From Aristaeella lactis (lineage in GTDB: Bacteria > Bacillota > Clostridia > Christensenellales > Aristaeellaceae), in the NCBI RefSeq assembly GCF_018118585.1, contig NZ_CP069421.1, positions 2,356,001 to 2,420,000 of the forward strand: DNA of 64,000 bases, in the 5' to 3' direction. The notes under the pieces are model-generated. The model ran no database searches and was not told the origin of the DNA. It was given only the letters and a program-made list of their open reading frames with translations. Of the stretch, positions 1-64,000 are shown piece by piece (position 1 is the stretch's first letter; each line of letters begins with the position of its first letter). The translations under genes were made by a program, and so were the position numbers.

Positions 1-102
1 GGTGCCATGGAGGACGCCACACATATCCTTTCCCTGGGCAAAACCGTCTTCTGCGGCACAAAGGAAGAATGGCTGCAGGCAAAGGAGGGTGATCCCGCAT
101 GA
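1..102 (+). CDS. Metal ABC transporter ATP-binding protein, C-terminal end (partial)
   Basis: An open frame enters from the left edge and stops at TGA 100-102, giving 33 residues (GAMEDATHILSLGKTVFCGT...). The 'shut the gate, FCGT' type ending is what ABC ATPases show after the H-loop region. The stop overlaps the start of the next gene by 4 bases (ATGA), and that gene is an ABC-3 family metal permease, so this is most likely the ZnuC/MntB-type ATPase of the same importer. Walker A, signature and Walker B motifs lie outside the window, so the assignment rests on context. Confidence 0.65.
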   Translation, partial: GAMEDATHILSLGKTVFCGTKEEWLQAKEGDPA

Positions 103-944
103 TTGATACCATCCTCATGTACCTGAATTTTGCCTATGTCCGCTACGCCCTGATCGTTGGGGTACTCATCGCGCTGTGCTCCTCCCTGCTGGGCGTGACC
201 CTGGTTCTGAAGCGCTTCTCCTATATCGGGGACGGACTTTCCCATGTGGCTTTCGGCGCCATGGCCATTGCCGGCGTACTGCACATCGGAAGCAACATGC
301 TCTTTGTCCTGCCGGTGACCGTGATCTGCGCGATCCTGCTTTTGCGCGCAGGGCAGCACACGCGCATCAAAGGAGACGCGGCCATCGCCATGATCTCCGT
401 CGGCGCGCTGGCTGTGGGCTATCTGCTGCTGAACCTCTTCAAATCCTCCGGCAATCTTGCCGGAGATGTCTGCACCACGCTTTTCGGATCCATGTCCATC
501 CTGACGCTCAAACCTGCTGAAGTATGGCTCTGCTTCGGCCTGTCCATCGCGGTAATCATCCTGTTCCTGTTGTTCTACAACCGGATCTTCGCTGTTACCT
601 TCGATGAGGATTTTGCCCGTGCCGCGGGCACCCGGGCGGACGCTTACAACCTGTTGATCGCCACGGTAACAGCTGTGATCATTGTGCTGGCGATGAACCT
701 GGTGGGGTCCCTGCTGATCTCCGCCCTGATCATCTTCCCTGCCATGTCCGCCATGCGGCTTTTCAAAAGTTTCCGCTCCGTGACGGTATGCTCGGCAGTG
801 CTCTCGGTGTTTTGCGCGCTGACGGGTCTGCTGGTCTCCATTCTGGCGGGAACCCCCGTAGGTTCCACCATCGTAGCCGCCGATATCATCGCGTTCCTGG
901 CCTGCTGTATCATCTCCGCACTGAAAAGGAGGACTGCCCAATGA
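99..944 (+). CDS. Zinc/manganese-type ABC transporter permease (ABC-3 family)
   Basis: 281 residues with about eight hydrophobic segments, typical length for ZnuB/MntC/TroC permeases. The N-terminal region (VRYALIVGVLIALCSSLLG, then LVLKRFSYIGDGLSHVAFGA) carries the family hallmark 'SxxxDGLSHVAFG' loop that contacts the ATPase. It forms the membrane channel of a divalent-metal importer, taking zinc or manganese from a surface binding protein. It is translationally coupled to the ATPase upstream (ATGA overlap) and to the lipoprotein downstream (ATGA at 941-944). The exact metal cannot be read from the permease. Confidence 0.93.
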   Translation: MIDTILMYLNFAYVRYALIVGVLIALCSSLLGVTLVLKRFSYIGDGLSHVAFGAMAIAGVLHIGSNMLFVLPVTVICAILLLRAGQHTRIKGDAAIAMISVGALAVGYLLLNLFKSSGNLAGDVCTTLFGSMSILTLKPAEVWLCFGLSIAVIILFLLFYNRIFAVTFDEDFARAAGTRADAYNLLIATVTAVIIVLAMNLVGSLLISALIIFPAMSAMRLFKSFRSVTVCSAVLSVFCALTGLLVSILAGTPVGSTIVAADIIAFLACCIISALKRRTAQ

Positions 945-1378
945 AAAAGACACTCTCCATCCTGCTCGCCCTATGCATCTGCCTGCTGCCGCTGTACACG
1001 GGCTGCGCGAATGAATCCCCGGTTTCCGTAGACCTGGACCTGTCCGTGATGAGCAGCACCATCGTCTATGCTGAGATGTACAATATCCAGTTTGATCCCG
1101 GCCAGTATCTCGGAAAGGTCATCCGGCTGCGGGGACTTTACAGCTATTACAGAGAGCCTTCCACCGGCGTTTCGTATTACGCCTGCGTGGTTCCGGATGC
1201 CACCGCCTGCTGCATGCAGGGGATGGAGTTTGTTCCTGCCATTGAACCGGAAGACCCGGATCATTTCCTGGAAGACAGCGCGGACATCACCGTTACCGGA
1301 CGGCTGGAGATCTATGTGGAAGAAGGCACCAGCTACCTGCATCTGGTGGAAGCGGAAGTTATTACGAATAAACAATGA
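941..1378 (+). CDS. Lipoprotein linked to metal ABC transporter, function unknown
   Basis: 145 residues starting at ATG 941, which overlaps the permease stop by 4 bases; the upstream AAAGGAGG at 926-933 fits as ribosome site. The N-terminus is a lipoprotein signal (MKKTLSILLALCICLLPLYTGC) with lipobox YTGC at residue 22. The mature part is rich in beta strands and contains 'YLGKVIRLRGLYS' and 'ADITVTGRLEIYVEEG', which read like an OB-fold. The operon position suggests a surface protein helping metal capture or sensing, but this is inference from context only. Confidence 0.85.
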   Translation: MKKTLSILLALCICLLPLYTGCANESPVSVDLDLSVMSSTIVYAEMYNIQFDPGQYLGKVIRLRGLYSYYREPSTGVSYYACVVPDATACCMQGMEFVPAIEPEDPDHFLEDSADITVTGRLEIYVEEGTSYLHLVEAEVITNKQ

Positions 1379-1388
1379 AAAATGCACA

Positions 1389-2048
1389 ATGAAAAATTAT
1401 AAAGGATTAGTAGTGCTGGCGGCACTGGTTGTGCTGCTGGTTGGGATGGTCTGCTTCCCTGCCTGCGGGGAAGAAAAAGCCGAAGGTTTTCCGGCCAAAG
1501 TGACTACGGAAAAAGGTTCCCTGAAAATGCGGAAGACCGCCGACAAAAAAGGAAAAGTCATCGGGGAGATACCCAACGGCACCTGCATCCTGGTTAACAG
1601 CGAAGACGGCGAATGGTGTGAGGTCAGCTGGAACAACAAGACCGGATACTGCATGACAGAATTCCTGGTTATGTTCCGGGAAGCGGATCTTTCCCTGCTG
1701 GATTACCGGGTGCTGCAGAAGGGCGATAAGGGAGATGACGTCCTCGCCCTGAAGAAACGCCTGAAGGAGCTGGGTTATATCCGCGGCAACGCGGCCCTGA
1801 CCAACCGCTATACCGAAGAAACAGCGCAGCGGGTTACCCTTTTCCAGCGGCAGGCAGGCATGACGGAAGACGGCACAGCCTGGCAGGAACTGCAGATGTA
1901 TCTCTTTTCTGACAAAGCACCAGCCTGCACCCAGACCCTGCCCAGTGTGAGAACAAAGGTGGCAGATCAAAACAACCGCATGATCTGCGGCTGCTGCATG
2001 GGGGAAGGCTGCGAGTGCTGCAACTTCACGGGATGGGTGAGTAGATAA
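1389..2048 (+). CDS. Secreted SH3-domain and peptidoglycan-binding protein
   Basis: 219 residues starting at ATG 1389 (MKNYKGLVVLAALVVLLVGM), ten bases after the previous stop. A hydrophobic N-terminal anchor or signal is followed by a bacterial SH3 domain (about residues 35-95; LKMRKTADKKGKVIGEIPNG and WCEVSWNNKTGYC) and a PG_binding_1 domain (about 105-170; GDKGDDVLALKKRLKELGY ... FQRQAGMTEDGTAW). The tail is cysteine rich (CGCCMGEGCECC), which could bind metal. The domains bind cell-wall peptidoglycan, so the protein probably sits in the wall. Being last in the metal-transporter operon, the cysteine tail may be relevant to metal handling; this is inference. Confidence 0.88.
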   Translation: MKNYKGLVVLAALVVLLVGMVCFPACGEEKAEGFPAKVTTEKGSLKMRKTADKKGKVIGEIPNGTCILVNSEDGEWCEVSWNNKTGYCMTEFLVMFREADLSLLDYRVLQKGDKGDDVLALKKRLKELGYIRGNAALTNRYTEETAQRVTLFQRQAGMTEDGTAWQELQMYLFSDKAPACTQTLPSVRTKVADQNNRMICGCCMGEGCECCNFTGWVSR

Positions 2049-2064
2049 TTAAGAATTAAGAATG

Positions 2065-2157
2065 CTGCGATCGCCGTTACCCAAATCAAAGATTTGGACA
2101 GCTGTAGCATGGGAAGCATTTACCACGCTTAAGCGTGGATGCTTCCTCAACAATTCA
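2065..2157 (+). repeat. Two-hairpin structured repeat, copy 1
   Basis: Starts CTGCGATCGCCGTTACC, then hairpin CAAATC-AAA-GATTTG, the constant block GACAGCTGTAGCATGGGA, then a longer hairpin GGAAGCAT / ATGCTTCC enclosing CCACGC-TTAA-GCGTGG, and ends CTCAACAATTCA. A second copy lies at 54062-54158 with the same constant blocks but different stem sequences that remain complementary. It is flanked on both sides by AATTAAG/AATTCAG tandem motifs. Strand is arbitrary. It lies between the SH3 protein gene and a strong inverted repeat and contains no plausible gene. Confidence 0.85.
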
Positions 2158-2192
2158 GAATTGTTTCTGAGAGTTAAGCTCCGGGCTGCAGT

Positions 2193-2253
2193 GCCACGGG
2201 GACGGTTCCACCGGCCCATGTGCCCATAGGGCCGGCCGAACCGTCCCCATGGC
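2193..2253. repeat. 61-bp inverted repeat with GGGGACGGTTC arms
   Basis: GGGGACGGTTC (2198-2208) pairs with GAACCGTCCCC (2238-2248); the pairing continues outward with GCCA/TGGC across one mismatch and inward with CGGCCC/GGGCCG. Arms of this 'GGGGACGGTTC' type are common as dispersed intergenic palindromes in clostridial genomes (from general knowledge). There is no T-run next to it, so it is not a standard terminator. Confidence 0.8.
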
Positions 2254-2318
2254 CCGCGAAAGCATCGGAGATTTAGTCAGAGTAATCATCACATTTGCCG
2301 TAGGCAAATATTTCATTG

Positions 2319-2349
2319 AAGCCGTGGAACAGATGTTCCACGGCTTTAT
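2319..2349. terminator. Bidirectional terminator between convergent genes
   Basis: AAGCCGTGGAACA-gat-TGTTCCACGGCTT hairpin followed by TTATT on the plus side and preceded by A residues on the other. It separates the metal-transport operon from the minus-strand small membrane gene whose stop is at 2350. Confidence 0.8.
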
Positions 2350-2619
2350 TTAATCTCTGGCTTCAGGTTTGTGTGTAATGTAAATCGTGAAGATGAAGGT
2401 CAGCATCAGCAGGGGCAGCCAGATCATACCGCCGTTGAGCAGTCCCTGCCAAAGCGTATCGAGGAACGCGAGCATTCCATATGTCCTGTCAGGTCCTGAA
2501 CCAATGCCGTTACGGAAGGAATGGACACATTCAGCGATCAGCAGGACAAAAGGTACAGCTGTGGCAATCCACAGGATTACGTCGAGAAATATCTTCGTCT
2601 TTTTATACCTGATATTCAT
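2350..2619 (-). CDS. Small two-TM membrane protein, unknown function
   Basis: 89 residues starting at ATG 2619 (MNIRYKKTKIFLDVILW), chosen because GGAGGAAGG lies 7-12 bases upstream; a longer in-frame reading to 2730 lacks such a site. Two membrane segments: residues about 10-30 (FLDVILWIATAVPFVLLIAE) and about 62-85 (GGMIWLPLLMLTFIFTIYI). A positively charged N-terminus suggests an N-in topology. I do not recognise a family. Confidence 0.7.
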   Translation of the reverse strand: MNIRYKKTKIFLDVILWIATAVPFVLLIAECVHSFRNGIGSGPDRTYGMLAFLDTLWQGLLNGGMIWLPLLMLTFIFTIYITHKPEARD

Positions 2620-2768
2620 GGTCTTTCTTCCTTCCTCCGCAAAACGGTTTTTGGGGATTCCGGTAAAGATTGTACCATGGTTTGAGCATAATATGTGTAA
2701 CAATGATGTAAAAATTGCAAAATTTTGCATTTTTGCAGAGCGGACCGAAGGGCAAATTTCACTGAAAT

Positions 2769-2794
2769 AAAAAGAAGGCCAAAGCCTTCTTTTT
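2769..2794. terminator. Terminator of the diguanylate cyclase gene
   Basis: AAAAAGAAGGC-caaa-GCCTTCTTTTT: a stem with A-run and T-run on opposite sides, so it can work in both directions. It touches the stop codon of the minus-strand gene at 2793. Confidence 0.85.
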
Positions 2795-4406
2795 ATTTCT
2801 TCTGTTCCTCTTTATTCGCGTACATGAGCCGGTCCGCGCGGCGGACCACCTCATCCACGCTCTGGTCCTTTTTCGGATCATAAACCGCCATGCCGCGGGC
2901 CACTTTAATCTTTTCCCACGGTTCCTTATTCACCGCGCACAGATCGTAACAGCGCTGGTCAAACTGTTGAAGCAGTTCCTCCCGGCGTTCATACTCCCTG
3001 TTCCGCAGGATCGCGGCGAACTCATCCCCGCCGATGCGGAAGACCGGGCTGTGGGAGAAGACCTGGCAGATGGTCGCGCAGGCGCCTTTCAGGTAAATAT
3101 CTCCCTTGTCATGGCCATACCGGTCATTGATGACCTTCAGATCATTGCAGTCGAAGAAGCAGACCGCGAAAGGCGTATGCTCCGGATCCGCCTCCACATC
3201 CTTTTCCAGATCCTTCATGAACAGATTAAAGGCACCCAGGTTGCGCACCGCTGTCAGCGCATCACCGTAAGCCAGGTCATTCAGGTCCCGGATATATCCC
3301 TTCAGGTGAGTGATCAGCTTATTGAAGGCTTTGGTCAGGATCCCCGCCTCGTCATTGGTTTTGCTTTCCAGCACAACGTCATAATTCCCGGCGTTCACCT
3401 CCCCGGCCGCCCGGGTCAGTTCCCGGATGGGACGGGTGATATGGCCGGACAGGAGCGAAGCGGCAAGAGCTGCCAGCACCAGCAGGACAGCAAGGATGAT
3501 CAGGATCTCCCGGATCCACTTGTACCAGTCTTCGTTGATCTCCGAAAGCGGCACGGTCACATTCAGGCGCATGCCGTTGCTCAGCGGAAGCCAGACTGCC
3601 TGTTTTGCCACGCCGTTGAAAGTATAATGGATCAGCGCGCTCTCATCCAGCATGCCGTAGGGTGTTTCCCTTTTATTCTCTTCCTCCAGCTCCTGCCGGG
3701 TCATGCGCGGATGGTAAATGATGATGCCCTCCGCGTCATTGATAAAAGCATAGCCGTTTGTGTACAGGCGGATATGATCCACCTGGTACGCCATGGTGGA
3801 ATAATCGATCTCAATACCAATAACACCCACAAAGGTATCATGCAGGTATATCGGAACGTTATAGGAAAGCACCAGCACATCCAGGTTGTCTGTCACATAG
3901 GGCGGCAGCCAGAGCGCCCGGCCTGTGGCCTTCGGTACGGTAAACCACACCAGGGAGGAAGTATCCTCCGTATCATAAAGGGTGATATCCGTTACTTCGT
4001 GTTCCGCAAAGCCTTCCCCGTCCAGGTTGGTATACCAGAAACCCTTTACCTTATCCGATACAGCGGGATCTATACGGTAGTAATAGGTCAGGACGCCGTT
4101 GGTCCGATTCGCGGCTTTCGCGAAGATGTCCCTTGTCCGGTCCACATGCGCCCTGAGTTCTTCTTCTTCAAGGTTTTTCAGGTCGCTGTCCGCGAAGGAG
4201 GCGACCATCCCCACAGACTGTTCAATACTGTCAAAATAGGCGTCCAGGTTCTTTTGTCCGGTCTCACACAGGAGATGAAGCGTCCGTTCCGCGTTTTCGT
4301 CAGCCATGCTGCGAATGGCCATGGTTCCCAGCAGCGCCGCAACGATGATGGCAATCATCACTGAGCTTATGGTCAGAATAGTGATCTTGGTTCTGATGGA
4401 TCTCAC
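2793..4406 (-). CDS. Membrane diguanylate cyclase, dCache-HAMP-GGDEF
   Basis: 537 residues. A transmembrane helix (about 8-30, ILTISSVMIAIIVAALLGTMA) leads into a long extracellular dCache-like sensor (about 35-295), a second helix (about 297-318, ILIILAVLLVLAALAASLLSG), a HAMP linker (HITRPIRELTRAAGEVNAGNYD) and a GGDEF domain with intact RIGGDEF. It should make c-di-GMP from two GTP in response to an extracellular ligand. The start is GTG 4406, overlapping the end of the Na/Pi transporter gene by 4 bases (GTGA), so the two are translationally coupled. This suggests that the signal sensed could relate to phosphate, but no direct evidence is seen. Confidence 0.93.
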   Translation of the reverse strand: MRSIRTKITILTISSVMIAIIVAALLGTMAIRSMADENAERTLHLLCETGQKNLDAYFDSIEQSVGMVASFADSDLKNLEEEELRAHVDRTRDIFAKAANRTNGVLTYYYRIDPAVSDKVKGFWYTNLDGEGFAEHEVTDITLYDTEDTSSLVWFTVPKATGRALWLPPYVTDNLDVLVLSYNVPIYLHDTFVGVIGIEIDYSTMAYQVDHIRLYTNGYAFINDAEGIIIYHPRMTRQELEEENKRETPYGMLDESALIHYTFNGVAKQAVWLPLSNGMRLNVTVPLSEINEDWYKWIREILIILAVLLVLAALAASLLSGHITRPIRELTRAAGEVNAGNYDVVLESKTNDEAGILTKAFNKLITHLKGYIRDLNDLAYGDALTAVRNLGAFNLFMKDLEKDVEADPEHTPFAVCFFDCNDLKVINDRYGHDKGDIYLKGACATICQVFSHSPVFRIGGDEFAAILRNREYERREELLQQFDQRCYDLCAVNKEPWEKIKVARGMAVYDPKKDQSVDEVVRRADRLMYANKEEQKK

Positions 4407-6199
4407 GGGTTCTCGTCCTTTTCGTCCTTATCTTTCTTCCCCGGCATATATTTGAGGGTGTATTCCTCCATATATTCCTCATAGCGGTGGGGATGCGCCT
4501 CATGGATGGATTCGGTCAGCTCATGAACATCCAGGGAGTCGCTGATCAGATCCACGATAACAATGGCGATGTTGGAGCAGTGGTCGCTGACGCGCTCAAA
4601 GTCCGCGATCAGGTCATTGAACACATATCCCTGGCCGATGGTGCACTTGCCCTTCTGCAGCCGGGCGGTATGCTTGTCCCGCATCCTGCGGCATACCTTG
4701 TCAATCACCTGCTCCAGCGGTTCCACCCGGTAGGCTTCATCCACATCGTCATTGAGGAAGCTTTCAAAGGTGATATTCAGGATTTCCGTGATCGCCTCGG
4801 TCAGGTTCTTCATCTCCCTGGCTCCCTTGTCAGAGAAGGAGATGTTCTTTTCTTTCAGTTCCTGGGCACGTTCCGCGATGTTCTGCGCATGGTCACTGAT
4901 GCGCTCCAGGTCCGTAATGGCGCGCAGGTACTGGCTGACGGCCTTGTTCTGCGTCTCAGTCATTTCACGGCCGGTCAGCTTCATCAGGTAACTGCCGATC
5001 TTATCCTCATAGCGGTCCACAATGCCTTCAAGGGTTCCCACTTCAGCAAAGCCTGCCTCCGAATAGTTGTCCAGCAGGTCGATGGCCTTGTCCATGGATT
5101 TCCGGGTCAGCTCCGCCATTTTGTTGATGGTCAGGCGGGTCTGCTCCACAGCCAGGGTCGGGTAAGCGAGGAAACGTTCCTCCAGCCGGTCCATATCCCG
5201 GGTGTTTTCCTCGTCTGCGGGATTCCCGGGAACCAGGCGGATCATCAGCTTTTCGATCAGTCCGATAAAAGGCGCCAGCACGATGACCGTGGATATCCTG
5301 AACAGGGTGTTCAGCAGCGCGATGGAGAACATATCCATTGTGTTATGCATAAAGGCAAATTGCATGAAAGCATTCAGCCCGTAGAACACCGTCGCAAAGA
5401 GGATCACCCGCAGGACTTCGATCACCAGGTAGGACCAGGCGGTGCGTTTTCCGTCCCGGGCTGAACCCATACCGGAAAGCAGCACAGGCACCGACGCGCC
5501 GACAGCGATACCCAGGATGATCGGCAGCGTTTCGTCCAGGGTCATCAGGCCCGTGGCGGACAGCGCCTGCAGTATACCAACGGAAGCGGAGGCGCTCTGA
5601 AGCACCGCGGTGAAGACAATACCGATCAGGATGCCCAGCGCGGGATTGGAGAAATTCGTCAGGAAGGAAATGAAGCCGGGGTCCTCCTTCAGGACAGACA
5701 CGGCGCCGCTCATGGTCTTCATGCCGAACATCAGCACCGAAAAGCCCATCAGGATATCCGCCGCGTGATGCACACTGCGTTTTTTGGAGATATGCTTCAT
5801 CAGGATCGCCGCGACAGCCGTCATGGCCGCCAGGCTTTCCGTGCCCAGCAGGTCCAGGAACGGGGAACCGCCGCCGGACATGCCGGAAAGGCAGATGATC
5901 CAGCCGGTGATGCTGGTGCCGATGACCGCGCCCATGATGATGGCGATAGCCTGGCGCAGCTTCATCATGGCCGAGTTGACAAAGCCCACCACCATGACGC
6001 TGGTGGCGGAAGAGGACTGGATCACCGCGGTGACCCCCGTACCAAGCAAAATGCCCTTGAGCGGTGTGGAGGAGAGACGGTAAAGGATCAGCTCCAGCTT
6101 GTTGCCGGCCACCTTTTTCAACCCGTCACCCATCAGCGACATACCGTAAAGGAACATCGCCACCCCGCCCAGGAGCATTACGAAATCCAGTATTGTCAT
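4403..6199 (-). CDS. Na+/phosphate cotransporter family protein with PhoU domain
   Basis: 598 residues. The N-terminal half (about 1-310) is the NptA/YjbB-type Na/Pi cotransporter fold with the two signature repeats: AVIQSSSATSVMVVG near residue 60 and AVLQSASASVGILQ near 205. The C-terminal third (about 350-580) is a PhoU-like helical domain (repeats of 'DLERISDHAQNIAE' and 'DFERVSDHCSNIAI', each with a metal-binding E/D-rich signature). It imports or exports phosphate coupled to sodium. Start ATG 6199 follows GGAGGGTATCAAT. It is divergent from polyphosphate kinase, which would store the phosphate. Confidence 0.94.
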   Translation of the reverse strand: MTILDFVMLLGGVAMFLYGMSLMGDGLKKVAGNKLELILYRLSSTPLKGILLGTGVTAVIQSSSATSVMVVGFVNSAMMKLRQAIAIIMGAVIGTSITGWIICLSGMSGGGSPFLDLLGTESLAAMTAVAAILMKHISKKRSVHHAADILMGFSVLMFGMKTMSGAVSVLKEDPGFISFLTNFSNPALGILIGIVFTAVLQSASASVGILQALSATGLMTLDETLPIILGIAVGASVPVLLSGMGSARDGKRTAWSYLVIEVLRVILFATVFYGLNAFMQFAFMHNTMDMFSIALLNTLFRISTVIVLAPFIGLIEKLMIRLVPGNPADEENTRDMDRLEERFLAYPTLAVEQTRLTINKMAELTRKSMDKAIDLLDNYSEAGFAEVGTLEGIVDRYEDKIGSYLMKLTGREMTETQNKAVSQYLRAITDLERISDHAQNIAERAQELKEKNISFSDKGAREMKNLTEAITEILNITFESFLNDDVDEAYRVEPLEQVIDKVCRRMRDKHTARLQKGKCTIGQGYVFNDLIADFERVSDHCSNIAIVIVDLISDSLDVHELTESIHEAHPHRYEEYMEEYTLKYMPGKKDKDEKDENP

Positions 6200-6284
6200 A
6201 TTGATACCCTCCGTCTGCGCGCTTCATCATCAGCGCACCCCTGTACGCCGGCGCAGTCTTCTTTCCATCCTTCGTTCCGGGTGG

Positions 6285-6314
6285 ATTGTACCACAGGAAT
6301 CCATTGACGCGCAA
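6285..6314 (-). promoter_or_regulatory. Candidate promoter for the Na/Pi transporter gene
   Basis: On the minus strand TTGCGC, an 18-base spacer and TACAAT preceded by TGTGG (extended -10). It lies about 85 bases upstream of the start at 6199. Moderate match only; the -35 is weak. Confidence 0.45.
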
Positions 6315-6437
6315 GGGGCTGCACGTTTTCCCGCCTGTATTTTCTCCTTCCTTTTTATTCCATGCTATGATAAGATAAAATATACCTTATATGTATTCCC
6401 TCTGTAAAAACCTGAAAGCCAAAGGAATGGAGCATTT

Positions 6438-8603
6438 ATGTCATCCAGGGAGAAGAAAAACAAGCATAACGGGCAGTTGTCCCCCGACAATATCTATATC
6501 AACCGGGAACTGAGCTGGCTGGCGTTTAACCGGCGCGTGCTGCTGGAAGCGGCCGATCCGAACGTCCCCCTGCTGGAGCGCCTTAAGTTCCTGATGATCT
6601 ACCAGTCCAACCTGGAAGAGTTCTACCGGGTACGCATCGGTATCCTGACCCACCGGGCCATGCTGACGCCCGACAGCGGAGACCCGGTTTCCGGTATGCT
6701 GCCGGAGGCGCAGATCACTGCCGCCCTGCAGATCACCCGGGACCAGCAGGAGCTGATGGAGGATATCTGGAAGGGTATCCGGGATGAACTGCACGAAAAC
6801 AAAATTGACGTGCTGGACTTCCGGAAGATCAGCAAGGTGGATGAGCTGATGAGCAAAAAGCTTTTCGGTGACATCCGGGACCTGCTGTTCCCGAAGATCA
6901 TCCCGGCGGATCAGCCCCTGCCCTTCCTGTGGAACGGCGAGGCCAACGTTATCGCCTTCCTGGGCCGCGGAACCGAACAGAAGATCTGCATCATCCCGCT
7001 TCACCGTGTTCCGGCCTACCAGAGTTTTGAGATCGACGGCTGCCAGAAGATCGTGCTGACCGCCCCGCTGGTAAGGCACTTCCTGCCGCAGCTGCTGAAA
7101 AAGGAAACCATTGTTCAGTCCGCCATTGTGGACGTCACGCGGAACGCGGACGTCTTCTTCTCCAGTATGGAGGACCGGGCAGACGATAATTTCCGGGACA
7201 AGGTGTCCGGCATGCTGAGCAAGCGGAAACGGGAAATGCCCGTGCGCGTCCGTATCCAGGGCAAGCTGGCTGATCCGTTCCGGGCCATGCTGATCCGGAA
7301 GCTGCGGGTACCGGAGGAACGTGTATTCACGCAGGCCGTTCCCTTTGACCTGTCCTTCCGTTCCTGCATCAGCGGTCCCGCCTCCTTCCGTTATCCGGAC
7401 AGGAAACCCGCCCGGGATCTCGGCCTGAAGAAGGGGGAATACTTTTCCTATATCGATAAGCACGACCTGCTGATGAGCTTCCCCTTCCAGAGCATGATGT
7501 CCTTTGTGGACCTGATCTACGAAGCGGCAGACAACCCGGACGTGCTTTCCGTGAAAATCACTCTGTACCGGATGAGCGGAAGCAGCAAGATTGCCGCGGC
7601 CCTGGCCTACGCCGCTGACCGTGGCAAGGATGTACTGTGCCTGCTGGAGCTGCGCGCCCGGTTTGACGAGCAGAACAACATTGACTATTCCGAAATGCTG
7701 GAGGAAGCAGGCTGTCGTATCATCTACGGCCTGCCGGACCAGAAGGTCCACAGCAAGCTGTGTGTGATCACCCGGCAGAAAGGCAAGATCCTCAGCCGGA
7801 TCACCCAGGTAGGAACCGGCAACTATAACGAAGTCACCGGCGAGCAGTATACCGACCTGTCGCTGATCACCTCCCGGGAGGATGTGGGCCGGGAAGCCGA
7901 GGCAGTCTTCGCTGCCCTGGAGAACGGCGAGCTCCCGCCGGAAGCCCATGCCCTGTGGATCGCCCCGCTGAGCTTCAAGCCCCGGGTGCTGGAGCTGCTG
8001 GACCGGGAGATCGAAAAAGGCGAGAACGGCCGGGTGGCCATCAAGATCAATTCCCTGAACAACCGGGAAGTCATGGAAAAGCTTATCGAGTGCTCCCAGG
8101 CCGGCGTAAAGGTAGAACTGTTCATCCGCGGCATCTGCTCCCTGCGTGCCGGCGTACCCGGCCTGACAGAAAACATCACGGTCAGCGGGATCATCGGCCG
8201 GTGGCTGGAGCATTCCCGTATCTACAGTTTCGGCGAAGGCCCGGACCAGCGTTTGTTCATCGGCTCCGGCGACCTGCTGAACCGGAACCTGGAGCGCCGG
8301 GTGGAAGCCTTTATTGAAGCCGTGACTCCGGATACCCGGGAGCAGCTCAACGTGATCCTGGATGCCCTGCGGAATGACAGGGAAAAATCCTGGACCATGC
8401 AGCCGGACGGCACCTACGTCCGGGAGGAAGGCGGAGAAGGCACGTCCTCCCAGGAAGCGCTGTACCGGTATTTCAGCACCCGGAAAGTATCCCTGGAGGA
8501 AAAGCAGGAAGAGCCCGAAACCAAAGCAGCCCCGAAAGCCGGAGAAAAGGAACCTGCTGAAGGCGGGCTGCTGGGGTGGCTGAAACGCGTTTTCATGAGT
8601 TAG
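6438..8603 (+). CDS. ppk1: Polyphosphate kinase 1
   Basis: 721 residues, the usual PPK1 length plus a short charged C-terminal tail. It reversibly polymerises the ATP gamma-phosphate into polyphosphate. The N domain opens with the classic INRELSWLAFNRRVL and 'QSNLEEFYRVRIG'; the two catalytic histidines are present at H438 (DQKVHSKLC, the phosphorylated one) and H592 (LEHSRIYSFGEG), with GTGNYNE and YTDLSL between them. The last 40 residues (EEKQEEPETKAAPKAGEK...) are a low-complexity extension not seen in the core family. Start ATG 6438 follows AAAGGAATGGAGC. It diverges from the Na/Pi-PhoU transporter, forming a phosphate uptake and storage pair. Confidence 0.96.
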   Translation: MSSREKKNKHNGQLSPDNIYINRELSWLAFNRRVLLEAADPNVPLLERLKFLMIYQSNLEEFYRVRIGILTHRAMLTPDSGDPVSGMLPEAQITAALQITRDQQELMEDIWKGIRDELHENKIDVLDFRKISKVDELMSKKLFGDIRDLLFPKIIPADQPLPFLWNGEANVIAFLGRGTEQKICIIPLHRVPAYQSFEIDGCQKIVLTAPLVRHFLPQLLKKETIVQSAIVDVTRNADVFFSSMEDRADDNFRDKVSGMLSKRKREMPVRVRIQGKLADPFRAMLIRKLRVPEERVFTQAVPFDLSFRSCISGPASFRYPDRKPARDLGLKKGEYFSYIDKHDLLMSFPFQSMMSFVDLIYEAADNPDVLSVKITLYRMSGSSKIAAALAYAADRGKDVLCLLELRARFDEQNNIDYSEMLEEAGCRIIYGLPDQKVHSKLCVITRQKGKILSRITQVGTGNYNEVTGEQYTDLSLITSREDVGREAEAVFAALENGELPPEAHALWIAPLSFKPRVLELLDREIEKGENGRVAIKINSLNNREVMEKLIECSQAGVKVELFIRGICSLRAGVPGLTENITVSGIIGRWLEHSRIYSFGEGPDQRLFIGSGDLLNRNLERRVEAFIEAVTPDTREQLNVILDALRNDREKSWTMQPDGTYVREEGGEGTSSQEALYRYFSTRKVSLEEKQEEPETKAAPKAGEKEPAEGGLLGWLKRVFMS

Positions 8604-8754
8604 GAAGCAGGAGGTAGGAAGTAGGAGATCCACCCACGGGCGGGAACTACTGAAAACTGAAGACTTAAAACTTAAAAATGGCCCGCTGCGGCGGGGAGGT
8701 CTTCTACATTATTCATTATGAATTATGAATTGTTGTGACTGGAGGTAAGAGCTT
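8604..8754. repeat. Simple tandem motifs between ppk1 and the ROK kinase gene
   Basis: Contains TAGGAAG/GTAGGAG units (8603-8630), then ACTGAAAACTGAAGACTTAAAACTT-like near-repeats, a short GC hairpin (CCCGCTGCGGCGGG, 8684-8697) and ATTCATTATGAATTATGAATTG (8711-8732). Similar simple arrays recur at many gene borders in this window. No gene is seen. Confidence 0.6.
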
Positions 8755-9714
8755 ATGTCTGAAAAGTACAACATCTGCCTGGACGTCGGCGGCACGAAGG
8801 TGCTCGGCGCGATCTTTGATGAAAACGACAAAATCATCTACCGCCTGAAAAAGCGCTCCAAGAGCGGCGGTTCCGCCTCCGCCGATGTGGAAAAGGTCAT
8901 CATTGACGTGGTGGAAGAGATGATCAAAGAATCCGGCATCGACCGCAAAAAGCTGAACGCTGTCGCTTCCTGCGCCCCCGGCGTCATTGACCAGGAGAAC
9001 GGGATCGTGCTCTTTACCCCGAACCTCCCCTGGCGGGATTACGACATGGCCGGCGCAATGCGCAAGCAGTTCGGCGTCCCCTTCTATGTGGGCAACGACG
9101 TGAACCTGGGTGTGCTGGGTGAATACCACTTCGGCGCGGCCCGCGGATACAAAAACATCGTTGGTTTCTTTGTGGGCACGGGCCTGGGCGGCGGCCTGAT
9201 CCTGAACGGCTCCCTGTTCACCGGCAACCAGTTCAAGGCCGCTGAATACGGCCATATGGTGCTGGATCCGGAAGGCCCGCTGTGCAACTGCGGCCAGCGC
9301 GGATGCCTGGAGGCTTTCTCCAGCAAGCAGGGCATGAGCGCCTACATCCGCCAGCAGATCAGCCGCGGCCGGGAGACCTTGATGGCCGAAGCGGTGCAGG
9401 ACGGCGTTTTCCGTTCCAAGAAACTGGTAAAGGCCCTGGAAGCCGGAGACAAGGTGGCCATGGAAGCGGTGGACCGGGCCTGCCACTGGCTGGCGGTCGC
9501 CACCGGCAACATGATCAACACCATCTCCCCGGATCTGATTCTTTACGGCGGCGGCGTCATTGAGGCACTGGGCGATCTTTTCCTGGAAAAGATCCTGGCG
9601 GAAGTCGATCACTACTGCATGCCGCAGATCCGCTCCACGGTGGAGATCAAAAACGCGTCCCTGGGCGATGATTCCATCCTCTACGGCGACCTGGCCATGA
9701 TCAAAGGCCTGTAA
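8755..9714 (+). CDS. ROK family sugar kinase, probable glucokinase
   Basis: 319 residues, normal ROK length. ATP-binding DVGGTK at residues 10-15; the catalytic Asp in VGNDVN (about residue 116); GTGLGGGL phosphate loop; and the zinc-binding ROK signature EYGHM...CNCGQRGCLEAF with three cysteines (about residues 180-195). It phosphorylates glucose or a related hexose at C6 using ATP. The ribosome site GGAGGTAAGAGCTT precedes ATG 8755. It stands alone with its own terminator. Specificity (glucose, mannose, fructose or N-acetyl sugars) cannot be settled from the motifs. Confidence 0.9.
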   Translation: MSEKYNICLDVGGTKVLGAIFDENDKIIYRLKKRSKSGGSASADVEKVIIDVVEEMIKESGIDRKKLNAVASCAPGVIDQENGIVLFTPNLPWRDYDMAGAMRKQFGVPFYVGNDVNLGVLGEYHFGAARGYKNIVGFFVGTGLGGGLILNGSLFTGNQFKAAEYGHMVLDPEGPLCNCGQRGCLEAFSSKQGMSAYIRQQISRGRETLMAEAVQDGVFRSKKLVKALEAGDKVAMEAVDRACHWLAVATGNMINTISPDLILYGGGVIEALGDLFLEKILAEVDHYCMPQIRSTVEIKNASLGDDSILYGDLAMIKGL

Positions 9715-9730
9715 ACAGTTTCTCAGTTAC

Positions 9731-9765
9731 GGACCGGTACCCGCGGGTACCGGTCCTTTCTTTTT
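9731..9765 (+). terminator. Terminator after the ROK kinase gene
   Basis: GGACCGGTACC-cgc-GGGTACCGGTCC followed by TTTCTTTTT: an 11-12-bp perfect stem and T-run. Confidence 0.92.
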
Positions 9766-9785
9766 CCGTCCCGCTGTTACAAAAT

Positions 9786-9828
9786 TTACAGTTTTGTTAC
9801 ACCTATTCACTCTCTGTAATGATACAAT
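9786..9828 (+). promoter_or_regulatory. Promoter of the two-component operon with TTACA direct repeats
   Basis: TTACA at 9786-9790 and again at 9797-9801 (11-bp period), then TGATACAAT with -10 TACAAT at 9823-9828 in an extended -10 context. The second repeat starts 26 bases before the -10, so it occupies the -35 region; no other good -35 is present. This is the layout of PhoB/PhoP-type activator promoters. On the other strand it reads TGTAAC-N5-TGTAAA, matching the WalR consensus from general knowledge. The likely binder is the response regulator encoded immediately downstream (autoregulation). Confidence 0.72.
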
Positions 9829-9864
9829 ATCCTCGGAACGTTATGACGAAAGGGACGAACGACT

Positions 9865-10521
9865 TTGGAAACCATTTTTCTTGTTGAAGATGAACCGAAT
9901 ATCCGGAGACTGACCGGAATGCACCTGCAGCTGGCAGGATATGATGTGAAAGAACTGGAAGACGCCGCCTGTGCCCGTGACGCGCTGCGCGAAGGAAAGC
10001 CCGCGCTGGTGCTTCTGGATATTATGATGCCGGGAGAGGACGGTTTTTCCCTGGGTGAAGACCTGATCAAAGCCGGAATCCCCGTGATCTACCTGACCGC
10101 AAAGACAGCCGTGCCGGATCGGGTCAGGGGTCTGCGCATGGGTGCCCATGACTATATCCTCAAGCCCTTTGAGCCGGCGGAACTGCTGGCCCGGGTGGAA
10201 AACGTGCTGAAACGATCCAGGCCTGACACCCATATTTATGAAAACGGTGATCTCCGGATCGACTTTGAAACCCGTGAAGTATGGAGAAACGGTGTCCCCG
10301 TATCCATGACCACGCTGGAATTCAACCTGATGAAGGCACTGATCGATGCCGGAAAGACCGCCATGAGCCGGGAAGACCTGCTCACTGCCGTATGGGGTTA
10401 TCACTACACCGGTGAAACCCGGACCGTAGACGTGCATGTACAGCGCCTGCGCGGCAAAATCGGCAACAACCGCATTGAAACCCTTGTGAAGTTTGGTTAC
10501 CGTTTCAGGGAGGATGTATGA
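9865..10521 (+). CDS. OmpR/PhoB-family response regulator
   Basis: 218 residues. Receiver domain at about 1-115 (METIFLVEDEPNIRRL, phospho-acceptor D52 in LVLLDIMMPGEDG, YLTAKTAV and YILKPFEPAELLARV) and a C-terminal winged-helix domain at about 125-218 (VSMTTLEFNLMKALIDAG ... TVDVHVQRLRGKIGNN). Start is TTG at 9865, supported by AAAGGGACG upstream and the perfect receiver start. It overlaps the histidine kinase gene by 4 bases (ATGA). It probably binds 11-bp-spaced TTACA repeats at its own promoter and at three other promoters in this window. It resembles PhoP/WalR regulators, but which signal it serves is unknown. Confidence 0.93.
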   Translation: METIFLVEDEPNIRRLTGMHLQLAGYDVKELEDAACARDALREGKPALVLLDIMMPGEDGFSLGEDLIKAGIPVIYLTAKTAVPDRVRGLRMGAHDYILKPFEPAELLARVENVLKRSRPDTHIYENGDLRIDFETREVWRNGVPVSMTTLEFNLMKALIDAGKTAMSREDLLTAVWGYHYTGETRTVDVHVQRLRGKIGNNRIETLVKFGYRFREDV

Positions 10522-11900
10522 GAAAACAGATCGTCTGCGGTATGCTGCTGCTGATCCTGCTCATTCTTCCTATATCAGTATACATGCAGATCAACCAAAG
10601 CTTCAGCCTGTCCGTTGATAACGCGCGGGAAAGCTCGCTGCGGGAGGAAGCCGCCATTTCACGCGTCATGATGCTGGAGCTCCAGCAGAGAAAAAGCAGC
10701 GCCACCGGTGGCCGGGATAAGACCGATGACATCGTCATGCAGGTTTCCCAGCAGATCGCCCAGCAGTTTGGCTCTCCCCAGCTGGACATCCTCGTCTTCC
10801 TGGACGGAACCCCCCTGACCGGTCCCCTGACAGAGCGGACGGTTTTCCTGCTGAACGCCAAATCCCGCTCCACCTATCTGTCCTCCGCGGACGAATCCCT
10901 GTATGTGATCCATCCGCTGGATAACCGGACCACCCTGATCACCAAATCTGATTATTCCGGTTTCTATACTATGCGCCGGCAGCAGACCACCTACGGTGTC
11001 CTGCTCTGCGTGGGCGGACTTGTGCTGGCTACCATCCTTTCCCTGCTGATCTCCGGCCGGATCACCCGGCGGCTCCGGATCCTTTCCCGCGCCGCCGACG
11101 CGGTCCGCAGCGGAGAAAAGCTCAGCCTGGAGCCTTCCGGAAAACGGGATGAAATCGCCAGGCTCACCAACGGGTTCATCTCCATGCACGAAGCTGTGGA
11201 GGAGCGTGAGGAATCCCTGCGGGTGCAGTCCAGCCAGCGTCAGCAGCTGATCGATGCCCTGGCCCATGAAATGCGCACCCCCCTGACCTCCGTGGTCAGT
11301 GCTGCCAGGCTGATCCAGAAGGATACATCCAATGATGAGATGCGGAATGAGATGTGCGACCTGATCGTTAAAGAATCCAGGCGCCTTTCCGATATGGATG
11401 CCAACCTGATGAAGCTGACCCAGATGAACCGTGCAGAACTGAAAACGGAAACCTTCTCCCTGAAGGAAATGGCACAGGAAGCCCTGGCGGTCCATCCGGA
11501 TGTGGAACTGTCCGGTGAGGATACCACCGTCACAGCCGACCGGTCCCTCATCATCCACCTGATGCGGAACCTGGTCAACAACGCCAAGAAGAGCGGAACC
11601 GAGACACCTGTGCGCGTTACACTGAATCCATGCGGATTCTCGGTTTCAGACGAAGGACGGGGCATGACCGCCGAAGAAGTGGCCCACTGCAAACAGCCAT
11701 TCTGGAAAGCAGACCCGGCCCGTACCCGTGCTTCCGGCGGTGCCGGCCTGGGGCTGACCCTTTGTGATTCCATCGCGAAACTGCACAACGCGGAGCTGGA
11801 TATCCACAGCACACCCGGCAAAGGAACCACCATCGAATTTACATTTCCGTTACATCCTGTTGAAGACTCTGAAACAGCGGATCAGGTATCCTGTCAGTGA
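10518..11900 (+). CDS. Sensor histidine kinase
   Basis: 460 residues. Two membrane helices (about 7-26 and 155-178) enclose an extracytoplasmic sensor of about 130 residues without a recognised fold; then HAMP (SGRITRRLRILSRAADAV), the dimerisation box with phospho-acceptor H250 (DALAHEMRTPLTS), and the ATP-binding domain (N box NLVNNAKKS, G1 VSDEGRGM, G2 GGAGLGLTLCDSI). It is cognate to the overlapping response regulator. The last bases of the gene contain the TTACA repeats (11839-11854) of the next gene's promoter, so a regulatory site is embedded in coding DNA. Confidence 0.94.
   Translation: MRKQIVCGMLLLILLILPISVYMQINQSFSLSVDNARESSLREEAAISRVMMLELQQRKSSATGGRDKTDDIVMQVSQQIAQQFGSPQLDILVFLDGTPLTGPLTERTVFLLNAKSRSTYLSSADESLYVIHPLDNRTTLITKSDYSGFYTMRRQQTTYGVLLCVGGLVLATILSLLISGRITRRLRILSRAADAVRSGEKLSLEPSGKRDEIARLTNGFISMHEAVEEREESLRVQSSQRQQLIDALAHEMRTPLTSVVSAARLIQKDTSNDEMRNEMCDLIVKESRRLSDMDANLMKLTQMNRAELKTETFSLKEMAQEALAVHPDVELSGEDTTVTADRSLIIHLMRNLVNNAKKSGTETPVRVTLNPCGFSVSDEGRGMTAEEVAHCKQPFWKADPARTRASGGAGLGLTLCDSIAKLHNAELDIHSTPGKGTTIEFTFPLHPVEDSETADQVSCQ
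11839..11892 (+). promoter_or_regulatory. TTACA direct-repeat promoter for the triplicated secreted protein
   Basis: TTACA at 11839-11843 and 11850-11854 (11-bp period), a degenerate third half-site TGAAG at 11861, and a -10-like TATCCT at 11887-11892, which is 26 bases after that third half-site. The region lies inside the 3' end of the kinase gene. Its downstream part (GTTGAAGACTCTGAAACAGC) is nearly identical to the promoter at 15995-16048. Confidence 0.62.
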
Positions 11901-11916
11901 AAGGAGTGATTCGATC

Positions 11917-14900
11917 ATGTTCGAACACAAACACATGAAACGTTTTTGTATCTCCCTGCTGGCAGCGATGCTGGCATTAACCCTTCTTCCCTTCTCCGCC
12001 CTGGCTGTTACGGAAAACGTCCTGGAAACAGCACCGGAAGTGACTCCTACCGTAATGGTCACGGCAGCCGTCCAGGCAACAGAAGAGGTTCCCGCAGCGG
12101 AAGAGGCTCCCGCGGCGGAAGAGAGTCTGCCGGCAGAGGAACCCCAGGCAACTGAAGATGTTCCGGCAGAAGAAGCCGCGCCTGCTGAAGAGTCTTCCAC
12201 ACAGAATGTGGAAGAATACAGCCCCTACATGCCTTATGAGCAGTATTTCCCCGAGCGCGGAACAACACCCGAGGCGGAACAGTATAAACTGCCCCGGATG
12301 TCCGACGGCGAACTGGCCAGGTATAAGGAGCTTTTCAGTGAGCTGTCTGACGGTTCCCGGTCTCTGGAAGGTGTTCCCACCTGTGTGAACCGCAAAGACA
12401 TGGATAATACCACTGTCGGCGTCTATCCCCTGGATCCCAAAGACTTTGACGGGGAAACCTTCTATGTCATCCTGCCCTATGAACAGAAAATGGACGACGG
12501 ACAGATCCTCTCCCTGATCGCTTCCTTTATCGACCTGGGCATTTCCTTTGATCCGGATTCCCTGAACGAGCGGAACTGTACCCGTATGGCCTATAGCGGC
12601 GGTACCCGGTTCCTTTCCCGTGAGGAAGAATCCCGCAAAGCAACGCTCCAGGCCCTGATCTCTCGCGGCCTGCTGACACAGGACAGCATTGCCCCGGAAT
12701 CCGCCTGTTTCTACACAGACAGTATTCCCGGCTGCGATCCCTTCTGTTTTTACCCCTACAGAAGCCTGAGCGATGATGAACTGGCCGCGTTCCTTCTTTC
12801 CGACCATATCGCCTGGGAAATGAACCCGGACGTTATCAGGCAGATCGCCGAGCAGGAAGTCGGAGCTGTTGTCCCGCTTCCGGATGACCTTTCCCTGACA
12901 GATTCAAAGGTAACCGAAAAGGAAAATTTCTGGAAGCCCGTTTTGTCCGGTGATATGGTCAACGAGTATGAACTGTTTCTCGAGACACCCCCCGCTATCG
13001 ACTATTCCCTGGACCACGTCATCGGAGAACTGTCCGACGTATATGTCTTTATGCTTGGGGAACCCGGAAAAGTGCCCCGGACAGAAGGTTTCTGCATCAG
13101 GTACTGGGTCAGTATTCCCGCGGATGATGTGACCACAGGCGACAATTTCGAAGCCTGTGCCGCCGCGGCAGATCAGTGGGCCCGGACAAAGCTCAAACTC
13201 CCCGAAGACCAGCTCCCGGACAGCTGGAAGATAAACCACCGGGATGACAGCACGATTTACCTTGGCGCGGAAACCAAGGATTGGGAATTTGTCGTGTGGC
13301 TCCACGAAAACAATGCGCAGGTCACGGTATGCTATCTGTGGTCCAAGGCCTTCCGGGACTTAAATTATGATGATTATTCTTCCACGGAAAACAACAGCCA
13401 GGTTGTTACAGCAGCCGCTGATACAGCTGACGCGGGTATCAGCGGGCTGGTTGCCGCGGATGACACCGATACTGACGACATTGACACATTCTTTGCCGCA
13501 TCGCCCTACCTGCCCTATGAGCAGTACTTCCCCGTACGGGGAACGACTTCCGAGGAAAGCCAGTATAAGCTGCCCAGGATGTCCGACGGCGAACTGGCCA
13601 GGTACAACGAGCTCCTGGAGCAGGTTGAAAACGGAACCCTGTCCCTGAAGGATATCCCCACCTGCATAAACCGCAAGGACATGGATGACACCACTGTTGG
13701 GGTCTATCCCCTGGATCCAAAGGATTTCGCCGGTGAAACCCTTTACGTTATCCTGCCTTACAACCAGAATATGGGCGACCAGCAGATCCTCTCCCTGATT
13801 GCTTCCTTCCGGGAACTGGGAATCTCCTTTGATCCGGATTCCCTGAATGAGCGGAACTGCACCCGCATGGCTTATAACGGCGTTACCCGGTACCTTACCC
13901 AGGAGGAAGAGTCCCGTAAGGCAACCCTGCAGGACATGATCGCCCGCGGCGTCCTGACACAGGACAGCATTACCCCGGAATCCGCCTGCTTCTACACGGA
14001 TTCGATTCCCGGCTATACACCCTTCTGTTTCTACCCCTACAGAAGCCTGACGGATGATGAACTGGCCGCGTTCCTGTTCGCTGATCACACCGCGTGGAGC
14101 AGCGATCCGATCCTCGTTCAGCGCATCGCCAAGCTGGAAACCGGCCGCGTTGTACCGCTTCCCAATAACCTTACCGTAACAGATTCCAAGATGACCATTG
14201 AGACAAACACCTGGACAGCGTTTTCCGGTGATACGGTCAACCGGTATGATCTGTACTTTGAAAACGACGCCGGACAGAATTACAGCAACATTGTGACCGG
14301 AGAACTGGCCGACATCGAGGTCTGGATGCTGGAGGGAGACGGGAACGCTCCCCGGACAGAAGGTTTCTGCGTAAGATACTGGGTCAATTATCCCTCGGAC
14401 GAAGTCTTTACAGGAGACAACTCCGAAGCCTGCCTGGCCGCGGCGGAAACCTGGTCCCGGACAAAGCTCACGCTTCCCGAAGCTCAGCGTCCGGACAACT
14501 GGACGATCAACCACAAAGATAACGACAACGTCTACCTGTATGCGGACACCGATGATTGGGAGATCATCCTCTGGGTCCATGAAAGCAACGCGCAGCCCGC
14601 GGTATGCTACATGTGGGCCAAAGAATTCAGGGACTATGATTACAGCAGACTGTCCTCCGCTGAAAGCAGCGAAGAATCCGACAGCTACCTGCCCTATGAC
14701 CAGCAGCCTGATACCCGGGAATCCGTTTCTGAGGAAACCGCTGACGAACCCCTGGAAGCACATTTCGTTGACACCGTTTCCCCCTGGCTGACAGACACTG
14801 AACTGGCAAGGGTTCGCGTCCTGATGGCCGCCCTTGAATCCGGGGAAAAGAGCTACAACGGTCCTTCTGTTGTGAATATTCCCTATGCCGATAAAGGCGC

Positions 14901-15930
14901 AGCGGTTTATACTGTGAATCCCGAAGACTTTGATGGAGAAACCTTCTATGTCTTCCTGCCGGACAGCATGTCCATGAGTGACGAGGACCTGCTGGCACTG
15001 CTCTCCGCCTTTAAAGAACTTGGAATCTCCTTTGATCCGGATTCCCTGACCAGCCGGAACTGCTGCCGGCACTGCAACAAACTGCAAACCCGGTCTCTTT
15101 CCGGTGACGAACAGTCCCGGATGGACAACCTCCGGGACAAGATCCTCAGCGGCGAAATCACAAGGCAGGATATTGCCGGCGTATCCGTACAGGTTGTGGA
15201 GAAAACCACCCGCCGGGTCTGGGGAACCGACACCAAACTGTTCCGCTTCTATCCCTACCGGGAAATGACGGATGACGAACTGGCCGCCTTCCTCTTTACG
15301 GAACTGGACGGATGGGACGCGGATCCGGAAGCTGTCATGGAGAACTCGATCCTGTCCGCCATGGACCTGCTCAAGCTTCCGACTGCCGCCATGAATACCA
15401 AAGTTTCCAAAGCCTCCATGGATTTCTTCTCCAGGGACGTAACCCAGTACACCTTTGAGTTCCGCACAGACAACCAGTCCGATGTTCCCGGCGGATGGCT
15501 GGCAGTAAAGCACATGCAGGAAACCGGTAAAGCCCCTGAACTGTCCGGTATCCGCCTGCGTTACTTCAGCATGGAAAATCAGATCCAGTCCGCGGACGCC
15601 ATCGAGGCTGCCGAACAATGGACAAGGGATTTCCTGATGATTCCCGTCAGGAACGCGGAATGGGTTATTGTGGACGAAAACCGCGACACCGGGGACAGGG
15701 TACAGCTCCAGCTGCTGCTGGACCAGTGGGATATCCGCCTGTGGGTTACCAAAGGCACCTTCCAGCCCGACGAATGTTACCTCTATACCCGGAAATGGTA
15801 CACCCTGGACGATGCGGACCTGACCGAAATAACTGACTGGTTTGCAAAGGAAGGCTATACCGACCTGACTGATGAACGCGTCTCGAAGCTGATCGAATCC
15901 CACAAGCTGGCAAACGGCTATTTCTTCTGA
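11917..15930 (+). CDS. Large secreted protein with three internal modules, unknown function
   Basis: 1337 residues from ATG 11917, preceded by AAAGGAGTG. A signal peptide (KRFCISLLAAMLALTLLPFSALA) is followed by a Glu/Ala/Pro-rich linker (about residues 30-95) and three modules at about 102-527, 528-920 and 921-1337. Modules 1 and 2 are nearly copies (PYEQYFP.RGTT, YKLPRMSDGELARY, ISFDPDSLNERNCTRMAY, TEGFC.RYWV); module 3 is diverged but keeps the order (LGISFDPDSLTSRNC, FRFYPYREMTDDELAAFLF, and a tail ending YLYTRKWYT). No catalytic motif or wall anchor is seen. It follows the two-component system and carries the same type of promoter repeats, so it is probably its target. I do not recognise the family. 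Confidence 0.85.
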   Translation: MFEHKHMKRFCISLLAAMLALTLLPFSALAVTENVLETAPEVTPTVMVTAAVQATEEVPAAEEAPAAEESLPAEEPQATEDVPAEEAAPAEESSTQNVEEYSPYMPYEQYFPERGTTPEAEQYKLPRMSDGELARYKELFSELSDGSRSLEGVPTCVNRKDMDNTTVGVYPLDPKDFDGETFYVILPYEQKMDDGQILSLIASFIDLGISFDPDSLNERNCTRMAYSGGTRFLSREEESRKATLQALISRGLLTQDSIAPESACFYTDSIPGCDPFCFYPYRSLSDDELAAFLLSDHIAWEMNPDVIRQIAEQEVGAVVPLPDDLSLTDSKVTEKENFWKPVLSGDMVNEYELFLETPPAIDYSLDHVIGELSDVYVFMLGEPGKVPRTEGFCIRYWVSIPADDVTTGDNFEACAAAADQWARTKLKLPEDQLPDSWKINHRDDSTIYLGAETKDWEFVVWLHENNAQVTVCYLWSKAFRDLNYDDYSSTENNSQVVTAAADTADAGISGLVAADDTDTDDIDTFFAASPYLPYEQYFPVRGTTSEESQYKLPRMSDGELARYNELLEQVENGTLSLKDIPTCINRKDMDDTTVGVYPLDPKDFAGETLYVILPYNQNMGDQQILSLIASFRELGISFDPDSLNERNCTRMAYNGVTRYLTQEEESRKATLQDMIARGVLTQDSITPESACFYTDSIPGYTPFCFYPYRSLTDDELAAFLFADHTAWSSDPILVQRIAKLETGRVVPLPNNLTVTDSKMTIETNTWTAFSGDTVNRYDLYFENDAGQNYSNIVTGELADIEVWMLEGDGNAPRTEGFCVRYWVNYPSDEVFTGDNSEACLAAAETWSRTKLTLPEAQRPDNWTINHKDNDNVYLYADTDDWEIILWVHESNAQPAVCYMWAKEFRDYDYSRLSSAESSEESDSYLPYDQQPDTRESVSEETADEPLEAHFVDTVSPWLTDTELARVRVLMAALESGEKSYNGPSVVNIPYADKGAAVYTVNPEDFDGETFYVFLPDSMSMSDEDLLALLSAFKELGISFDPDSLTSRNCCRHCNKLQTRSLSGDEQSRMDNLRDKILSGEITRQDIAGVSVQVVEKTTRRVWGTDTKLFRFYPYREMTDDELAAFLFTELDGWDADPEAVMENSILSAMDLLKLPTAAMNTKVSKASMDFFSRDVTQYTFEFRTDNQSDVPGGWLAVKHMQETGKAPELSGIRLRYFSMENQIQSADAIEAAEQWTRDFLMIPVRNAEWVIVDENRDTGDRVQLQLLLDQWDIRLWVTKGTFQPDECYLYTRKWYTLDDADLTEITDWFAKEGYTDLTDERVSKLIESHKLANGYFF

Positions 15931-15945
15931 GGCAACTCCTCCTCC

Positions 15946-15972
15946 GGCACCCGAAAGGGTGCCGTTTTTTTG
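15946..15972 (+). terminator. Terminator after the triplicated secreted protein gene
   Basis: GGCACCC-gaaa-GGGTGCC followed by GTTTTTTTG. Confidence 0.92.
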
Positions 15973-15994
15973 TGTATAAACACCCGTCCGGGTT

Positions 15995-16048
15995 TTACAG
16001 CTTTGTTACCCGGTGTTGAATACTTTGAAACAGCCCTTCCGGTATGCT
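15995..16048 (+). promoter_or_regulatory. TTACA direct-repeat promoter for the single-module secreted protein
   Basis: TTACA at 15995-15999 and TTACC at 16006-16010 (11-bp period), degenerate third half-site TGAAT at 16017 and TATGCT at 16043-16048, again 26 bases later. Together with the leader (GGAGTGATTCGACCATG) it is homologous to the promoter and leader of the preceding gene, showing that gene and control region were duplicated together. Confidence 0.62.
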
Positions 16049-16072
16049 GTACCGGAAAGGAGTGATTCGACC

Positions 16073-16765
16073 ATGATCGGACACAAACGGAACCCCCATA
16101 TTCTGAAGCGCCTGCTGGCCATGATGCTGATGCTGGCGCTTCTCCCCGGCGCGGTGCTGGCCGAAAGCAAACAGGCACATATTCCGGATTCTCTCAGAAA
16201 GGATGCCCTGGAAACAGCACAGAAACTGTATCGTCTTCCGGAAGCAACAAGAGATGAGGAGGGCGACATGCGTTATCATTTTTTCCCCGGAGCATGCGGA
16301 TACTATAAGTCAACCGAAGAAAGACTGAACTATTATGGATGTGCCTTCATGCTTGACTGGTTTATCCCCAATGAAACCTGGAGCCGGCGTCCCTCCCATA
16401 TGTCCGTCTCCCAGCTGCAGATCCCCGGGGAGAACCCGGAAGTCAGCCGCGTGGAGCTCTTCTATCCCTATTGGGAAAGCTTCCGGGACACAGATTTTCC
16501 GGAAAGCACCGACGAAGCACGGAAGGCTGTCGCCTGCGAATGGGCACGGAATTATGTTCTGCTTCCGGAGGAGGACCTTCAGGGAGAATGGACCAGGGGC
16601 CTGACAAATGAAACCTGGAATCATTATCAGATCGTCCAGTATACCCTGATGACCCCGGACTGGGAGATCAGCCTGTGGCTGTATCCGAACAGCATGAGAT
16701 ACTACGAGGCTGTATTCTATTCCCGAAAATGGTATAATGAAGCGCCGAAAAACTACACAACGTAA
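16073..16765 (+). CDS. Secreted single-module paralogue of the upstream protein
   Basis: 230 residues from ATG 16073 after GGAAAGGAGTG. Signal peptide KRLLAMMLMLALLPGAVLA. The mature protein matches the C-terminal part of the modules in the preceding 1337-residue protein: 'ACEWARNYVLLPEEDL' versus 'AAEQWTRDFLMIP', 'DWEISLWLYP' versus 'QWDIRLWVTK', and the ending FYSRKWYN versus YLYTRKWYT. Function unknown. It shares promoter architecture with its neighbour and has its own terminators on both sides, so it is a separate transcription unit of the same putative regulon. Confidence 0.82.
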   Translation: MIGHKRNPHILKRLLAMMLMLALLPGAVLAESKQAHIPDSLRKDALETAQKLYRLPEATRDEEGDMRYHFFPGACGYYKSTEERLNYYGCAFMLDWFIPNETWSRRPSHMSVSQLQIPGENPEVSRVELFYPYWESFRDTDFPESTDEARKAVACEWARNYVLLPEEDLQGEWTRGLTNETWNHYQIVQYTLMTPDWEISLWLYPNSMRYYEAVFYSRKWYNEAPKNYTT

Positions 16766-16773
16766 ACCACTTT

Positions 16774-16806
16774 CCCCGGTATCTGCAAAAGATGCCGGGG
16801 CTTTTC
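16774..16806 (+). terminator. Terminator after the single-module secreted protein gene
   Basis: CCCCGGTATC-tgcaaaa-GATGCCGGGG followed by CTTTTCT (one mismatch in the stem). Confidence 0.85.
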
Positions 16807-16819
16807 TGTTCAGGCACAG

Positions 16820-16850
16820 AAAAAACTCCCCCGGTGATCGGCCGGGGGAG
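16820..16850 (-). terminator. Terminator of the solute-binding protein gene
   Basis: On the minus strand CTCCCCCGGCCGATCACCGGGGGAG folds into a GC-rich hairpin and is followed by TTTTTTCTG. It ends the minus-strand transcript of the gene at 16895-18466. Confidence 0.9.
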
Positions 16851-16894
16851 AAAGGAGGTTACCAAGGACCGGTGGTCAGCCGGTCGCCGGAACA

Positions 16895-18466
16895 TCAGTT
16901 GGAGTGGGTCGCGGTGTAGTTCCGCTGATAGATTTCCATGTACTGCTCAAGGCCCATGCTGTTCAGGCGGGCGATATAATCGTCCCATTCCTCTTCAACA
17001 CCGCCGCTGGACAGCCACTTGGCGCGCATTTCCTCGGCGTAGTTGATGATGTCGGTCTTGATCAGGTTCAGGTCATCAGTATCCTCTTCGCTGAGGATCA
17101 TGCTGGGCAGGTAAACGCTGGTGGCATACTTGCGGTAGTAGTTCTCGTTGCGGTCGAACTTCGCCTGGTGACCGGCGGAACGCGGGATCTTGCTGCCGAA
17201 GAAGTCGCTGGTCAGCGCGATCGGGCCGTCGGACGCGAAGGCTTCCTTATAGCGGAACTCGTCATAGCTCATGCCTTCGGGGGTATCGATATAGTCATAG
17301 GTGCCGTCGCCGTTGTCCTTGATGTTGATACCGATGGGGCCCAGGTCGCACTGCATGGACTGGATCGGATCATAGAAGGTGTCCACCCACCGCATCAGCA
17401 GGGCAGGATCCTTACAGACGTTGGTGATGGAGAAACCGGTGGCCGCCATGGTGGAGTCGGGAGAGGTGCCCCAGGATGTGGTGCCGTTCGGTCCGAGGAG
17501 GGGGCTCATGGGTTCATACTCATCCTCATGGACGGTGCCCAGATCGAAGCTGTTCCAGCACATGAACACGCCGATGTTGGCGATCTCACCCTGGTTCTGG
17601 GAGTTGTAGGTCTTCTTGTCCATGGTAAAGCCTTCCTGATCGATCAGGCCCTTGGCAAAGAAGTGCTCATACAGGTATTTGCAGCCTTCCTTGTAGCCTT
17701 CGGTAGCCGGAACGAAAACCAGTTTGCCGTCTTCACCCACAACGATATGAGTGTTGCCCGCGGCCAGGGTGTCGGCATAGCCGAACGCGCCGAAGAAGCC
17801 GCCGATGTCGCGCTGGGATCCCAGGAACTTGAAGGTCATGGGGATCTCATCATTAGGATCTCCGTTGCCGTTGGCATCCTGCTCTTTGAAAGCGGTCAGT
17901 ACAGTTTCGAGTTCCTCGAGGGTGGTGGGTTTTTCCAGGCCCAGGCGCTCCAGCCAGGTCTTGTTGATCATGATGTTGGAAGCGATGGTGCCATCTTCAC
18001 CTTCCTGCACATAGGGGGTGGAGTAGATGTTGCCGTCGGGAGCGGTGATCATGGACTTGATGTCCGGGCGGCGCTCCAGCAGCGCCTTCAGGTTGGGAGC
18101 ATACTCCTCGATCAGGTCATTCAGCGGGATCAGGATGCCCTGGGAGCCATAAACAACCAGGTCGGAAGAGCTCAGGGAGAACTTGCCGAAGAATCCATCC
18201 GGCAGGTCCTTGTTGGCAGCCAGCAGCAGGTTTTTCTTCTCATCGTATTCCGCCTGCTGGATCTGTTCCCAGTTGATATGTACGCCGGTCAGTTCCTCCA
18301 GGTTCTTGAAGAACACCATTTCATCCGGATTGCCGTGCAGCGGCCGGATACGGATGATCAGGTTGAATTCCGCAGGGGAATCCACCAGGGGGTAGCCTTC
18401 AGCCAGCGCTGCCGCGCAGGACAGCATCAGGGCCAGGGCCAGGATGATTGCCAGGAACCGTTTCAT
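16895..18466 (-). CDS. Extracellular solute-binding protein of an LplA-type sugar ABC transporter
   Basis: 523 residues from ATG 18466, chosen for AGGAGGAGAGACAC directly upstream. Signal MKRFLAIILALALMLSCAAALAEG; the cysteine at position 17 could be lipidated, though the box (MLSC) is imperfect. The long mature protein (DGFFGKFSLSSSDLVVYGSQGILIPLNDLIEEYAPN ... DKKTYNSQNQGEIANIGVFMCW) is the large solute-binding type found with LplB/LplC permeases (YtcQ-like). It captures an oligosaccharide outside the cell. The permease genes lie upstream on the same strand, separated by an unusual 586-bp repeat-rich gap. Confidence 0.9.
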   Translation of the reverse strand: MKRFLAIILALALMLSCAAALAEGYPLVDSPAEFNLIIRIRPLHGNPDEMVFFKNLEELTGVHINWEQIQQAEYDEKKNLLLAANKDLPDGFFGKFSLSSSDLVVYGSQGILIPLNDLIEEYAPNLKALLERRPDIKSMITAPDGNIYSTPYVQEGEDGTIASNIMINKTWLERLGLEKPTTLEELETVLTAFKEQDANGNGDPNDEIPMTFKFLGSQRDIGGFFGAFGYADTLAAGNTHIVVGEDGKLVFVPATEGYKEGCKYLYEHFFAKGLIDQEGFTMDKKTYNSQNQGEIANIGVFMCWNSFDLGTVHEDEYEPMSPLLGPNGTTSWGTSPDSTMAATGFSITNVCKDPALLMRWVDTFYDPIQSMQCDLGPIGINIKDNGDGTYDYIDTPEGMSYDEFRYKEAFASDGPIALTSDFFGSKIPRSAGHQAKFDRNENYYRKYATSVYLPSMILSEEDTDDLNLIKTDIINYAEEMRAKWLSSGGVEEEWDDYIARLNSMGLEQYMEIYQRNYTATHSN

Positions 18467-18523
18467 GTGTCTCTCCTCCTTGAAAAAATGATTTATTGCA
18501 GGGCAGACAGCCCTTAAAGCCAA

Positions 18524-18562
18524 TTCAGAATTAAGAATTCAGAATTCAGAATTATTGGTCAT
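18524..18562. repeat. AATTCAG/AATTAAG tandem array
   Basis: Five near-tandem 7-9-base units (AATTCAG, AATTAAG, AATTCAG, AATTCAG, AATTATT). One of about a dozen such arrays in the window, all intergenic. Confidence 0.75.
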
Positions 18563-18612
18563 ACCGCATGAGAGTTAACAGTGAGGAGTTTGGAGTGAAG
18601 AAGCTCCCCATA

Positions 18613-18657
18613 TGTCATTTCGACCAAGGCCGCAGGCCGCGCGGAGAAATCTGAAAA
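18613..18657. repeat. TGTCATTTCGACC dispersed repeat, copy 1
   Basis: TGTCATTTCGACCAAGGCC... to GAGAAATCTGAAAA. Inverted pairing ATTTC/GAAAT surrounds GGCC-gca-GGCC. An identical copy lies 110 bp downstream, and a diverged copy with a different, still complementary, inner hairpin lies at 40425-40469. Elements of this 'TCATTTCGA...GAAATCT' type are widespread in intergenic DNA of Clostridia and Bacteroidota (general knowledge). Confidence 0.85.
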
Positions 18658-18722
18658 GCCGGGACGACAGTAAAGAGTGAAGAGTTTCCAGTGAAAAGTG
18701 AAGAGTGAAAAGCTTCCCCTTG

Positions 18723-18767
18723 TGTCATTTCGACCAAGGCCGCAGGCCGCGCGGAGAAATCTGAAAA
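18723..18767. repeat. TGTCATTTCGACC dispersed repeat, copy 2
   Basis: The 45-base core is identical to copy 1, with similar flanks (AGCTCCCC versus AGCTTCCCC before, CGGGACG after). The two copies are separated by simple AGTGAAGAGT/AGTGAAAAGT motifs. Confidence 0.85.
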
Positions 18768-18819
18768 ATCCGGGACGCCAGCGATGAGTTTCCAGTGAAG
18801 AGTGAAGAGTTTTCAGTTA

Positions 18820-19068
18820 ATGATAGGCTTTGTGAAAGGCTTAACCTTTCACTGCCCCGCAACCTCAATCGTCGCAGTGAATGGCTTTCAGCCTTTTACT
18901 GCCCCGCAATCTCAATCGTCGCATTGCTCCCTTGGAGCGGTCGCACTGCTCGTTTCGATTGACTCGTTCGGATCGCTTTTGTCTTCGACAAATGACCCAC
19001 TGTGACACCGCTTCCCTCGCTCCCCGATCAAATGATAGGCTTTGTGAAAGGCTTAACCTTTCACTGCG
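18820..19068. repeat. Hairpin repeats and duplicated 3' end of the LplC-type permease gene
   Basis: The 37 bases from AATGATAGGC to CTTTCACTGC occur at 18820-18856 and again, identically, at 19031-19067. In the second place they include the last codons and stop (19053) of the permease gene. Between them are two further units, GTGAAAGG-cttaa-CCTTTCAC and GTGAATGGCTTTCAGCC, each followed by ACTGCCCCGCAA(C/T)CTCAATCGTCGCA (18850-18923), and small hairpins such as GCTCC-ctt-GGAGC and TTTGTC-ttc-GACAAA. The stretch 18467-19052 holds no convincing gene. Confidence 0.75.
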
Positions 19069-19976
19069 CCTATCATTACCCCCTGAATGAAATACCTCTG
19101 CAGGAAGGGATACAGGATCAGCAGCGGGAGGGAACTGGCGATGATCACGCCGTATTTGATAAGGTCACCCAGCCGCATCTGGGCCGCCAGGTTCGCCGCG
19201 TCGTCCACCATATCATTCATGGAATTCTCAAACAGGATGCTCCGCAGCACCAGCTGCAGCGGATACTTACCGGTTGTCCGCAGGTAGTACAGTGCGTTGG
19301 AATAGCTGTTCCAGTGGTTCACCGCGTAAAAAAGGATCAGTACAGCGATAATAGGCATGGACAGCGGCATCACGATCCGGGCAAAAAACTGTACATTGGT
19401 TGCTCCGTCCAGCTGGGCTGCCTCCAGCAGGTCATCCGGAATGGTCTGCTGGAAGAAAGTCCGGGCAACGATCAGGTTCCAGGAACTCACCGCCACAGGA
19501 ATGATCAGCGCCCATATCGTATCCAGCATGTTCAGGTCACGCACCAGCAGGTATGTGGGGATCAGGCCGCCGGAGAAGATCATGGTAAAGGTGATCAGCA
19601 TCATGAAGAAATTCCGGCCAACCAGGTCCTTCCGGGACAGGGCATAAGCCGCCGGAACCGTCAGGACCATATTCACTATCGTACCCACCACGGTATACAT
19701 GATCGTATTCCGGTAACCGGTAAAGAAAGATTCATAGTCCAGGATACGCCTGTATCCGTCCAGGGTCACTTTAACCGGATACAGAAACACCTTACCGGCA
19801 TTGACATCCACCGGATCCGAAATGGAAGCGATCACGATGAAGTACAGTGGATAGGCCACCACCAGCAGGCAGATCGTCAGGATCACATAGTTCATGATGT
19901 CGAACACCCGGTCCGCCCTGGTTTCGCTGATTTTTGCCCGGCGTTCGTTTTTTACCGCCAGTTCTGTATGCAGCAT
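19053..19976 (-). CDS. Carbohydrate ABC transporter permease, LplC/YtcP type
   Basis: 307 residues with six membrane segments (first about residues 29-48, ILTICLLVVAYPLYFIVIASI). The inner-membrane loop EAAQLDGATNVQFFARIVMPLS is the EAA motif that docks the ATPase. MalG/LplC-like family of CUT1 sugar importers. Encoded 30 bases after its partner permease (stop 20007, start 19976). No ATPase gene is nearby; CUT1 systems of this type in Bacillota often share a housekeeping MsmX-type ATPase. The last codons lie within a duplicated hairpin repeat. Confidence 0.92.
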   Translation of the reverse strand: MLHTELAVKNERRAKISETRADRVFDIMNYVILTICLLVVAYPLYFIVIASISDPVDVNAGKVFLYPVKVTLDGYRRILDYESFFTGYRNTIMYTVVGTIVNMVLTVPAAYALSRKDLVGRNFFMMLITFTMIFSGGLIPTYLLVRDLNMLDTIWALIIPVAVSSWNLIVARTFFQQTIPDDLLEAAQLDGATNVQFFARIVMPLSMPIIAVLILFYAVNHWNSYSNALYYLRTTGKYPLQLVLRSILFENSMNDMVDDAANLAAQMRLGDLIKYGVIIASSLPLLILYPFLQRYFIQGVMIGAVKG

Positions 19977-20006
19977 ACGTGCCCCCTCCTTTCTGCCGGA
20001 ATACGC

Positions 20007-20960
20007 TCAGAAGAGCGAAGAATCGGATACTTTCTTGGAAATAAAGTTCACGGTAGTGATCAGCACAAGATTCACAACGGATTCAAACATACCTACAGCC
20101 GTGGAATAGCTGGGCTGGTTTTCCAGCAAGCCTCTCTGGTAAACATGAACCGAAATGATTTCCGCTGTGGATTTATTCAGGGATGTCTGCATCAGGTAAG
20201 CCTTGTCAAAACCGACTGTCATCACTTTACCGGCGCTGAGAATGAACATGATCACCACTGTGGGGAGAATGCCGGGCAGGTCAATATGCCAGACCCGCTG
20301 GTACTTGTTGGCTCCGTCCATGATGGCCGCCTCATGCAGTTCCGGATTAATCCCGGACAGCGCCGCCAGGTAGATGATGCTGCCCCAGCCGGCATTCTGC
20401 CAGATTTCCGAACCGATATACAGGGGCCGGAACCAGGAAGGTTCGCCTGTAAAGTGAATGCGTTCCCCGCCCAAAGCCGCGATCAGGTGATTGACAATAC
20501 CGTTCCGCGGGGAAAAGAACAGGAAAATCATGCCCACCAGCACTACCGTGGAAATGAAGTGCGGCGCATAGATGGTTGTCTGCACCAGCTTCTTATATTT
20601 CTTTGACGGCATCTGGTTCAGCAGCAATGCCAGAATGATTGGTACCGGGAAAGAGAGCAGCAGACTTCCCACACTGATCATCAGGGTATTCGTCAGCAGC
20701 CGGACAAAATTGGGGCCGCGGAAAAACTGGTCAAAATATTTCATTCCGACCCAGGCACTGCCCCAGATCCCTTCGCTGGCCTTATATCTTCTGAAGGCAA
20801 TCTGCAGTCCAAACATCGGGATGTAACGCATGACGATAAAATATGCCAGGGCAGGCAGCAGGAAAAGATAAAGCTGCCAGTTGCAAAGAATCTTTTTTAT
20901 CCTTCTCTGTCCCCTGGTCAGCCGCAGATCCCTGCCCGGGTCTTTCGCCAGCGTTGTCAT
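20007..20960 (-). CDS. Sugar ABC transporter permease, LplB/YteP type
   Basis: 317 residues, six membrane segments (first about 31-50, LYLFLLPALAYFIVMRYIPMFGLQ). The EAA loop HEAAIMDGANKYQRVWHIDLPGILP is clear. LplB family, usually importing plant-polysaccharide fragments. First gene of the permease pair and nearest to the divergent AraC regulator, whose control it probably shares. Start ATG 20960. Confidence 0.92.
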   Translation of the reverse strand: MTTLAKDPGRDLRLTRGQRRIKKILCNWQLYLFLLPALAYFIVMRYIPMFGLQIAFRRYKASEGIWGSAWVGMKYFDQFFRGPNFVRLLTNTLMISVGSLLLSFPVPIILALLLNQMPSKKYKKLVQTTIYAPHFISTVVLVGMIFLFFSPRNGIVNHLIAALGGERIHFTGEPSWFRPLYIGSEIWQNAGWGSIIYLAALSGINPELHEAAIMDGANKYQRVWHIDLPGILPTVVIMFILSAGKVMTVGFDKAYLMQTSLNKSTAEIISVHVYQRGLLENQPSYSTAVGMFESVVNLVLITTVNFISKKVSDSSLF

Positions 20961-21031
20961 TCCGCTTCCACCGCGCCTTTCGCTTTTTTATGAAAACTGT
21001 TTTCGGAACCCGTGCTCCTTTTGATGTCAAA

Positions 21032-21060
21032 ATCGTATGTGTTTTGTGCCAGATAGTCAA
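21032..21060 (-). promoter_or_regulatory. Promoter of the LplB-LplC-solute-binding operon
   Basis: Minus strand TTGACT (21055-21060), 17-base spacer, TACGAT (21032-21037), about 70 bases before the permease start. Lies in the 323-bp divergent region shared with the AraC regulator. Confidence 0.65.
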
Positions 21061-21176
21061 TCTTCAGTTTTTGAATGGATATTCATTTATTGAAAATCCA
21101 CTTTTTTTCGTGCGCAAGTATGCATTTTTTGAATCATCAATTTTGCCAATTCATCGTCCGTTTCCCTTTCCCGCCA

Positions 21177-21206
21177 TTGTCCCCGGAGACGGCAAAATGA
21201 TATAAT
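21177..21206 (+). promoter_or_regulatory. Promoter of the AraC-type regulator gene
   Basis: TTGTCC (21177-21182), 18-base spacer, TATAAT (21201-21206). Start codon is 78 bases further on. Confidence 0.65.
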
Positions 21207-21283
21207 ACCCCAATCAGAGTACGTTCTGAAATAAACAGAAGCCGGAAGAATCCCCTTCCGGCGAAAAAAAGGCAGCGGTTCCG

Positions 21284-23536
21284 ATGAAAAGCAAGAGCAA
21301 AACCTTTTATCGCTATATCCTGTCCTACGCGCTGGTGCTCTTTTTGCCGGTTGCCGTGCTTTTTACGCTGTTCAATTCCTTTCTTTTTGACCGTTACAGC
21401 CATGAAATTGCCGAAAGCAGTTCCCGCCTGCTGGGCCAGATGCAGGAAAACCTGGATACCCAGCTGGAACAGCTAGTCAACATCTCCTATATGATCCAGA
21501 ACAACTCCGTGGTCAACCTCCGTACCAACGAAGGCGACGTGGTCGCGGCCCGCAAAGCGGTGGAGACCTTAGGCGTCCTTCATTCCGTTTCCTCCCTGCC
21601 GGATCACCTGGTCACCTACCGTTCCGGTACGGATTACTGCTTTACCTCGTCCTCCCGCATCAGTCCTGAAAAGCTCTTCACCAGCCAGCTGGTTTACGCC
21701 AGCCATACCCTGGAGGATTTCTACGCCGCTGTGGACCGGCCGGAGAACATCTTTACCTGGCCCGCGGATACAGTACGACAGTACGGCGGACAGGAAACGG
21801 AATATATCACGCTGTTTATCTCCGCCTCCGGCGGCGTCAGGACACCGAAGCTCCGCACCGCCTACCTGATCCCCTCCTCCCGCATCCGCAGCAGCGTCAG
21901 CAGCATTACGGAAGAATACGGTGGAAGCATCCAGATCACCGATCCGGAGGGCACCCTGCTGCTGGGCATCGGCCCGGTCACCCGGGAGGAATACCTGCAG
22001 GCGGGAACGCCTGCCGCCGGTGACACTGTTTCCCTCAGCGGGGAGAAGTACCTGCTTTCCTCCGCCCATTCCTCTGTGGCCGGCTGGGACTATACCGTAC
22101 TGATCCCCTCCCGGGTCATCGAAGCGCCAATGCAGCACATGCGCCAGCTGATGATCCTTTTGCTGATCGCCGTGTCCGTCATTGGTGCCACGGCAGTCTA
22201 TTTCCTTTCCAACCTGCACTACAAACCCCTCAAACGCCTGACCGAAAAAGCCCTGAGCAGCCACGACCCGCAGCCCGGCGCGTCCCGCGGCGGTCCGGCG
22301 GATGAAATGCGCCAGGTGGAAGCCGTATTGGATGCCCTGGCCCAGGAAAGCCGGTCCAGCCGCATGGCACTGGAGGAAAGCCGGTCCGTACTGCTGCAGA
22401 ACGGCCTGCACCGGCTGCTGTCCGGCGAATATACTCCCGCCCTGAAAGAAGAGCTTTCCCGGAACGGCCTGTCCCTTTCCGATACAGGAATGTACCGGAT
22501 GGCTGTGCTGGATTGTGACAAAACCCGACTTTCCGTCCTGCGGGAGGAAGCGGACGTCTTTATGGCTTCCCTTTCCTTCGGCAACCAGGACGCGGTGCTC
22601 TGCTCCTCCCTTCCCGGAGAAGGCTGCTTCGCCATCCTGTTCCCCGGTGCCGGGGAAGATGACGGCATTGAAGACAGCCTTTACAGCCTGAAGGACCGGC
22701 TGGAGGACGTCTGCGGCGTTCCGGTCTCAGTCGGACTCAGCCTGCCCTGTTCCGCACAGGATATCGGCGAAGCTTATTCCCAGGCAGTCCGCGCGCTGCA
22801 GTTCCGCCTGGTGCGGGGCAGCGGATGTCTGGTGGTCTATTCCGCGGATCCGGGGACCGTTTCCTCCCTGCAGGACTATCCCCGGGAACAGCTGGAGCAG
22901 CTGCAGTGGTACCTGCTGCAGCGGGATACGGAAAATGTTTCCCGGCTTCTCCACCGCCTGCTGGGCAGCCTGCAGAAAGATTCTGTTTCATTCAACTTTG
23001 TCCGCATGGTTTGCTTTGACGTGGTCAACATGACTGTCCGCACCCTTTATACCGGACGGGAAGGAACTCCCGCCCCGGCTGTACGGCCCGAGATGCTGGA
23101 ACAGCTGCTCTCCTTTGACACAGTACCGGAACTGGTGGGTCAGCTGGAAACCTTTGTGGATGAAACCTGCGCCTCCATGGAAACCCTCCAACCGGACAGC
23201 GGCTATGACCGCCTGCAGGAAATGAAAGCCTATATTGAGGAGAACTGCTTTGATGAGATCTTCTCCCTGCAGGCCATGGCGGACCGTTTCAGCCTGACGC
23301 CTTCCAACCTGTCCCACTACTTCAAGAGCTGCGCCGGTCAGGGCGTTCTGGAATACGTCCAGTCCCGGCGCAAAAAAGAAGCCTGCCGGCTCCTGTCACA
23401 GACTGACGAACCCGTGCAAGTTGTCGGGGAAAAGGTGGGCATGCCCAACGTGTCCTCCTTCATTCGCTTCTTCAAGCAGCAGACAGGGATCACTCCCGGC
23501 CAGTACCGCAAGCAGAACCGGAACACTGCGGAGTAA
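21284..23536 (+). CDS. Membrane-bound AraC-family regulator of the sugar ABC genes
   Basis: 750 residues. Two membrane helices (about 12-32, SYALVLFLPVAVLFTLFNSF; about 287-308, LMILLLIAVSVIGATAVYFL) flank an extracellular sensor of about 250 residues; a cytoplasmic middle region follows, and the C-terminal 100 residues are an AraC double helix-turn-helix (FSLQAMADRFSLTPSNLSHYFK and VQVVGEKVGMPNVSSFIRFFKQQTGITPGQYR). Proteins of this build sense extracellular sugars and activate adjacent LplABC-type genes. It is divergent from the permeases, consistent with local control. Confidence 0.92.
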   Translation: MKSKSKTFYRYILSYALVLFLPVAVLFTLFNSFLFDRYSHEIAESSSRLLGQMQENLDTQLEQLVNISYMIQNNSVVNLRTNEGDVVAARKAVETLGVLHSVSSLPDHLVTYRSGTDYCFTSSSRISPEKLFTSQLVYASHTLEDFYAAVDRPENIFTWPADTVRQYGGQETEYITLFISASGGVRTPKLRTAYLIPSSRIRSSVSSITEEYGGSIQITDPEGTLLLGIGPVTREEYLQAGTPAAGDTVSLSGEKYLLSSAHSSVAGWDYTVLIPSRVIEAPMQHMRQLMILLLIAVSVIGATAVYFLSNLHYKPLKRLTEKALSSHDPQPGASRGGPADEMRQVEAVLDALAQESRSSRMALEESRSVLLQNGLHRLLSGEYTPALKEELSRNGLSLSDTGMYRMAVLDCDKTRLSVLREEADVFMASLSFGNQDAVLCSSLPGEGCFAILFPGAGEDDGIEDSLYSLKDRLEDVCGVPVSVGLSLPCSAQDIGEAYSQAVRALQFRLVRGSGCLVVYSADPGTVSSLQDYPREQLEQLQWYLLQRDTENVSRLLHRLLGSLQKDSVSFNFVRMVCFDVVNMTVRTLYTGREGTPAPAVRPEMLEQLLSFDTVPELVGQLETFVDETCASMETLQPDSGYDRLQEMKAYIEENCFDEIFSLQAMADRFSLTPSNLSHYFKSCAGQGVLEYVQSRRKKEACRLLSQTDEPVQVVGEKVGMPNVSSFIRFFKQQTGITPGQYRKQNRNTAE

Positions 23537-23552
23537 AAGTTTTCCTGACAAT

Positions 23553-23589
23553 AAAAGACGGGACGCCTTTTCACAGGCGCCCCGTCTTT
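23553..23589. terminator. Bidirectional terminator between AraC regulator and small acidic protein gene
   Basis: AAAAGACGGGaCGCC-ttttcaca-GGCGcCCCGTCTTT hairpin with A-run and T-run on the two sides; it separates two convergent genes. Confidence 0.85.
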
Positions 23590-23601
23590 GCTGCTATGAA
23601 A

Positions 23602-23784
23602 TCACAGATCTTCACGGGAAGTCTTTTCCTCCCGCGGCGGCCATTCCCGGTCCGCGTCCCAGCATTCATTCACAGCGGTTCCGTCCCGGTAGGTCTTCTC
23701 ATACGGAGAAGGCCTTTCTTCTTCCTCGTCCGGAATCTCGTCGGTCCAGTCCTTTGCCAGTTTGTCTGACAGCCGTTCGCTCAT
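23602..23784 (-). CDS. Small acidic protein, unknown function
   Basis: 60 residues from ATG 23784 (MSERLSDKLAKDWTDEIPDE), with AAGGAGGGGCTGAAG just upstream. Strongly acidic, Trp-containing and without membrane segments. A longer in-frame reading to 23841 has no ribosome site. It sits 53 bases after the next upstream gene and probably shares its promoter. No family recognised. Confidence 0.72.
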   Translation of the reverse strand: MSERLSDKLAKDWTDEIPDEEEERPSPYEKTYRDGTAVNECWDADREWPPREEKTSREDL

Positions 23785-23837
23785 CTTCAGCCCCTCCTTT
23801 TTCTTTATCTTTCCGGAAGACCTTCTTCCGGGAATAA

Positions 23838-24062
23838 TCAATATATCTTCTCTATTTCGCCGGTAATGCCGTACCGTTTCCGGAACTGTTCCAGGTCTTC
23901 CGGGGTACGCAGCAGCATCACCTCTTCAACATGCCCGTCCGGATTGCGGAAACCGGCCACCTGCTCCCCCGTGCAGATACTGCAGCGGATTACAGGGGTT
24001 CCGTGATACTCCATATGGACAGGCTGCCCGGCCTTCTTTTTATGAAACAGGGAAAAGGCCAC
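23838..24062 (-). CDS. Small CxxC protein, unknown function
   Basis: 74 residues if started at GTG 24062 (VAFSLFHKKKAGQPVHMEYHG). I prefer this start because AAGGAGGG lies 8 bases before it, while the in-frame ATG at 24080 actually contains that ribosome site and has none of its own; the furthest ATG (24149) overlaps the promoter. Contains CSIC, which could bind metal, and a C-terminal helix (RTPEDLEQFRKRYG). Function unknown. Confidence 0.72.
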   Translation of the reverse strand: MAFSLFHKKKAGQPVHMEYHGTPVIRCSICTGEQVAGFRNPDGHVEEVMLLRTPEDLEQFRKRYGITGEIEKIY

Positions 24063-24120
24063 AGGCGGTCCCTCCTTCATACTGTTCCGGTATGCTGTAA
24101 AACTGTCGCGCTTCCCGCAA

Positions 24121-24149
24121 AGTATACCATTTTTCCGTTTTTCGCACAA
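24121..24149 (-). promoter_or_regulatory. Promoter of the two small genes 24062 and 23784
   Basis: Minus strand TTGTGC (24144-24149), 17-base spacer, TGGTATACT with -10 TATACT (24121-24126). Confidence 0.65.
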
Positions 24150-24166
24150 GCCGGATACGGCCCGCC

Positions 24167-24586
24167 TCAGAACCGGATGGTGTTGATCCCCAGTTCCGCG
24201 TCCGGCTGACGGGTCAGTTCACCCGGTAATACCCGAACGAACATCTCACAGGTCAGCCCGACCCGCATTTCGATCACATGGCCGCCGTGGACCGTATGGT
24301 CCTGCCCGGCCAGGGTCGTATGCAGGTGCAGGTATACCTGCCCGTCCATTCGCGTAACACTTCCGGCCAGGCTGGTGATCTCCAGGAACTCGTTCAGTTC
24401 CTCCCGGCAGTATGCCCGCTGTTCCGGATCAAACACGCCGATCTCCGCGTGATCCACTGCCCCCAGCGCGTCCACCTGGGCCAGGCGGATATCCTCCTTT
24501 GCGCAAAGCGCCTTCAGCGTTTCCATGATGTTTTCGCCCTTATCCATCCGCACCACACAGGTGTCTCCGATCCTGCTGTATTCCAT
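24167..24586 (-). CDS. PPC (DUF296) domain protein
   Basis: 139 residues from ATG 24586 (MEYSRIGDTCVVRMDKGENI), preceded by GCAGGGAGGATAAA. The single domain matches the PPC/DUF296 fold found alone in bacteria and in plant AT-hook proteins: 'LGAVDHAEIGVFDPEQRAY', 'EITSLAGSVTR' and 'YLHLHTTLAG...VHGGHV' with the conserved histidines thought to bind zinc. Bacterial members are annotated as DNA-binding, though direct evidence is thin. Monocistronic as far as visible. Confidence 0.88.
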   Translation of the reverse strand: MEYSRIGDTCVVRMDKGENIMETLKALCAKEDIRLAQVDALGAVDHAEIGVFDPEQRAYCREELNEFLEITSLAGSVTRMDGQVYLHLHTTLAGQDHTVHGGHVIEMRVGLTCEMFVRVLPGELTRQPDAELGINTIRF

Positions 24587-24670
24587 TTTATCCTCCCTGC
24601 GCCTGCGGCGTCTTCCCGCAGGGCTCCTGTTTATAGTATTCTGCGTCTGTATCCCGTATCCCTGTTTTTC

Positions 24671-24699
24671 TTGACACATCCCATGATCCCCTGTATACT
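24671..24699 (+). promoter_or_regulatory. Promoter of the MFS transporter gene
   Basis: TTGACA (24671-24676), exactly 17 bases, TATACT (24694-24699): near-consensus sigma-A promoter. Confidence 0.82.
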
Positions 24700-24815
24700 G
24701 ACAAAAAAAGGAAAGGAAATTCCTGAGCCATGTGTACGCCCACCTGATTGAAGTAACAGCCGGATAAAAACGTTTATTTGCTGTGCTTTCCAATCAGAAA
24801 GGGTGTATTTTTCAT

Positions 24816-25958
24816 ATGCAAAAAAAGAATATTGTCCTGCTTTGCCTGATCGAATTCCTGCAGGGCATGGTGTTTTACGCGGCCGTCGCCACACTGTACC
24901 GCCAGGAGGCGGGCCTGGGTATTTTTGAGATCATGGTCATTGAAAGCGCCAACATGGCCCTGTCCATGCTGCTGGAAGTGCCCTGGGGCTGGCTGGCGGA
25001 CCGGATCGGATACCGCAAAACCATGATCGTATGCAATGTATTGTTTCTTGTTACCAAGTTCATCTTCTGGCAGACCGGAAGCTTCGGCGGCTTCCTGGCA
25101 GAGCGTCTGCTGCTGGCCGTGGTCATCAGCGGCCTGTCCGGCGTAAGCTCCAGCATGCTCTGGCTTTCCGCGCCGCCGGAAAAAGCCCAGCGCAACGCGG
25201 GCTGGTGCAGCGCCGCCGGTGAAGCGGGCCTGCTCCTGTCCGGCATGCTGTATACTGTCATGCTCAGCGGGCAGTACCGCGCCGCCGCCTTCTGGACCAT
25301 GGTTGTCTATGGGATCGCGGCCGTGCTGACCTTCTTCCTGGCTGAAGTCAGGCCGGAGGAGGAACTGCACAGGAAGCGCAGCTTCCGTTCGCTGGCCCGG
25401 GAACACTTCCGGGCACCGGGCATGATCGCGCTTGTGCTGTGCGGCGCATTCTTCTTTGAGGTTGTCCACCAGGTGACCGTTTATTTCAATCAGCTGCAAT
25501 ACCTGCGCTGCGGCCTCAGCGACAAAATGATCGGTATCGCCTTCATCGCGGTCTCCGTCACAGGACTGGCCGGTCCCCTCTCCACCCGCGTCACAAAGCG
25601 TTTCGGTTCCCGCAGGACCGGAAAGGGACTGATCCTGCTTGCCGCCCTCTGTATGGGAGTTCTGGTCTTCACCACTTCAGGCATCCTGTCCATTGCGCTC
25701 ATCGTCCTGGTCGCGCTGCTCTCCGCCCTGTTCGGTCCGCTGGCCGGCACCCTGGAAAACGAAATGGTCGTTGTGAAGGACCGGGCCACCGCCCTGAGCC
25801 TGAACGCCATCATCACCGACAGCCTTGTCATCCTGCTGGATATGGGCATCGGCCGTGCGGCGGACGCTTCCCTGCCCCTGGCGCTGGGCCTGTGCTGTGC
25901 CGGCTGCCTGGCGGCACTGGCCGCCTTTACCGTCAGCTGCCGGAAAGCGGCGAAATAA
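24816..25958 (+). CDS. MFS transporter
   Basis: 380 residues from ATG 24816 (MQKKNIVLLCLIEFLQGMVF); an in-frame GTG at 24783 would add 11 residues but the AGAAAGGGTG site at 24796 lies between the two, favouring the inner start. About ten to twelve membrane segments; the loop between helices 2 and 3 has the MFS A-motif form GWLADRIGYRKT. Substrate unknown; drug or sugar export is typical for this shape. Its 3' end overlaps the convergent kinase gene by 26 bases. Confidence 0.88.
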   Translation: MQKKNIVLLCLIEFLQGMVFYAAVATLYRQEAGLGIFEIMVIESANMALSMLLEVPWGWLADRIGYRKTMIVCNVLFLVTKFIFWQTGSFGGFLAERLLLAVVISGLSGVSSSMLWLSAPPEKAQRNAGWCSAAGEAGLLLSGMLYTVMLSGQYRAAAFWTMVVYGIAAVLTFFLAEVRPEEELHRKRSFRSLAREHFRAPGMIALVLCGAFFFEVVHQVTVYFNQLQYLRCGLSDKMIGIAFIAVSVTGLAGPLSTRVTKRFGSRRTGKGLILLAALCMGVLVFTTSGILSIALIVLVALLSALFGPLAGTLENEMVVVKDRATALSLNAIITDSLVILLDMGIGRAADASLPLALGLCCAGCLAALAAFTVSCRKAAK

Positions 25959-26691
25959 TACGGTAATCCCCATCCTCCCCGACCAGCAGGCGCAGGTCGG
26001 CAGGCCTGGATTCCTCCAGGCACAACCGGACATTGGGCATATCGCTGAAATCCACAAAACGGACCGCCGCGTCCTCCGCGACGCCTGTCAGTATTTTCCT
26101 TTCAATCAGCCGCTTCCGCAGGAGCGTTTCCCCGGCGCTGACGGAAACCGTATAATCCGCGTTTGCGGAAAGATCCCGCCAGCCCTCCTCATCCAGCAGC
26201 AGGTAATTCCCTTCCAGTAAAACAATATCGCCGTCTACAGTTATCGCATCCTCCACCGGGTTGTGGAGCAGCCTGTCATAAACCGGCCATCCGCAGGTTT
26301 CCCCGCTCCTGACCTGCCGGATTGCGGAAGCCAGCTTCTCCAGGTCAAAGGTGACCGGCGCTCCCTTGATCTCCACCATCCGTATCTCCATGCCGTCCCG
26401 GACAGTGCTGTGGGTCAGCAGGTATTCCTGCCGCCGGTGGAAACCGTCCATGCCGACAGCCTGCACCGGACACAGCCCGGGCCGCTCCCGGGAAAGCTTC
26501 TCCAGGAAGCTCACCAGCGTGCTCTTTCCCGCTCCGGGCGGAGCAGCGAGCAGCACAAGGATCCGCCGTCCGGCGGCCCGCTGCATTGCTGTCAGTTTTT
26601 CCAGGAGCGGGACAAAGATTTCATTGACCGCCCGCTCGCTGTAGCGGGCGGATACTTTTAATCCATTGATCTGAACTGTATATTCTGTCAT
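25933..26691 (-). CDS. P-loop nucleoside/sugar kinase-like protein (uridine kinase/PRK superfamily)
   Basis: 252 residues. Walker A AAPPGAGKST at about residues 48-57, 'VGMDGFHRRQEYLL' (the DGFH substrate loop typical of pantothenate kinase/uridine kinase-like proteins), 'WPVYDRLLHNP' and Walker-B-like IVLLEGNYLLL. It resembles YggC/YFH7-type kinases of unresolved substrate. It probably phosphorylates a small metabolite with ATP. Start ATG 26691. Convergent with, and overlapping by 26 bases, the MFS gene. Confidence 0.85.
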   Translation of the reverse strand: MTEYTVQINGLKVSARYSERAVNEIFVPLLEKLTAMQRAAGRRILVLLAAPPGAGKSTLVSFLEKLSRERPGLCPVQAVGMDGFHRRQEYLLTHSTVRDGMEIRMVEIKGAPVTFDLEKLASAIRQVRSGETCGWPVYDRLLHNPVEDAITVDGDIVLLEGNYLLLDEEGWRDLSANADYTVSVSAGETLLRKRLIERKILTGVAEDAAVRFVDFSDMPNVRLCLEESRPADLRLLVGEDGDYRIISPLSGS

Positions 26692-26791
26692 AGGCAGTCC
26701 CTTTTTCCGAAAAAGATTTCCTTTTCTTTTTCTTCCCCCGGCCTGTCTTTTCCTTTTCCACCGGCAGTCCCGGTTCAGCAGGAATATAAAA

Positions 26792-26826
26792 CCGGCGCCG
26801 GGGAATCATCCCCGACGCCGGATATA
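26792..26826 (-). terminator. Terminator of the 59-residue membrane protein gene
   Basis: Minus strand CCGGCGTCGGGGA-tgat-TCCCCGGCGCCGG followed by TTTTATATT. Confidence 0.85.
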
Positions 26827-26864
26827 TCAGCATTTCAGCCGGTTCCGGTATTACGGCTTTACCT

Positions 26865-27044
26865 TCATCCGTTCCTCCGGATGAATCCGTAGACCACAGC
26901 CGCGATCCCGATCAGGACGAAAAGACTGCCGCCCATCCTGACAACATGCCAGAGCAGCCCCCGGGCACCCCTTGCCGCCAGAAGAACCAGCACGGCAGCT
27001 CCGATGATCAGGCCCGCGTTCCTGGTTTTATTCATGCCGAACAT
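26865..27044 (-). CDS. 59-residue two-TM membrane protein, unknown function
   Basis: Starts ATG 27044 with AAGGAGG nine bases upstream. Reads MFGMNKTRNAGLIIGAAVLV..., with two hydrophobic stretches (about 10-24 and 38-53) separated by RGARGLLWHVVRMGG, and ends FIRRNG. A dedicated terminator follows, so this is a real short gene rather than chance. Both ends are basic. No family recognised. Confidence 0.75.
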   Translation of the reverse strand: MFGMNKTRNAGLIIGAAVLVLLAARGARGLLWHVVRMGGSLFVLIGIAAVVYGFIRRNG

Positions 27045-27186
27045 CCTTTATGCCCTCCTTCCGTCTGATTCGGTGAATTCATTCACCGTGAGGAAAGCAT
27101 AGCATGACCCCGGCCGGGAAAACAGGACCGGAAGCGAAAAATAAGGCCTTCTATTTTTCCGGGAGGCGTCAGATGATCCGGGGGCA

Positions 27187-27214
27187 GAAAAAAAGAGGAC
27201 GCTCCGTCCTCTTT
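27187..27214 (-). terminator. Terminator of the EAL-PAS gene
   Basis: Minus strand AAAGAGGACG-gag-CGTCCTCTTTTTTT. Confidence 0.92.
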
Positions 27215-27220
27215 ATGGTT

Positions 27221-28819
27221 TTATTTTTCCGGATTCTCCACCGGTGTCGCGGAACCGTAAGCTTTCAGCGGATGGCCGTTCTCATCATATTCCGTGGTAT
27301 ATCTCACGCGGAAGGGAATGCGGTCCGCCGTCAGCGGGATGACCGCTTCCAGTTCGCCGACACCGTCTTCCAGCTTCCGGTGCCAGTCGCGGTACATATC
27401 CGCGACTTCCGGCGGGAACAGGCCGCTCTCGATCACCGGTTCCGGATAGTTCTTCAGGACCGGCGGAAGCCCCAGGTCCCGCATGCAGCGGAAGCAGGGA
27501 TGCATTTCATGGGTGTCGATATTGTATTCCCAGGCATACACGCCGGCATGCTCGCCGGCATGGCGGAAGATCCTCTCGCTTTCCTCCAGGGCCTGGTAGC
27601 TCCGCTTCTCCTCGGTGACGTTCTGGATAATCGCGTAAATAATCGCCTGGTCTCCGGACTTGCCGATCACGCGGATGTTGCTGCGAACACAGATGTCCGT
27701 TTTTCCGCAGATTTTGGAATTGAAGGTCCGCCAGGTTTCACAGCTTTCCTCTGTCCCGTTCTGGATCGCCCTGTGGATCATCTGCTCGTAGATTTCGCGG
27801 CTTTCCGGCGGGAAGGATTCCCAGGCAGGTGCGGACAGGATCTCCTGTTCCGTCTGGTTCATGCCGATCTCGCTGACATACTTGGTGTTCACGCGAAGGA
27901 CATTCACATCACCGTTCTCATAGCAGAACACCGCGGCAGCTCCCACGTAGCTGTTGAAGATCAGGGTCTCCAGGGAATCCGGATCCCAGAACCGTTCCGC
28001 TTCCATGGCCTTGATCAGCAGCAGGGAGGGCTTGGTCGGTTCAATATCGTGAGCCAGCAGAAGCATCAGGAAATCTTCCTTCGGGAGCGGCTTGGAATAC
28101 AGGTAGCCCTGTACATAGTTGCAGCCGATGCTCTTGAGGAAGTCTGCCTGCTCGATCGTCTCAACCCCTTCGGCAAGGGTCGGTGTGTTCAGCCAGCGGG
28201 CCATCAGCACCACCGCGTTCACAATGATACCGCCCCGGCCGCCCAGGCCTTCACCGGCCAGGAAACGCAGGTCCAGCTTCAGGAAGTCCACAGGAAGATT
28301 TTTGAGGATGCTGAGAGAGGAATATCCGCTCCCGAAGTCATCCATTTCCACCAGGTAACCCTTTTCGTGGAACTGCTTCACGGCGTTGGAGATCAGATCA
28401 AAACCGCCGATGGCGGAAGACTCGGTGATCTCGGCATGGAAATACTGTACCGGGATCTCATACTTCCTGCGGATCGCTTCCACTTCGTTCACATAATCGT
28501 GGCCGAAAAGGTCGTGGCGGGAAATATTGAAAGAAATCGGCAGCATATAGTTGGGGCAGCTGTTATGGAAACGGCAGATCTCCTCAAAAACATAGAGATC
28601 CGCCCGGTGGATCAGGCCATACTGTTCCAGAACCGGAATGAAATCATTCGGAACCTGCTCCCCGAATTCCGGGTGGTTCCAGCGCATCAGCGCCTCCGCG
28701 CCGATCAGGCGGCCGGTGGAATGATTATACTTCGGCTGATATTCAACATAGATCTGGCCCTCTTTGATGGCCTGATCGAATGAACTGATGATTTCCTGTT
28801 CCGTCATCTGTCGATGCAT
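27221..28819 (-). CDS. c-di-GMP phosphodiesterase with N-terminal EAL and C-terminal PAS-like domains
   Basis: 532 residues. EAL domain at about 10-260 with the full catalytic set: GAEALMRW, SFNISR, ITESSA, EMDDFGSGYSSL, LKLD, LAEGVET and QGYLYSKPLP, so it should hydrolyse c-di-GMP. It is followed by about 270 residues of sensor-like sequence including PAS-type segments (EILSAPAWESFPPESREIYEQM ... QAIIYAIIQNVTEEKRSYQALEESERIF). The order is unusual, because sensors normally precede EAL. No membrane segment. Start ATG 28819 has GGAGACTGAGCA upstream. Confidence 0.9.
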   Translation of the reverse strand: MHRQMTEQEIISSFDQAIKEGQIYVEYQPKYNHSTGRLIGAEALMRWNHPEFGEQVPNDFIPVLEQYGLIHRADLYVFEEICRFHNSCPNYMLPISFNISRHDLFGHDYVNEVEAIRRKYEIPVQYFHAEITESSAIGGFDLISNAVKQFHEKGYLVEMDDFGSGYSSLSILKNLPVDFLKLDLRFLAGEGLGGRGGIIVNAVVLMARWLNTPTLAEGVETIEQADFLKSIGCNYVQGYLYSKPLPKEDFLMLLLAHDIEPTKPSLLLIKAMEAERFWDPDSLETLIFNSYVGAAAVFCYENGDVNVLRVNTKYVSEIGMNQTEQEILSAPAWESFPPESREIYEQMIHRAIQNGTEESCETWRTFNSKICGKTDICVRSNIRVIGKSGDQAIIYAIIQNVTEEKRSYQALEESERIFRHAGEHAGVYAWEYNIDTHEMHPCFRCMRDLGLPPVLKNYPEPVIESGLFPPEVADMYRDWHRKLEDGVGELEAVIPLTADRIPFRVRYTTEYDENGHPLKAYGSATPVENPEK

Positions 28820-28887
28820 TGCTCAGTCTCCTTCCTGGAGGTCTGTGTAGTGGCTCCGGCGCTTAGCCGCGAAGGGATACAGCGTAT

Positions 28888-28916
28888 ATTATAGGGGATT
28901 CCGGGTTTCTTGGCAA
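28888..28916 (-). promoter_or_regulatory. Promoter of the EAL-PAS gene
   Basis: Minus strand TTGCCA (28911-28916), 17-base spacer, TATAAT (28888-28893). Confidence 0.78.
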
Positions 28917-29057
28917 ACATTAAATTTGTCCGGACATTAAACTCAAAAAAAATGATAAAAACCTCTTGTTTTCCATTTTCTGGCAATTCACCGCAAAGCA
29001 AGTAAATATATAGTACTCAACCGGTTTAGGAAATTTAGCGACACATCGAAAAAATGC

Positions 29058-29086
29058 TTTACATTACATGTAACCTATGTTATATT
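29058..29086 (+). promoter_or_regulatory. Promoter of the membrane GGDEF-EAL gene
   Basis: TTTACA (29058-29063), 17-base spacer, TATATT (29081-29086). The spacer contains the palindrome TTACATGTAA, a possible operator. The 339-bp divergent gap 28820-29158 holds this and the EAL-PAS promoter. Confidence 0.65.
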
Positions 29087-29158
29087 TGTGCGGTCAATTC
29101 AGGTAATTTTGCACCTCACGCAAAAATCTGATACGGCCCCGGGTACCTGGAACCCTAT

Positions 29159-31105
29159 ATGAAGAAAGGACTCCCCCTGCGGGAGATGGTGCCAACCCCA
29201 AGGATGAATTACAGCTTCATTTTCCCCAGCATGCTGATCCTGCTGGTCATCATGGGTTACTACTTTTTCCGGCCGAGACTGCCGATCCGTCTGAACCGGG
29301 CTTTCCTTGCCATTCTGGTCATTGACATCTGCACAGAGATCCTGGAGGTTGCTTCCTTCCGGCTAAACGAAACCTGGACGGAGCATGCTCCCGAACTGCT
29401 GTGGGTGATCAATGTCCTTTATTATATCTTCACCTTTATCCGTTCCTACATGTTCTTCATCTTCACCGTCAGCGTGCTGGACGCGAAAACACTGCTCTGG
29501 TCCAAACTGCGGGTCTTTGCCCCCATTGTCTATATTCCCTGCGTCCTGGTGGCCCTGTCCACCCCCTGGACCCACTGGCTGTTCCGGATTGAGGAAGGCT
29601 TCCATTCCGGGCCCTTCCTCTGGATCCTGTATGCCTGCGGCTGTTCCTATATCGCTTTTTCCACCATCGGGATCCTGCGCCATATAAAGGAACTGAGCGC
29701 ACATGAGATCATCAGCCTGCTGGCCATCCAGGCCGTGCTGCTGGCCGGAAACCTGGCGCGTTTCCTGCTTCCGACCTTCCTGGTCATGAATACCTTCTGC
29801 CTGATGGCGATCGTGGTCATCTTCATTTCCTTCCTGAATCCGGATCTTTACCTGTCCGAACGGGGACATGTGTATAACCTCCCGGCCTTCCACGCGCTGC
29901 TGGGCGAATGCTGGCAGCGGAAGCGGTCCTGCCGGGTGCTGGGCTTCACCATCCAGAACTACAACGAGCACCGGGAGATCTTCGGCGGCAAGCAGATGGA
30001 TGACGCCCTGATCGGCATCAACAAATACCTTTCTGAAACCTTCCCCCACCTGAGCAGCTTCTACCTGCGCGGCGGTTCCTACGCCATGGTGGGCCAGAAC
30101 CATCCGGATCTGTCAGAGATCCGGCAGAAACTGTCCGAACGCTTCACCGGATCCTGGAAAGCCGGCGCCGGCGAACTGCGGCTGGGCATCTCCTTTGTGG
30201 AAGCGGATATGGACGTGCTGAACTGTCCCTCCGACCGGCTGGTCAACACGCTGATGATTTCCCTGGACGAACTGAGCCGGGTAGCAGAACCGGACGCCAG
30301 CCGCTCCCTGATGGACTCCATCGAGGAGATCAACCGGAAGCTGGACATCCGCCGCTGCCTGGAAAAAGCGCTGGATAACGATACGCTGGAAGTGTTCCTG
30401 CAGCCCCTGATGGACAGCCGCACCGGCAAGCGGATCGCCGCGGAAGCACTGGTCCGTCTCCGGGATGACAACGGCAACCTGATCCGTCCGGATCTTTTCA
30501 TCTCCATGGCGGAACAGGAAGGCTACATTGTCCGCCTGGGCGAACAGGTGCTGGCCAAGGTCTGCCGGTTCATCCGGGATAACGACATTGAGTCCATCGG
30601 CATCCACTGGATCAATGTGAACCTGAGCCCGGTGCAGTTCATGAGCCGGGATGTTCCCTCCCGTTTTGCCGAGATCCTGAAGGAATACGGCGTGGACGAG
30701 CGGATGATCCACCTGGAGATCACAGAACAGAGCATGATCGACTTCTCGCTCCTGCGGGACCAGATCACAGGCCTGCACAAGAACGGATTTGAGTTCTCCC
30801 TGGACGACTATGGCAGCGGTTATTCCAACCTTTCCCGCGTGCGCCAGTACCCCTTCACCAACATCAAGATCGACATGGAAGTGGTCTGGAGCTACTGCCG
30901 GGAGAAGGACGTGCTGCTGCCTGCCCTGGTGGACGGTTTCAAGAAGATGAACCTGAGCATCACGGCGGAAGGCATCGAAACGGAAGAAATGGCCGGCGCC
31001 ATGAAGGAAATCAACTGCGACTACCTGCAGGGCTACTATTTCTCCCAGCCCGTGCCGATGGATGAGTTCATTGCCCAGACAACCCTCGTAAACAAAGCCG
31101 GCTGA
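29159..31105 (+). CDS. Membrane protein with degenerate GGDEF and intact EAL domains
   Basis: Up to 648 residues. About seven membrane helices (residues 18-240) resemble a 7TM histidine-kinase-type sensor. A GGDEF-like domain (about 255-385) has the active loop changed to YLRGGSYAM, so it should not make c-di-GMP. The EAL domain (about 395-640) keeps AEALVRL, NVNLSPVQF, LEITEQ, SLDDYGSGYSNL, KID, AEGIET and QGYYFSQPVP, so phosphodiesterase activity is expected. The start is uncertain: ATG 29159 lacks a good ribosome site, and ATG 29186 or 29204 are alternatives. It diverges from another EAL gene. Confidence 0.88.
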   Translation: MKKGLPLREMVPTPRMNYSFIFPSMLILLVIMGYYFFRPRLPIRLNRAFLAILVIDICTEILEVASFRLNETWTEHAPELLWVINVLYYIFTFIRSYMFFIFTVSVLDAKTLLWSKLRVFAPIVYIPCVLVALSTPWTHWLFRIEEGFHSGPFLWILYACGCSYIAFSTIGILRHIKELSAHEIISLLAIQAVLLAGNLARFLLPTFLVMNTFCLMAIVVIFISFLNPDLYLSERGHVYNLPAFHALLGECWQRKRSCRVLGFTIQNYNEHREIFGGKQMDDALIGINKYLSETFPHLSSFYLRGGSYAMVGQNHPDLSEIRQKLSERFTGSWKAGAGELRLGISFVEADMDVLNCPSDRLVNTLMISLDELSRVAEPDASRSLMDSIEEINRKLDIRRCLEKALDNDTLEVFLQPLMDSRTGKRIAAEALVRLRDDNGNLIRPDLFISMAEQEGYIVRLGEQVLAKVCRFIRDNDIESIGIHWINVNLSPVQFMSRDVPSRFAEILKEYGVDERMIHLEITEQSMIDFSLLRDQITGLHKNGFEFSLDDYGSGYSNLSRVRQYPFTNIKIDMEVVWSYCREKDVLLPALVDGFKKMNLSITAEGIETEEMAGAMKEINCDYLQGYYFSQPVPMDEFIAQTTLVNKAG

Positions 31106-31113
31106 AAAAGCGA

Positions 31114-31173
31114 AGAAAAGGGGCTCCCTCAGAATGATCCGAAAGGATCACAGGAGGCAGGCCCCTTTTCTTC
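31114..31173 (+). terminator. Terminator after the membrane GGDEF-EAL gene
   Basis: GAAAAGGGGC ... GCCCCTTTTC outer stem with an internal GATCC-gaaa-GGATC hairpin, followed by TTC. Confidence 0.75.
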
Positions 31174-31200
31174 AATTCATAATTCATAATTATATAAGCT
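31174..31200. repeat. AATTCAT tandem array
   Basis: CAATTCATAATTCATAATTAT, same family as the other AATTC arrays. Confidence 0.65.
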
Positions 31201-31263
31201 CCCGCCTGTATTCACACAGCGTCATCCCCGGCATATATCCTGCCGCAGCTGTATTTTGCATTC

Positions 31264-31298
31264 ACCAAAAAGCTGGCCCTCTATTTTTCGAGAGCCAG
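31264..31298 (-). terminator. Terminator of the HTH-cupin-acyl-CoA ligase gene
   Basis: Minus strand CTGGCTCTC-gaaaaata-GAGGGCCAG followed by CTTTTTGG. Confidence 0.8.
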
Positions 31299-31318
31299 TC
31301 TTTTTCTGAACAGGTATA

Positions 31319-33589
31319 TTACAGCAGGTTCCGCTGGATCTTGCCGGAGATGGTCTTGGGGAGTTCGTCCCGGAAGACGATCTTCCGCGGATACTTGTAA
31401 GGCGCTGTATGCTCCTTGACGTACTGCTGGATCTCCTTCTTGAGTTCCTCCGTGCCCTCGGTGCCCTTGGTCAGGACAATGGAAGCCTTGACGATCTGGC
31501 CGCGGACTTCATCCGGTTCGGCGGACACGCCGCACTCCAGCACATAGGGAAGCTCCATAATAACGGACTCAATTTCAAACGGCCCGATACGGTAGCCGGA
31601 AGATTTGATTACGTCATCGATCCGGGAGACATACCAGAAATAGCCGTCCTCATCCCGCCAGGCCGTGTCGCCGGTATGGTACATACCGTCGTGCCAGGCT
31701 TCCTTCGTCTTCTCCTCGTCCAGGTAATACTCCCGGTAGAGGCCGCAGGGAACGTTTTTGTCCGTGTGGATGACGATCTCGCCCACTTCACCGGTGGCAA
31801 CGGGATTGCCGTCCGGATCCACGATATCCACGTCATACTGCGGATTGGCCTTACCCATGGAACCAACCTTCGGCACGGTTCCTGCCAGGTTACCGATGGT
31901 CAGGGTCGTCTCCGTCTGGCCGAAGCCTTCCATGATCTGCAGGCCTGTGGCCTTTTCGAACTGGCGGTACACCTCGGGGTTGAGGGCCTCACCGGCAGTG
32001 GTCATGTGGTGAATGGAACTGAGGTCATAGTTCGCCAGGTCAACCTTGATGAACATCCGCAGCATGGTAGGCGGCGCGCAGAAGGTGGTAATATTGTACT
32101 TCTTGAACATGGGCAGGATGTCCGCGGCATCGAACTTGTCAAAGTCATAGACAAAGACCGCGCCTTCACACAGCCACTGGCCGTAGAGCTTGCCCCAGAG
32201 GGATTTACCCCAACCGGTATCGGAAATGGTGAAGTGGAGGCCGTCCCGCTCACAGCAATGCCAGTATTTCGCGGTGACATAGTGGCCCAGGGCGTAGGTG
32301 TGCCTGTGCTGCGCCATCTTCGGGTTTCCGGTGGTACCGGAGGTGAAGAACATGAGGGCCGGGTCATCGCCGCAGGAAGCGTCCTCCGGACGGCGGTAAC
32401 GGCGGGTGAAGAGCGGATACTCCGCGTTCATATCATGCCAGCCATCCCGGGAACCGTTGACCATGATCAGTGTTTCCACGCTGGGACACTTTGCGGCCGC
32501 CCGCTCGGCGATCTCCGCGGTGTCCCCGTCCGCTGTACAGATCAGGGCCTTGACACCCGCGGCGTTGAAGCGGTACTCAAAGTCATGCTCCTTCAGCTGG
32601 TTGGTGGCCGGGATGGCGATAGCGCCCAGCTTGTGCAGGGCCACCATGGAGAACCAGAACTGATAATGCCGCTTCATCACCAGCATGACCCGGTCGCCCT
32701 TTTTGATGCCCAGGGAGGTGAAGTAGTTGGCACACTGGTTGGAGGCATCCTTCACGTCCTTGAAGGTGAAGCGGCGCTCCTCGTGGTGCTTGTCCACATA
32801 GAGCATGGCCATCTTGTCCGGATACTTCCGGGCGATCTCATCCACGATATCAAAACCGAAGTTGAAGGTTTCCCGGTTCGGGAAACTGATGGAAGTAAGC
32901 CTTCCCTGCTCGTCTTCCTTCGCGTCGATGAACTTCTCGGCAACCAGATGGCCTTCATACTTTGCGGCCTTCGGCACTGCCGCAAAATCAGTCCCGGCCT
33001 GCGGTCCTTCGACCGGAAGGATCATCGCCAGGAAAACGCAGTCCTTCCCGTTCACAGCGATCATGCCATGGGGCAGGGAGGAATTGTAATAGATGCTGTC
33101 GCCTTCCTCCAGGATCTCGGTATGGTCACCGACCTGAACCTTCAGGCTGCCGGAAAGCACCAGGTCAAATTCCTGGCCCTTATGGGTCGTCGTATGGATC
33201 GGCTCATTCTGCTGCTTTTCGGAATATTCGTAGCGGACCCAGTAGGGTTCAGCCACCTTATCCCGGAATTTCGGAGCCAGGTTCGAAATGGCAATGCCTT
33301 CTTCCTTCGCGGTGGTTTCGCCCTTGCCGCGGCGGGTGACCGTATAGGTGGACAGGAAGGCATTGTGGCCTTCCAGCAGCTCGGTCAGCTCCATGTTGAA
33401 GGCCTGGGCGGACTTGTAGATGAAGGTGAAGGGCATATCGGTCTGGCCGGCTTCATAATCAAGGTATTCCGCAGGGGTTACCTCTGTCTTTTCCGCCATT
33501 TCCTCAGGGGTCCAGCCCATAATCTCCCGCATCTCGCGAAGTCGGGAAGCTATTGCACTGAGCTGACTGAGATCGGTCTGGGTTGTCAT
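31319..33589 (-). CDS. HTH-cupin regulator fused to medium/branched-chain acyl-CoA ligase
   Basis: 756 residues from ATG 33589, which has GAGAGGAGTGTTCCCGG upstream and lies just after the T-box terminator. Three parts: XRE-type helix-turn-helix (about 10-65, SRLREMREIMGWTPEEMAEK), cupin (about 110-190, THKGQEFDLVLSGSLKVQVG ... YYNSSLPHG) and an AMP-forming ligase (about 230-756). The ligase shows FFTSGTTGNPKM, GFGQTETTL, YHTGDTAW, SSGYRIGPFEIES and the C-terminal lysine region PKTISGKIQR. The GYRIGPFEIE motif is that of the ACSM/MACS group acting on medium or branched-chain acids. It converts an acid, CoA and ATP to acyl-CoA. Control by a T-box makes an amino-acid-linked role likely. Confidence 0.92.
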   Translation of the reverse strand: MTTQTDLSQLSAIASRLREMREIMGWTPEEMAEKTEVTPAEYLDYEAGQTDMPFTFIYKSAQAFNMELTELLEGHNAFLSTYTVTRRGKGETTAKEEGIAISNLAPKFRDKVAEPYWVRYEYSEKQQNEPIHTTTHKGQEFDLVLSGSLKVQVGDHTEILEEGDSIYYNSSLPHGMIAVNGKDCVFLAMILPVEGPQAGTDFAAVPKAAKYEGHLVAEKFIDAKEDEQGRLTSISFPNRETFNFGFDIVDEIARKYPDKMAMLYVDKHHEERRFTFKDVKDASNQCANYFTSLGIKKGDRVMLVMKRHYQFWFSMVALHKLGAIAIPATNQLKEHDFEYRFNAAGVKALICTADGDTAEIAERAAAKCPSVETLIMVNGSRDGWHDMNAEYPLFTRRYRRPEDASCGDDPALMFFTSGTTGNPKMAQHRHTYALGHYVTAKYWHCCERDGLHFTISDTGWGKSLWGKLYGQWLCEGAVFVYDFDKFDAADILPMFKKYNITTFCAPPTMLRMFIKVDLANYDLSSIHHMTTAGEALNPEVYRQFEKATGLQIMEGFGQTETTLTIGNLAGTVPKVGSMGKANPQYDVDIVDPDGNPVATGEVGEIVIHTDKNVPCGLYREYYLDEEKTKEAWHDGMYHTGDTAWRDEDGYFWYVSRIDDVIKSSGYRIGPFEIESVIMELPYVLECGVSAEPDEVRGQIVKASIVLTKGTEGTEELKKEIQQYVKEHTAPYKYPRKIVFRDELPKTISGKIQRNLL

Positions 33590-33635
33590 CCGGGAACACT
33601 CCTCTCTTAACAATGCGCCATTCAGAATAATAGGG

Positions 33636-33902
33636 AAAAAATAAATGGCCCGTCTCATCTTTTGAGACGGGCCATGTTGGCTCGCGGTACCACTCAAATT
33701 GTGCGCCTTTGCACACCACTTCAGACACTATCATGTCCTATGCCTTTACGCAGCAGTCACGGGAGACGCCTACCGGGCAACGCCTTTCGGATCTCCGGCT
33801 CGGAAGCGATGGGATGAAGCTTCAGCCCGCCGGTTCACACCATACCCGGCTCTCTGCGGGGCCTCCTGCTGTTCCGTCTTCGTCACAGCCTTGTATGAAA
33901 TT
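33636..33902 (-). promoter_or_regulatory. T-box riboswitch leader of the acyl-CoA ligase gene
   Basis: Read on the minus strand, the leader has a Stem I with AGAGAG (near 33852) and a GGTGTGAAC apical loop, then the conserved T-box GAGTGGTACCGCGAG (33681-33695), and ends in a terminator GGCCCGTCTC / GAGACGGGCC (33647-33673) with T-run to 33636. Uncharged tRNA would pair with the leader and prevent termination. Aligning ...CCC-ATC-GCTTCCGAGCC with the usual GAA-codon-ACCTTGGAGC pattern places the specifier at 33808-33810 as ATC (isoleucine). The T-box is certain; the specifier is a reasoned guess. Confidence 0.9.
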
Positions 33903-33908
33903 GCCTGA

Positions 33909-41086: not shown

Positions 41087-42172
41087 TTACCGGCCCTGGT
41101 GGTTGGCAACGATTTCCATCCAGGCCAGGTTAATTTCTTCCCGGCTGTGGAAGACGTTTTCCCAGTTGACCCCCATATCCTTCCGGATCAGCTCGTTCGT
41201 GTCAATGGACCCGAAGGGAACCTGCTCCATCTCCCGGAAAACAGAATGCATATAGCCCTGCAGGATAAGCTTCTGTGCCTTCTCGCTCAGGAACCACTGT
41301 TCCACGGCTTTGCAGGCCGCGGCGTTGGCGTTTTTGCTGTGGGCATCCGATACGGTCATCACCGTGGATGGAATCAGGATCACGCCGTCATCCGGATAGA
41401 TACAGGCCAGATCCGTCAGGGGCGCGCCTGCGTCCTCCGCGTCTTTCAGGGCTTTGAGCACCGATTCCTCCAGGATCATGGCGGCAGCAATCTCGCCGCT
41501 GCGGATCTTCGCCAGGGAATCAGAGCCGGAGATCACCTGCACCTCGTTGGAAGCAAGGCCTTTGAGGTACTGGCGGCCGTAATGGTTGCTCTGGGTCAGG
41601 GACGCAACCGCCGCGAAAGTGGTACCGCTGCTCAGGGGATCGCCCATGGCGATCAGGCCCTTCAGGCTGCGATCCGCCGCGAACACCTGGAAGGTTTTCG
41701 GGATGGTTACCCCCTTCTCCGCCCACTGCTGCTCCAGCTCCGGGTTATATGCCAGCACCATGTTGCAGACACGGACGGGATACCAGCAGCCATCCTCATC
41801 ATAGGGAAAGCGCAGCAGGGAGGCCGCGTCCGGAACCGGTACCGGTTCAAGGTAATCCGCTTCCTTCAGTTCCAGGCTCAGGGCGGGTTCCGCCACCAGC
41901 AGCATATCGCAGCCGAGGACGCCGTCCTCCATCTCCCCGTATATCTGGTTGATCAGGCGGCTGGTACCGCCATAGACAAAGAAGCTGCCGTTGTTTCCCG
42001 GTTTCAGGTTCGGGAATTCCTCTCGCAGCGCTTCATCCAGCATATCAAGAACAAACTGGTACATGGAAGAATAGATCACCAGTTCGCCCCGGACATACGC
42101 GTTGTCCGCCAGCGAACTTCCGGCCGGCAGAAGCAGTACCAGTGCGATCAGCAGCGCCAAAAGCCTTCTCAT
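41087..42172 (-). CDS. Orphan periplasmic-type solute-binding protein (iron/AfuA-like)
   Basis: 361 residues from ATG 42172, preceded by GGGGAGGAATACTGCC. Signal RRLLALLIALVLLLPAGSSLA. Mature protein begins VRGELVIYSSMYQFVLDML and has 'FPNLKPGNNGSFFVYGGTSRLINQI', the pattern of FbpA/AfuA-type or 2-aminoethylphosphonate-type binding proteins; 'EEINLAWMEI' ends it. There is no cysteine lipobox and no permease or ATPase gene adjacent, so partner and ligand are unknown. It diverges from murA. Confidence 0.85.
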   Translation of the reverse strand: MRRLLALLIALVLLLPAGSSLADNAYVRGELVIYSSMYQFVLDMLDEALREEFPNLKPGNNGSFFVYGGTSRLINQIYGEMEDGVLGCDMLLVAEPALSLELKEADYLEPVPVPDAASLLRFPYDEDGCWYPVRVCNMVLAYNPELEQQWAEKGVTIPKTFQVFAADRSLKGLIAMGDPLSSGTTFAAVASLTQSNHYGRQYLKGLASNEVQVISGSDSLAKIRSGEIAAAMILEESVLKALKDAEDAGAPLTDLACIYPDDGVILIPSTVMTVSDAHSKNANAAACKAVEQWFLSEKAQKLILQGYMHSVFREMEQVPFGSIDTNELIRKDMGVNWENVFHSREEINLAWMEIVANHQGR

Positions 42173-42216
42173 GGCAGTATTCCTCCCCAATTTCCTGTTT
42201 TTTCCATAACGTATAT

Positions 42217-42245
42217 ATTGTACCATACAATGCGGAGTTCATCAA
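42217..42245 (-). promoter_or_regulatory. Promoter of the orphan solute-binding gene
   Basis: Minus strand TTGATG (42240-42245), 17-base spacer, TGGTACAAT with -10 TACAAT (42217-42222). Confidence 0.65.
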
Positions 42246-42258
42246 CGCATGCGTCATC

Positions 42259-42287
42259 TTGTCAGCTTCCGACGAAACGTGTATAAT
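42259..42287 (+). promoter_or_regulatory. Promoter of the murA cluster
   Basis: TTGTCA (42259-42264), 17-base spacer, TGTATAAT with -10 TATAAT (42282-42287). Confidence 0.8.
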
Positions 42288-42321
42288 AATTGAACAGTAA
42301 AGTCTTGGGAGGATTGACCGG

Positions 42322-43584
42322 ATGGGCAAGGAGCGGATGCTGATCACCGGCGGGCACGCACTGGAAGGAGAGGTTCGGGTCAGCGGCGGTAAAAACACTG
42401 CCGTGGCCGTAATTCCTGCTACCCTGCTGAGCGATGAACCCTGCACCATCGAAAACCTTCCTGATATAGAAGACGTCCATGCCCTGGCGGATATCCTGAC
42501 TGAGCTTGGCGCAAAAGTAGATTATGAACCCGGCCGCTGCATGCGTGTGGATCCGCGTCCCGCGGACGGCACAGAGGTTTCCTACCACAACGCCCAGCGC
42601 CTGCGGGCCAGCTATTACCTGCTGGGTGCCCTGCTGGGGCGCAACGGCAAGGCCAAAGTGCCCACGCCCGGCGGCTGCGAGATCGGTTCCCGTCCGGTAG
42701 ACCAGCACCTGAAGGGTTTCCGTTCCATCGGTGCGGAAGCCGAAGAGATCGGCGGTATGCTGACTGCCGAGGGCCCGCTGACCGGCGGAGACGTTTTCTT
42801 TGATATGGTTACAGTCGGTGCGACGGTGAACGTTATGCTCGCCGCCGTCAAGGCCAAAGGCCAGACCTTCATCTATAACGCGGCAAAAGAGCCGCACATC
42901 GTTGACCTTGCGAACTTCCTGAACAGTATGGGCGCAAAGATCAAAGGCGCCGGTACTGATATCATCCGGATCCGCGGGGTACAGCGCCTGCATGGCAGCA
43001 CCTACGCCGTCATTCCCGACCAGATCGAAACCGGCACGCTGATGATCGCCGCCGCCGCGACCGGCGGAGACGTCATTATCGACGGCTGCATCCCCACCCA
43101 TATGGACGCGCTGAGCGCAAAGCTGCTGGAAATGGGCGTGAAAGTGACAGACGGCGATGACGCCATCCGGGTTCACGTGGTCGGCCCGCGCCGCGCGATC
43201 AACGTGAAAACCCAGGTTTATCCCGGCTTCCCCACGGACCTGCAGCAACCCATGAGCGCGCTGCTGACCACAGCCAAGGGCACCAGCCTGGTGACTGAAA
43301 CCATCTTTGAGCAGCGGTTCCGCCACCTGGATGAGATCCGCCGCATGGGCGCCCATGTGCGCGTGATGGACCGGACCGCCATCATCGAAGGCGTACCGGA
43401 ACTGTACGGCGCGCCGATGACCGCTTCCGACCTGCGGGCCGGTGCCGCGCTGATCGTGGCCGCGCTGATGGCCAGGGGTACCTCCGAAATCTACGAACCC
43501 CATTATATCGACCGGGGTTATGAACACATTGAAGACAAGCTCCGTTCCCTTGGAGCGGATATCAGGCGGGAACCTGTACTGTGA
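42322..43584 (+). CDS. murA: UDP-N-acetylglucosamine 1-carboxyvinyltransferase
   Basis: 420 residues, full MurA length. Catalyses transfer of enolpyruvate from PEP to UDP-GlcNAc, the first committed step of peptidoglycan synthesis. K24-N25 in VSGGKNTAVA; the active-site Cys119 in TPGGCEIGSRPVDQHLKGF (the fosfomycin target is retained); FPTDLQQPMSALLTTAKGTS and VTETIFEQRFRHLDEIRRMGA near the C-terminus. Start ATG 42322 after TTGGGAGGATTGACCGG. First gene of a cluster with a J-domain protein and a PIG-L protein. Confidence 0.97.
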   Translation: MGKERMLITGGHALEGEVRVSGGKNTAVAVIPATLLSDEPCTIENLPDIEDVHALADILTELGAKVDYEPGRCMRVDPRPADGTEVSYHNAQRLRASYYLLGALLGRNGKAKVPTPGGCEIGSRPVDQHLKGFRSIGAEAEEIGGMLTAEGPLTGGDVFFDMVTVGATVNVMLAAVKAKGQTFIYNAAKEPHIVDLANFLNSMGAKIKGAGTDIIRIRGVQRLHGSTYAVIPDQIETGTLMIAAAATGGDVIIDGCIPTHMDALSAKLLEMGVKVTDGDDAIRVHVVGPRRAINVKTQVYPGFPTDLQQPMSALLTTAKGTSLVTETIFEQRFRHLDEIRRMGAHVRVMDRTAIIEGVPELYGAPMTASDLRAGAALIVAALMARGTSEIYEPHYIDRGYEHIEDKLRSLGADIRREPVL

Positions 43585-43602
43585 CCTGTGGGGTGGAGTT
43601 GA

Positions 43603-44127
43603 ATGAACAATCCATTTGAGGTCCTTGGGCTGAAGGGCTGGGCAGGACCGGATGAGATCCGCAGCGCCTACCGGACGCTGGCACGGCAGTGCCATCCCGA
43701 CATGATCCAGGATCCCGCTGAAAAAGAAGCCGCCCAGAGGCGGATGGTCGCCCTGAACCTGGCGTATGAGGAAGCCCTCCGGCTGGCTTCCCCGCGGACC
43801 GGTTCCGTGACCCCGGAGCTTTCCAGCGCCGAAGCCATTTTAATGGCCCAGCGGGCCATGGCACGGGACAACCCGGAAGGCGCGCTGCGCAGCCTGGTGC
43901 GGTGCGAAAAGCGGGACGGTGAATGGTACTACATGCAGGGAAAAGTCCTGATGGCGATGGATGAATACGACAGCGCCCATCAGTCCTTCCGGGAAGCCGT
44001 CAGGCTGGATCCGGACAATAACGTATTCCGGGCCGGTGCCCTGGCCGCCGCCGTGGCACAGCAGAAGGAACAGAAACTGCCCGGCAAAGTAAAGAAAGTA
44101 TTCAAACACATAGCGAAGAAATTCTGA
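43603..44127 (+). CDS. J-domain protein with TPR-like tail
   Basis: 174 residues. N-terminal J-domain (about 1-65; NPFEVLGLKGWAGPDEIRSAYRTLARQCHPDM) with intact HPD at 31-33, so it can stimulate a DnaK ATPase. The rest has TPR-like helices (AMARDNPEGALRSLVRCE, YDSAHQSFREAVRLDPDNNVF) and a basic end (GKVKKVFKHIAKKF). It starts 18 bases after murA, with GTGGAGTTGA as ribosome site, so is probably co-transcribed. Confidence 0.9.
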   Translation: MNNPFEVLGLKGWAGPDEIRSAYRTLARQCHPDMIQDPAEKEAAQRRMVALNLAYEEALRLASPRTGSVTPELSSAEAILMAQRAMARDNPEGALRSLVRCEKRDGEWYYMQGKVLMAMDEYDSAHQSFREAVRLDPDNNVFRAGALAAAVAQQKEQKLPGKVKKVFKHIAKKF

Positions 44128-44153
44128 CGAATCGTGTATCAGGGAGTCTGAAA

Positions 44154-45356
44154 TTGAAAGACAGGCGTTGGATGAAGCGTTCATTGATTGCCGCGATGGT
44201 GATGATCGCGGCTCTTTTTTGCTGTGCCGCCGCGGGAGCGGAACCGGCACCGGACATCACCAGAAACTGCAAGTTCAACGCAGGGTCCGGACGCAAAACC
44301 TTTTCCAGATGCAAGGACAGGGATTACAAAACCTACTGGAGAACCAACAACGGAGACAAGTGTTATGTTGAGGTCACCGTACCCGCAGGCCAGAGCGCTT
44401 CCGGCGTGATGGTGCAGTGGTATGAGCATCCCCATGCCTGGGGCGTGCAGGTAAAGGACGAAAGCGGTACCTGGACAGACGCCGGCCATACAGACGGCAG
44501 CTACCTGGCGGAATACCTTCCCCTGCCGGAAGGAACCACCGTGTTCCGGGTGGCGAACGCTCCCGGGGAGAAGCGCCATTTCAACATGACGGAGCTGCGG
44601 ATCTACGGAGAGGGAGATATTCCTCCGGAAGCGCAGCAATGGCAGCCAAGCGCTGAAAAAGCGGACCTGATGCTGCTGGTGGCCCACTCTGACGATGAGG
44701 TGCTGTGGTTCGGCGGCACCCTGCCCCGGTATGCCGGCGAAGAAGGCAAGGTCTGCCAGGTCTGTATGATGGTGCCCTCCATGCCCTACCGGCGGCTGGA
44801 GCTCCTGGACAGCCTGTGGACCTGCGGTGTGAAGAACTATCCCGTTTGGGGAAACTTTAAAGATGCCTTCTCCTTCACGCTGAAGAAGCAGTATAAACAC
44901 TGGAATAAGAACAGGGTATATGAAACCGTGGCCGGCTGGATCCGGCAGTTCCAGCCGGATGTGCTGCTGACCCATGACCTGCAGGGAGAATACGGTCACG
45001 GCGCCCACCGGGTATGCGCGGACGCGGTCATGAACTGCCTCCAGGCCGCGGCGGACGAAAAAAAGTATTCCTCCTCCGCAAAGAAATACGGAACCTGGGA
45101 TACACCGAAATGTTATATTCACCTGTGGAAGGAAAACGGGATTGATATGGACTGGCGCCAGCCGCTGGATTCCTTCGGCGGGAAAACTTCTTTTGAGGTA
45201 GCTGAAGCCGCTTTCCGCTGCCATGTATCCCAGCAGAAGACCGATTACCACGTGGAGGACTGGGGGCCCTGGGACAACAGCCTGTTCGGGCTGTACCGGT
45301 CACTGGTGGGAGCGGACGAGGCGAAGGATGACTTTTTCGAGAACATAATAAAGTGA
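44154..45356 (+). CDS. Secreted PIG-L family deacetylase with N-terminal discoidin-like domain
   Basis: 400 residues from TTG 44154, with GGGAG seven bases upstream; ATG 44172 is an alternative. Signal peptide WMKRSLIAAMVMIAALFCCAAAGA. Residues about 35-165 look like a carbohydrate-binding discoidin fold (CKDRDYKTYWRTNNGDKCYVEV). The PIG-L domain (about 175-395) has AHSDDEVLWFGG (usual AHPDDE with Pro to Ser) and the metal histidine motif GHGAHR. These zinc enzymes remove N-acetyl groups from sugars. Downstream of murA, so a cell-wall or glycan substrate is plausible. Confidence 0.87.
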   Translation: MKDRRWMKRSLIAAMVMIAALFCCAAAGAEPAPDITRNCKFNAGSGRKTFSRCKDRDYKTYWRTNNGDKCYVEVTVPAGQSASGVMVQWYEHPHAWGVQVKDESGTWTDAGHTDGSYLAEYLPLPEGTTVFRVANAPGEKRHFNMTELRIYGEGDIPPEAQQWQPSAEKADLMLLVAHSDDEVLWFGGTLPRYAGEEGKVCQVCMMVPSMPYRRLELLDSLWTCGVKNYPVWGNFKDAFSFTLKKQYKHWNKNRVYETVAGWIRQFQPDVLLTHDLQGEYGHGAHRVCADAVMNCLQAAADEKKYSSSAKKYGTWDTPKCYIHLWKENGIDMDWRQPLDSFGGKTSFEVAEAAFRCHVSQQKTDYHVEDWGPWDNSLFGLYRSLVGADEAKDDFFENIIK

Positions 45357-45437
45357 ATTCTGAGATCAGAATTCACTATATAAGGTAGGAGGTAAAAGTC
45401 CTGTCCCCCAAACACTCCATTCCAGCTGCTATTAATC

Positions 45438-46457
45438 TTATTCTTTGGCGGTCAGTTCCTTTTCCAGGGTAACATACTTGGAAAGGATGCGGCAGTGCCA
45501 GCCGCAGATATCCACTTCCGCCCATTCGTCGATAATATCAAAGACGGTGATCGGCGTTCCGAGCTTGTATTCTCCCAGGTCCCGGCAGCCCTTATCCCTG
45601 GAGCGGGCATGGACGGTATCCCTGCCGGTGATCCTTCCCTTGACGGAAACATAACCGGTATCGAAGTCTGTATGGTCATTCATGAAGAACTCCAGTGAGG
45701 AGGTCTGAACATAACCACGCAGGCCTTCGCAATCCACCAGGGTCCAGTTTTTGCCTGTGTTGATAACGCGGAGCACCGTACCCGTACGGATCTGCCGGAT
45801 CTTCGCGTTTTTCTTATCGTTACCCGGAGCCTTGCGCAGCCAGGCATACCCAAGTTTCGGCGCGTCCACCGCAGCGAGAACCTTGTCCTCCGGCGCTTCG
45901 GTCTGCCAGGTCAGTTCCACTGTGTTGACAAGGGTGTTTTTCCCGTCCACCACAACCATGGAGCGGCCGATACCCATGTATTTGACCTCGACCTGGACTG
46001 TGTTGCCGGTCGCGGGATCTGTCCAGAAGGTAGGAGTTTCCGATCCGTTGCGGGCCGCCACGCTTTGCAGCAGCGCGTCCCATTCCTCGCCGGTGAGGGG
46101 AGCGCGGGTCGGCCCGTCCTCCACATCGATCTGGATCTGGCCGGAATCGACGGTAATGCTCCCGTCTTCGTTTTTCTTCACGGGGTCCTGGTCGTTGGTC
46201 ACAACGGTCATGCTGCCGTCATCGTTCTTGACGGTGGAAGAGCCGGGAGAATTATTGTCATCCTGGACACCGCCCGGGGTGATCGTATGGACCTTTCCGG
46301 TCGGGTCGGTATAGGTTCCCTTGCCATAGTCCCAGATGCCGCCGTCCTCGTCCGTCTCAACACCGGAGGCCAGGGCAGCAGTGTACAGCAGCACGCAAAG
46401 GCAGGCGCACAGTATCAGCAGAAGCAGTGTTTTCCATCCGTTTTTCATCAGCTTCAT
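45438..46457 (-). CDS. Secreted protein with SH3-like domains
   Basis: 339 residues from ATG 46457 (AAGGGAGGAGCACACGG upstream). Signal KNGWKTLLLLILCACLCVLLYTAALA. Low-complexity Asp/Asn/Gly stretch (about 33-110), then two bacterial SH3 regions: about 195-250 (YAWLRKAPGNDKKNAKIRQIRTGTV ... CEGLRGYVQTSSLEF) and about 275-330 (DTVHARSRDKGCRDLGEYKLG ... WAEVDICGWHCRILSKYV). Probably binds the cell wall. The frame stays open far upstream of 46457 but that part is antisense to the radical SAM gene. Confidence 0.85.
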   Translation of the reverse strand: MKLMKNGWKTLLLLILCACLCVLLYTAALASGVETDEDGGIWDYGKGTYTDPTGKVHTITPGGVQDDNNSPGSSTVKNDDGSMTVVTNDQDPVKKNEDGSITVDSGQIQIDVEDGPTRAPLTGEEWDALLQSVAARNGSETPTFWTDPATGNTVQVEVKYMGIGRSMVVVDGKNTLVNTVELTWQTEAPEDKVLAAVDAPKLGYAWLRKAPGNDKKNAKIRQIRTGTVLRVINTGKNWTLVDCEGLRGYVQTSSLEFFMNDHTDFDTGYVSVKGRITGRDTVHARSRDKGCRDLGEYKLGTPITVFDIIDEWAEVDICGWHCRILSKYVTLEKELTAKE

Positions 46458-46521
46458 CCGTGTGCTCCTCCCTTCCGTCCCCCTCCGGAGAAGGGGTTTC
46501 TGAATCATAAACAACAGATTT

Positions 46522-46550
46522 ATGATACCGGATATACCCTTTTTTGTCAA
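46522..46550 (-). promoter_or_regulatory. Promoter of the SH3-like protein gene
   Basis: Minus strand TTGACA (46545-46550), 17-base spacer, TATCAT (46522-46527). Confidence 0.8.
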
Positions 46551-46595
46551 CAAAAGTGAAATGGTTTTGTAACATTCTGAAAGGATGACCGAAGC

Positions 46596-47762
46596 ATGAA
46601 AATCTCCAAAAAAGACGCCCTGACCTGGTTCCGGTTCTTCGCGGAACTGCCCGAAGATGAACCCCTGGGCTGCCGCCAGCAGGAAATCTCCCTGGCGGTG
46701 TTCAGCCAGATCGAAACTGCCGTGGAAGCTCGGCGGAAGAAGATGCTGGCGGCCATTCCCGGGCTCAGGGCCGTTGTGCCCGGCACGGAAGGCGTAAAGC
46801 CCTGGGAACCGGATATACCGGTGTGCACCCTGTTTGTCGGCCCGGAGAAACAGTTCCCCGCCGGATGCCGCAGCTGCCTGCTGGGCACAGGGCTTTCCGC
46901 TGTCCGGAAAACCAACCGCTGCAACATGGCCTGCCCTTTCTGCTATGACTACGGTATGCTGGACGAAATCGAACCCATCGGGGAAGGCCTGTGGGAGATC
47001 GGCGGAGGCCGGTATCGGGAGGAGGACCTGCCGCTGCTGTTTGCCCTGCAGGGAAAGCCTACGGGGATTGCCTATGTGTACCTGGAGCCCTTTATGGAGA
47101 TTGAAAAATATTATGGCATCATCCGCCGCTTTCATGAGGCCGGGGTGCACCAGCATATGTATACCAACGGCGTGAATGCCAGCGAGGAAAACCTGAAGGC
47201 CCTGGGAGAAGCCGGACTTGATGAGCTGCGGTTCAACCTCGGGGCCAGCGGAGCGGCAGACCGGGTCATCGACGCCATGGCTGCCGCGAAGAAATATATC
47301 CCCCAGGTGGGTATTGAGACCCCGATGACCCGGGAGTTCTTCAAGGCGCTTAATGCCAAAAAAGAAAAGATCCTCGCAACGGGGATCGACTTTATGAACT
47401 GCGCCGAACTGCACCTGAACGACAACAACATCGCCAACTACGCCGGTGAACCCATGTACTTCTGCCGCATGGGCTACCTGAGCCCGATCATCAGCCGGGA
47501 CCTGACCCTGCAGGTGATGAAAACCGCGGCGGAAGAGCAGTGGCCCATCACGGTGCATGACTGCAGCAATAAAACAAAAATCGCCCGCGACCTGAACCTG
47601 GCTGCCCGGGAGGGCGGCTGGTTCGGCCGGAGCGTTTACGGACGTGAGATCGGTGCCATCCCCTACGCGGCATTCCTGCCGTCCCTGGAGGATGAAACCC
47701 TCGTGTTTACGGAAGAGGAAGAACTCCCCCGGGGTTACCGTCCGGGAGAAATCGTGCTGTAA
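46596..47762 (+). CDS. Radical SAM protein of unknown substrate
   Basis: 388 residues. The cluster motif is CNMACPFC (CX3CX2C, about residues 109-116). An extra pair of cysteines sits just before it (GCRSCLLG, about 89-93), and others occur later (FMNCAEL, YFCRMG, HDCSN), possibly for an auxiliary cluster. 'VYLEPFMEIEKYYGIIRRFHEAGVHQHMYTNG' fits the partial TIM barrel. Start ATG 46596 after GAAAGGATGACCGAAGC. The substrate is unknown. Its last 28 bases overlap the convergent lysA-like gene. Confidence 0.9.
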   Translation: MKISKKDALTWFRFFAELPEDEPLGCRQQEISLAVFSQIETAVEARRKKMLAAIPGLRAVVPGTEGVKPWEPDIPVCTLFVGPEKQFPAGCRSCLLGTGLSAVRKTNRCNMACPFCYDYGMLDEIEPIGEGLWEIGGGRYREEDLPLLFALQGKPTGIAYVYLEPFMEIEKYYGIIRRFHEAGVHQHMYTNGVNASEENLKALGEAGLDELRFNLGASGAADRVIDAMAAAKKYIPQVGIETPMTREFFKALNAKKEKILATGIDFMNCAELHLNDNNIANYAGEPMYFCRMGYLSPIISRDLTLQVMKTAAEEQWPITVHDCSNKTKIARDLNLAAREGGWFGRSVYGREIGAIPYAAFLPSLEDETLVFTEEEELPRGYRPGEIVL

Positions 47763-48997
47763 GCCGGATCCACATCCAGGGTGGCAAAGTAGTCCGCGGC
47801 GGTCTCCGCCCGGCGGATCAGCCGGTAATTACCCTCCGCGGTATACAGCACTTCCGCGCCGCGCAGGCGGCCGTTGTAGTTATAGCCCATGGCGGAGCCG
47901 TGGGCACCCGTATCATGGATCAGCAGGAGATCCCCGATTCTGATCTCCGGAAGCTTCCGTTCCCAGGCAAATTTATCATTGTTCTCACAAAGACTGCCGG
48001 TGATATCGTAGACGTGGTCCGCGGGAAGATCCCGCTTGCCGCAGACGGTCACATGATGGTAAGCCCCGTACATGGCCGGGCGCATCAGGTTGACCGCACA
48101 GGCATCCACGCCGATGTAATCCCGGTAGATCTTTTTTTCATGCACGGCATGGGTCACCAGCCAGCCGCAGGGGCCGGTCATCCAGCGGCCCAGCTCCGTT
48201 TTGATCGCGACGCCGCCTTCGGGGAAGATCTTTTCATAGACTTTCCGTACGCCTTCGCCCACCTGCTCAATATCCGGTTCCTTATCTTCCGGCTTGTAGG
48301 GAATGCTGATGCCGCCGGACAGGTCCACAAAGGCAAACTTCATACCCAGCTCCGCAGCCAGGTCACGGCCAAGGGTCAGCAGCACTTCCGCCAGGCCCGG
48401 ATAATAGGCCGGGTCAATGGTGTTGGAAGCCAGGAAAGCATGAAGACCGAAGGAAGTCACGCCTTCCTTCTTCAGGATGGTCAGGGCCTCCCGCAGCTGG
48501 GGCAGGGTCATGCCGTATTTTGCTTCGCCTGGATTGCCCATAATGGTATTACCGATAGAGAACTGTCCGCCGGGATTGTACCGCAGGCAGACACAGGACG
48601 GGAATCCGCCGTGGGTCCGCAGCAGGTCCACATCCGTCAGGTCATCCAGGTTGATAAAGGCACCGAGCTCGCGCGCCTGGGTGAACTCCTCCGGCGGCAT
48701 GGCGTTGGCGGAAAGAATGATCCCCTCCCCGGAGAAACCGCAGGCTTTCGCCAGGGTCAGCTCTGTGGCTGAGGAGCAGTCCAGGCCGCAGCCCTCCTCC
48801 TTCAGGATCCGCAGGATGGACGGATTCGGCAGTGCCTTGACCGCGAAGTATTCCCGGAAATCACCGCACCAGGCAAACGCCGCCTTCAGTCGGCGGGCAC
48901 GGGCGCGGATCCCCTGTTCATCATAGAGATGAAAAGGCGTCGGGAACTGCTCCGCGGCGCGGACAAAGACCTCATCGTCCAGGGAAAAGTTAGGCAT
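47735..48997 (-). CDS. lysA: Diaminopimelate decarboxylase family protein
   Basis: 420 residues, fold-type III PLP enzyme. PLP lysine in YFAVKALPNPSILRIL (about residue 53), LDCSSATEL, LSGGISIPY, the arginine/glycine phosphate region, active-site GSLCENNDKFA (Cys about 336) and HDTGAHGSAMGYNYNGRLR. It decarboxylates meso-diaminopimelate to lysine, the last lysine step; a related diamino-acid decarboxylase cannot be excluded. Start ATG 48997 follows GGGGGGGCTTTCCC and is 14 bases after the preceding stop, placing it third in an smc operon. Confidence 0.88.
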   Translation of the reverse strand: MPNFSLDDEVFVRAAEQFPTPFHLYDEQGIRARARRLKAAFAWCGDFREYFAVKALPNPSILRILKEEGCGLDCSSATELTLAKACGFSGEGIILSANAMPPEEFTQARELGAFINLDDLTDVDLLRTHGGFPSCVCLRYNPGGQFSIGNTIMGNPGEAKYGMTLPQLREALTILKKEGVTSFGLHAFLASNTIDPAYYPGLAEVLLTLGRDLAAELGMKFAFVDLSGGISIPYKPEDKEPDIEQVGEGVRKVYEKIFPEGGVAIKTELGRWMTGPCGWLVTHAVHEKKIYRDYIGVDACAVNLMRPAMYGAYHHVTVCGKRDLPADHVYDITGSLCENNDKFAWERKLPEIRIGDLLLIHDTGAHGSAMGYNYNGRLRGAEVLYTAEGNYRLIRRAETAADYFATLDVDPAYSTISPGR

Positions 48998-49011
48998 GGG
49001 AAAGCCCCCCC

Positions 49012-50331
49012 TTACTTTAATTCAAATTCAAAGGAATCGGCGAGATCGCCGTCCACATAGTAAGCCATACGGTAAATGCCCTTCGGATAACCGCTTTCTT
49101 CCAGGAAGGAAAACAGCCCCATATCTTTCAGGGAAATATACCAGGTATCATCTTTCATATACTCCGGTCCGTAGAACCAGTTGCTCTCATACCGGTAGTT
49201 GACGTTTTGCGGATCAGTCAGCGAAACCAGCAGGGATTTCCCCTCTATCGCTTCCGTTACAAAGTATGTGGAGGAGGAATAGAAGAACGCGCGTCCGCTG
49301 CGAAGCAGTTCCTCCGTCACTTCCGTAACGGGAACCGGGGCTTTTCCTTCTTCCTGTTCTTCCGCGATCGCGGTCACCAACGGACGGAAGTTGTAATCCG
49401 TAAGAGGCTTCACCCTGGGAACAGAGAAGCATACATATTTTTCCGGCACGCTGTCCGGCATCCCCGCGGAAGCCACAATGCCGGTAAAGTAGAGCCGGCC
49501 GGGCGTCAGCAGGTACGAAACGGTACGGATGTTCGTTTCCGCGGGAACATAGTTGAAATAGCCGTTGCCTGAGTCCACCAGGAGCAGGTACAGCGATTCG
49601 CCTTCCGCTTTCTCCGGCAGGGTCATCTCACTCCAGTCGATGACCACCCGGTTTTTGCGCAGGGTCACCGTCAGCCCCTCCGGTGCTTCTCCCCATCCGG
49701 GTATACCGTCCAGGAGCATCGCCGCGTCCGTCAGGCTGACCGCCAGGGTTTCCGGAAGTTCCGCCAGGTACCGGTTGACACCTTCCGCCCATTCAGCGGT
49801 GATGATACCCAGCAGACGGCCATCCGTACCAAGCACAGGGCTTCCCGGTGACACCGGGCCCGTCAGGGTCAGCAGGCAGCAAGGCTCTCCGTTCCGGATC
49901 ACTTCCTCCGCGCCAAGTACGCCGCGGTTGATCCGGGATCCCCACTCGTCCGCGTCCCGGACGATGCAGTCGGAAACCTGGAGGTTGTCCCGCGGGAACA
50001 GGAAAGGCCAGGCCGTATACCGGCAGGGCTTGGTTTCATCCTCGTCAAAGCAGACGGTGGCAAGCCGGCCGTCCCGGTCCGGGATCACCGCAAGCACTTC
50101 CCAGAAATTCACCCCGTCCGAAACAACCAGCTGATCCGTATTATCCGGCAGGGAAACCGTTGAGATCACGGCGATTCCTTCGGTAACCGGTACAGCGGAA
50201 GAAACCCATACCGGACTCTCCGCCCCGTAATCCCAAAGGTCAAGAAGCTCCGACGGCCTTGTTTCCTCCGCGCAGGAGCAGGAGAAAACCAGCAGCAGCG
50301 CCGCCAGCAGCAGAAGCGTCCATTTCTTCAT
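49012..50331 (-). CDS. Lipoprotein with degenerate trypsin-like domain
   Basis: 439 residues. Lipoprotein signal MKKWTLLLLAALLLVFSCSC with Cys near 18-20. The first half reads like a chymotrypsin-fold protease (VWVSSAVPVTEGIAVISTVSLP ... LTLTGPVSPGSPVLGTDGRLLGIITAEW), where 'GSPGSPVL.TDGRLLGI' resembles the serine loop, but no catalytic His-containing TAAH loop is visible, so activity is doubtful. The C-terminal half (about 215-439) is beta rich and unassigned. Start ATG 50331 after GGAAAGGAG, 16 bases behind smc. Confidence 0.7.
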   Translation of the reverse strand: MKKWTLLLLAALLLVFSCSCAEETRPSELLDLWDYGAESPVWVSSAVPVTEGIAVISTVSLPDNTDQLVVSDGVNFWEVLAVIPDRDGRLATVCFDEDETKPCRYTAWPFLFPRDNLQVSDCIVRDADEWGSRINRGVLGAEEVIRNGEPCCLLTLTGPVSPGSPVLGTDGRLLGIITAEWAEGVNRYLAELPETLAVSLTDAAMLLDGIPGWGEAPEGLTVTLRKNRVVIDWSEMTLPEKAEGESLYLLLVDSGNGYFNYVPAETNIRTVSYLLTPGRLYFTGIVASAGMPDSVPEKYVCFSVPRVKPLTDYNFRPLVTAIAEEQEEGKAPVPVTEVTEELLRSGRAFFYSSSTYFVTEAIEGKSLLVSLTDPQNVNYRYESNWFYGPEYMKDDTWYISLKDMGLFSFLEESGYPKGIYRMAYYVDGDLADSFEFELK

Positions 50332-50347
50332 GTGTTTCTCCTTTCCG

Positions 50348-53300
50348 CTACTCCCTGTAATCCTGCAGGGAAACAGATACCATCCGGCTGACGCCCTGTT
50401 CCTCCATGGCTACGCCGTAGAGGCCGTTCGCCCGTTCCATGGTTCCCTTGCGGTGGGTAATGACCACAAACTGGGTGGACGCGGAATACTCCGCCAGGTA
50501 ATCAGCAAAATATCCGATATTGGCGTCATCCAGCGCCGCCTCAATCTCATCCAGGATACAGAAGGGCGTCGGCTTCAGCTTCAGGGTGGCAAAGAGGATA
50601 GCAATGGCGGTCAGTGTCCGCTCGCCGCCGGAAAGCAGTGAAAGCAGCTGCAGCTTCTTTCCAGGGGGCTGGGCATTGATCTCGATCCCGCAGTTCAGCG
50701 GATCCTCCGGATCCATCAGGATCAGCTCGGCATGGCCGCCGCCGAAGAGACGTTCAAAGGTTTCAGAGAAATATCCCTGCAGGAGCGAGAATTGCTCCAC
50801 AAAGGTTTCCTTCATGCTGGCCAGCAGGCGGGTGATCAGGTCCTTCAGGTCCTTCTCCGCCTTTTCCAGGTCCTCCCGCTGGGCGATAATCTCATCCGTC
50901 CGCGCTTTCGTATCCGCGTATTCTTCCACCGCCCGAACGTTCACCGGACCCAGGGCACGGATCTCCGCGGAAAGCTGTGCCGCCTCGCGGTCCGCCTCGG
51001 TCAGGCTGAAGCCTTCGGTCATGCGGAATTCTTCCGCGCCGGCGTCGGTAATCTCGTAAGTATTCCAGATCCGGTCCCGCAGGGCCTTGAGGTCTCCCTC
51101 TGTCCGGGCACGGCTGAGTTCCAGCCGGTGGGCACGGTCTGTATCCCGCTGCCGGGATTCATGCAGGCCCTCGATCTCCGCCAGGATCTCCTTCAGCCGC
51201 TCCTGTTTTCCGGAGCGGTCCTCTTCCAGGGCTTTGCAGATCTGCTCCCGGCGGGCCTGTTCAAGCCTTCCCTGTTCCAGGTCCTTCATGGCAGCCGCGG
51301 AAGCTTCCAGGTCGCCCTCTTCCGCTTTCTCCATATCCGCCAGCTGTGTGCGGCGGCGTTCCTGCTCCGCGGTCATCCGTTTCCGGTCCTGCTCATAGCG
51401 CGCGCGGTCCCGCTGCAGGGTTTCCAGCTCGTGCTTCAGGTCGTTGACTTCCAGCGTCAGGCGCAGGGTTTCATCCGCTTTTTCAGCGGTCAGTTTCCGG
51501 GCTTCGGTCAGCGCCTGCTGCAGTTCCGCGGCCTGCGCCTCCATCTCCTCCCGGGTCTTGTCTGTCTTTTCTGTACTGTCCGCAGCCATGGACAGCTGCT
51601 CCCGGATCTGCATCATGGATTCCATGAGCTGTTCCCGGGCCGCTTCAGATTCATGCAGGCGCAGGTCGTGGGTCGCCGCGTCCGCTTCCGCGTTCTGCAG
51701 CCGCTCCGTTTCACGGGCCACCGCGATCTCCTGCTGATGCAGCTGTTCCAGTGCGTCAGCGGAACGGGCCTTGAGTTCGTCCTTGCGCTTCTGGCCGTCC
51801 TGCATCTGCCGCAGCAGCTTCTCCAGTTCATCCTGGCCGGCAGTCTGTTTTTCCGTCAGTTCCTTCAGTTCCCGTTCCCGGGTGAAAAGGTTCACGTTTC
51901 CGGAGGCAACGGAACCGCCGGTCATGGAACCGCCGGAGTGCATCACGTCGCCCTTGAGGGTGACCAGGCGGAAAGCATGATCGCCCCGGCGCATGATCGG
52001 GATACCGGAGGACAGGTCCTCCGCCACCACCGTGCGTCCAAGCAGGTTCTCCACGATCCCCCGGTAGTCCTCATCGCAGGAAACCAGATCCGAGGCCACC
52101 CCCAGGCAGCCGGGCATGGACAGGACTTCCTTTTCCTGCGGTGTCAGCAGGCGGGGTTTGACGGTGGTCATGGGCAGGAAGGTGGCCCGGCCCATGTTCC
52201 TTTCCCGCAGGTACTCAATAAGTTCCTTGGCGGTTTCTTCGTCTTCGGTCACAATATGCTGCTGGGTATTGCCCAGCACCATGTCCAGTGCGGTTTCATA
52301 TTTTTCCGGAACGGAGATCAGCCGGCTGACCGGTCCGCGGATGCGGCTGTCGCCTCTTTCCTCCGCGCGGCGCATAACCCGCCGCACGGCATGGGAATAG
52401 CCATCCATTTCACGGGACAGGTCCTCCAGGATTTTCCGGCGGGCATCCATTTCCCGCATTTCGGCAAGTTTTTTGTCATAGGCAGCCCGGGCGCCGATCA
52501 CTTCCGCGTCCGCGGTTTCCAGCCCGGCGCGGGCTTCCTGAAGGGAAGCAGCCAGGCGGTCCTGCTCAGCGGTTTCCTTCTCCAGGCGTTCGCGGGCTTC
52601 GGTCACGGCGGCGGTCAGGGATTCCCCTTCAGTACGCATAACCTCGCAGGAGGCGGTCACCTCCTCCAGGCGGCTCTCCATGGCATTAAGCATGGTGGTC
52701 AGGCGCGTCTGGTTGCTCAGGGCTGAGGCGCGGCGGTTCATTTCGTCCAGCATCGCGCTCTTGTGGGATTCCAGCGTTTCCTCTTTGGCAGCTTCCTCTG
52801 TCCGGGCCTGCTCTTCCGCGGCCTTCGCGGCTTCCAGCCGGGCAGTCAGTTTCTCCAGGGACGCGCTGCGGCTTTCGCTGCCTCCGGAGGATTCGGAAGC
52901 CAGGGCGTCCAGTTCGGTGATCCGTTCCTCCGCGTCCCGCAGTTCCTCCGTGATCCGCTGGCGGTCTTCCTGCCGGCGCTGCCGGCGGTCCTCCAGCTCC
53001 CGGGCGGCATTCTCCGCCTTATGGACTGTTTCCATTCCCTCCATGAGGGCGGTATGGGCAGAAGTGATCTTTTCATCCAGGTCCTGGATCTCCGCCTGGC
53101 GGGCATCCCGTTCCCCGGTCTTTTCTTCTATGGTCTGCTCATTCTGCGCCAGGACCGCCTGCATGTTCTGCAGTTCGTGATCCGCTTCGCGCAGTTTCGT
53201 TTCCATCTTTTCAGAACGAACCAGGAAGAGGTTCAGGTCCAGCACCTTCAGCCGGGCGGACAGGTCCAGGTAGACCCGGGCGTTTTTCGCGTCCTCTTCC

Positions 53301-53914
53301 AGCGGGCCGAGGCGGTTTTTCAGTTCCTCCAGCAGGTCGTCCACCCGGGAGATATTCTCCTGGGTGCGGGCAAGCTTCTTGTCCGCTTCCTCCTTGCGGG
53401 CCCGGAACTTAACGATACCTGCCGCTTCCTCAAAGACCTGGCGGCGGTCCTCTCCCTTGCGGGACAGGATCTCGTCAATACGGCCCTGGCCGATAATGGA
53501 ATAACCCTCCTTGCCGATACCGGTATCGCGGAACAGGTCCACAACGTCTTTCAGGCGGCAGGAGGCACGGTTCAGGAAATATTCACTTTCCCCGCTGCGG
53601 TAGACCCGGCGGGTCACCAGGATCTCCGCGTAATCCAGGGGAAGGCTTTTATCTTCATTGTCAAAGACCAGGGAAACTTCACAGTAGCTCAGGGGCTTCC
53701 GGCGCTGGGTACCGCCGAAAATAACGTCCTGCATGCTGGCGCCGCGCAGAATTTTGGCGCTCTGTTCCCCGAGCACCCAGCGTACCGCGTCGGCAATATT
53801 GCTTTTTCCGGATCCGTTAGGTCCCACGATCGCGGTGATGCCTTCCTTGAAGACAATCTCAGTCCGCTCTGCGAAGGACTTGAACCCGTAAAGCTCCAGC
53901 TTCTTTAAGCGCAT
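50348..53914 (-). CDS. smc: Chromosome segregation protein SMC
   Basis: 1188 residues, full length. Walker A GPNGSGKSN at 31-39, long coiled coils (about 170-500 and 670-1010), a central hinge (about 505-660, SRLISVPEKYETALDMVLGNTQQHIV ... SGGSMTGGSV), and the C-terminal head with signature LLSGGERTLTA and Walker B FCILDEIEAALDD. It forms the condensin ring with ScpA/ScpB and organises the nucleoid. Start ATG 53914 after CCGGAGGAAATC. First gene of an operon with the protease-like lipoprotein and lysA. Confidence 0.97.
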   Translation of the reverse strand: MRLKKLELYGFKSFAERTEIVFKEGITAIVGPNGSGKSNIADAVRWVLGEQSAKILRGASMQDVIFGGTQRRKPLSYCEVSLVFDNEDKSLPLDYAEILVTRRVYRSGESEYFLNRASCRLKDVVDLFRDTGIGKEGYSIIGQGRIDEILSRKGEDRRQVFEEAAGIVKFRARKEEADKKLARTQENISRVDDLLEELKNRLGPLEEDAKNARVYLDLSARLKVLDLNLFLVRSEKMETKLREADHELQNMQAVLAQNEQTIEEKTGERDARQAEIQDLDEKITSAHTALMEGMETVHKAENAARELEDRRQRRQEDRQRITEELRDAEERITELDALASESSGGSESRSASLEKLTARLEAAKAAEEQARTEEAAKEETLESHKSAMLDEMNRRASALSNQTRLTTMLNAMESRLEEVTASCEVMRTEGESLTAAVTEARERLEKETAEQDRLAASLQEARAGLETADAEVIGARAAYDKKLAEMREMDARRKILEDLSREMDGYSHAVRRVMRRAEERGDSRIRGPVSRLISVPEKYETALDMVLGNTQQHIVTEDEETAKELIEYLRERNMGRATFLPMTTVKPRLLTPQEKEVLSMPGCLGVASDLVSCDEDYRGIVENLLGRTVVAEDLSSGIPIMRRGDHAFRLVTLKGDVMHSGGSMTGGSVASGNVNLFTRERELKELTEKQTAGQDELEKLLRQMQDGQKRKDELKARSADALEQLHQQEIAVARETERLQNAEADAATHDLRLHESEAAREQLMESMMQIREQLSMAADSTEKTDKTREEMEAQAAELQQALTEARKLTAEKADETLRLTLEVNDLKHELETLQRDRARYEQDRKRMTAEQERRRTQLADMEKAEEGDLEASAAAMKDLEQGRLEQARREQICKALEEDRSGKQERLKEILAEIEGLHESRQRDTDRAHRLELSRARTEGDLKALRDRIWNTYEITDAGAEEFRMTEGFSLTEADREAAQLSAEIRALGPVNVRAVEEYADTKARTDEIIAQREDLEKAEKDLKDLITRLLASMKETFVEQFSLLQGYFSETFERLFGGGHAELILMDPEDPLNCGIEINAQPPGKKLQLLSLLSGGERTLTAIAILFATLKLKPTPFCILDEIEAALDDANIGYFADYLAEYSASTQFVVITHRKGTMERANGLYGVAMEEQGVSRMVSVSLQDYRE

Positions 53915-53964
53915 GATTTCCTCCGGTCAGGCAGGCTCTCTCCTGCCTTTTGCAATAACGGTTT

Positions 53965-53993
53965 ATTATACCATGAACGGAACACAGGGACAA
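53965..53993 (-). promoter_or_regulatory. Promoter of the smc operon
   Basis: Minus strand TTGTCC (53988-53993), 17-base spacer, TGGTATAAT with -10 TATAAT (53965-53970). Confidence 0.75.
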
Positions 53994-54061
53994 ACGTTTG
54001 ACACGGAAAAAACAATCGTAAAAACTGCTGTTTTTTCCGTGTCAAATGTCAATTCATAATT

Positions 54062-54158
54062 CTGCGATCGCTGTTACCAAAATGCTTTCAGCATTTTGAC
54101 AGCTGTAGCATGGGAGTCATGAACCACACTGAAGTGCGGATGACTCCTCAACAATTCA
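54062..54158 (+). repeat. Two-hairpin structured repeat, copy 2
   Basis: CTGCGATCGCTGTTACC, hairpin AAAATGCT-ttc-AGCATTTT, constant GACAGCTGTAGCATGGGA, hairpin GGAGTCAT / ATGACTCC enclosing CCACACTGAAGTGCGG, end CTCAACAATTCA. Compared with copy 1 (2065-2157), the first stem has a completely different sequence and the second differs at three paired positions, all compensated. Flanked by AATTCAT motifs. It lies between smc and the second MATE gene. Confidence 0.85.
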
Positions 54159-54261
54159 TAATTATATCTACTGTAGCAAAATTCAATCCGCCCACCCATA
54201 CCAAAGATATGATTGACCTGTGATGTCCGTTCATGTACAATATGCCGTATTCCCGTCAAAC

Positions 54262-54302
54262 CATTCATAATTATGAATTATGAATCCTGAATTCTGAATT
54301 AA
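54262..54302. repeat. AATTCAT/AATTCTG tandem array before the second MATE gene
   Basis: ATTCATAATTATGAATTATG then AATCCTGAATTCTGAATTAATCC. The remaining DNA 54160-54261 shows no gene or strong signal. Confidence 0.7.
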
Positions 54303-54315
54303 TCCTGAGGTTGTT

Positions 54316-55701
54316 ATGTTTTCACGCTATATCGGCAACAAGGCCTTCTATAAAAGCGTCCTGACCCTGCTGATCCCCATCATCATCCAGCAGTTCATCA
54401 CTTCCTTCGTTTCCCTGCTGGACAACGTGATGGTGGGCAGTCTCGGCACAGAGGCTATCTCCGCTGCCTCCATCGCCAACCAGGTGATGATGGTGTTCTG
54501 CCTGGCCGTGTTCGGCGGCATGAGCGGCGCAGGCATCTACGGCGCTCAGTTCTTCGGCAAGGGCGACATGGACGGCATGCGCCACACCTTCCGGTTCAAG
54601 ATGTACTTCGGCGTACTCATCAGCGCCGCGGCCGTTCTGATCTACCTGATCTTCGGCGAAAACTTCATTGCTTCCTTCCTGAAAGGGGAAAGCAACGGCG
54701 GCGACCTGGACCTGACCTTGCGCAGCGGCTGCAACTACCTGTATATCATGCTGTGGGGGCTTCCGCCCTTCGCGCTGGTGCAGGTCTATGCCGGCACGCT
54801 GCGGGAGGCCGGGGAAACCCGGGTTCCGATGTTCGCCGGTATCTGCGCGATCCTGACCAACCTGTTCGGCAACTGGGTACTGATCTTCGGCCACCTCGGC
54901 GCCCCGGCCATGGGCGTGGAAGGCGCCGCCATCGCGACAGTGATCTCCCGGTATGTGGAGCTGCTGATCGCGGCGGTTTATGCCCACCTGCACACCGGCA
55001 AATACCGGTTCCTGTCCGGCGCCTATAAAAGCCTGTATGTTCCCGGAAAACTGGCAGCGAAGATCTTCCGCACGGCAACCCCGCTGCTGCTCAACGAGAT
55101 TCTCTGGTCCCTGGGCATGACCTTTATCACCCAGTTCTATTCCTCCCGCGGACTGAACGCCGTGGCGGCGCTGAACATCAACGGCACCGTATGGAACCTG
55201 TTCTGCGTGATCATGTTCGCCATGGGCACCGCCGTATCCATCATGGTGGGGCAGCGCCTCGGCGCCGGCAAGATCGATGAGGCCCGAGACGTGGACCGCA
55301 AGCTGATCTTCCTGACCGAAGTGATCCATGTTGTCATCGGCCTGGCCATGATCCTTTGCTCCCCGCTGGTCCCGCAGCTGTATAACGTAAGCGGGGAAGT
55401 CCGGGATCTGACCCGGCAGCTGCTGATGATCGCCGGACTTGCCATCCCGATCCATTCCTTCGCGCATGTGACCTATTTCACCATCCGCTCCGGCGGCCGG
55501 ACAGTGATCACCTTCCTGTTCGACGCGGTCTATACCTGGGTTATTGCCGTACCGCTGGCCTATATCCTCACCCGGTATACAGACCTTTCCATCACACAGA
55601 TCTATTTCTGCGTGCAGTTCATTGACATCGTAAAGGTCCTCATCGGCCTGCTGATGCTGAAATCCGACTTCTGGGCCCAAAACGTGGTCAACGAGGAATA
55701 A
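54316..55701 (+). CDS. MATE family efflux transporter, second copy
   Basis: 461 residues, twelve membrane segments. Opens FYKSVLTLLIPIIIQQFITSFVSLLDNVMVGSLGTEAISAASIANQ, the pattern of the MATE subgroup common in Clostridia. The second half repeats the fold (LAAKIFRTATPLLLNEILWSLG). Exports cationic compounds using ion gradients. Start ATG 54316 after CCTGAGGTTGTT. It differs in sequence from the MATE at 34271, so this is not a recent duplicate. Confidence 0.93.
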   Translation: MFSRYIGNKAFYKSVLTLLIPIIIQQFITSFVSLLDNVMVGSLGTEAISAASIANQVMMVFCLAVFGGMSGAGIYGAQFFGKGDMDGMRHTFRFKMYFGVLISAAAVLIYLIFGENFIASFLKGESNGGDLDLTLRSGCNYLYIMLWGLPPFALVQVYAGTLREAGETRVPMFAGICAILTNLFGNWVLIFGHLGAPAMGVEGAAIATVISRYVELLIAAVYAHLHTGKYRFLSGAYKSLYVPGKLAAKIFRTATPLLLNEILWSLGMTFITQFYSSRGLNAVAALNINGTVWNLFCVIMFAMGTAVSIMVGQRLGAGKIDEARDVDRKLIFLTEVIHVVIGLAMILCSPLVPQLYNVSGEVRDLTRQLLMIAGLAIPIHSFAHVTYFTIRSGGRTVITFLFDAVYTWVIAVPLAYILTRYTDLSITQIYFCVQFIDIVKVLIGLLMLKSDFWAQNVVNEE

Positions 55702-55708
55702 AAAAAAA

Positions 55709-55773
55709 TGTAAAGGAACCTTGACATGTTCAAGTCGGTATGTTATGCTTCTTTATGTAAAGGAACCTTTACA
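55709..55773 (+). promoter_or_regulatory. Autoregulated promoter with two TGTAAAGGAACCTTTACA operators
   Basis: TTGACA (55721-55726), 17-base spacer, TATGCT (55744-55749). An 18-bp perfect palindrome TGTAAAGGAACCTTTACA lies at 55756-55773, just after the -10, and a one-mismatch copy ending in TTGACA lies at 55709-55726, where its right arm is the -35 box itself. Centres are 47 bp apart. A repressor bound at both would block RNA polymerase; the obvious candidate is the XRE protein encoded 24 bases downstream. Confidence 0.85.
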
Positions 55774-55796
55774 TCTTGTGAAAGGAGTGAAAGCTG

Positions 55797-56012
55797 TTGG
55801 AAAACCGGGTTGAACAGTTCCGCAAGGAACAGGGACTGAGCCAGGAGGATTTTGCCCGTGCGATCCGCGTATCCCGGCAGACCGTCAGTTCCATTGAGAC
55901 AGGACGGTACAACCCCTCCCTGGATCTGGCCTTTGACATAGCCGACTTCTTCGGAAAGACCATTGAGGAAATCTTTATACGGGACGGAGGAAACAATCAT
56001 GAAAAAAAGTGA
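55797..56012 (+). CDS. XRE-family transcriptional regulator
   Basis: 71 residues, essentially one helix-turn-helix domain: VEQFRKEQGLSQEDFARAIRVSRQTVSSIETGRYNPSLDLAFDIADFFGKTIEEIF. Start is TTG 55797, with GAAAGGAG nine bases upstream. Probably represses its own promoter through the two palindromes just upstream. Small stand-alone regulators of this kind (YozG/PlcR-N-like) are typically encoded with a small membrane protein, as here. Confidence 0.92.
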   Translation: MENRVEQFRKEQGLSQEDFARAIRVSRQTVSSIETGRYNPSLDLAFDIADFFGKTIEEIFIRDGGNNHEKK

Positions 56013-56442
56013 ACTGATATCTGGCATTATCCTGACGCTGGCAGGAGTCGCCGCCCTCATAGCCGCCCTCCTGACTGAAACCTCTTTTGACGGCATCTTC
56101 TGGGGCATTGCCGGGGCCGGACTGTGTCTTGGCGTCGGCAGGGTAATCAGCTGGTTCCACTGGTCTTCCCCGGCGCAGGCAGACAGGCTGAAAGAACTGC
56201 AGGAGAACAAGGAGATCGCGCAGCACGACGAACTGAACCGGATAATAATGGATCGTGCCGGCCGTATTGCCTATAACTTCAGCCTGTTGCTCATCGTCTG
56301 CACCATGCTCATCCTTACGGTGCTGTATGCCGCCGGGATCGCCGAAAAGCATTCCTTTACCATCCTCATTCTGGGCGGACTGCTGATTCTCCAGGTCGTT
56401 GCCGGCATTGCTGCCGTCGCACATATCCGGAAAAAATACTGA
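55999..56442 (+). CDS. Membrane protein co-transcribed with XRE regulator
   Basis: 147 residues from ATG 55999 (GGACGGAGGAAACAATC upstream), overlapping the regulator gene by 14 bases. Four hydrophobic segments: about 7-27, 31-50, 90-110 and 117-138, with a charged middle loop (AQADRLKELQENKEIAQHDELNRIIMDRAGRIA). Function unknown. The coupling suggests it is the regulated cargo or modulates the regulator. Confidence 0.85.
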   Translation: MKKSELISGIILTLAGVAALIAALLTETSFDGIFWGIAGAGLCLGVGRVISWFHWSSPAQADRLKELQENKEIAQHDELNRIIMDRAGRIAYNFSLLLIVCTMLILTVLYAAGIAEKHSFTILILGGLLILQVVAGIAAVAHIRKKY

Positions 56443-56451
56443 CGCTGACAG

Positions 56452-56485
56452 AAAAAGGAGCGGATCACTGATCCGCTCCTTTTTC
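56452..56485. terminator. Bidirectional terminator between XRE pair and diguanylate cyclase
   Basis: AAAAAGGAGCGGATC-act-GATCCGCTCCTTTTTC. Confidence 0.92.
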
Positions 56486-57586
56486 TGTATCATCCTGCTC
56501 CCTGATCCTCCGGTCCCGGCCGTTTTGCCGGTAGTATTCCGCCTTGTCCGTGTACATCCATTCATCCGATCTCCGGAGCATTTCCGTAACGGTTTCCTCC
56601 CGGCCGCTCCGCATGGCATAGCCAATGGAAACAGAATAGCCGGCCTCCTGGATCAGTGTTTTCAGCCTGTCCAGGATATCACGCACGGCTGTTTCCTCCT
56701 GGCGCATAAAAATCATCGTGAATTCGTCCCCGCCGATCCGGTAAGGAAGGATACTCCTTCCGGCGACGGCCTTCAGGCTCTTTCCAATAGAGATCAGGGC
56801 CTCATCCCCGGCTTCGTGTCCTTTGGCGTCATTCAGTTTCTTCAGCCCGTTCATATCCACCGAAGCCACCGCGCTGATGATCGAATTGTAGCGGTCGCAG
56901 TCATCATAGAACGCCATACGGTTCAGCAGGTTGGTCAGCGGATCCCGGTTCGCGTCAAAGAACCGCAGGAACATATACAGGAAGATACTGCTGACCATGA
57001 TGGCCGCGTTGACATGATCCCCGTCCTCCACGCCGTCGATCATGGCCGCGATCACACAAGCCACTGCGCAGATATACAGGATATACCGTTCCCGGCCGTG
57101 GTCCTCATGCTTGAACCGGTCCCAGGCCGTCAGGACAGAGAACAGGATATAGAAGAAGGAAACGGAAAACACGGTATACCCCATGGGGCCCATGACCATC
57201 TCATAGCCACCATCAATTGTATCCCGATAGCTGAACGCGATCGGAGAAAAGAACGCCGTGCAGTAAACCAGCAGGTTAAAATAAATCGGAATCTGGAGAT
57301 AAACGGGTTTCCGCTCTTTGGGATAAACGATCAGGGTAACGCTCAGCGCCGCCACCGGCCGCATTACATAGCCGACAATCGTGAAGATCATCCTGCACAG
57401 CCAGCGTGCGCGGTCTCCCTCCGCCCAGACCACAAAGCAGTCCGCCACGATCAGGATGATCGTGCTGACGATCGTCATCCAGTAGATCCGGTATTCTTCC
57501 CCCGCATGCCTTTGACGCCAGATGTTCATGGAAAAGCCGATGATCAGGAAGATCGTGATAAAATGCTTATCAAGCAAATATGTCAC
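56465..57586 (-). CDS. Membrane diguanylate cyclase (7TM-type sensor, GGDEF)
   Basis: 373 residues. Six or seven membrane segments over residues 1-210, no large extracellular domain, then a GGDEF domain at about 212-373 (DANRDPLTNLLNRMAFYDD ... LPYRIGGDEFTMIF, SVSIGYAM). The active loop is intact, so it should synthesise c-di-GMP. No RxxD inhibitory site is seen five residues before GGDEF. A TATAAT at 57659-57664 (minus strand) could be its -10. Confidence 0.92.
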   Translation of the reverse strand: MTYLLDKHFITIFLIIGFSMNIWRQRHAGEEYRIYWMTIVSTIILIVADCFVVWAEGDRARWLCRMIFTIVGYVMRPVAALSVTLIVYPKERKPVYLQIPIYFNLLVYCTAFFSPIAFSYRDTIDGGYEMVMGPMGYTVFSVSFFYILFSVLTAWDRFKHEDHGRERYILYICAVACVIAAMIDGVEDGDHVNAAIMVSSIFLYMFLRFFDANRDPLTNLLNRMAFYDDCDRYNSIISAVASVDMNGLKKLNDAKGHEAGDEALISIGKSLKAVAGRSILPYRIGGDEFTMIFMRQEETAVRDILDRLKTLIQEAGYSVSIGYAMRSGREETVTEMLRRSDEWMYTDKAEYYRQNGRDRRIREQDDTEKGADQ

Positions 57587-57752
57587 TGTCCGGCCCTTCC
57601 TTTCCCCGTCATCCGGATATACAGTTGCCTGCAGCGGATACAGTTTTCCGATTTATATATTATAGCATGCGTTTGCAGGAAGCAAAAGGGACAAATAAGA
57701 GCATACTGTTTTTAAAACGTTTTCATTTTTGAAAAAACCTCTTCCGGCAACG

Positions 57753-57786
57753 GCAAAAAACACAGCCCTGATGAACAGGCTGTGTG
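57753..57786 (-). terminator. Terminator of the 106-residue protein gene
   Basis: Minus strand CACACAGCC-tgttcatca-GGGCTGTG followed by TTTTTTGCC. Confidence 0.85.
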
Positions 57787-57810
57787 TACAAAAGGCCGAT
57801 ACTCCCTGTT

Positions 57811-58131
57811 TTATCTGCACCCGGACGGCGCCGCCGCGAAAGACATGCTTTCCTGTCCGCGGCCGGCCGCGGGTGTTTCCGGCTCCACGGCCGGAAGCAT
57901 TTCCCTGCGAACCAGACCTTCCCGCGCAAGCACATCCACCGCCTTTCCCCAGTCTTTCCGCCTGACCATGATCCCCCAGCGCCTTTCTTTGGAAACCGGG
58001 TGAAAATAGCTTGTGAAAAATACGTCTGAGAAGGGCATTTTGTAAGGGATTTTTTCAACCCTGAAGATCTCAATGATGCGGTAGACCGTTTCCGTATTCC
58101 ATACAGGTCCTATATATTCCCAGCGATTCAT
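57811..58131 (-). CDS. 106-residue protein, possibly DUF2007-like
   Basis: Starts ATG 58131 after AAAAGAGGAAACAGAC. Reads MNRWEYIGPVWNTETVYRII..., with 'IFRVEKIPYKMPFSDVFFTSYF' and 'WGIMVRRKDWGKAVDVLAREG', which loosely resembles the DUF2007 putative signal-transducing fold (two helices over a small sheet). The C-terminal 30 residues are Pro/Glu-rich and probably disordered. Soluble. The resemblance is weak, so function remains open. Confidence 0.72.
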   Translation of the reverse strand: MNRWEYIGPVWNTETVYRIIEIFRVEKIPYKMPFSDVFFTSYFHPVSKERRWGIMVRRKDWGKAVDVLAREGLVRREMLPAVEPETPAAGRGQESMSFAAAPSGCR

Positions 58132-58485
58132 GTCTGTTTCCTCTTTTCTCTTTGCTTATTGCCCGTCTTTCCGGGCTTTTTTCTGTTGCTTTTTGGGTAA
58201 CCTTAACACACCGCCTGATCCTGCCGGTTTCGTCCGGTACGGTTTCAGCCTGTGTTCCCGCTGCCGCTGCAGCGGATTATGTTGTTTCAGACCGGATCAA
58301 AATTCTCCGCTTTATGCTGCTGCCAGGGAGTTTCCTGCCGGACCATTGTCCGGTATCCGCTGAAACTGTCCTGCCCTGATCTTTCTCAATTCATCATTTC
58401 CTTTCCTTTGGCGCCGCGCGCCGGATTTCTTCCTCTTGTTTTTCCCGTTATACTTTCACTTTCTCCCCACCCCTGGAGAAAAGGA
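58132..58485. other. Intergenic stretch without a convincing gene
   Basis: Pyrimidine-rich on the plus strand. Three overlapping plus-strand frames (58130-58488) are open but have neither ribosome sites nor protein-like composition. One small hairpin with a T-run, GCCCG-tcttt-CGGGC-TTTTTT (near 58152-58175), faces plus, though no plus-strand gene precedes it. Otherwise I see nothing. Confidence 0.5.
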
Positions 58486-58522
58486 TAGAAAAAGGCCGCT
58501 TGTCCGATTCGGATAAGCGGCC
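58486..58522 (-). terminator. Terminator of the 36-residue peptide gene
   Basis: Minus strand GGCCGCTTATCCG-aat-CGGACAAGCGGCC (13-bp stem with one wobble) followed by TTTTTCTATCC. Confidence 0.92.
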
Positions 58523-58547
58523 GTGATCACTGAAAGAATTCCGGAAA

Positions 58548-58658
58548 TTATACACCGGAGCCCTTCAGCCTGACGGACGCACACCCGACACGGATATCCT
58601 TAACAGCAGTCTTCTCTGCGGTAATCAGCTTCTGGTTCATAATCCATGCAGTCTTCAT
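58548..58658 (-). CDS. Orphan 36-residue peptide
   Basis: ATG 58658 to TAA 58548. AGAAAGGAG lies nine bases before the start, a near-perfect promoter 32 bases further back, and a strong terminator 26 bases after the stop, so this is a complete one-gene unit. It begins MKTAWIMNQKLITAEKTAVK and ends DIRVGCASVRLKGSGV. Basic, with one cysteine, no signal peptide and no membrane helix. The charged N-terminal half and Gly/Ser/Cys C-terminal core look like a leader-core peptide, but no modification or export gene is adjacent. I do not recognise it. Confidence 0.75.
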   Translation of the reverse strand: MKTAWIMNQKLITAEKTAVKDIRVGCASVRLKGSGV

Positions 58659-58689
58659 ACAAAGGGCTCCTTTCTGAAAGATTGGGAAG

Positions 58690-58718
58690 ACTATACAATG
58701 TATACAAAGGAGTGTCAA
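58690..58718 (-). promoter_or_regulatory. Strong promoter of the 36-residue peptide gene
   Basis: Minus strand TTGACA (58713-58718), 17-base spacer, TATAGT (58690-58695). The spacer contains the palindrome TTGTATACAT, which may be an operator. Confidence 0.88.
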
Positions 58719-58790
58719 GGGTTTTTCAGAGGTTTTTACAGATTTTGACCGTACAAATCCTTAAAATTTCATTTTTTCTTCTGTGTGTAT

Positions 58791-58820
58791 GAAAAAACTG
58801 ACGGCAGTTCATACCGTCAG
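58791..58820 (-). terminator. Terminator of the AEC transporter gene
   Basis: Minus strand CTGACGG-tatgaactg-CCGTCAG followed by TTTTTTCATAC. Confidence 0.9.
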
Positions 58821-58857
58821 TATCGGGAGATCGTATCCCTTCTCAGTCTGCTCAGTT

Positions 58858-59805
58858 TCAGGCCAGGAGACCCAGCCGGGACAGTGTAAAGATAAACACA
58901 AAGATGGTCGCAAGGGAAGCCACCGTACTGACGAAGACCAGCTGGCCGGCAAGCTGTCCGTCCCCTCCCATATTCTGGGCCATGGGATAGGAGGAAGTGG
59001 CAACAGGAGTTCCGAAGATCATCAGCATCAGGAACAATTCCACACCCCGCAGGCCGATCAGGTACGCGAAGGTGACCATGACCACCGGCAGGAGAATGAG
59101 GCGGATCACCAGGACAGCGCTGATCGTCCGGCGGTTCTTTTTCAGTTCATCAAACTTCAGGTTTGCTCCAAGCACCACCAGGGCCACAGTAGTAGCCGCC
59201 CCCGCCAGCGAGGATACCGGTGCAGCAATGAAAGAGGGAAGCCTGATCTGCAGCAGGTAGAAAAGAAGACCGACAACGCAGCCCTGCAGCAGCGGGTTCT
59301 TTACGATGCCGAGCAGGAGCATGCCGGGACGGATCTTCCCGCCTTCCCGGAACAGTTCCAGCACGATCACCGCGGCAATGTTGAAGATGGAAACCATGAT
59401 CATGATCATCATGCCGCAGACAGAAGATTTTTCCGTTCCGAAGACATAGGTTGTCAGCGGAATACCGTAGATAATGAAATTGCTGCGGAAGATCCCCTGG
59501 ATCACCACGCCCCGGCGGGGATTCTCCTTCACAAACTTCGGAACGATGATGACCAGCAGGATCACCAGGAGGATCACCGACAGCGCGCCTGTAAGCATGA
59601 GCTTTACAGAAGGCATATTCTCCGGTTTCGCGCTGTAGACGTTATTGAACATCAGGAAAGGAAAAAAGAGCCGGTAATTCAGCGCGTTCAGCCGGTCCAT
59701 GAACGCCCGGTCCGCCAGTTTCAGCCGGACCGCACCGAACCCGATCCCCAGCAGGATCAGAAACGGCGCCACCGCGTTGAAAGCGACCATAAAGCTTTCC
59801 AGCAT
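58858..59805 (-). CDS. AEC family transporter (auxin efflux carrier-like)
   Basis: 315 residues, about ten membrane segments in two halves (first about 11-27, VAPFLILLGIGFGAVRLKL, typical AEC start with 'LNALNYRLFFPFLMFNNV'). Bacterial members export or exchange organic acids such as malate. It is divergent from malic enzyme and the 2-hydroxycarboxylate transporter, which fits a shared role in organic-acid traffic. Start ATG 59805. Confidence 0.92.
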   Translation of the reverse strand: MLESFMVAFNAVAPFLILLGIGFGAVRLKLADRAFMDRLNALNYRLFFPFLMFNNVYSAKPENMPSVKLMLTGALSVILLVILLVIIVPKFVKENPRRGVVIQGIFRSNFIIYGIPLTTYVFGTEKSSVCGMMIMIMVSIFNIAAVIVLELFREGGKIRPGMLLLGIVKNPLLQGCVVGLLFYLLQIRLPSFIAAPVSSLAGAATTVALVVLGANLKFDELKKNRRTISAVLVIRLILLPVVMVTFAYLIGLRGVELFLMLMIFGTPVATSSYPMAQNMGGDGQLAGQLVFVSTVASLATIFVFIFTLSRLGLLA

Positions 59806-59837
59806 CCGCTCCCATCCTTTCTCCTTTTGCTGTTTTC

Positions 59838-59866
59838 ATTATACTCCAGGCCTTTTTTTCGTTCAA
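59838..59866 (-). promoter_or_regulatory. Promoter of the AEC transporter gene
   Basis: Minus strand TTGAAC (59861-59866), 17-base spacer, TATAAT (59838-59843). Confidence 0.78.
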
Positions 59867-59894
59867 GAACAACCAAAGTTTGCCATATTTGGTC

Positions 59895-59923
59895 TTGTTA
59901 TTTTCCGATTCCTCCATTATAAT
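59895..59923 (+). promoter_or_regulatory. Promoter of the malic enzyme operon
   Basis: TTGTTA (59895-59900), 17-base spacer, TATAAT (59918-59923). Divergent from the AEC promoter, with 28 bases between the two -35 boxes. Confidence 0.8.
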
Positions 59924-59964
59924 GAATACATCCAAAAAACATTTTCTATAAGGAGGGCATCCCT

Positions 59965-61134
59965 TTGAATTACGCTGAGGAGTCCCTGCGCCTGCATGGC
60001 GAATGGCAGGGTAAAATTGAAGTGGTTTCCCGTGTTCCCGTTAAAACAAAAGACGACCTTTCCCTTGCCTACACCCCCGGCGTTGCCCAGCCCTGCCTGG
60101 AGATCCAGAAGGATTACAACAAATCCTTCACGCTGACCCGCAGGCATAACCTGGTTGCCGTCGTTACGGACGGTACCGCGGTCCTCGGCCTGGGTGACAT
60201 CGGTCCGGAAGCCGGTATGCCCGTTATGGAAGGCAAATGCGCCCTGTTCAAGGCCTTCGGCGATGTGGACGCCTTCCCGATCTGTATCCGCAGCAAGGAT
60301 GTGGATGAGATCGTACGCACCATCTACCTGATCTCCGGAAGCTTCGGCGGTATCAACCTGGAAGACATCGCCGCTCCCCGCTGCTTCGAGATCGAACGCC
60401 GGCTGAAGGAGCTCTGCGACATCCCCGTATTCCACGATGACCAGCACGGTACCGCCGTGGTTGTGGGCGCCGCGCTGATCAACGCTCTGAAAGTAGTCAA
60501 AAAAGACATCGGCGAAGCGAAAGTGGTCATCAACGGCGCCGGCAGCGCGGGCATTGCCATCGGCAAACACCTGCTGAACCTGGGCGTGAAGCATATGAAG
60601 ATGGTGGACCGTTTCGGCATCCTGTGCGAAGGCGAACAGATGAACCCCGCCCAGGAAGCCATGGCGAAGATCACCAACCCGGAAAAATTCTCCGGAAAAC
60701 TGGCGGACGCGATGAAGGGCGCGGATGTATTCATCGGCGTCAGCGCGCCGCACATTGTCAGCCAGGATATGGTTCGCTCCATGGCGGAAGGCCCGATCAT
60801 CTTCCCGATGGCCAACCCCACCCCGGAAATTGAGCCCGATGAAGCGCTGGCTGCCGGAGCCGCTGTGGTCGGTACCGGACGGAGCGATCATCCCAACCAG
60901 ATCAACAACGTAATGTGCTTCCCCGGCCTGTTCCGCGGCGCGCTGGACGTCCGTGCCACAGACATCAACGAGGAAATGAAGATGGCGGCCTCCCTGGCCC
61001 TGGCCGGTCTGGTCTCCGATGAAGAACTGAAATCCGACTATATTCTCCCCCTGGCCTTTGACAAACGTATCGGACCCGCCGTGGCAGCGGCGGTTGCGAA
61101 GGCAGCCCGCGAGAGCGGAGTTGCCAGGATCTGA
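59965..61134 (+). CDS. Malic enzyme (oxaloacetate-decarboxylating malate dehydrogenase)
   Basis: 389 residues, the short bacterial type without the phosphotransacetylase extension. Start TTG 59965 with AAGGAGG eight bases upstream. [14 protein letters not shown], catalytic Tyr/Lys region ([19 protein letters not shown]), metal site [30 protein letters not shown](P) fold [17 protein letters not shown], and [17 protein letters not shown]. It converts malate to pyruvate, CO2 and NAD(P)H. Co-transcribed with a malate/citrate-type carrier 41 bases downstream. Confidence 0.95.
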
Positions 61135-61175
61135 CCCTGTTTCGGTTTCCCAATACGATTTAAGGAGGAATGTCT

Positions 61176-62576
61176 GTGACTACCGTACCCAAGGAGAAAA
61201 AACCGTTCCAGCTGTTTAACCTTCCCCTGCCGATCTTCCTGATCATCACCGCGGTCACAATCGCAGCCACATACCTGGGAGTGCTGCCCGTAGGCATGAC
61301 CGGCTGCTTCCTGTTTATGATCGTACTGGGAACGATCCTTGGCTGGATCGGCGACCATACCCCGATCATCAAGGACTTCCTCGGCGGCGGTGCTATCGTC
61401 TGTATTTTCGGTTCCGCGCTGCTGGTCTATTTCGGAATTCTCCCGGCTGCCAAAACCGTGGACGGAGCAACGGTCTACAACATGACCCTCCCCTTCGGCA
61501 AGCTGGATCTTGTCGGCGGAATCACCAAGTTCTTTAAGGGTGACGGCGCGTTCCTGGACTGGTACATCGCCGCCCTGATCACCGGTTCCATCCTGGGCAT
61601 GAACCGGAAGCTGCTGATGAAAGCCGCTGCCCGGTACTTCCCCGCCATCTTCGGCGGCCTGATCCTGGCCTTCGGCCTGTGCTGCGGCATCGCCGCAATC
61701 ATGGGCTATCCGGTCATGAACGCCCTGCTGCTGATCGCCCTGCCGATCATGGGCGGCGGCATGGGTGCCGGCGCGACCCCGCTTTCCAAGATCTTTGAAT
61801 CCAGCAGCGCCATGAGCGCTGAACAGGCTCTGTCCGTCATGACTCCGGCCGTTGCCATCGGCAACGCGGTCTCCATCGTGCTGGCCGGTATCCTGGTCAA
61901 AGTCATCAAGGGCAAGATGAACGGCAACGGTGCCCTGATGCAGGCCGGCTCCATCGATCCGAAGGAACTGGAGATCAGTCCTGAAATGCAGGCCAAGCGC
62001 AACGCGCTGAGTCTTCCCAATATGGGTATCGGCCTGCTGGTTTCCGGTGCGTTCTTCGCCTGGGGCTTCATCCTGGCAGGCGCCTGGAAGGCCCTCGGCA
62101 CCGGCATCACCATTCATGCCTACGCCTGGATGATCATCACGGTCGCGATCTGCAAGATCACCAACATCATCCCCGAGCGGATCGAGATCGCCTGCTACCA
62201 GTGGTTCCAGTTCATCATGAAGAACCTGACAAACATGCTGCTGGTCGGTATCGGTATCTGCTACCTGGAGATCTCCACAGTGATCTCTTCCTTCAGCGTC
62301 ACCTACCTGGTCCTGTGCGCGGCCACCTGTATCGGTGCCTTCGTCGGCGCGGCGCTGATCGGTAAGCTGGTGGGCTTCTATCCCTTCGAATCCGGCGTCA
62401 CCGCCGGCCTGTGCATGTCCAACATGGGCGGTACCGGCGACGTGGCTGTGCTGTCCGCCGCAAACCGGATGGAACTGATGCCCTTCGCGCAGATCTCCTC
62501 CCGCCTGGGCGGCGCGATCATCCTGCTGCTGGCCAGCCTGATGCTGTCCGTCCTGTCCCAGTTCATTGTGGTATAA
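61176..62576 (+). CDS. 2-hydroxycarboxylate transporter (CitS/MaeN family)
   Basis: 466 residues from GTG 61176. I choose it over ATG 61170 because AAGGAGG (61162-61168) is seven bases from the GTG but only one from the ATG. About eleven membrane segments with the two 2HCT reentrant-loop signatures GGGMGAGATPLS (about residue 190) and CMSNMGGTGDVAVLSA (about 410). It carries malate, citrate or lactate with Na+ or by exchange. With malic enzyme it forms a malate uptake and decarboxylation pathway. Confidence 0.93.
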   Translation: MTTVPKEKKPFQLFNLPLPIFLIITAVTIAATYLGVLPVGMTGCFLFMIVLGTILGWIGDHTPIIKDFLGGGAIVCIFGSALLVYFGILPAAKTVDGATVYNMTLPFGKLDLVGGITKFFKGDGAFLDWYIAALITGSILGMNRKLLMKAAARYFPAIFGGLILAFGLCCGIAAIMGYPVMNALLLIALPIMGGGMGAGATPLSKIFESSSAMSAEQALSVMTPAVAIGNAVSIVLAGILVKVIKGKMNGNGALMQAGSIDPKELEISPEMQAKRNALSLPNMGIGLLVSGAFFAWGFILAGAWKALGTGITIHAYAWMIITVAICKITNIIPERIEIACYQWFQFIMKNLTNMLLVGIGICYLEISTVISSFSVTYLVLCAATCIGAFVGAALIGKLVGFYPFESGVTAGLCMSNMGGTGDVAVLSAANRMELMPFAQISSRLGGAIILLLASLMLSVLSQFIVV

Positions 62577-62595
62577 AATGAAATCCGTCCTTAAC

Positions 62596-62622
62596 GGCGG
62601 GGACAGAGAAACTGTCCCCGCC
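62596..62622. terminator. GGCGGGGACAG hairpin after the transporter gene
   Basis: GGCGGGGACAG-agaaa-CTGTCCCCGCC, a perfect 11-bp stem. There is no T-run, so termination efficiency is uncertain; it may instead belong to the GGGGAC palindrome family. Confidence 0.6.
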
Positions 62623-62648
62623 TTACTTTACAGGAAAGGAATATAACC

Positions 62649-63257
62649 ATGGAAGAGAAGTGTATCCGCTGCAGCAGTCCCGCTTCCTATCCCATTCGGG
62701 CACTGGAGGTCCGCACGCTTCCCGTACGGGGACTGGGCGGCGAACGAAAGGTACAGGCACTGGGGGATGAAAAGCACAGCGGCGTCTGTGACCATTGCGC
62801 GAGGGAGCAGCTGAACCTGTGCCTGGATCCGGTTCGCGCCGCGAAACCGCAGCTGATCGGCTTCGGTGCTGTATTCGCCGCGGGGCTGCTGATTGAAGCG
62901 GTTACTTTTCTTTTCCTGAAGGATAACCGGCAGGTCTTCCTCCTGCTGGGCATTGCCGCCCTGATCTGCGGTGCGCTCGGCATATATGATGCCCTGAAAA
63001 AGGCAAAGGACAAAAACGCGTCCCTCCGGTCCATGCCGGAAGCGGAAGCGCTGCAGGAAGCCGCCTGGGATGTGTTTCTTTGCGAAGCCCCGAAGAAGGA
63101 AAACGAGAACGACCTGTCGTATATCCCTATCGATGAAAAGACCCGTGCCCGGAAAAACGGCGACCTGATGATCCTGTATCATCTGCTGCCGGAAATCGCG
63201 GTGGAAGCATGGAAACGCCTTCATCCGGAAACTACAGAAAAAGGAGAAAACCAATGA
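62649..63257 (+). CDS. Membrane protein with N-terminal zinc-ribbon-like motif
   Basis: 202 residues. CIRC (residues 4-7) and CDHC (about 48-51) suggest a zinc ribbon. Two membrane segments follow (about 73-90, LIGFGAVFAAGLLIEAVTFLF; about 96-114, VFLLLGIAALICGALGIYDAL), then a charged C-terminal half. Start ATG 62649 after GGAAAGGAATATAACC. Function unknown. It overlaps the Dabb gene by 4 bases (ATGA). Confidence 0.83.
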   Translation: MEEKCIRCSSPASYPIRALEVRTLPVRGLGGERKVQALGDEKHSGVCDHCAREQLNLCLDPVRAAKPQLIGFGAVFAAGLLIEAVTFLFLKDNRQVFLLLGIAALICGALGIYDALKKAKDKNASLRSMPEAEALQEAAWDVFLCEAPKKENENDLSYIPIDEKTRARKNGDLMILYHLLPEIAVEAWKRLHPETTEKGENQ

Positions 63258-63550
63258 TCCGTCATATCGTTATGTTCAAGATCAAGGATGAATTCAAGGA
63301 TGAGATCCCCCAGCTGGTAAAGAACTTTTACGGCATGAAGGGAAAAATTGAGGGAATGGTCAGCCTGGAAGCCGGCGCGGACTTCCTGCACAGCGAACGT
63401 TCCTATGACCTGGCCCTGATCACTGAGTTCAAAACCCGGGAAGCTTTCAACGCCTACCAGACCCACCCGGTACACATGCCGGTGAAAAAACGCATGCATG
63501 AGGTGCGCAGCGCTTCCGTTGCCTGCGACTATGAGATCCTGGAGCCTTAA
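63254..63550 (+). CDS. Dabb (stress-response alpha/beta barrel) domain protein
   Basis: 98 residues from ATG 63254, after AAAGGAGAAAACC. IRHIVMFKIKDEF at the start, 'GMVSLEAGADFLHSERSYDLALITEFKTREAFNAYQTHPVHMPVKK' as core: the complete Dabb dimeric ferredoxin-like barrel with the typical histidine. The role in bacteria is poorly defined, described as stress-related or as a small-molecule-binding protein. Translationally coupled to the zinc-ribbon membrane protein. Confidence 0.92.
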   Translation: MIRHIVMFKIKDEFKDEIPQLVKNFYGMKGKIEGMVSLEAGADFLHSERSYDLALITEFKTREAFNAYQTHPVHMPVKKRMHEVRSASVACDYEILEP

Positions 63551-63562
63551 GGCTCCAGGATC
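63535..63562. terminator. Perfect palindrome at the Dabb stop codon
   Basis: GATCCTGGAGCC-ttaa-GGCTCCAGGATC, a 12-bp perfect stem whose loop contains the stop codon. No T-run follows. It could protect the mRNA end. Confidence 0.65.
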
Positions 63563-63596
63563 AATGAACAATTAACAATGAACAATGAACAATTGT
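63563..63596. repeat. AACAATGAACAATTA tandem motifs
   Basis: TGAACAATTAACAATGAACAATGAACAATTG: four AACAAT(G/T) units. Confidence 0.7.
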
Positions 63597-63610
63597 TTAC
63601 TCTGCAAAAT

Positions 63611-63642
63611 AAGCGGCGGATTATTATCCCGCCGCTTTTCTG
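63611..63642 (+). terminator. Terminator after the Dabb gene
   Basis: AAGCGGCGG-attattat-CCCGCCGCTT followed by TTCTGTT. Confidence 0.85.
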
Positions 63643-63689
63643 TTGCTTCACTGACCAAAAAGCTATCGATAAAGCCTGTACCGCACTTG

Positions 63690-63718
63690 ATTAATTCTGA
63701 ATTCTGAATTCTTAATTC
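63690..63718. repeat. AATTCTG/AATTCTT tandem array
   Basis: Units TTAATTC, TGAATTC, TGAATTC, TTAATTC, TTAATTC, running into the stop codon of the edge gene (63719). Confidence 0.7.
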
Positions 63719-64000
63719 TTAATTCTCTTTCAGTTCCACGCACAGCATCGTCAGGTCGTCAAATTGTTCCGCGTCTTTGACAAAGTGGTCCACCGCAGCC
63801 CGGACGTTACCCAGGATCTGTTCCGGCGAAGCGGCCGGATCCGTATTCAGGGCACTGATCATCCGTTCCGTCCCGAACAGCCGGTGATCCGCGTCCGAAG
63901 CCTCCGGAACCCCGTCTGTATATACAAACAGCTTGTCCCCGGGCTGCAGCCTCAGTTCATAGTCCTTATATACTATGCCGTCCATGCCGCCGACAACAAA
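63719..64000 (-). CDS. SpoIIE/PP2C-type serine phosphatase, C-terminal part (partial)
   Basis: The frame runs in from the right edge (FVVGGMDGIVYKDYEL...) and stops at 63719, about 93 residues visible. LRLQPGDKLFVYTDGVPEASD is the signature of SpoIIE/RsbU-type PP2C phosphatases, with the metal aspartate in YTDGV; the second aspartate motif is EQFDDLTMLCVEL. It removes phosphate from anti-anti-sigma-type proteins. The N-terminal sensor and first catalytic half lie outside the window, so no start can be given. Confidence 0.88.
   Translation of the reverse strand, partial: FVVGGMDGIVYKDYELRLQPGDKLFVYTDGVPEASDADHRLFGTERMISALNTDPAASPEQILGNVRAAVDHFVKDAEQFDDLTMLCVELKEN

Follow-up and report, generated by a model that had tools for sequence, protein, structure and literature searches.

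A short peptide gene of Aristaeella lactis belongs to a multi-copy family of probable leader-peptide transcription attenuators

In the window, as we call the whole 64,000-nucleotide stretch of Aristaeella lactis DNA analyzed here, a 36-codon peptide gene forms part of a probable transcription attenuator, a leader-peptide element of about 195 nt that occurs in many copies. It is quite probable, in our view, that this element and its relatives sense translation, with the position of the ribosome on the short leader ORF deciding whether a terminator or an antiterminator is formed. We infer that the family controls dispersed genes for small-molecule-modifying enzymes, including GNAT acetyltransferases, SAM methyltransferases, APH, nitroreductase, NUDIX, HAD, and others. 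The first-pass annotation had described the locus as a complete minimal gene and had offered a small regulator as one possible role, and this was close; the regulator would be the RNA and its translation, however, rather than the peptide. The parts of the window copy are as follows.

58718-58713 and 58695-58690, (-) strand: sigma-70/A-type promoter, TTGACA and TATAGT with a 17-nt spacer (motif scan)
58667-58675, (-) strand: Shine-Dalgarno (SD) sequence of the leader ORF, AGAAAGGAG, kept in the alignment of copies
58662..58670, (-) strand: 5′ strand of P1, the anti-antiterminator, GGAGCCCTT, overlapping the SD and a perfect complement of 58557-58565
58548..58658, (-) strand: leader ORF MKTAWIMNQKLITAEKTAVKDIRVGCASVRLKGSGV, 36 codons, ATG at 58658, TAA at 58550-58548 (stop included)
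58557..58565, (-) strand: 3′ strand of P1, AAGGGCTCC, within the end of the leader ORF
58573..58588, (-) strand: 5′ strand of the antiterminator, about TCGGGTGTGCGTCCG, predicted partner of the terminator 5′ arm (folding of a transcript that ends short of the 3′ arm; copy-specific pairing)
58530..58568, (-) strand: predicted hairpin CTGAAGGGCTCCGG...CCGGAATTCTTTCAG across the stop codon, nested inside the antiterminator (folds)
58489..58522, (-) strand: intrinsic terminator GGCCGCTTATCCG-AAT-CGGACAAGCGGCC-TTTTT (RNAfold)
57811..58131, (-) strand: presumed regulated gene, encoding a conserved protein of ~106 aa (synteny in 8 genomes, 44-80% identical)

Most of the parts named in the first-pass annotation are indeed there: the promoter on the (-) strand at 58718-58690, the ribosome site at 58675-58667, and the 36-codon frame all stand as described. 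The terminator is present as well, but its stem had been given as 13 bp, whereas RNAfold gives a hairpin at 58522-58494 with 12 pairs and one A.C mismatch, followed by TTTTT. The promoter matches the consensus at 11 of 12 positions and ranks best among three sites in 2.8 kb, a scan in which shuffled sequences yield 2.2 sites at a looser cut-off. Clearly, the set of parts as a whole lies far beyond chance, since across the genus the entire arrangement is found again in 90 readable copies.

The gene had also been called an orphan, and a search for conservation of the peptide had been proposed. When the 36-aa peptide alone was used in a protein search, the matches were weak and included only two partial relatives in the genus, and on this evidence the gene would have passed for an orphan. 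Searching with the DNA of the whole unit, in contrast, revealed close copies in several genomes, and in the window's own genome a second copy that has diverged. The loci that were read share a common plan, in which a promoter is followed by a CAATCTTT-like start, AGAAAGGAGCTCTTC, an ATG, a short ORF, and a conserved GCCGCTTATCC hairpin with a T run, after which a ribosome site and the ATG of another gene usually appear. A search with a 13-base SD pattern found one copy only, and a covariance model was therefore used, the first of these being built from 13 copies. Attenuator matches were found in this way in 29 of the 45 genomes of the genus, with about 12 in each of the richest genomes (some of them reverse-strand or partial), and a second model found six clear copies in the window's own genome; the orphan label does not hold.

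At the level of the family, the covariance model reaches 34 of 308 genomes, and the few convincing copies in other genera precede GNAT and methyltransferase genes. Outside the order there are two credible copies. The leader peptide of one (L218) also ends in IREE, and this copy precedes an ABC exporter-like gene, while the other (L220) precedes the same methyltransferase-GNAT pair that is found in the genus of the window genome; these leaders in another order could be either ancient or transferred. Several weak matches (L187, L202, L216, and L219, and probably also L201, L204, and L205) are unconvincing members. The relatives are rumen and omasum Clostridia MAGs, and MAG assemblies can lose copies. 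No Rfam family scored above its gathering score in the window or in seven copy-bearing loci; the trpB motif came out best (E=0.19, 24.9 of 59 bits) and was rejected as below the cut-off, and 6S-like RNA and T-box were considered and set aside. A literature search likewise turned up no description of this attenuator family, although the coverage of that search was incomplete and makes this weak evidence.

One line of evidence for an attenuator comes from the anatomy of the leader ORF, which was surveyed at 95 matched loci, 90 of them complete enough to read. An ORF preceded by an SD occurs in all 90, starting with ATG (84) or GTG (6), and the -35 hexamer is TTGACA, TTGACG, or TTGACT in 88 of 89 copies, with a spacer of 17 or 18. 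In 89 of the 90 copies, the ORF has 27-39 codons and its stop lies 47-69 nt upstream of the element's end (usually 57-61) and about 20 nt ahead of the conserved terminator; the exception, L135, has a 50-codon ORF running into the terminator. The ORF thus varies in length, yet its stop keeps almost the same distance from the terminator, which suggests that the site where translation ends matters. Changes in the middle of the ORF are distributed 78/82/123 over the three codon positions, with the third position highest (P=2e-4, 33 independent pairs), and pN/pS is 0.52, a sign of weak purifying selection. Together, these two figures suggest an ORF that is translated now or was recently, with a peptide that is weakly constrained.

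A second line of evidence comes from the pairings that the transcript can form. The SD region, GGAGCUCUUC (window copy: GGAGCCCUUU), can base-pair with the last part of the ORF, GAAGAGCUCC (window copy: GAAGGGCUCC), and the two sides co-change between copies; compensatory changes in P1 are seen, for example, in G001 (GGAGCTCTTC/GAAGAGCTCC). In truncated folds, the end of the ORF pairs instead with the terminator 5′ arm for as long as the 3′ arm is unmade, and here too the partners differ from copy to copy, with AGAGA facing UCUCU, AGGGA facing UCCCU, and GGAGA facing UCUCC. Because P1 and the antiterminator both use the ORF tail, they are mutually exclusive, and so are the antiterminator and the terminator, since both use the terminator arm. 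Both pairings of the tail, to the ribosome site and to the terminator arm, are maintained among copies even as the peptide diverges, and the C-terminal stretch GCASVRLKGSGV of the window peptide overlaps bases that take part in them.

Covariation was measured in several ways. Among 28 clusters of diverged copies, the pairing energy with a copy's own partner beats that with swapped partners for P1 and for the antiterminator alike (permutation P=5e-5 each), with L135 left out of the swap test as its stop lies inside the terminator. In the unfitted alignment A1, 11 of 22 pairs have changed on both sides; shuffles gave 4.0 such pairs, and sliding the partner gave 0-3. The terminator helix is 97% paired, with changes on both sides in 8 of 12 pairs (13 copies). 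Some copies have a weak P1 or a weak antiterminator. In the window copy, P1 is a strong duplex (-20.1 kcal/mol) and is absent from the minimum-energy fold.

Considering these structures, the switch could work as follows. The promoter would drive a leader of ~195 nt, in which a strong ribosome site starts a short ORF ending ~20 nt before the terminator. With no ribosome on the leader, P1 would form and transcription would terminate. A ribosome that reaches the stop codon would cover the ORF tail, and the terminator would again form. Should a ribosome be detained at the start codon or immediately beyond it, P1 would be blocked and the tail left free, so that the antiterminator could form and the downstream gene could be transcribed. 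Compounds that slow or arrest translation would be the likely inducers, and induction by translation inhibitors is a guess drawn from gene content and from analogy with the vmlR leader.

This scheme was modeled by masking the footprint of the ribosome and folding the transcript up to the terminator loop. Over the 28 clusters, mean antiterminator pairing was 0.33 with no ribosome and rose to 0.57 with one at the start codon; a mid-ORF ribosome gave 0.29, and one at the stop codon gave 0.09. These values fit an attenuator that stays off if the leader is untranslated or is translated to its end, and is turned on if ribosomes are held close to the start. Discrimination is weak in the window copy, where the antiterminator is strong throughout, its pairing with the ORF tail being 0.53 for each of the four masked states. 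When the same copy was scanned codon by codon, pairing dropped only with the ribosome in the second half of the ORF and recovered at the last few codons, with no drop at the stop codon; the any-pairing measure used in that scan is less specific than the four-state measure, because unrelated pairings raise it. Switching by ribosome position is thus something we infer for the family, and with more uncertainty for the window copy.

The genes that follow the attenuators provide a third line of evidence. Nearly all copies have another gene after the terminator, and the distance from element to gene start is 50 nt or less in 69 of 87 cases, typically ~30 nt. In a tally of first downstream genes, 16 of the 28 clusters had a GNAT acetyltransferase or a class I SAM methyltransferase. 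The window's own genome holds 88 GNAT and 42 methyltransferase matches, or 130 in all (about 4% of an assumed ~3,100 genes), and against this background the enrichment has a binomial P of about 2e-15, or 9e-10 if the background is set at 10%. Other first downstream genes encode nitroreductase, HAD, 2′-5′ RNA ligase-like, phosphodiesterase, and nucleoside phosphorylase proteins, with APH and RsgA-like genes further along. One copy in the window's own genome (C1:1766504-1766704) heads a same-strand run of ~9 genes (GNAT, methyltransferase, GNAT, methyltransferase, PfkB, HTH, GNAT, NUDIX, HAD, GNAT). Acetyltransferases and methyltransferases of these kinds often serve to neutralize toxic compounds. 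None of ten downstream enzymes checked reached a named NCBIfam resistance model, so the word detoxification is used here on the strength of family type.

Two further observations concern gene neighborhoods. Many of the GNAT and methyltransferase matches in G000:C1 lie in tight same-strand runs that resemble cassette arrays, at about 211-264, 303-308, 476-485, 1396-1453, 1759-1766, 1938-1942, and 3307-3325 kb (parts of these are in L206-L208 and L210-L215); some of the arrays are headed by an attenuator, and others, such as that at 1396-1453 kb, carry no recognized copy. A class of IRTGFVSDHPKSRPE-like leaders (L119, L106, L101, L149, and L098) precedes an odd methyltransferase-like gene and a gene for an RsgA-family ribosome GTPase, the latter possibly an extra copy linked to ribosome stress.

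The window copy itself most likely controls the gene for the 106-aa protein at 57811-58131, judging from gene order. This gene occupies the same position after the leader in eight genomes. The gap between leader and gene is about 356 nt in the window (139 nt in G044), far more than the typical ~30 nt, so the case for control rests on synteny; a promoter scan of the gap found no further promoter-like site on the (-) strand. The protein has no Pfam or NCBIfam match. AlphaFold2 predicts a beta-alpha-beta-beta-alpha core (mean pLDDT 73), for which a Foldseek search of the PDB gave no significant match (best E=0.049), and the protein may resemble DUF2007-type small proteins. It has invariant KMPFSD and FF motifs, and its gene adjoins one for a GGDEF protein. 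Relatives (L185, L183, and L182) have, between the terminator and the 106-aa gene, a further small ORF (like MRxITAxRxRLLLxN) that comes with a ribosome site of its own; the window genome and G044 lack this ORF or carry it in broken form.

Another way to read the same architecture is as an attenuator responding through its codons to an amino acid or charged tRNA, as in the trp and his type, or to a peptide-ligand pair, as in TnaC, and not to general translation arrest. The leaders do show a feature that would suit such sensing, in that 37 of 50 anchored peptides (e.g., those of L123, L134, L174, and L094) have an Arg codon placed exactly 14 codons ahead of the stop, with a GCG-AAC (Ala-Asn) motif upstream of it and GTn-TCC downstream in the same leaders, and an upstream AN(T/E/N) motif in some leader classes. 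The codons of this region are nearly invariant, and the constraint may therefore be one of RNA or of decoding. However, the leader peptides contain no single-codon runs (their longest residue run is 3), and they vary widely among copies that precede similar genes, while the downstream genes do not make up a single biosynthetic pathway. An attenuator based on amino-acid codon runs was set aside, and sensing of a specific amino acid or ligand seems unlikely overall.

The peptides could also be precursors of RiPPs or signals, as had been suggested for the window peptide, with the downstream enzymes tailoring them and the terminator setting the ratio of precursor to enzyme. A short ORF and a terminator are indeed followed by enzyme classes able to tailor RiPPs (methyltransferases, acetyltransferases, and nitroreductases), and one methyltransferase is weakly similar to a daptide methyltransferase model, far below its cut-off. 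Even so, the copies were found to have in common neither a leader-peptide sequence nor a recognition sequence, and no adjacent maturation system was found; what they conserve are the RNA pairings with the ribosome site and the terminator arm. The downstream genes, moreover, include those for RsgA GTPase, APH, NUDIX, HAD, PfkB, and 2′-5′ RNA ligase-like proteins, and the window peptide matches no Pfam or NCBIfam family. No sign of signaling, of maturation, or of a link to the radical SAM gene elsewhere in the window was seen, and a precursor role is very improbable.

Little more can be said for a non-coding small RNA or a constitutive terminator element with an incidental ORF. The strong structure and terminator, and the lack of a gene directly after the window copy, would agree with it, but this reading is highly doubtful given that SD and ORF are kept in every readable copy, that third codon positions are the most variable, and that most copies lie directly upstream of a same-strand gene. 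As for a free-standing functional small protein, such as a toxin or regulator, the open, well-started frame and its weak purifying selection do not outweigh a peptide that is unconserved between copies, not strongly hydrophobic (GRAVY 0.09, for which a type I toxin was set aside), without a family match, and constrained at the 3′ end of its ORF by RNA pairing, and we give it hardly any credence.

For the preferred reading, a translation-sensing attenuator, the closest known system appears to be the vmlR leader of Bacillus subtilis, which by analogy has the same three-structure logic. There, a uORF lies in an anti-antiterminator hairpin, and a stalled ribosome lets the antiterminator form, giving antibiotic-induced attenuation of a single ABC-F gene (PMC9226507). 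Both have a leader of about 200 nt, a uORF enclosed by the anti-antiterminator, and a mutually exclusive antiterminator and intrinsic terminator before the regulated gene. The vmlR leader differs in having a further SD-sequestering hairpin and NusG pausing, whereas here a related promoter-leader-terminator unit is repeated before many unrelated enzyme genes, with no ABC-F gene seen among them. A leader peptide and an intrinsic terminator also precede the methyltransferase gene tlrB (yxjB) of B. subtilis, which is induced by a drug that targets the ribosome (PMC6851288). In that case, however, no overlapping antiterminator was found, and the terminator is blocked directly by the ribosome, which stalls at an RYR motif at the C-terminus of the peptide (PMC6851288); the RLK of the window peptide, in comparison, is absent from most copies.

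Two other systems are more distant. The first, toiL, is a short uORF of the E. coli topAI-yjhQ operon that responds to several classes of ribosome-targeting antibiotics (PMC12121999); the likeness is the short uORF, and the difference is that toiL serves one operon in an unrelated bacterium. We know of no related sequence. In Actinobacteria, ribosome-targeting drugs turn on many resistance genes through WhiB7/WblC (PMC7157823, PMC10727445), a single transcription factor that spreads the response, whereas here each operon would have its own cis attenuator.

It is conceivable, at a little under an even chance, that the family amounts to a cis-encoded translation-stress regulon, in which one type of attenuator has been copied before many unrelated detoxification-like operons with no master regulator of the WhiB7 kind. 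If so, modifying enzymes would be switched on whenever ribosomes are inhibited, including the long acetyltransferase and methyltransferase runs, and the element would point to GNAT and methyltransferase genes whose enzymes act on natural products of the rumen that target the ribosome.

Leader-peptide attenuators of the vmlR-like type are usually described gene by gene. In the present case, the same element stands before different enzyme genes at up to about a dozen sites per genome, much as a riboswitch class does, and it stands outside Rfam. What was called a peptide gene with a terminator can thus turn out to be a regulatory leader. The covariance model would provide a sequence handle on those genes of rumen bacteria that are switched on by disturbed translation, many of them for uncharacterized acetyltransferases and methyltransferases.
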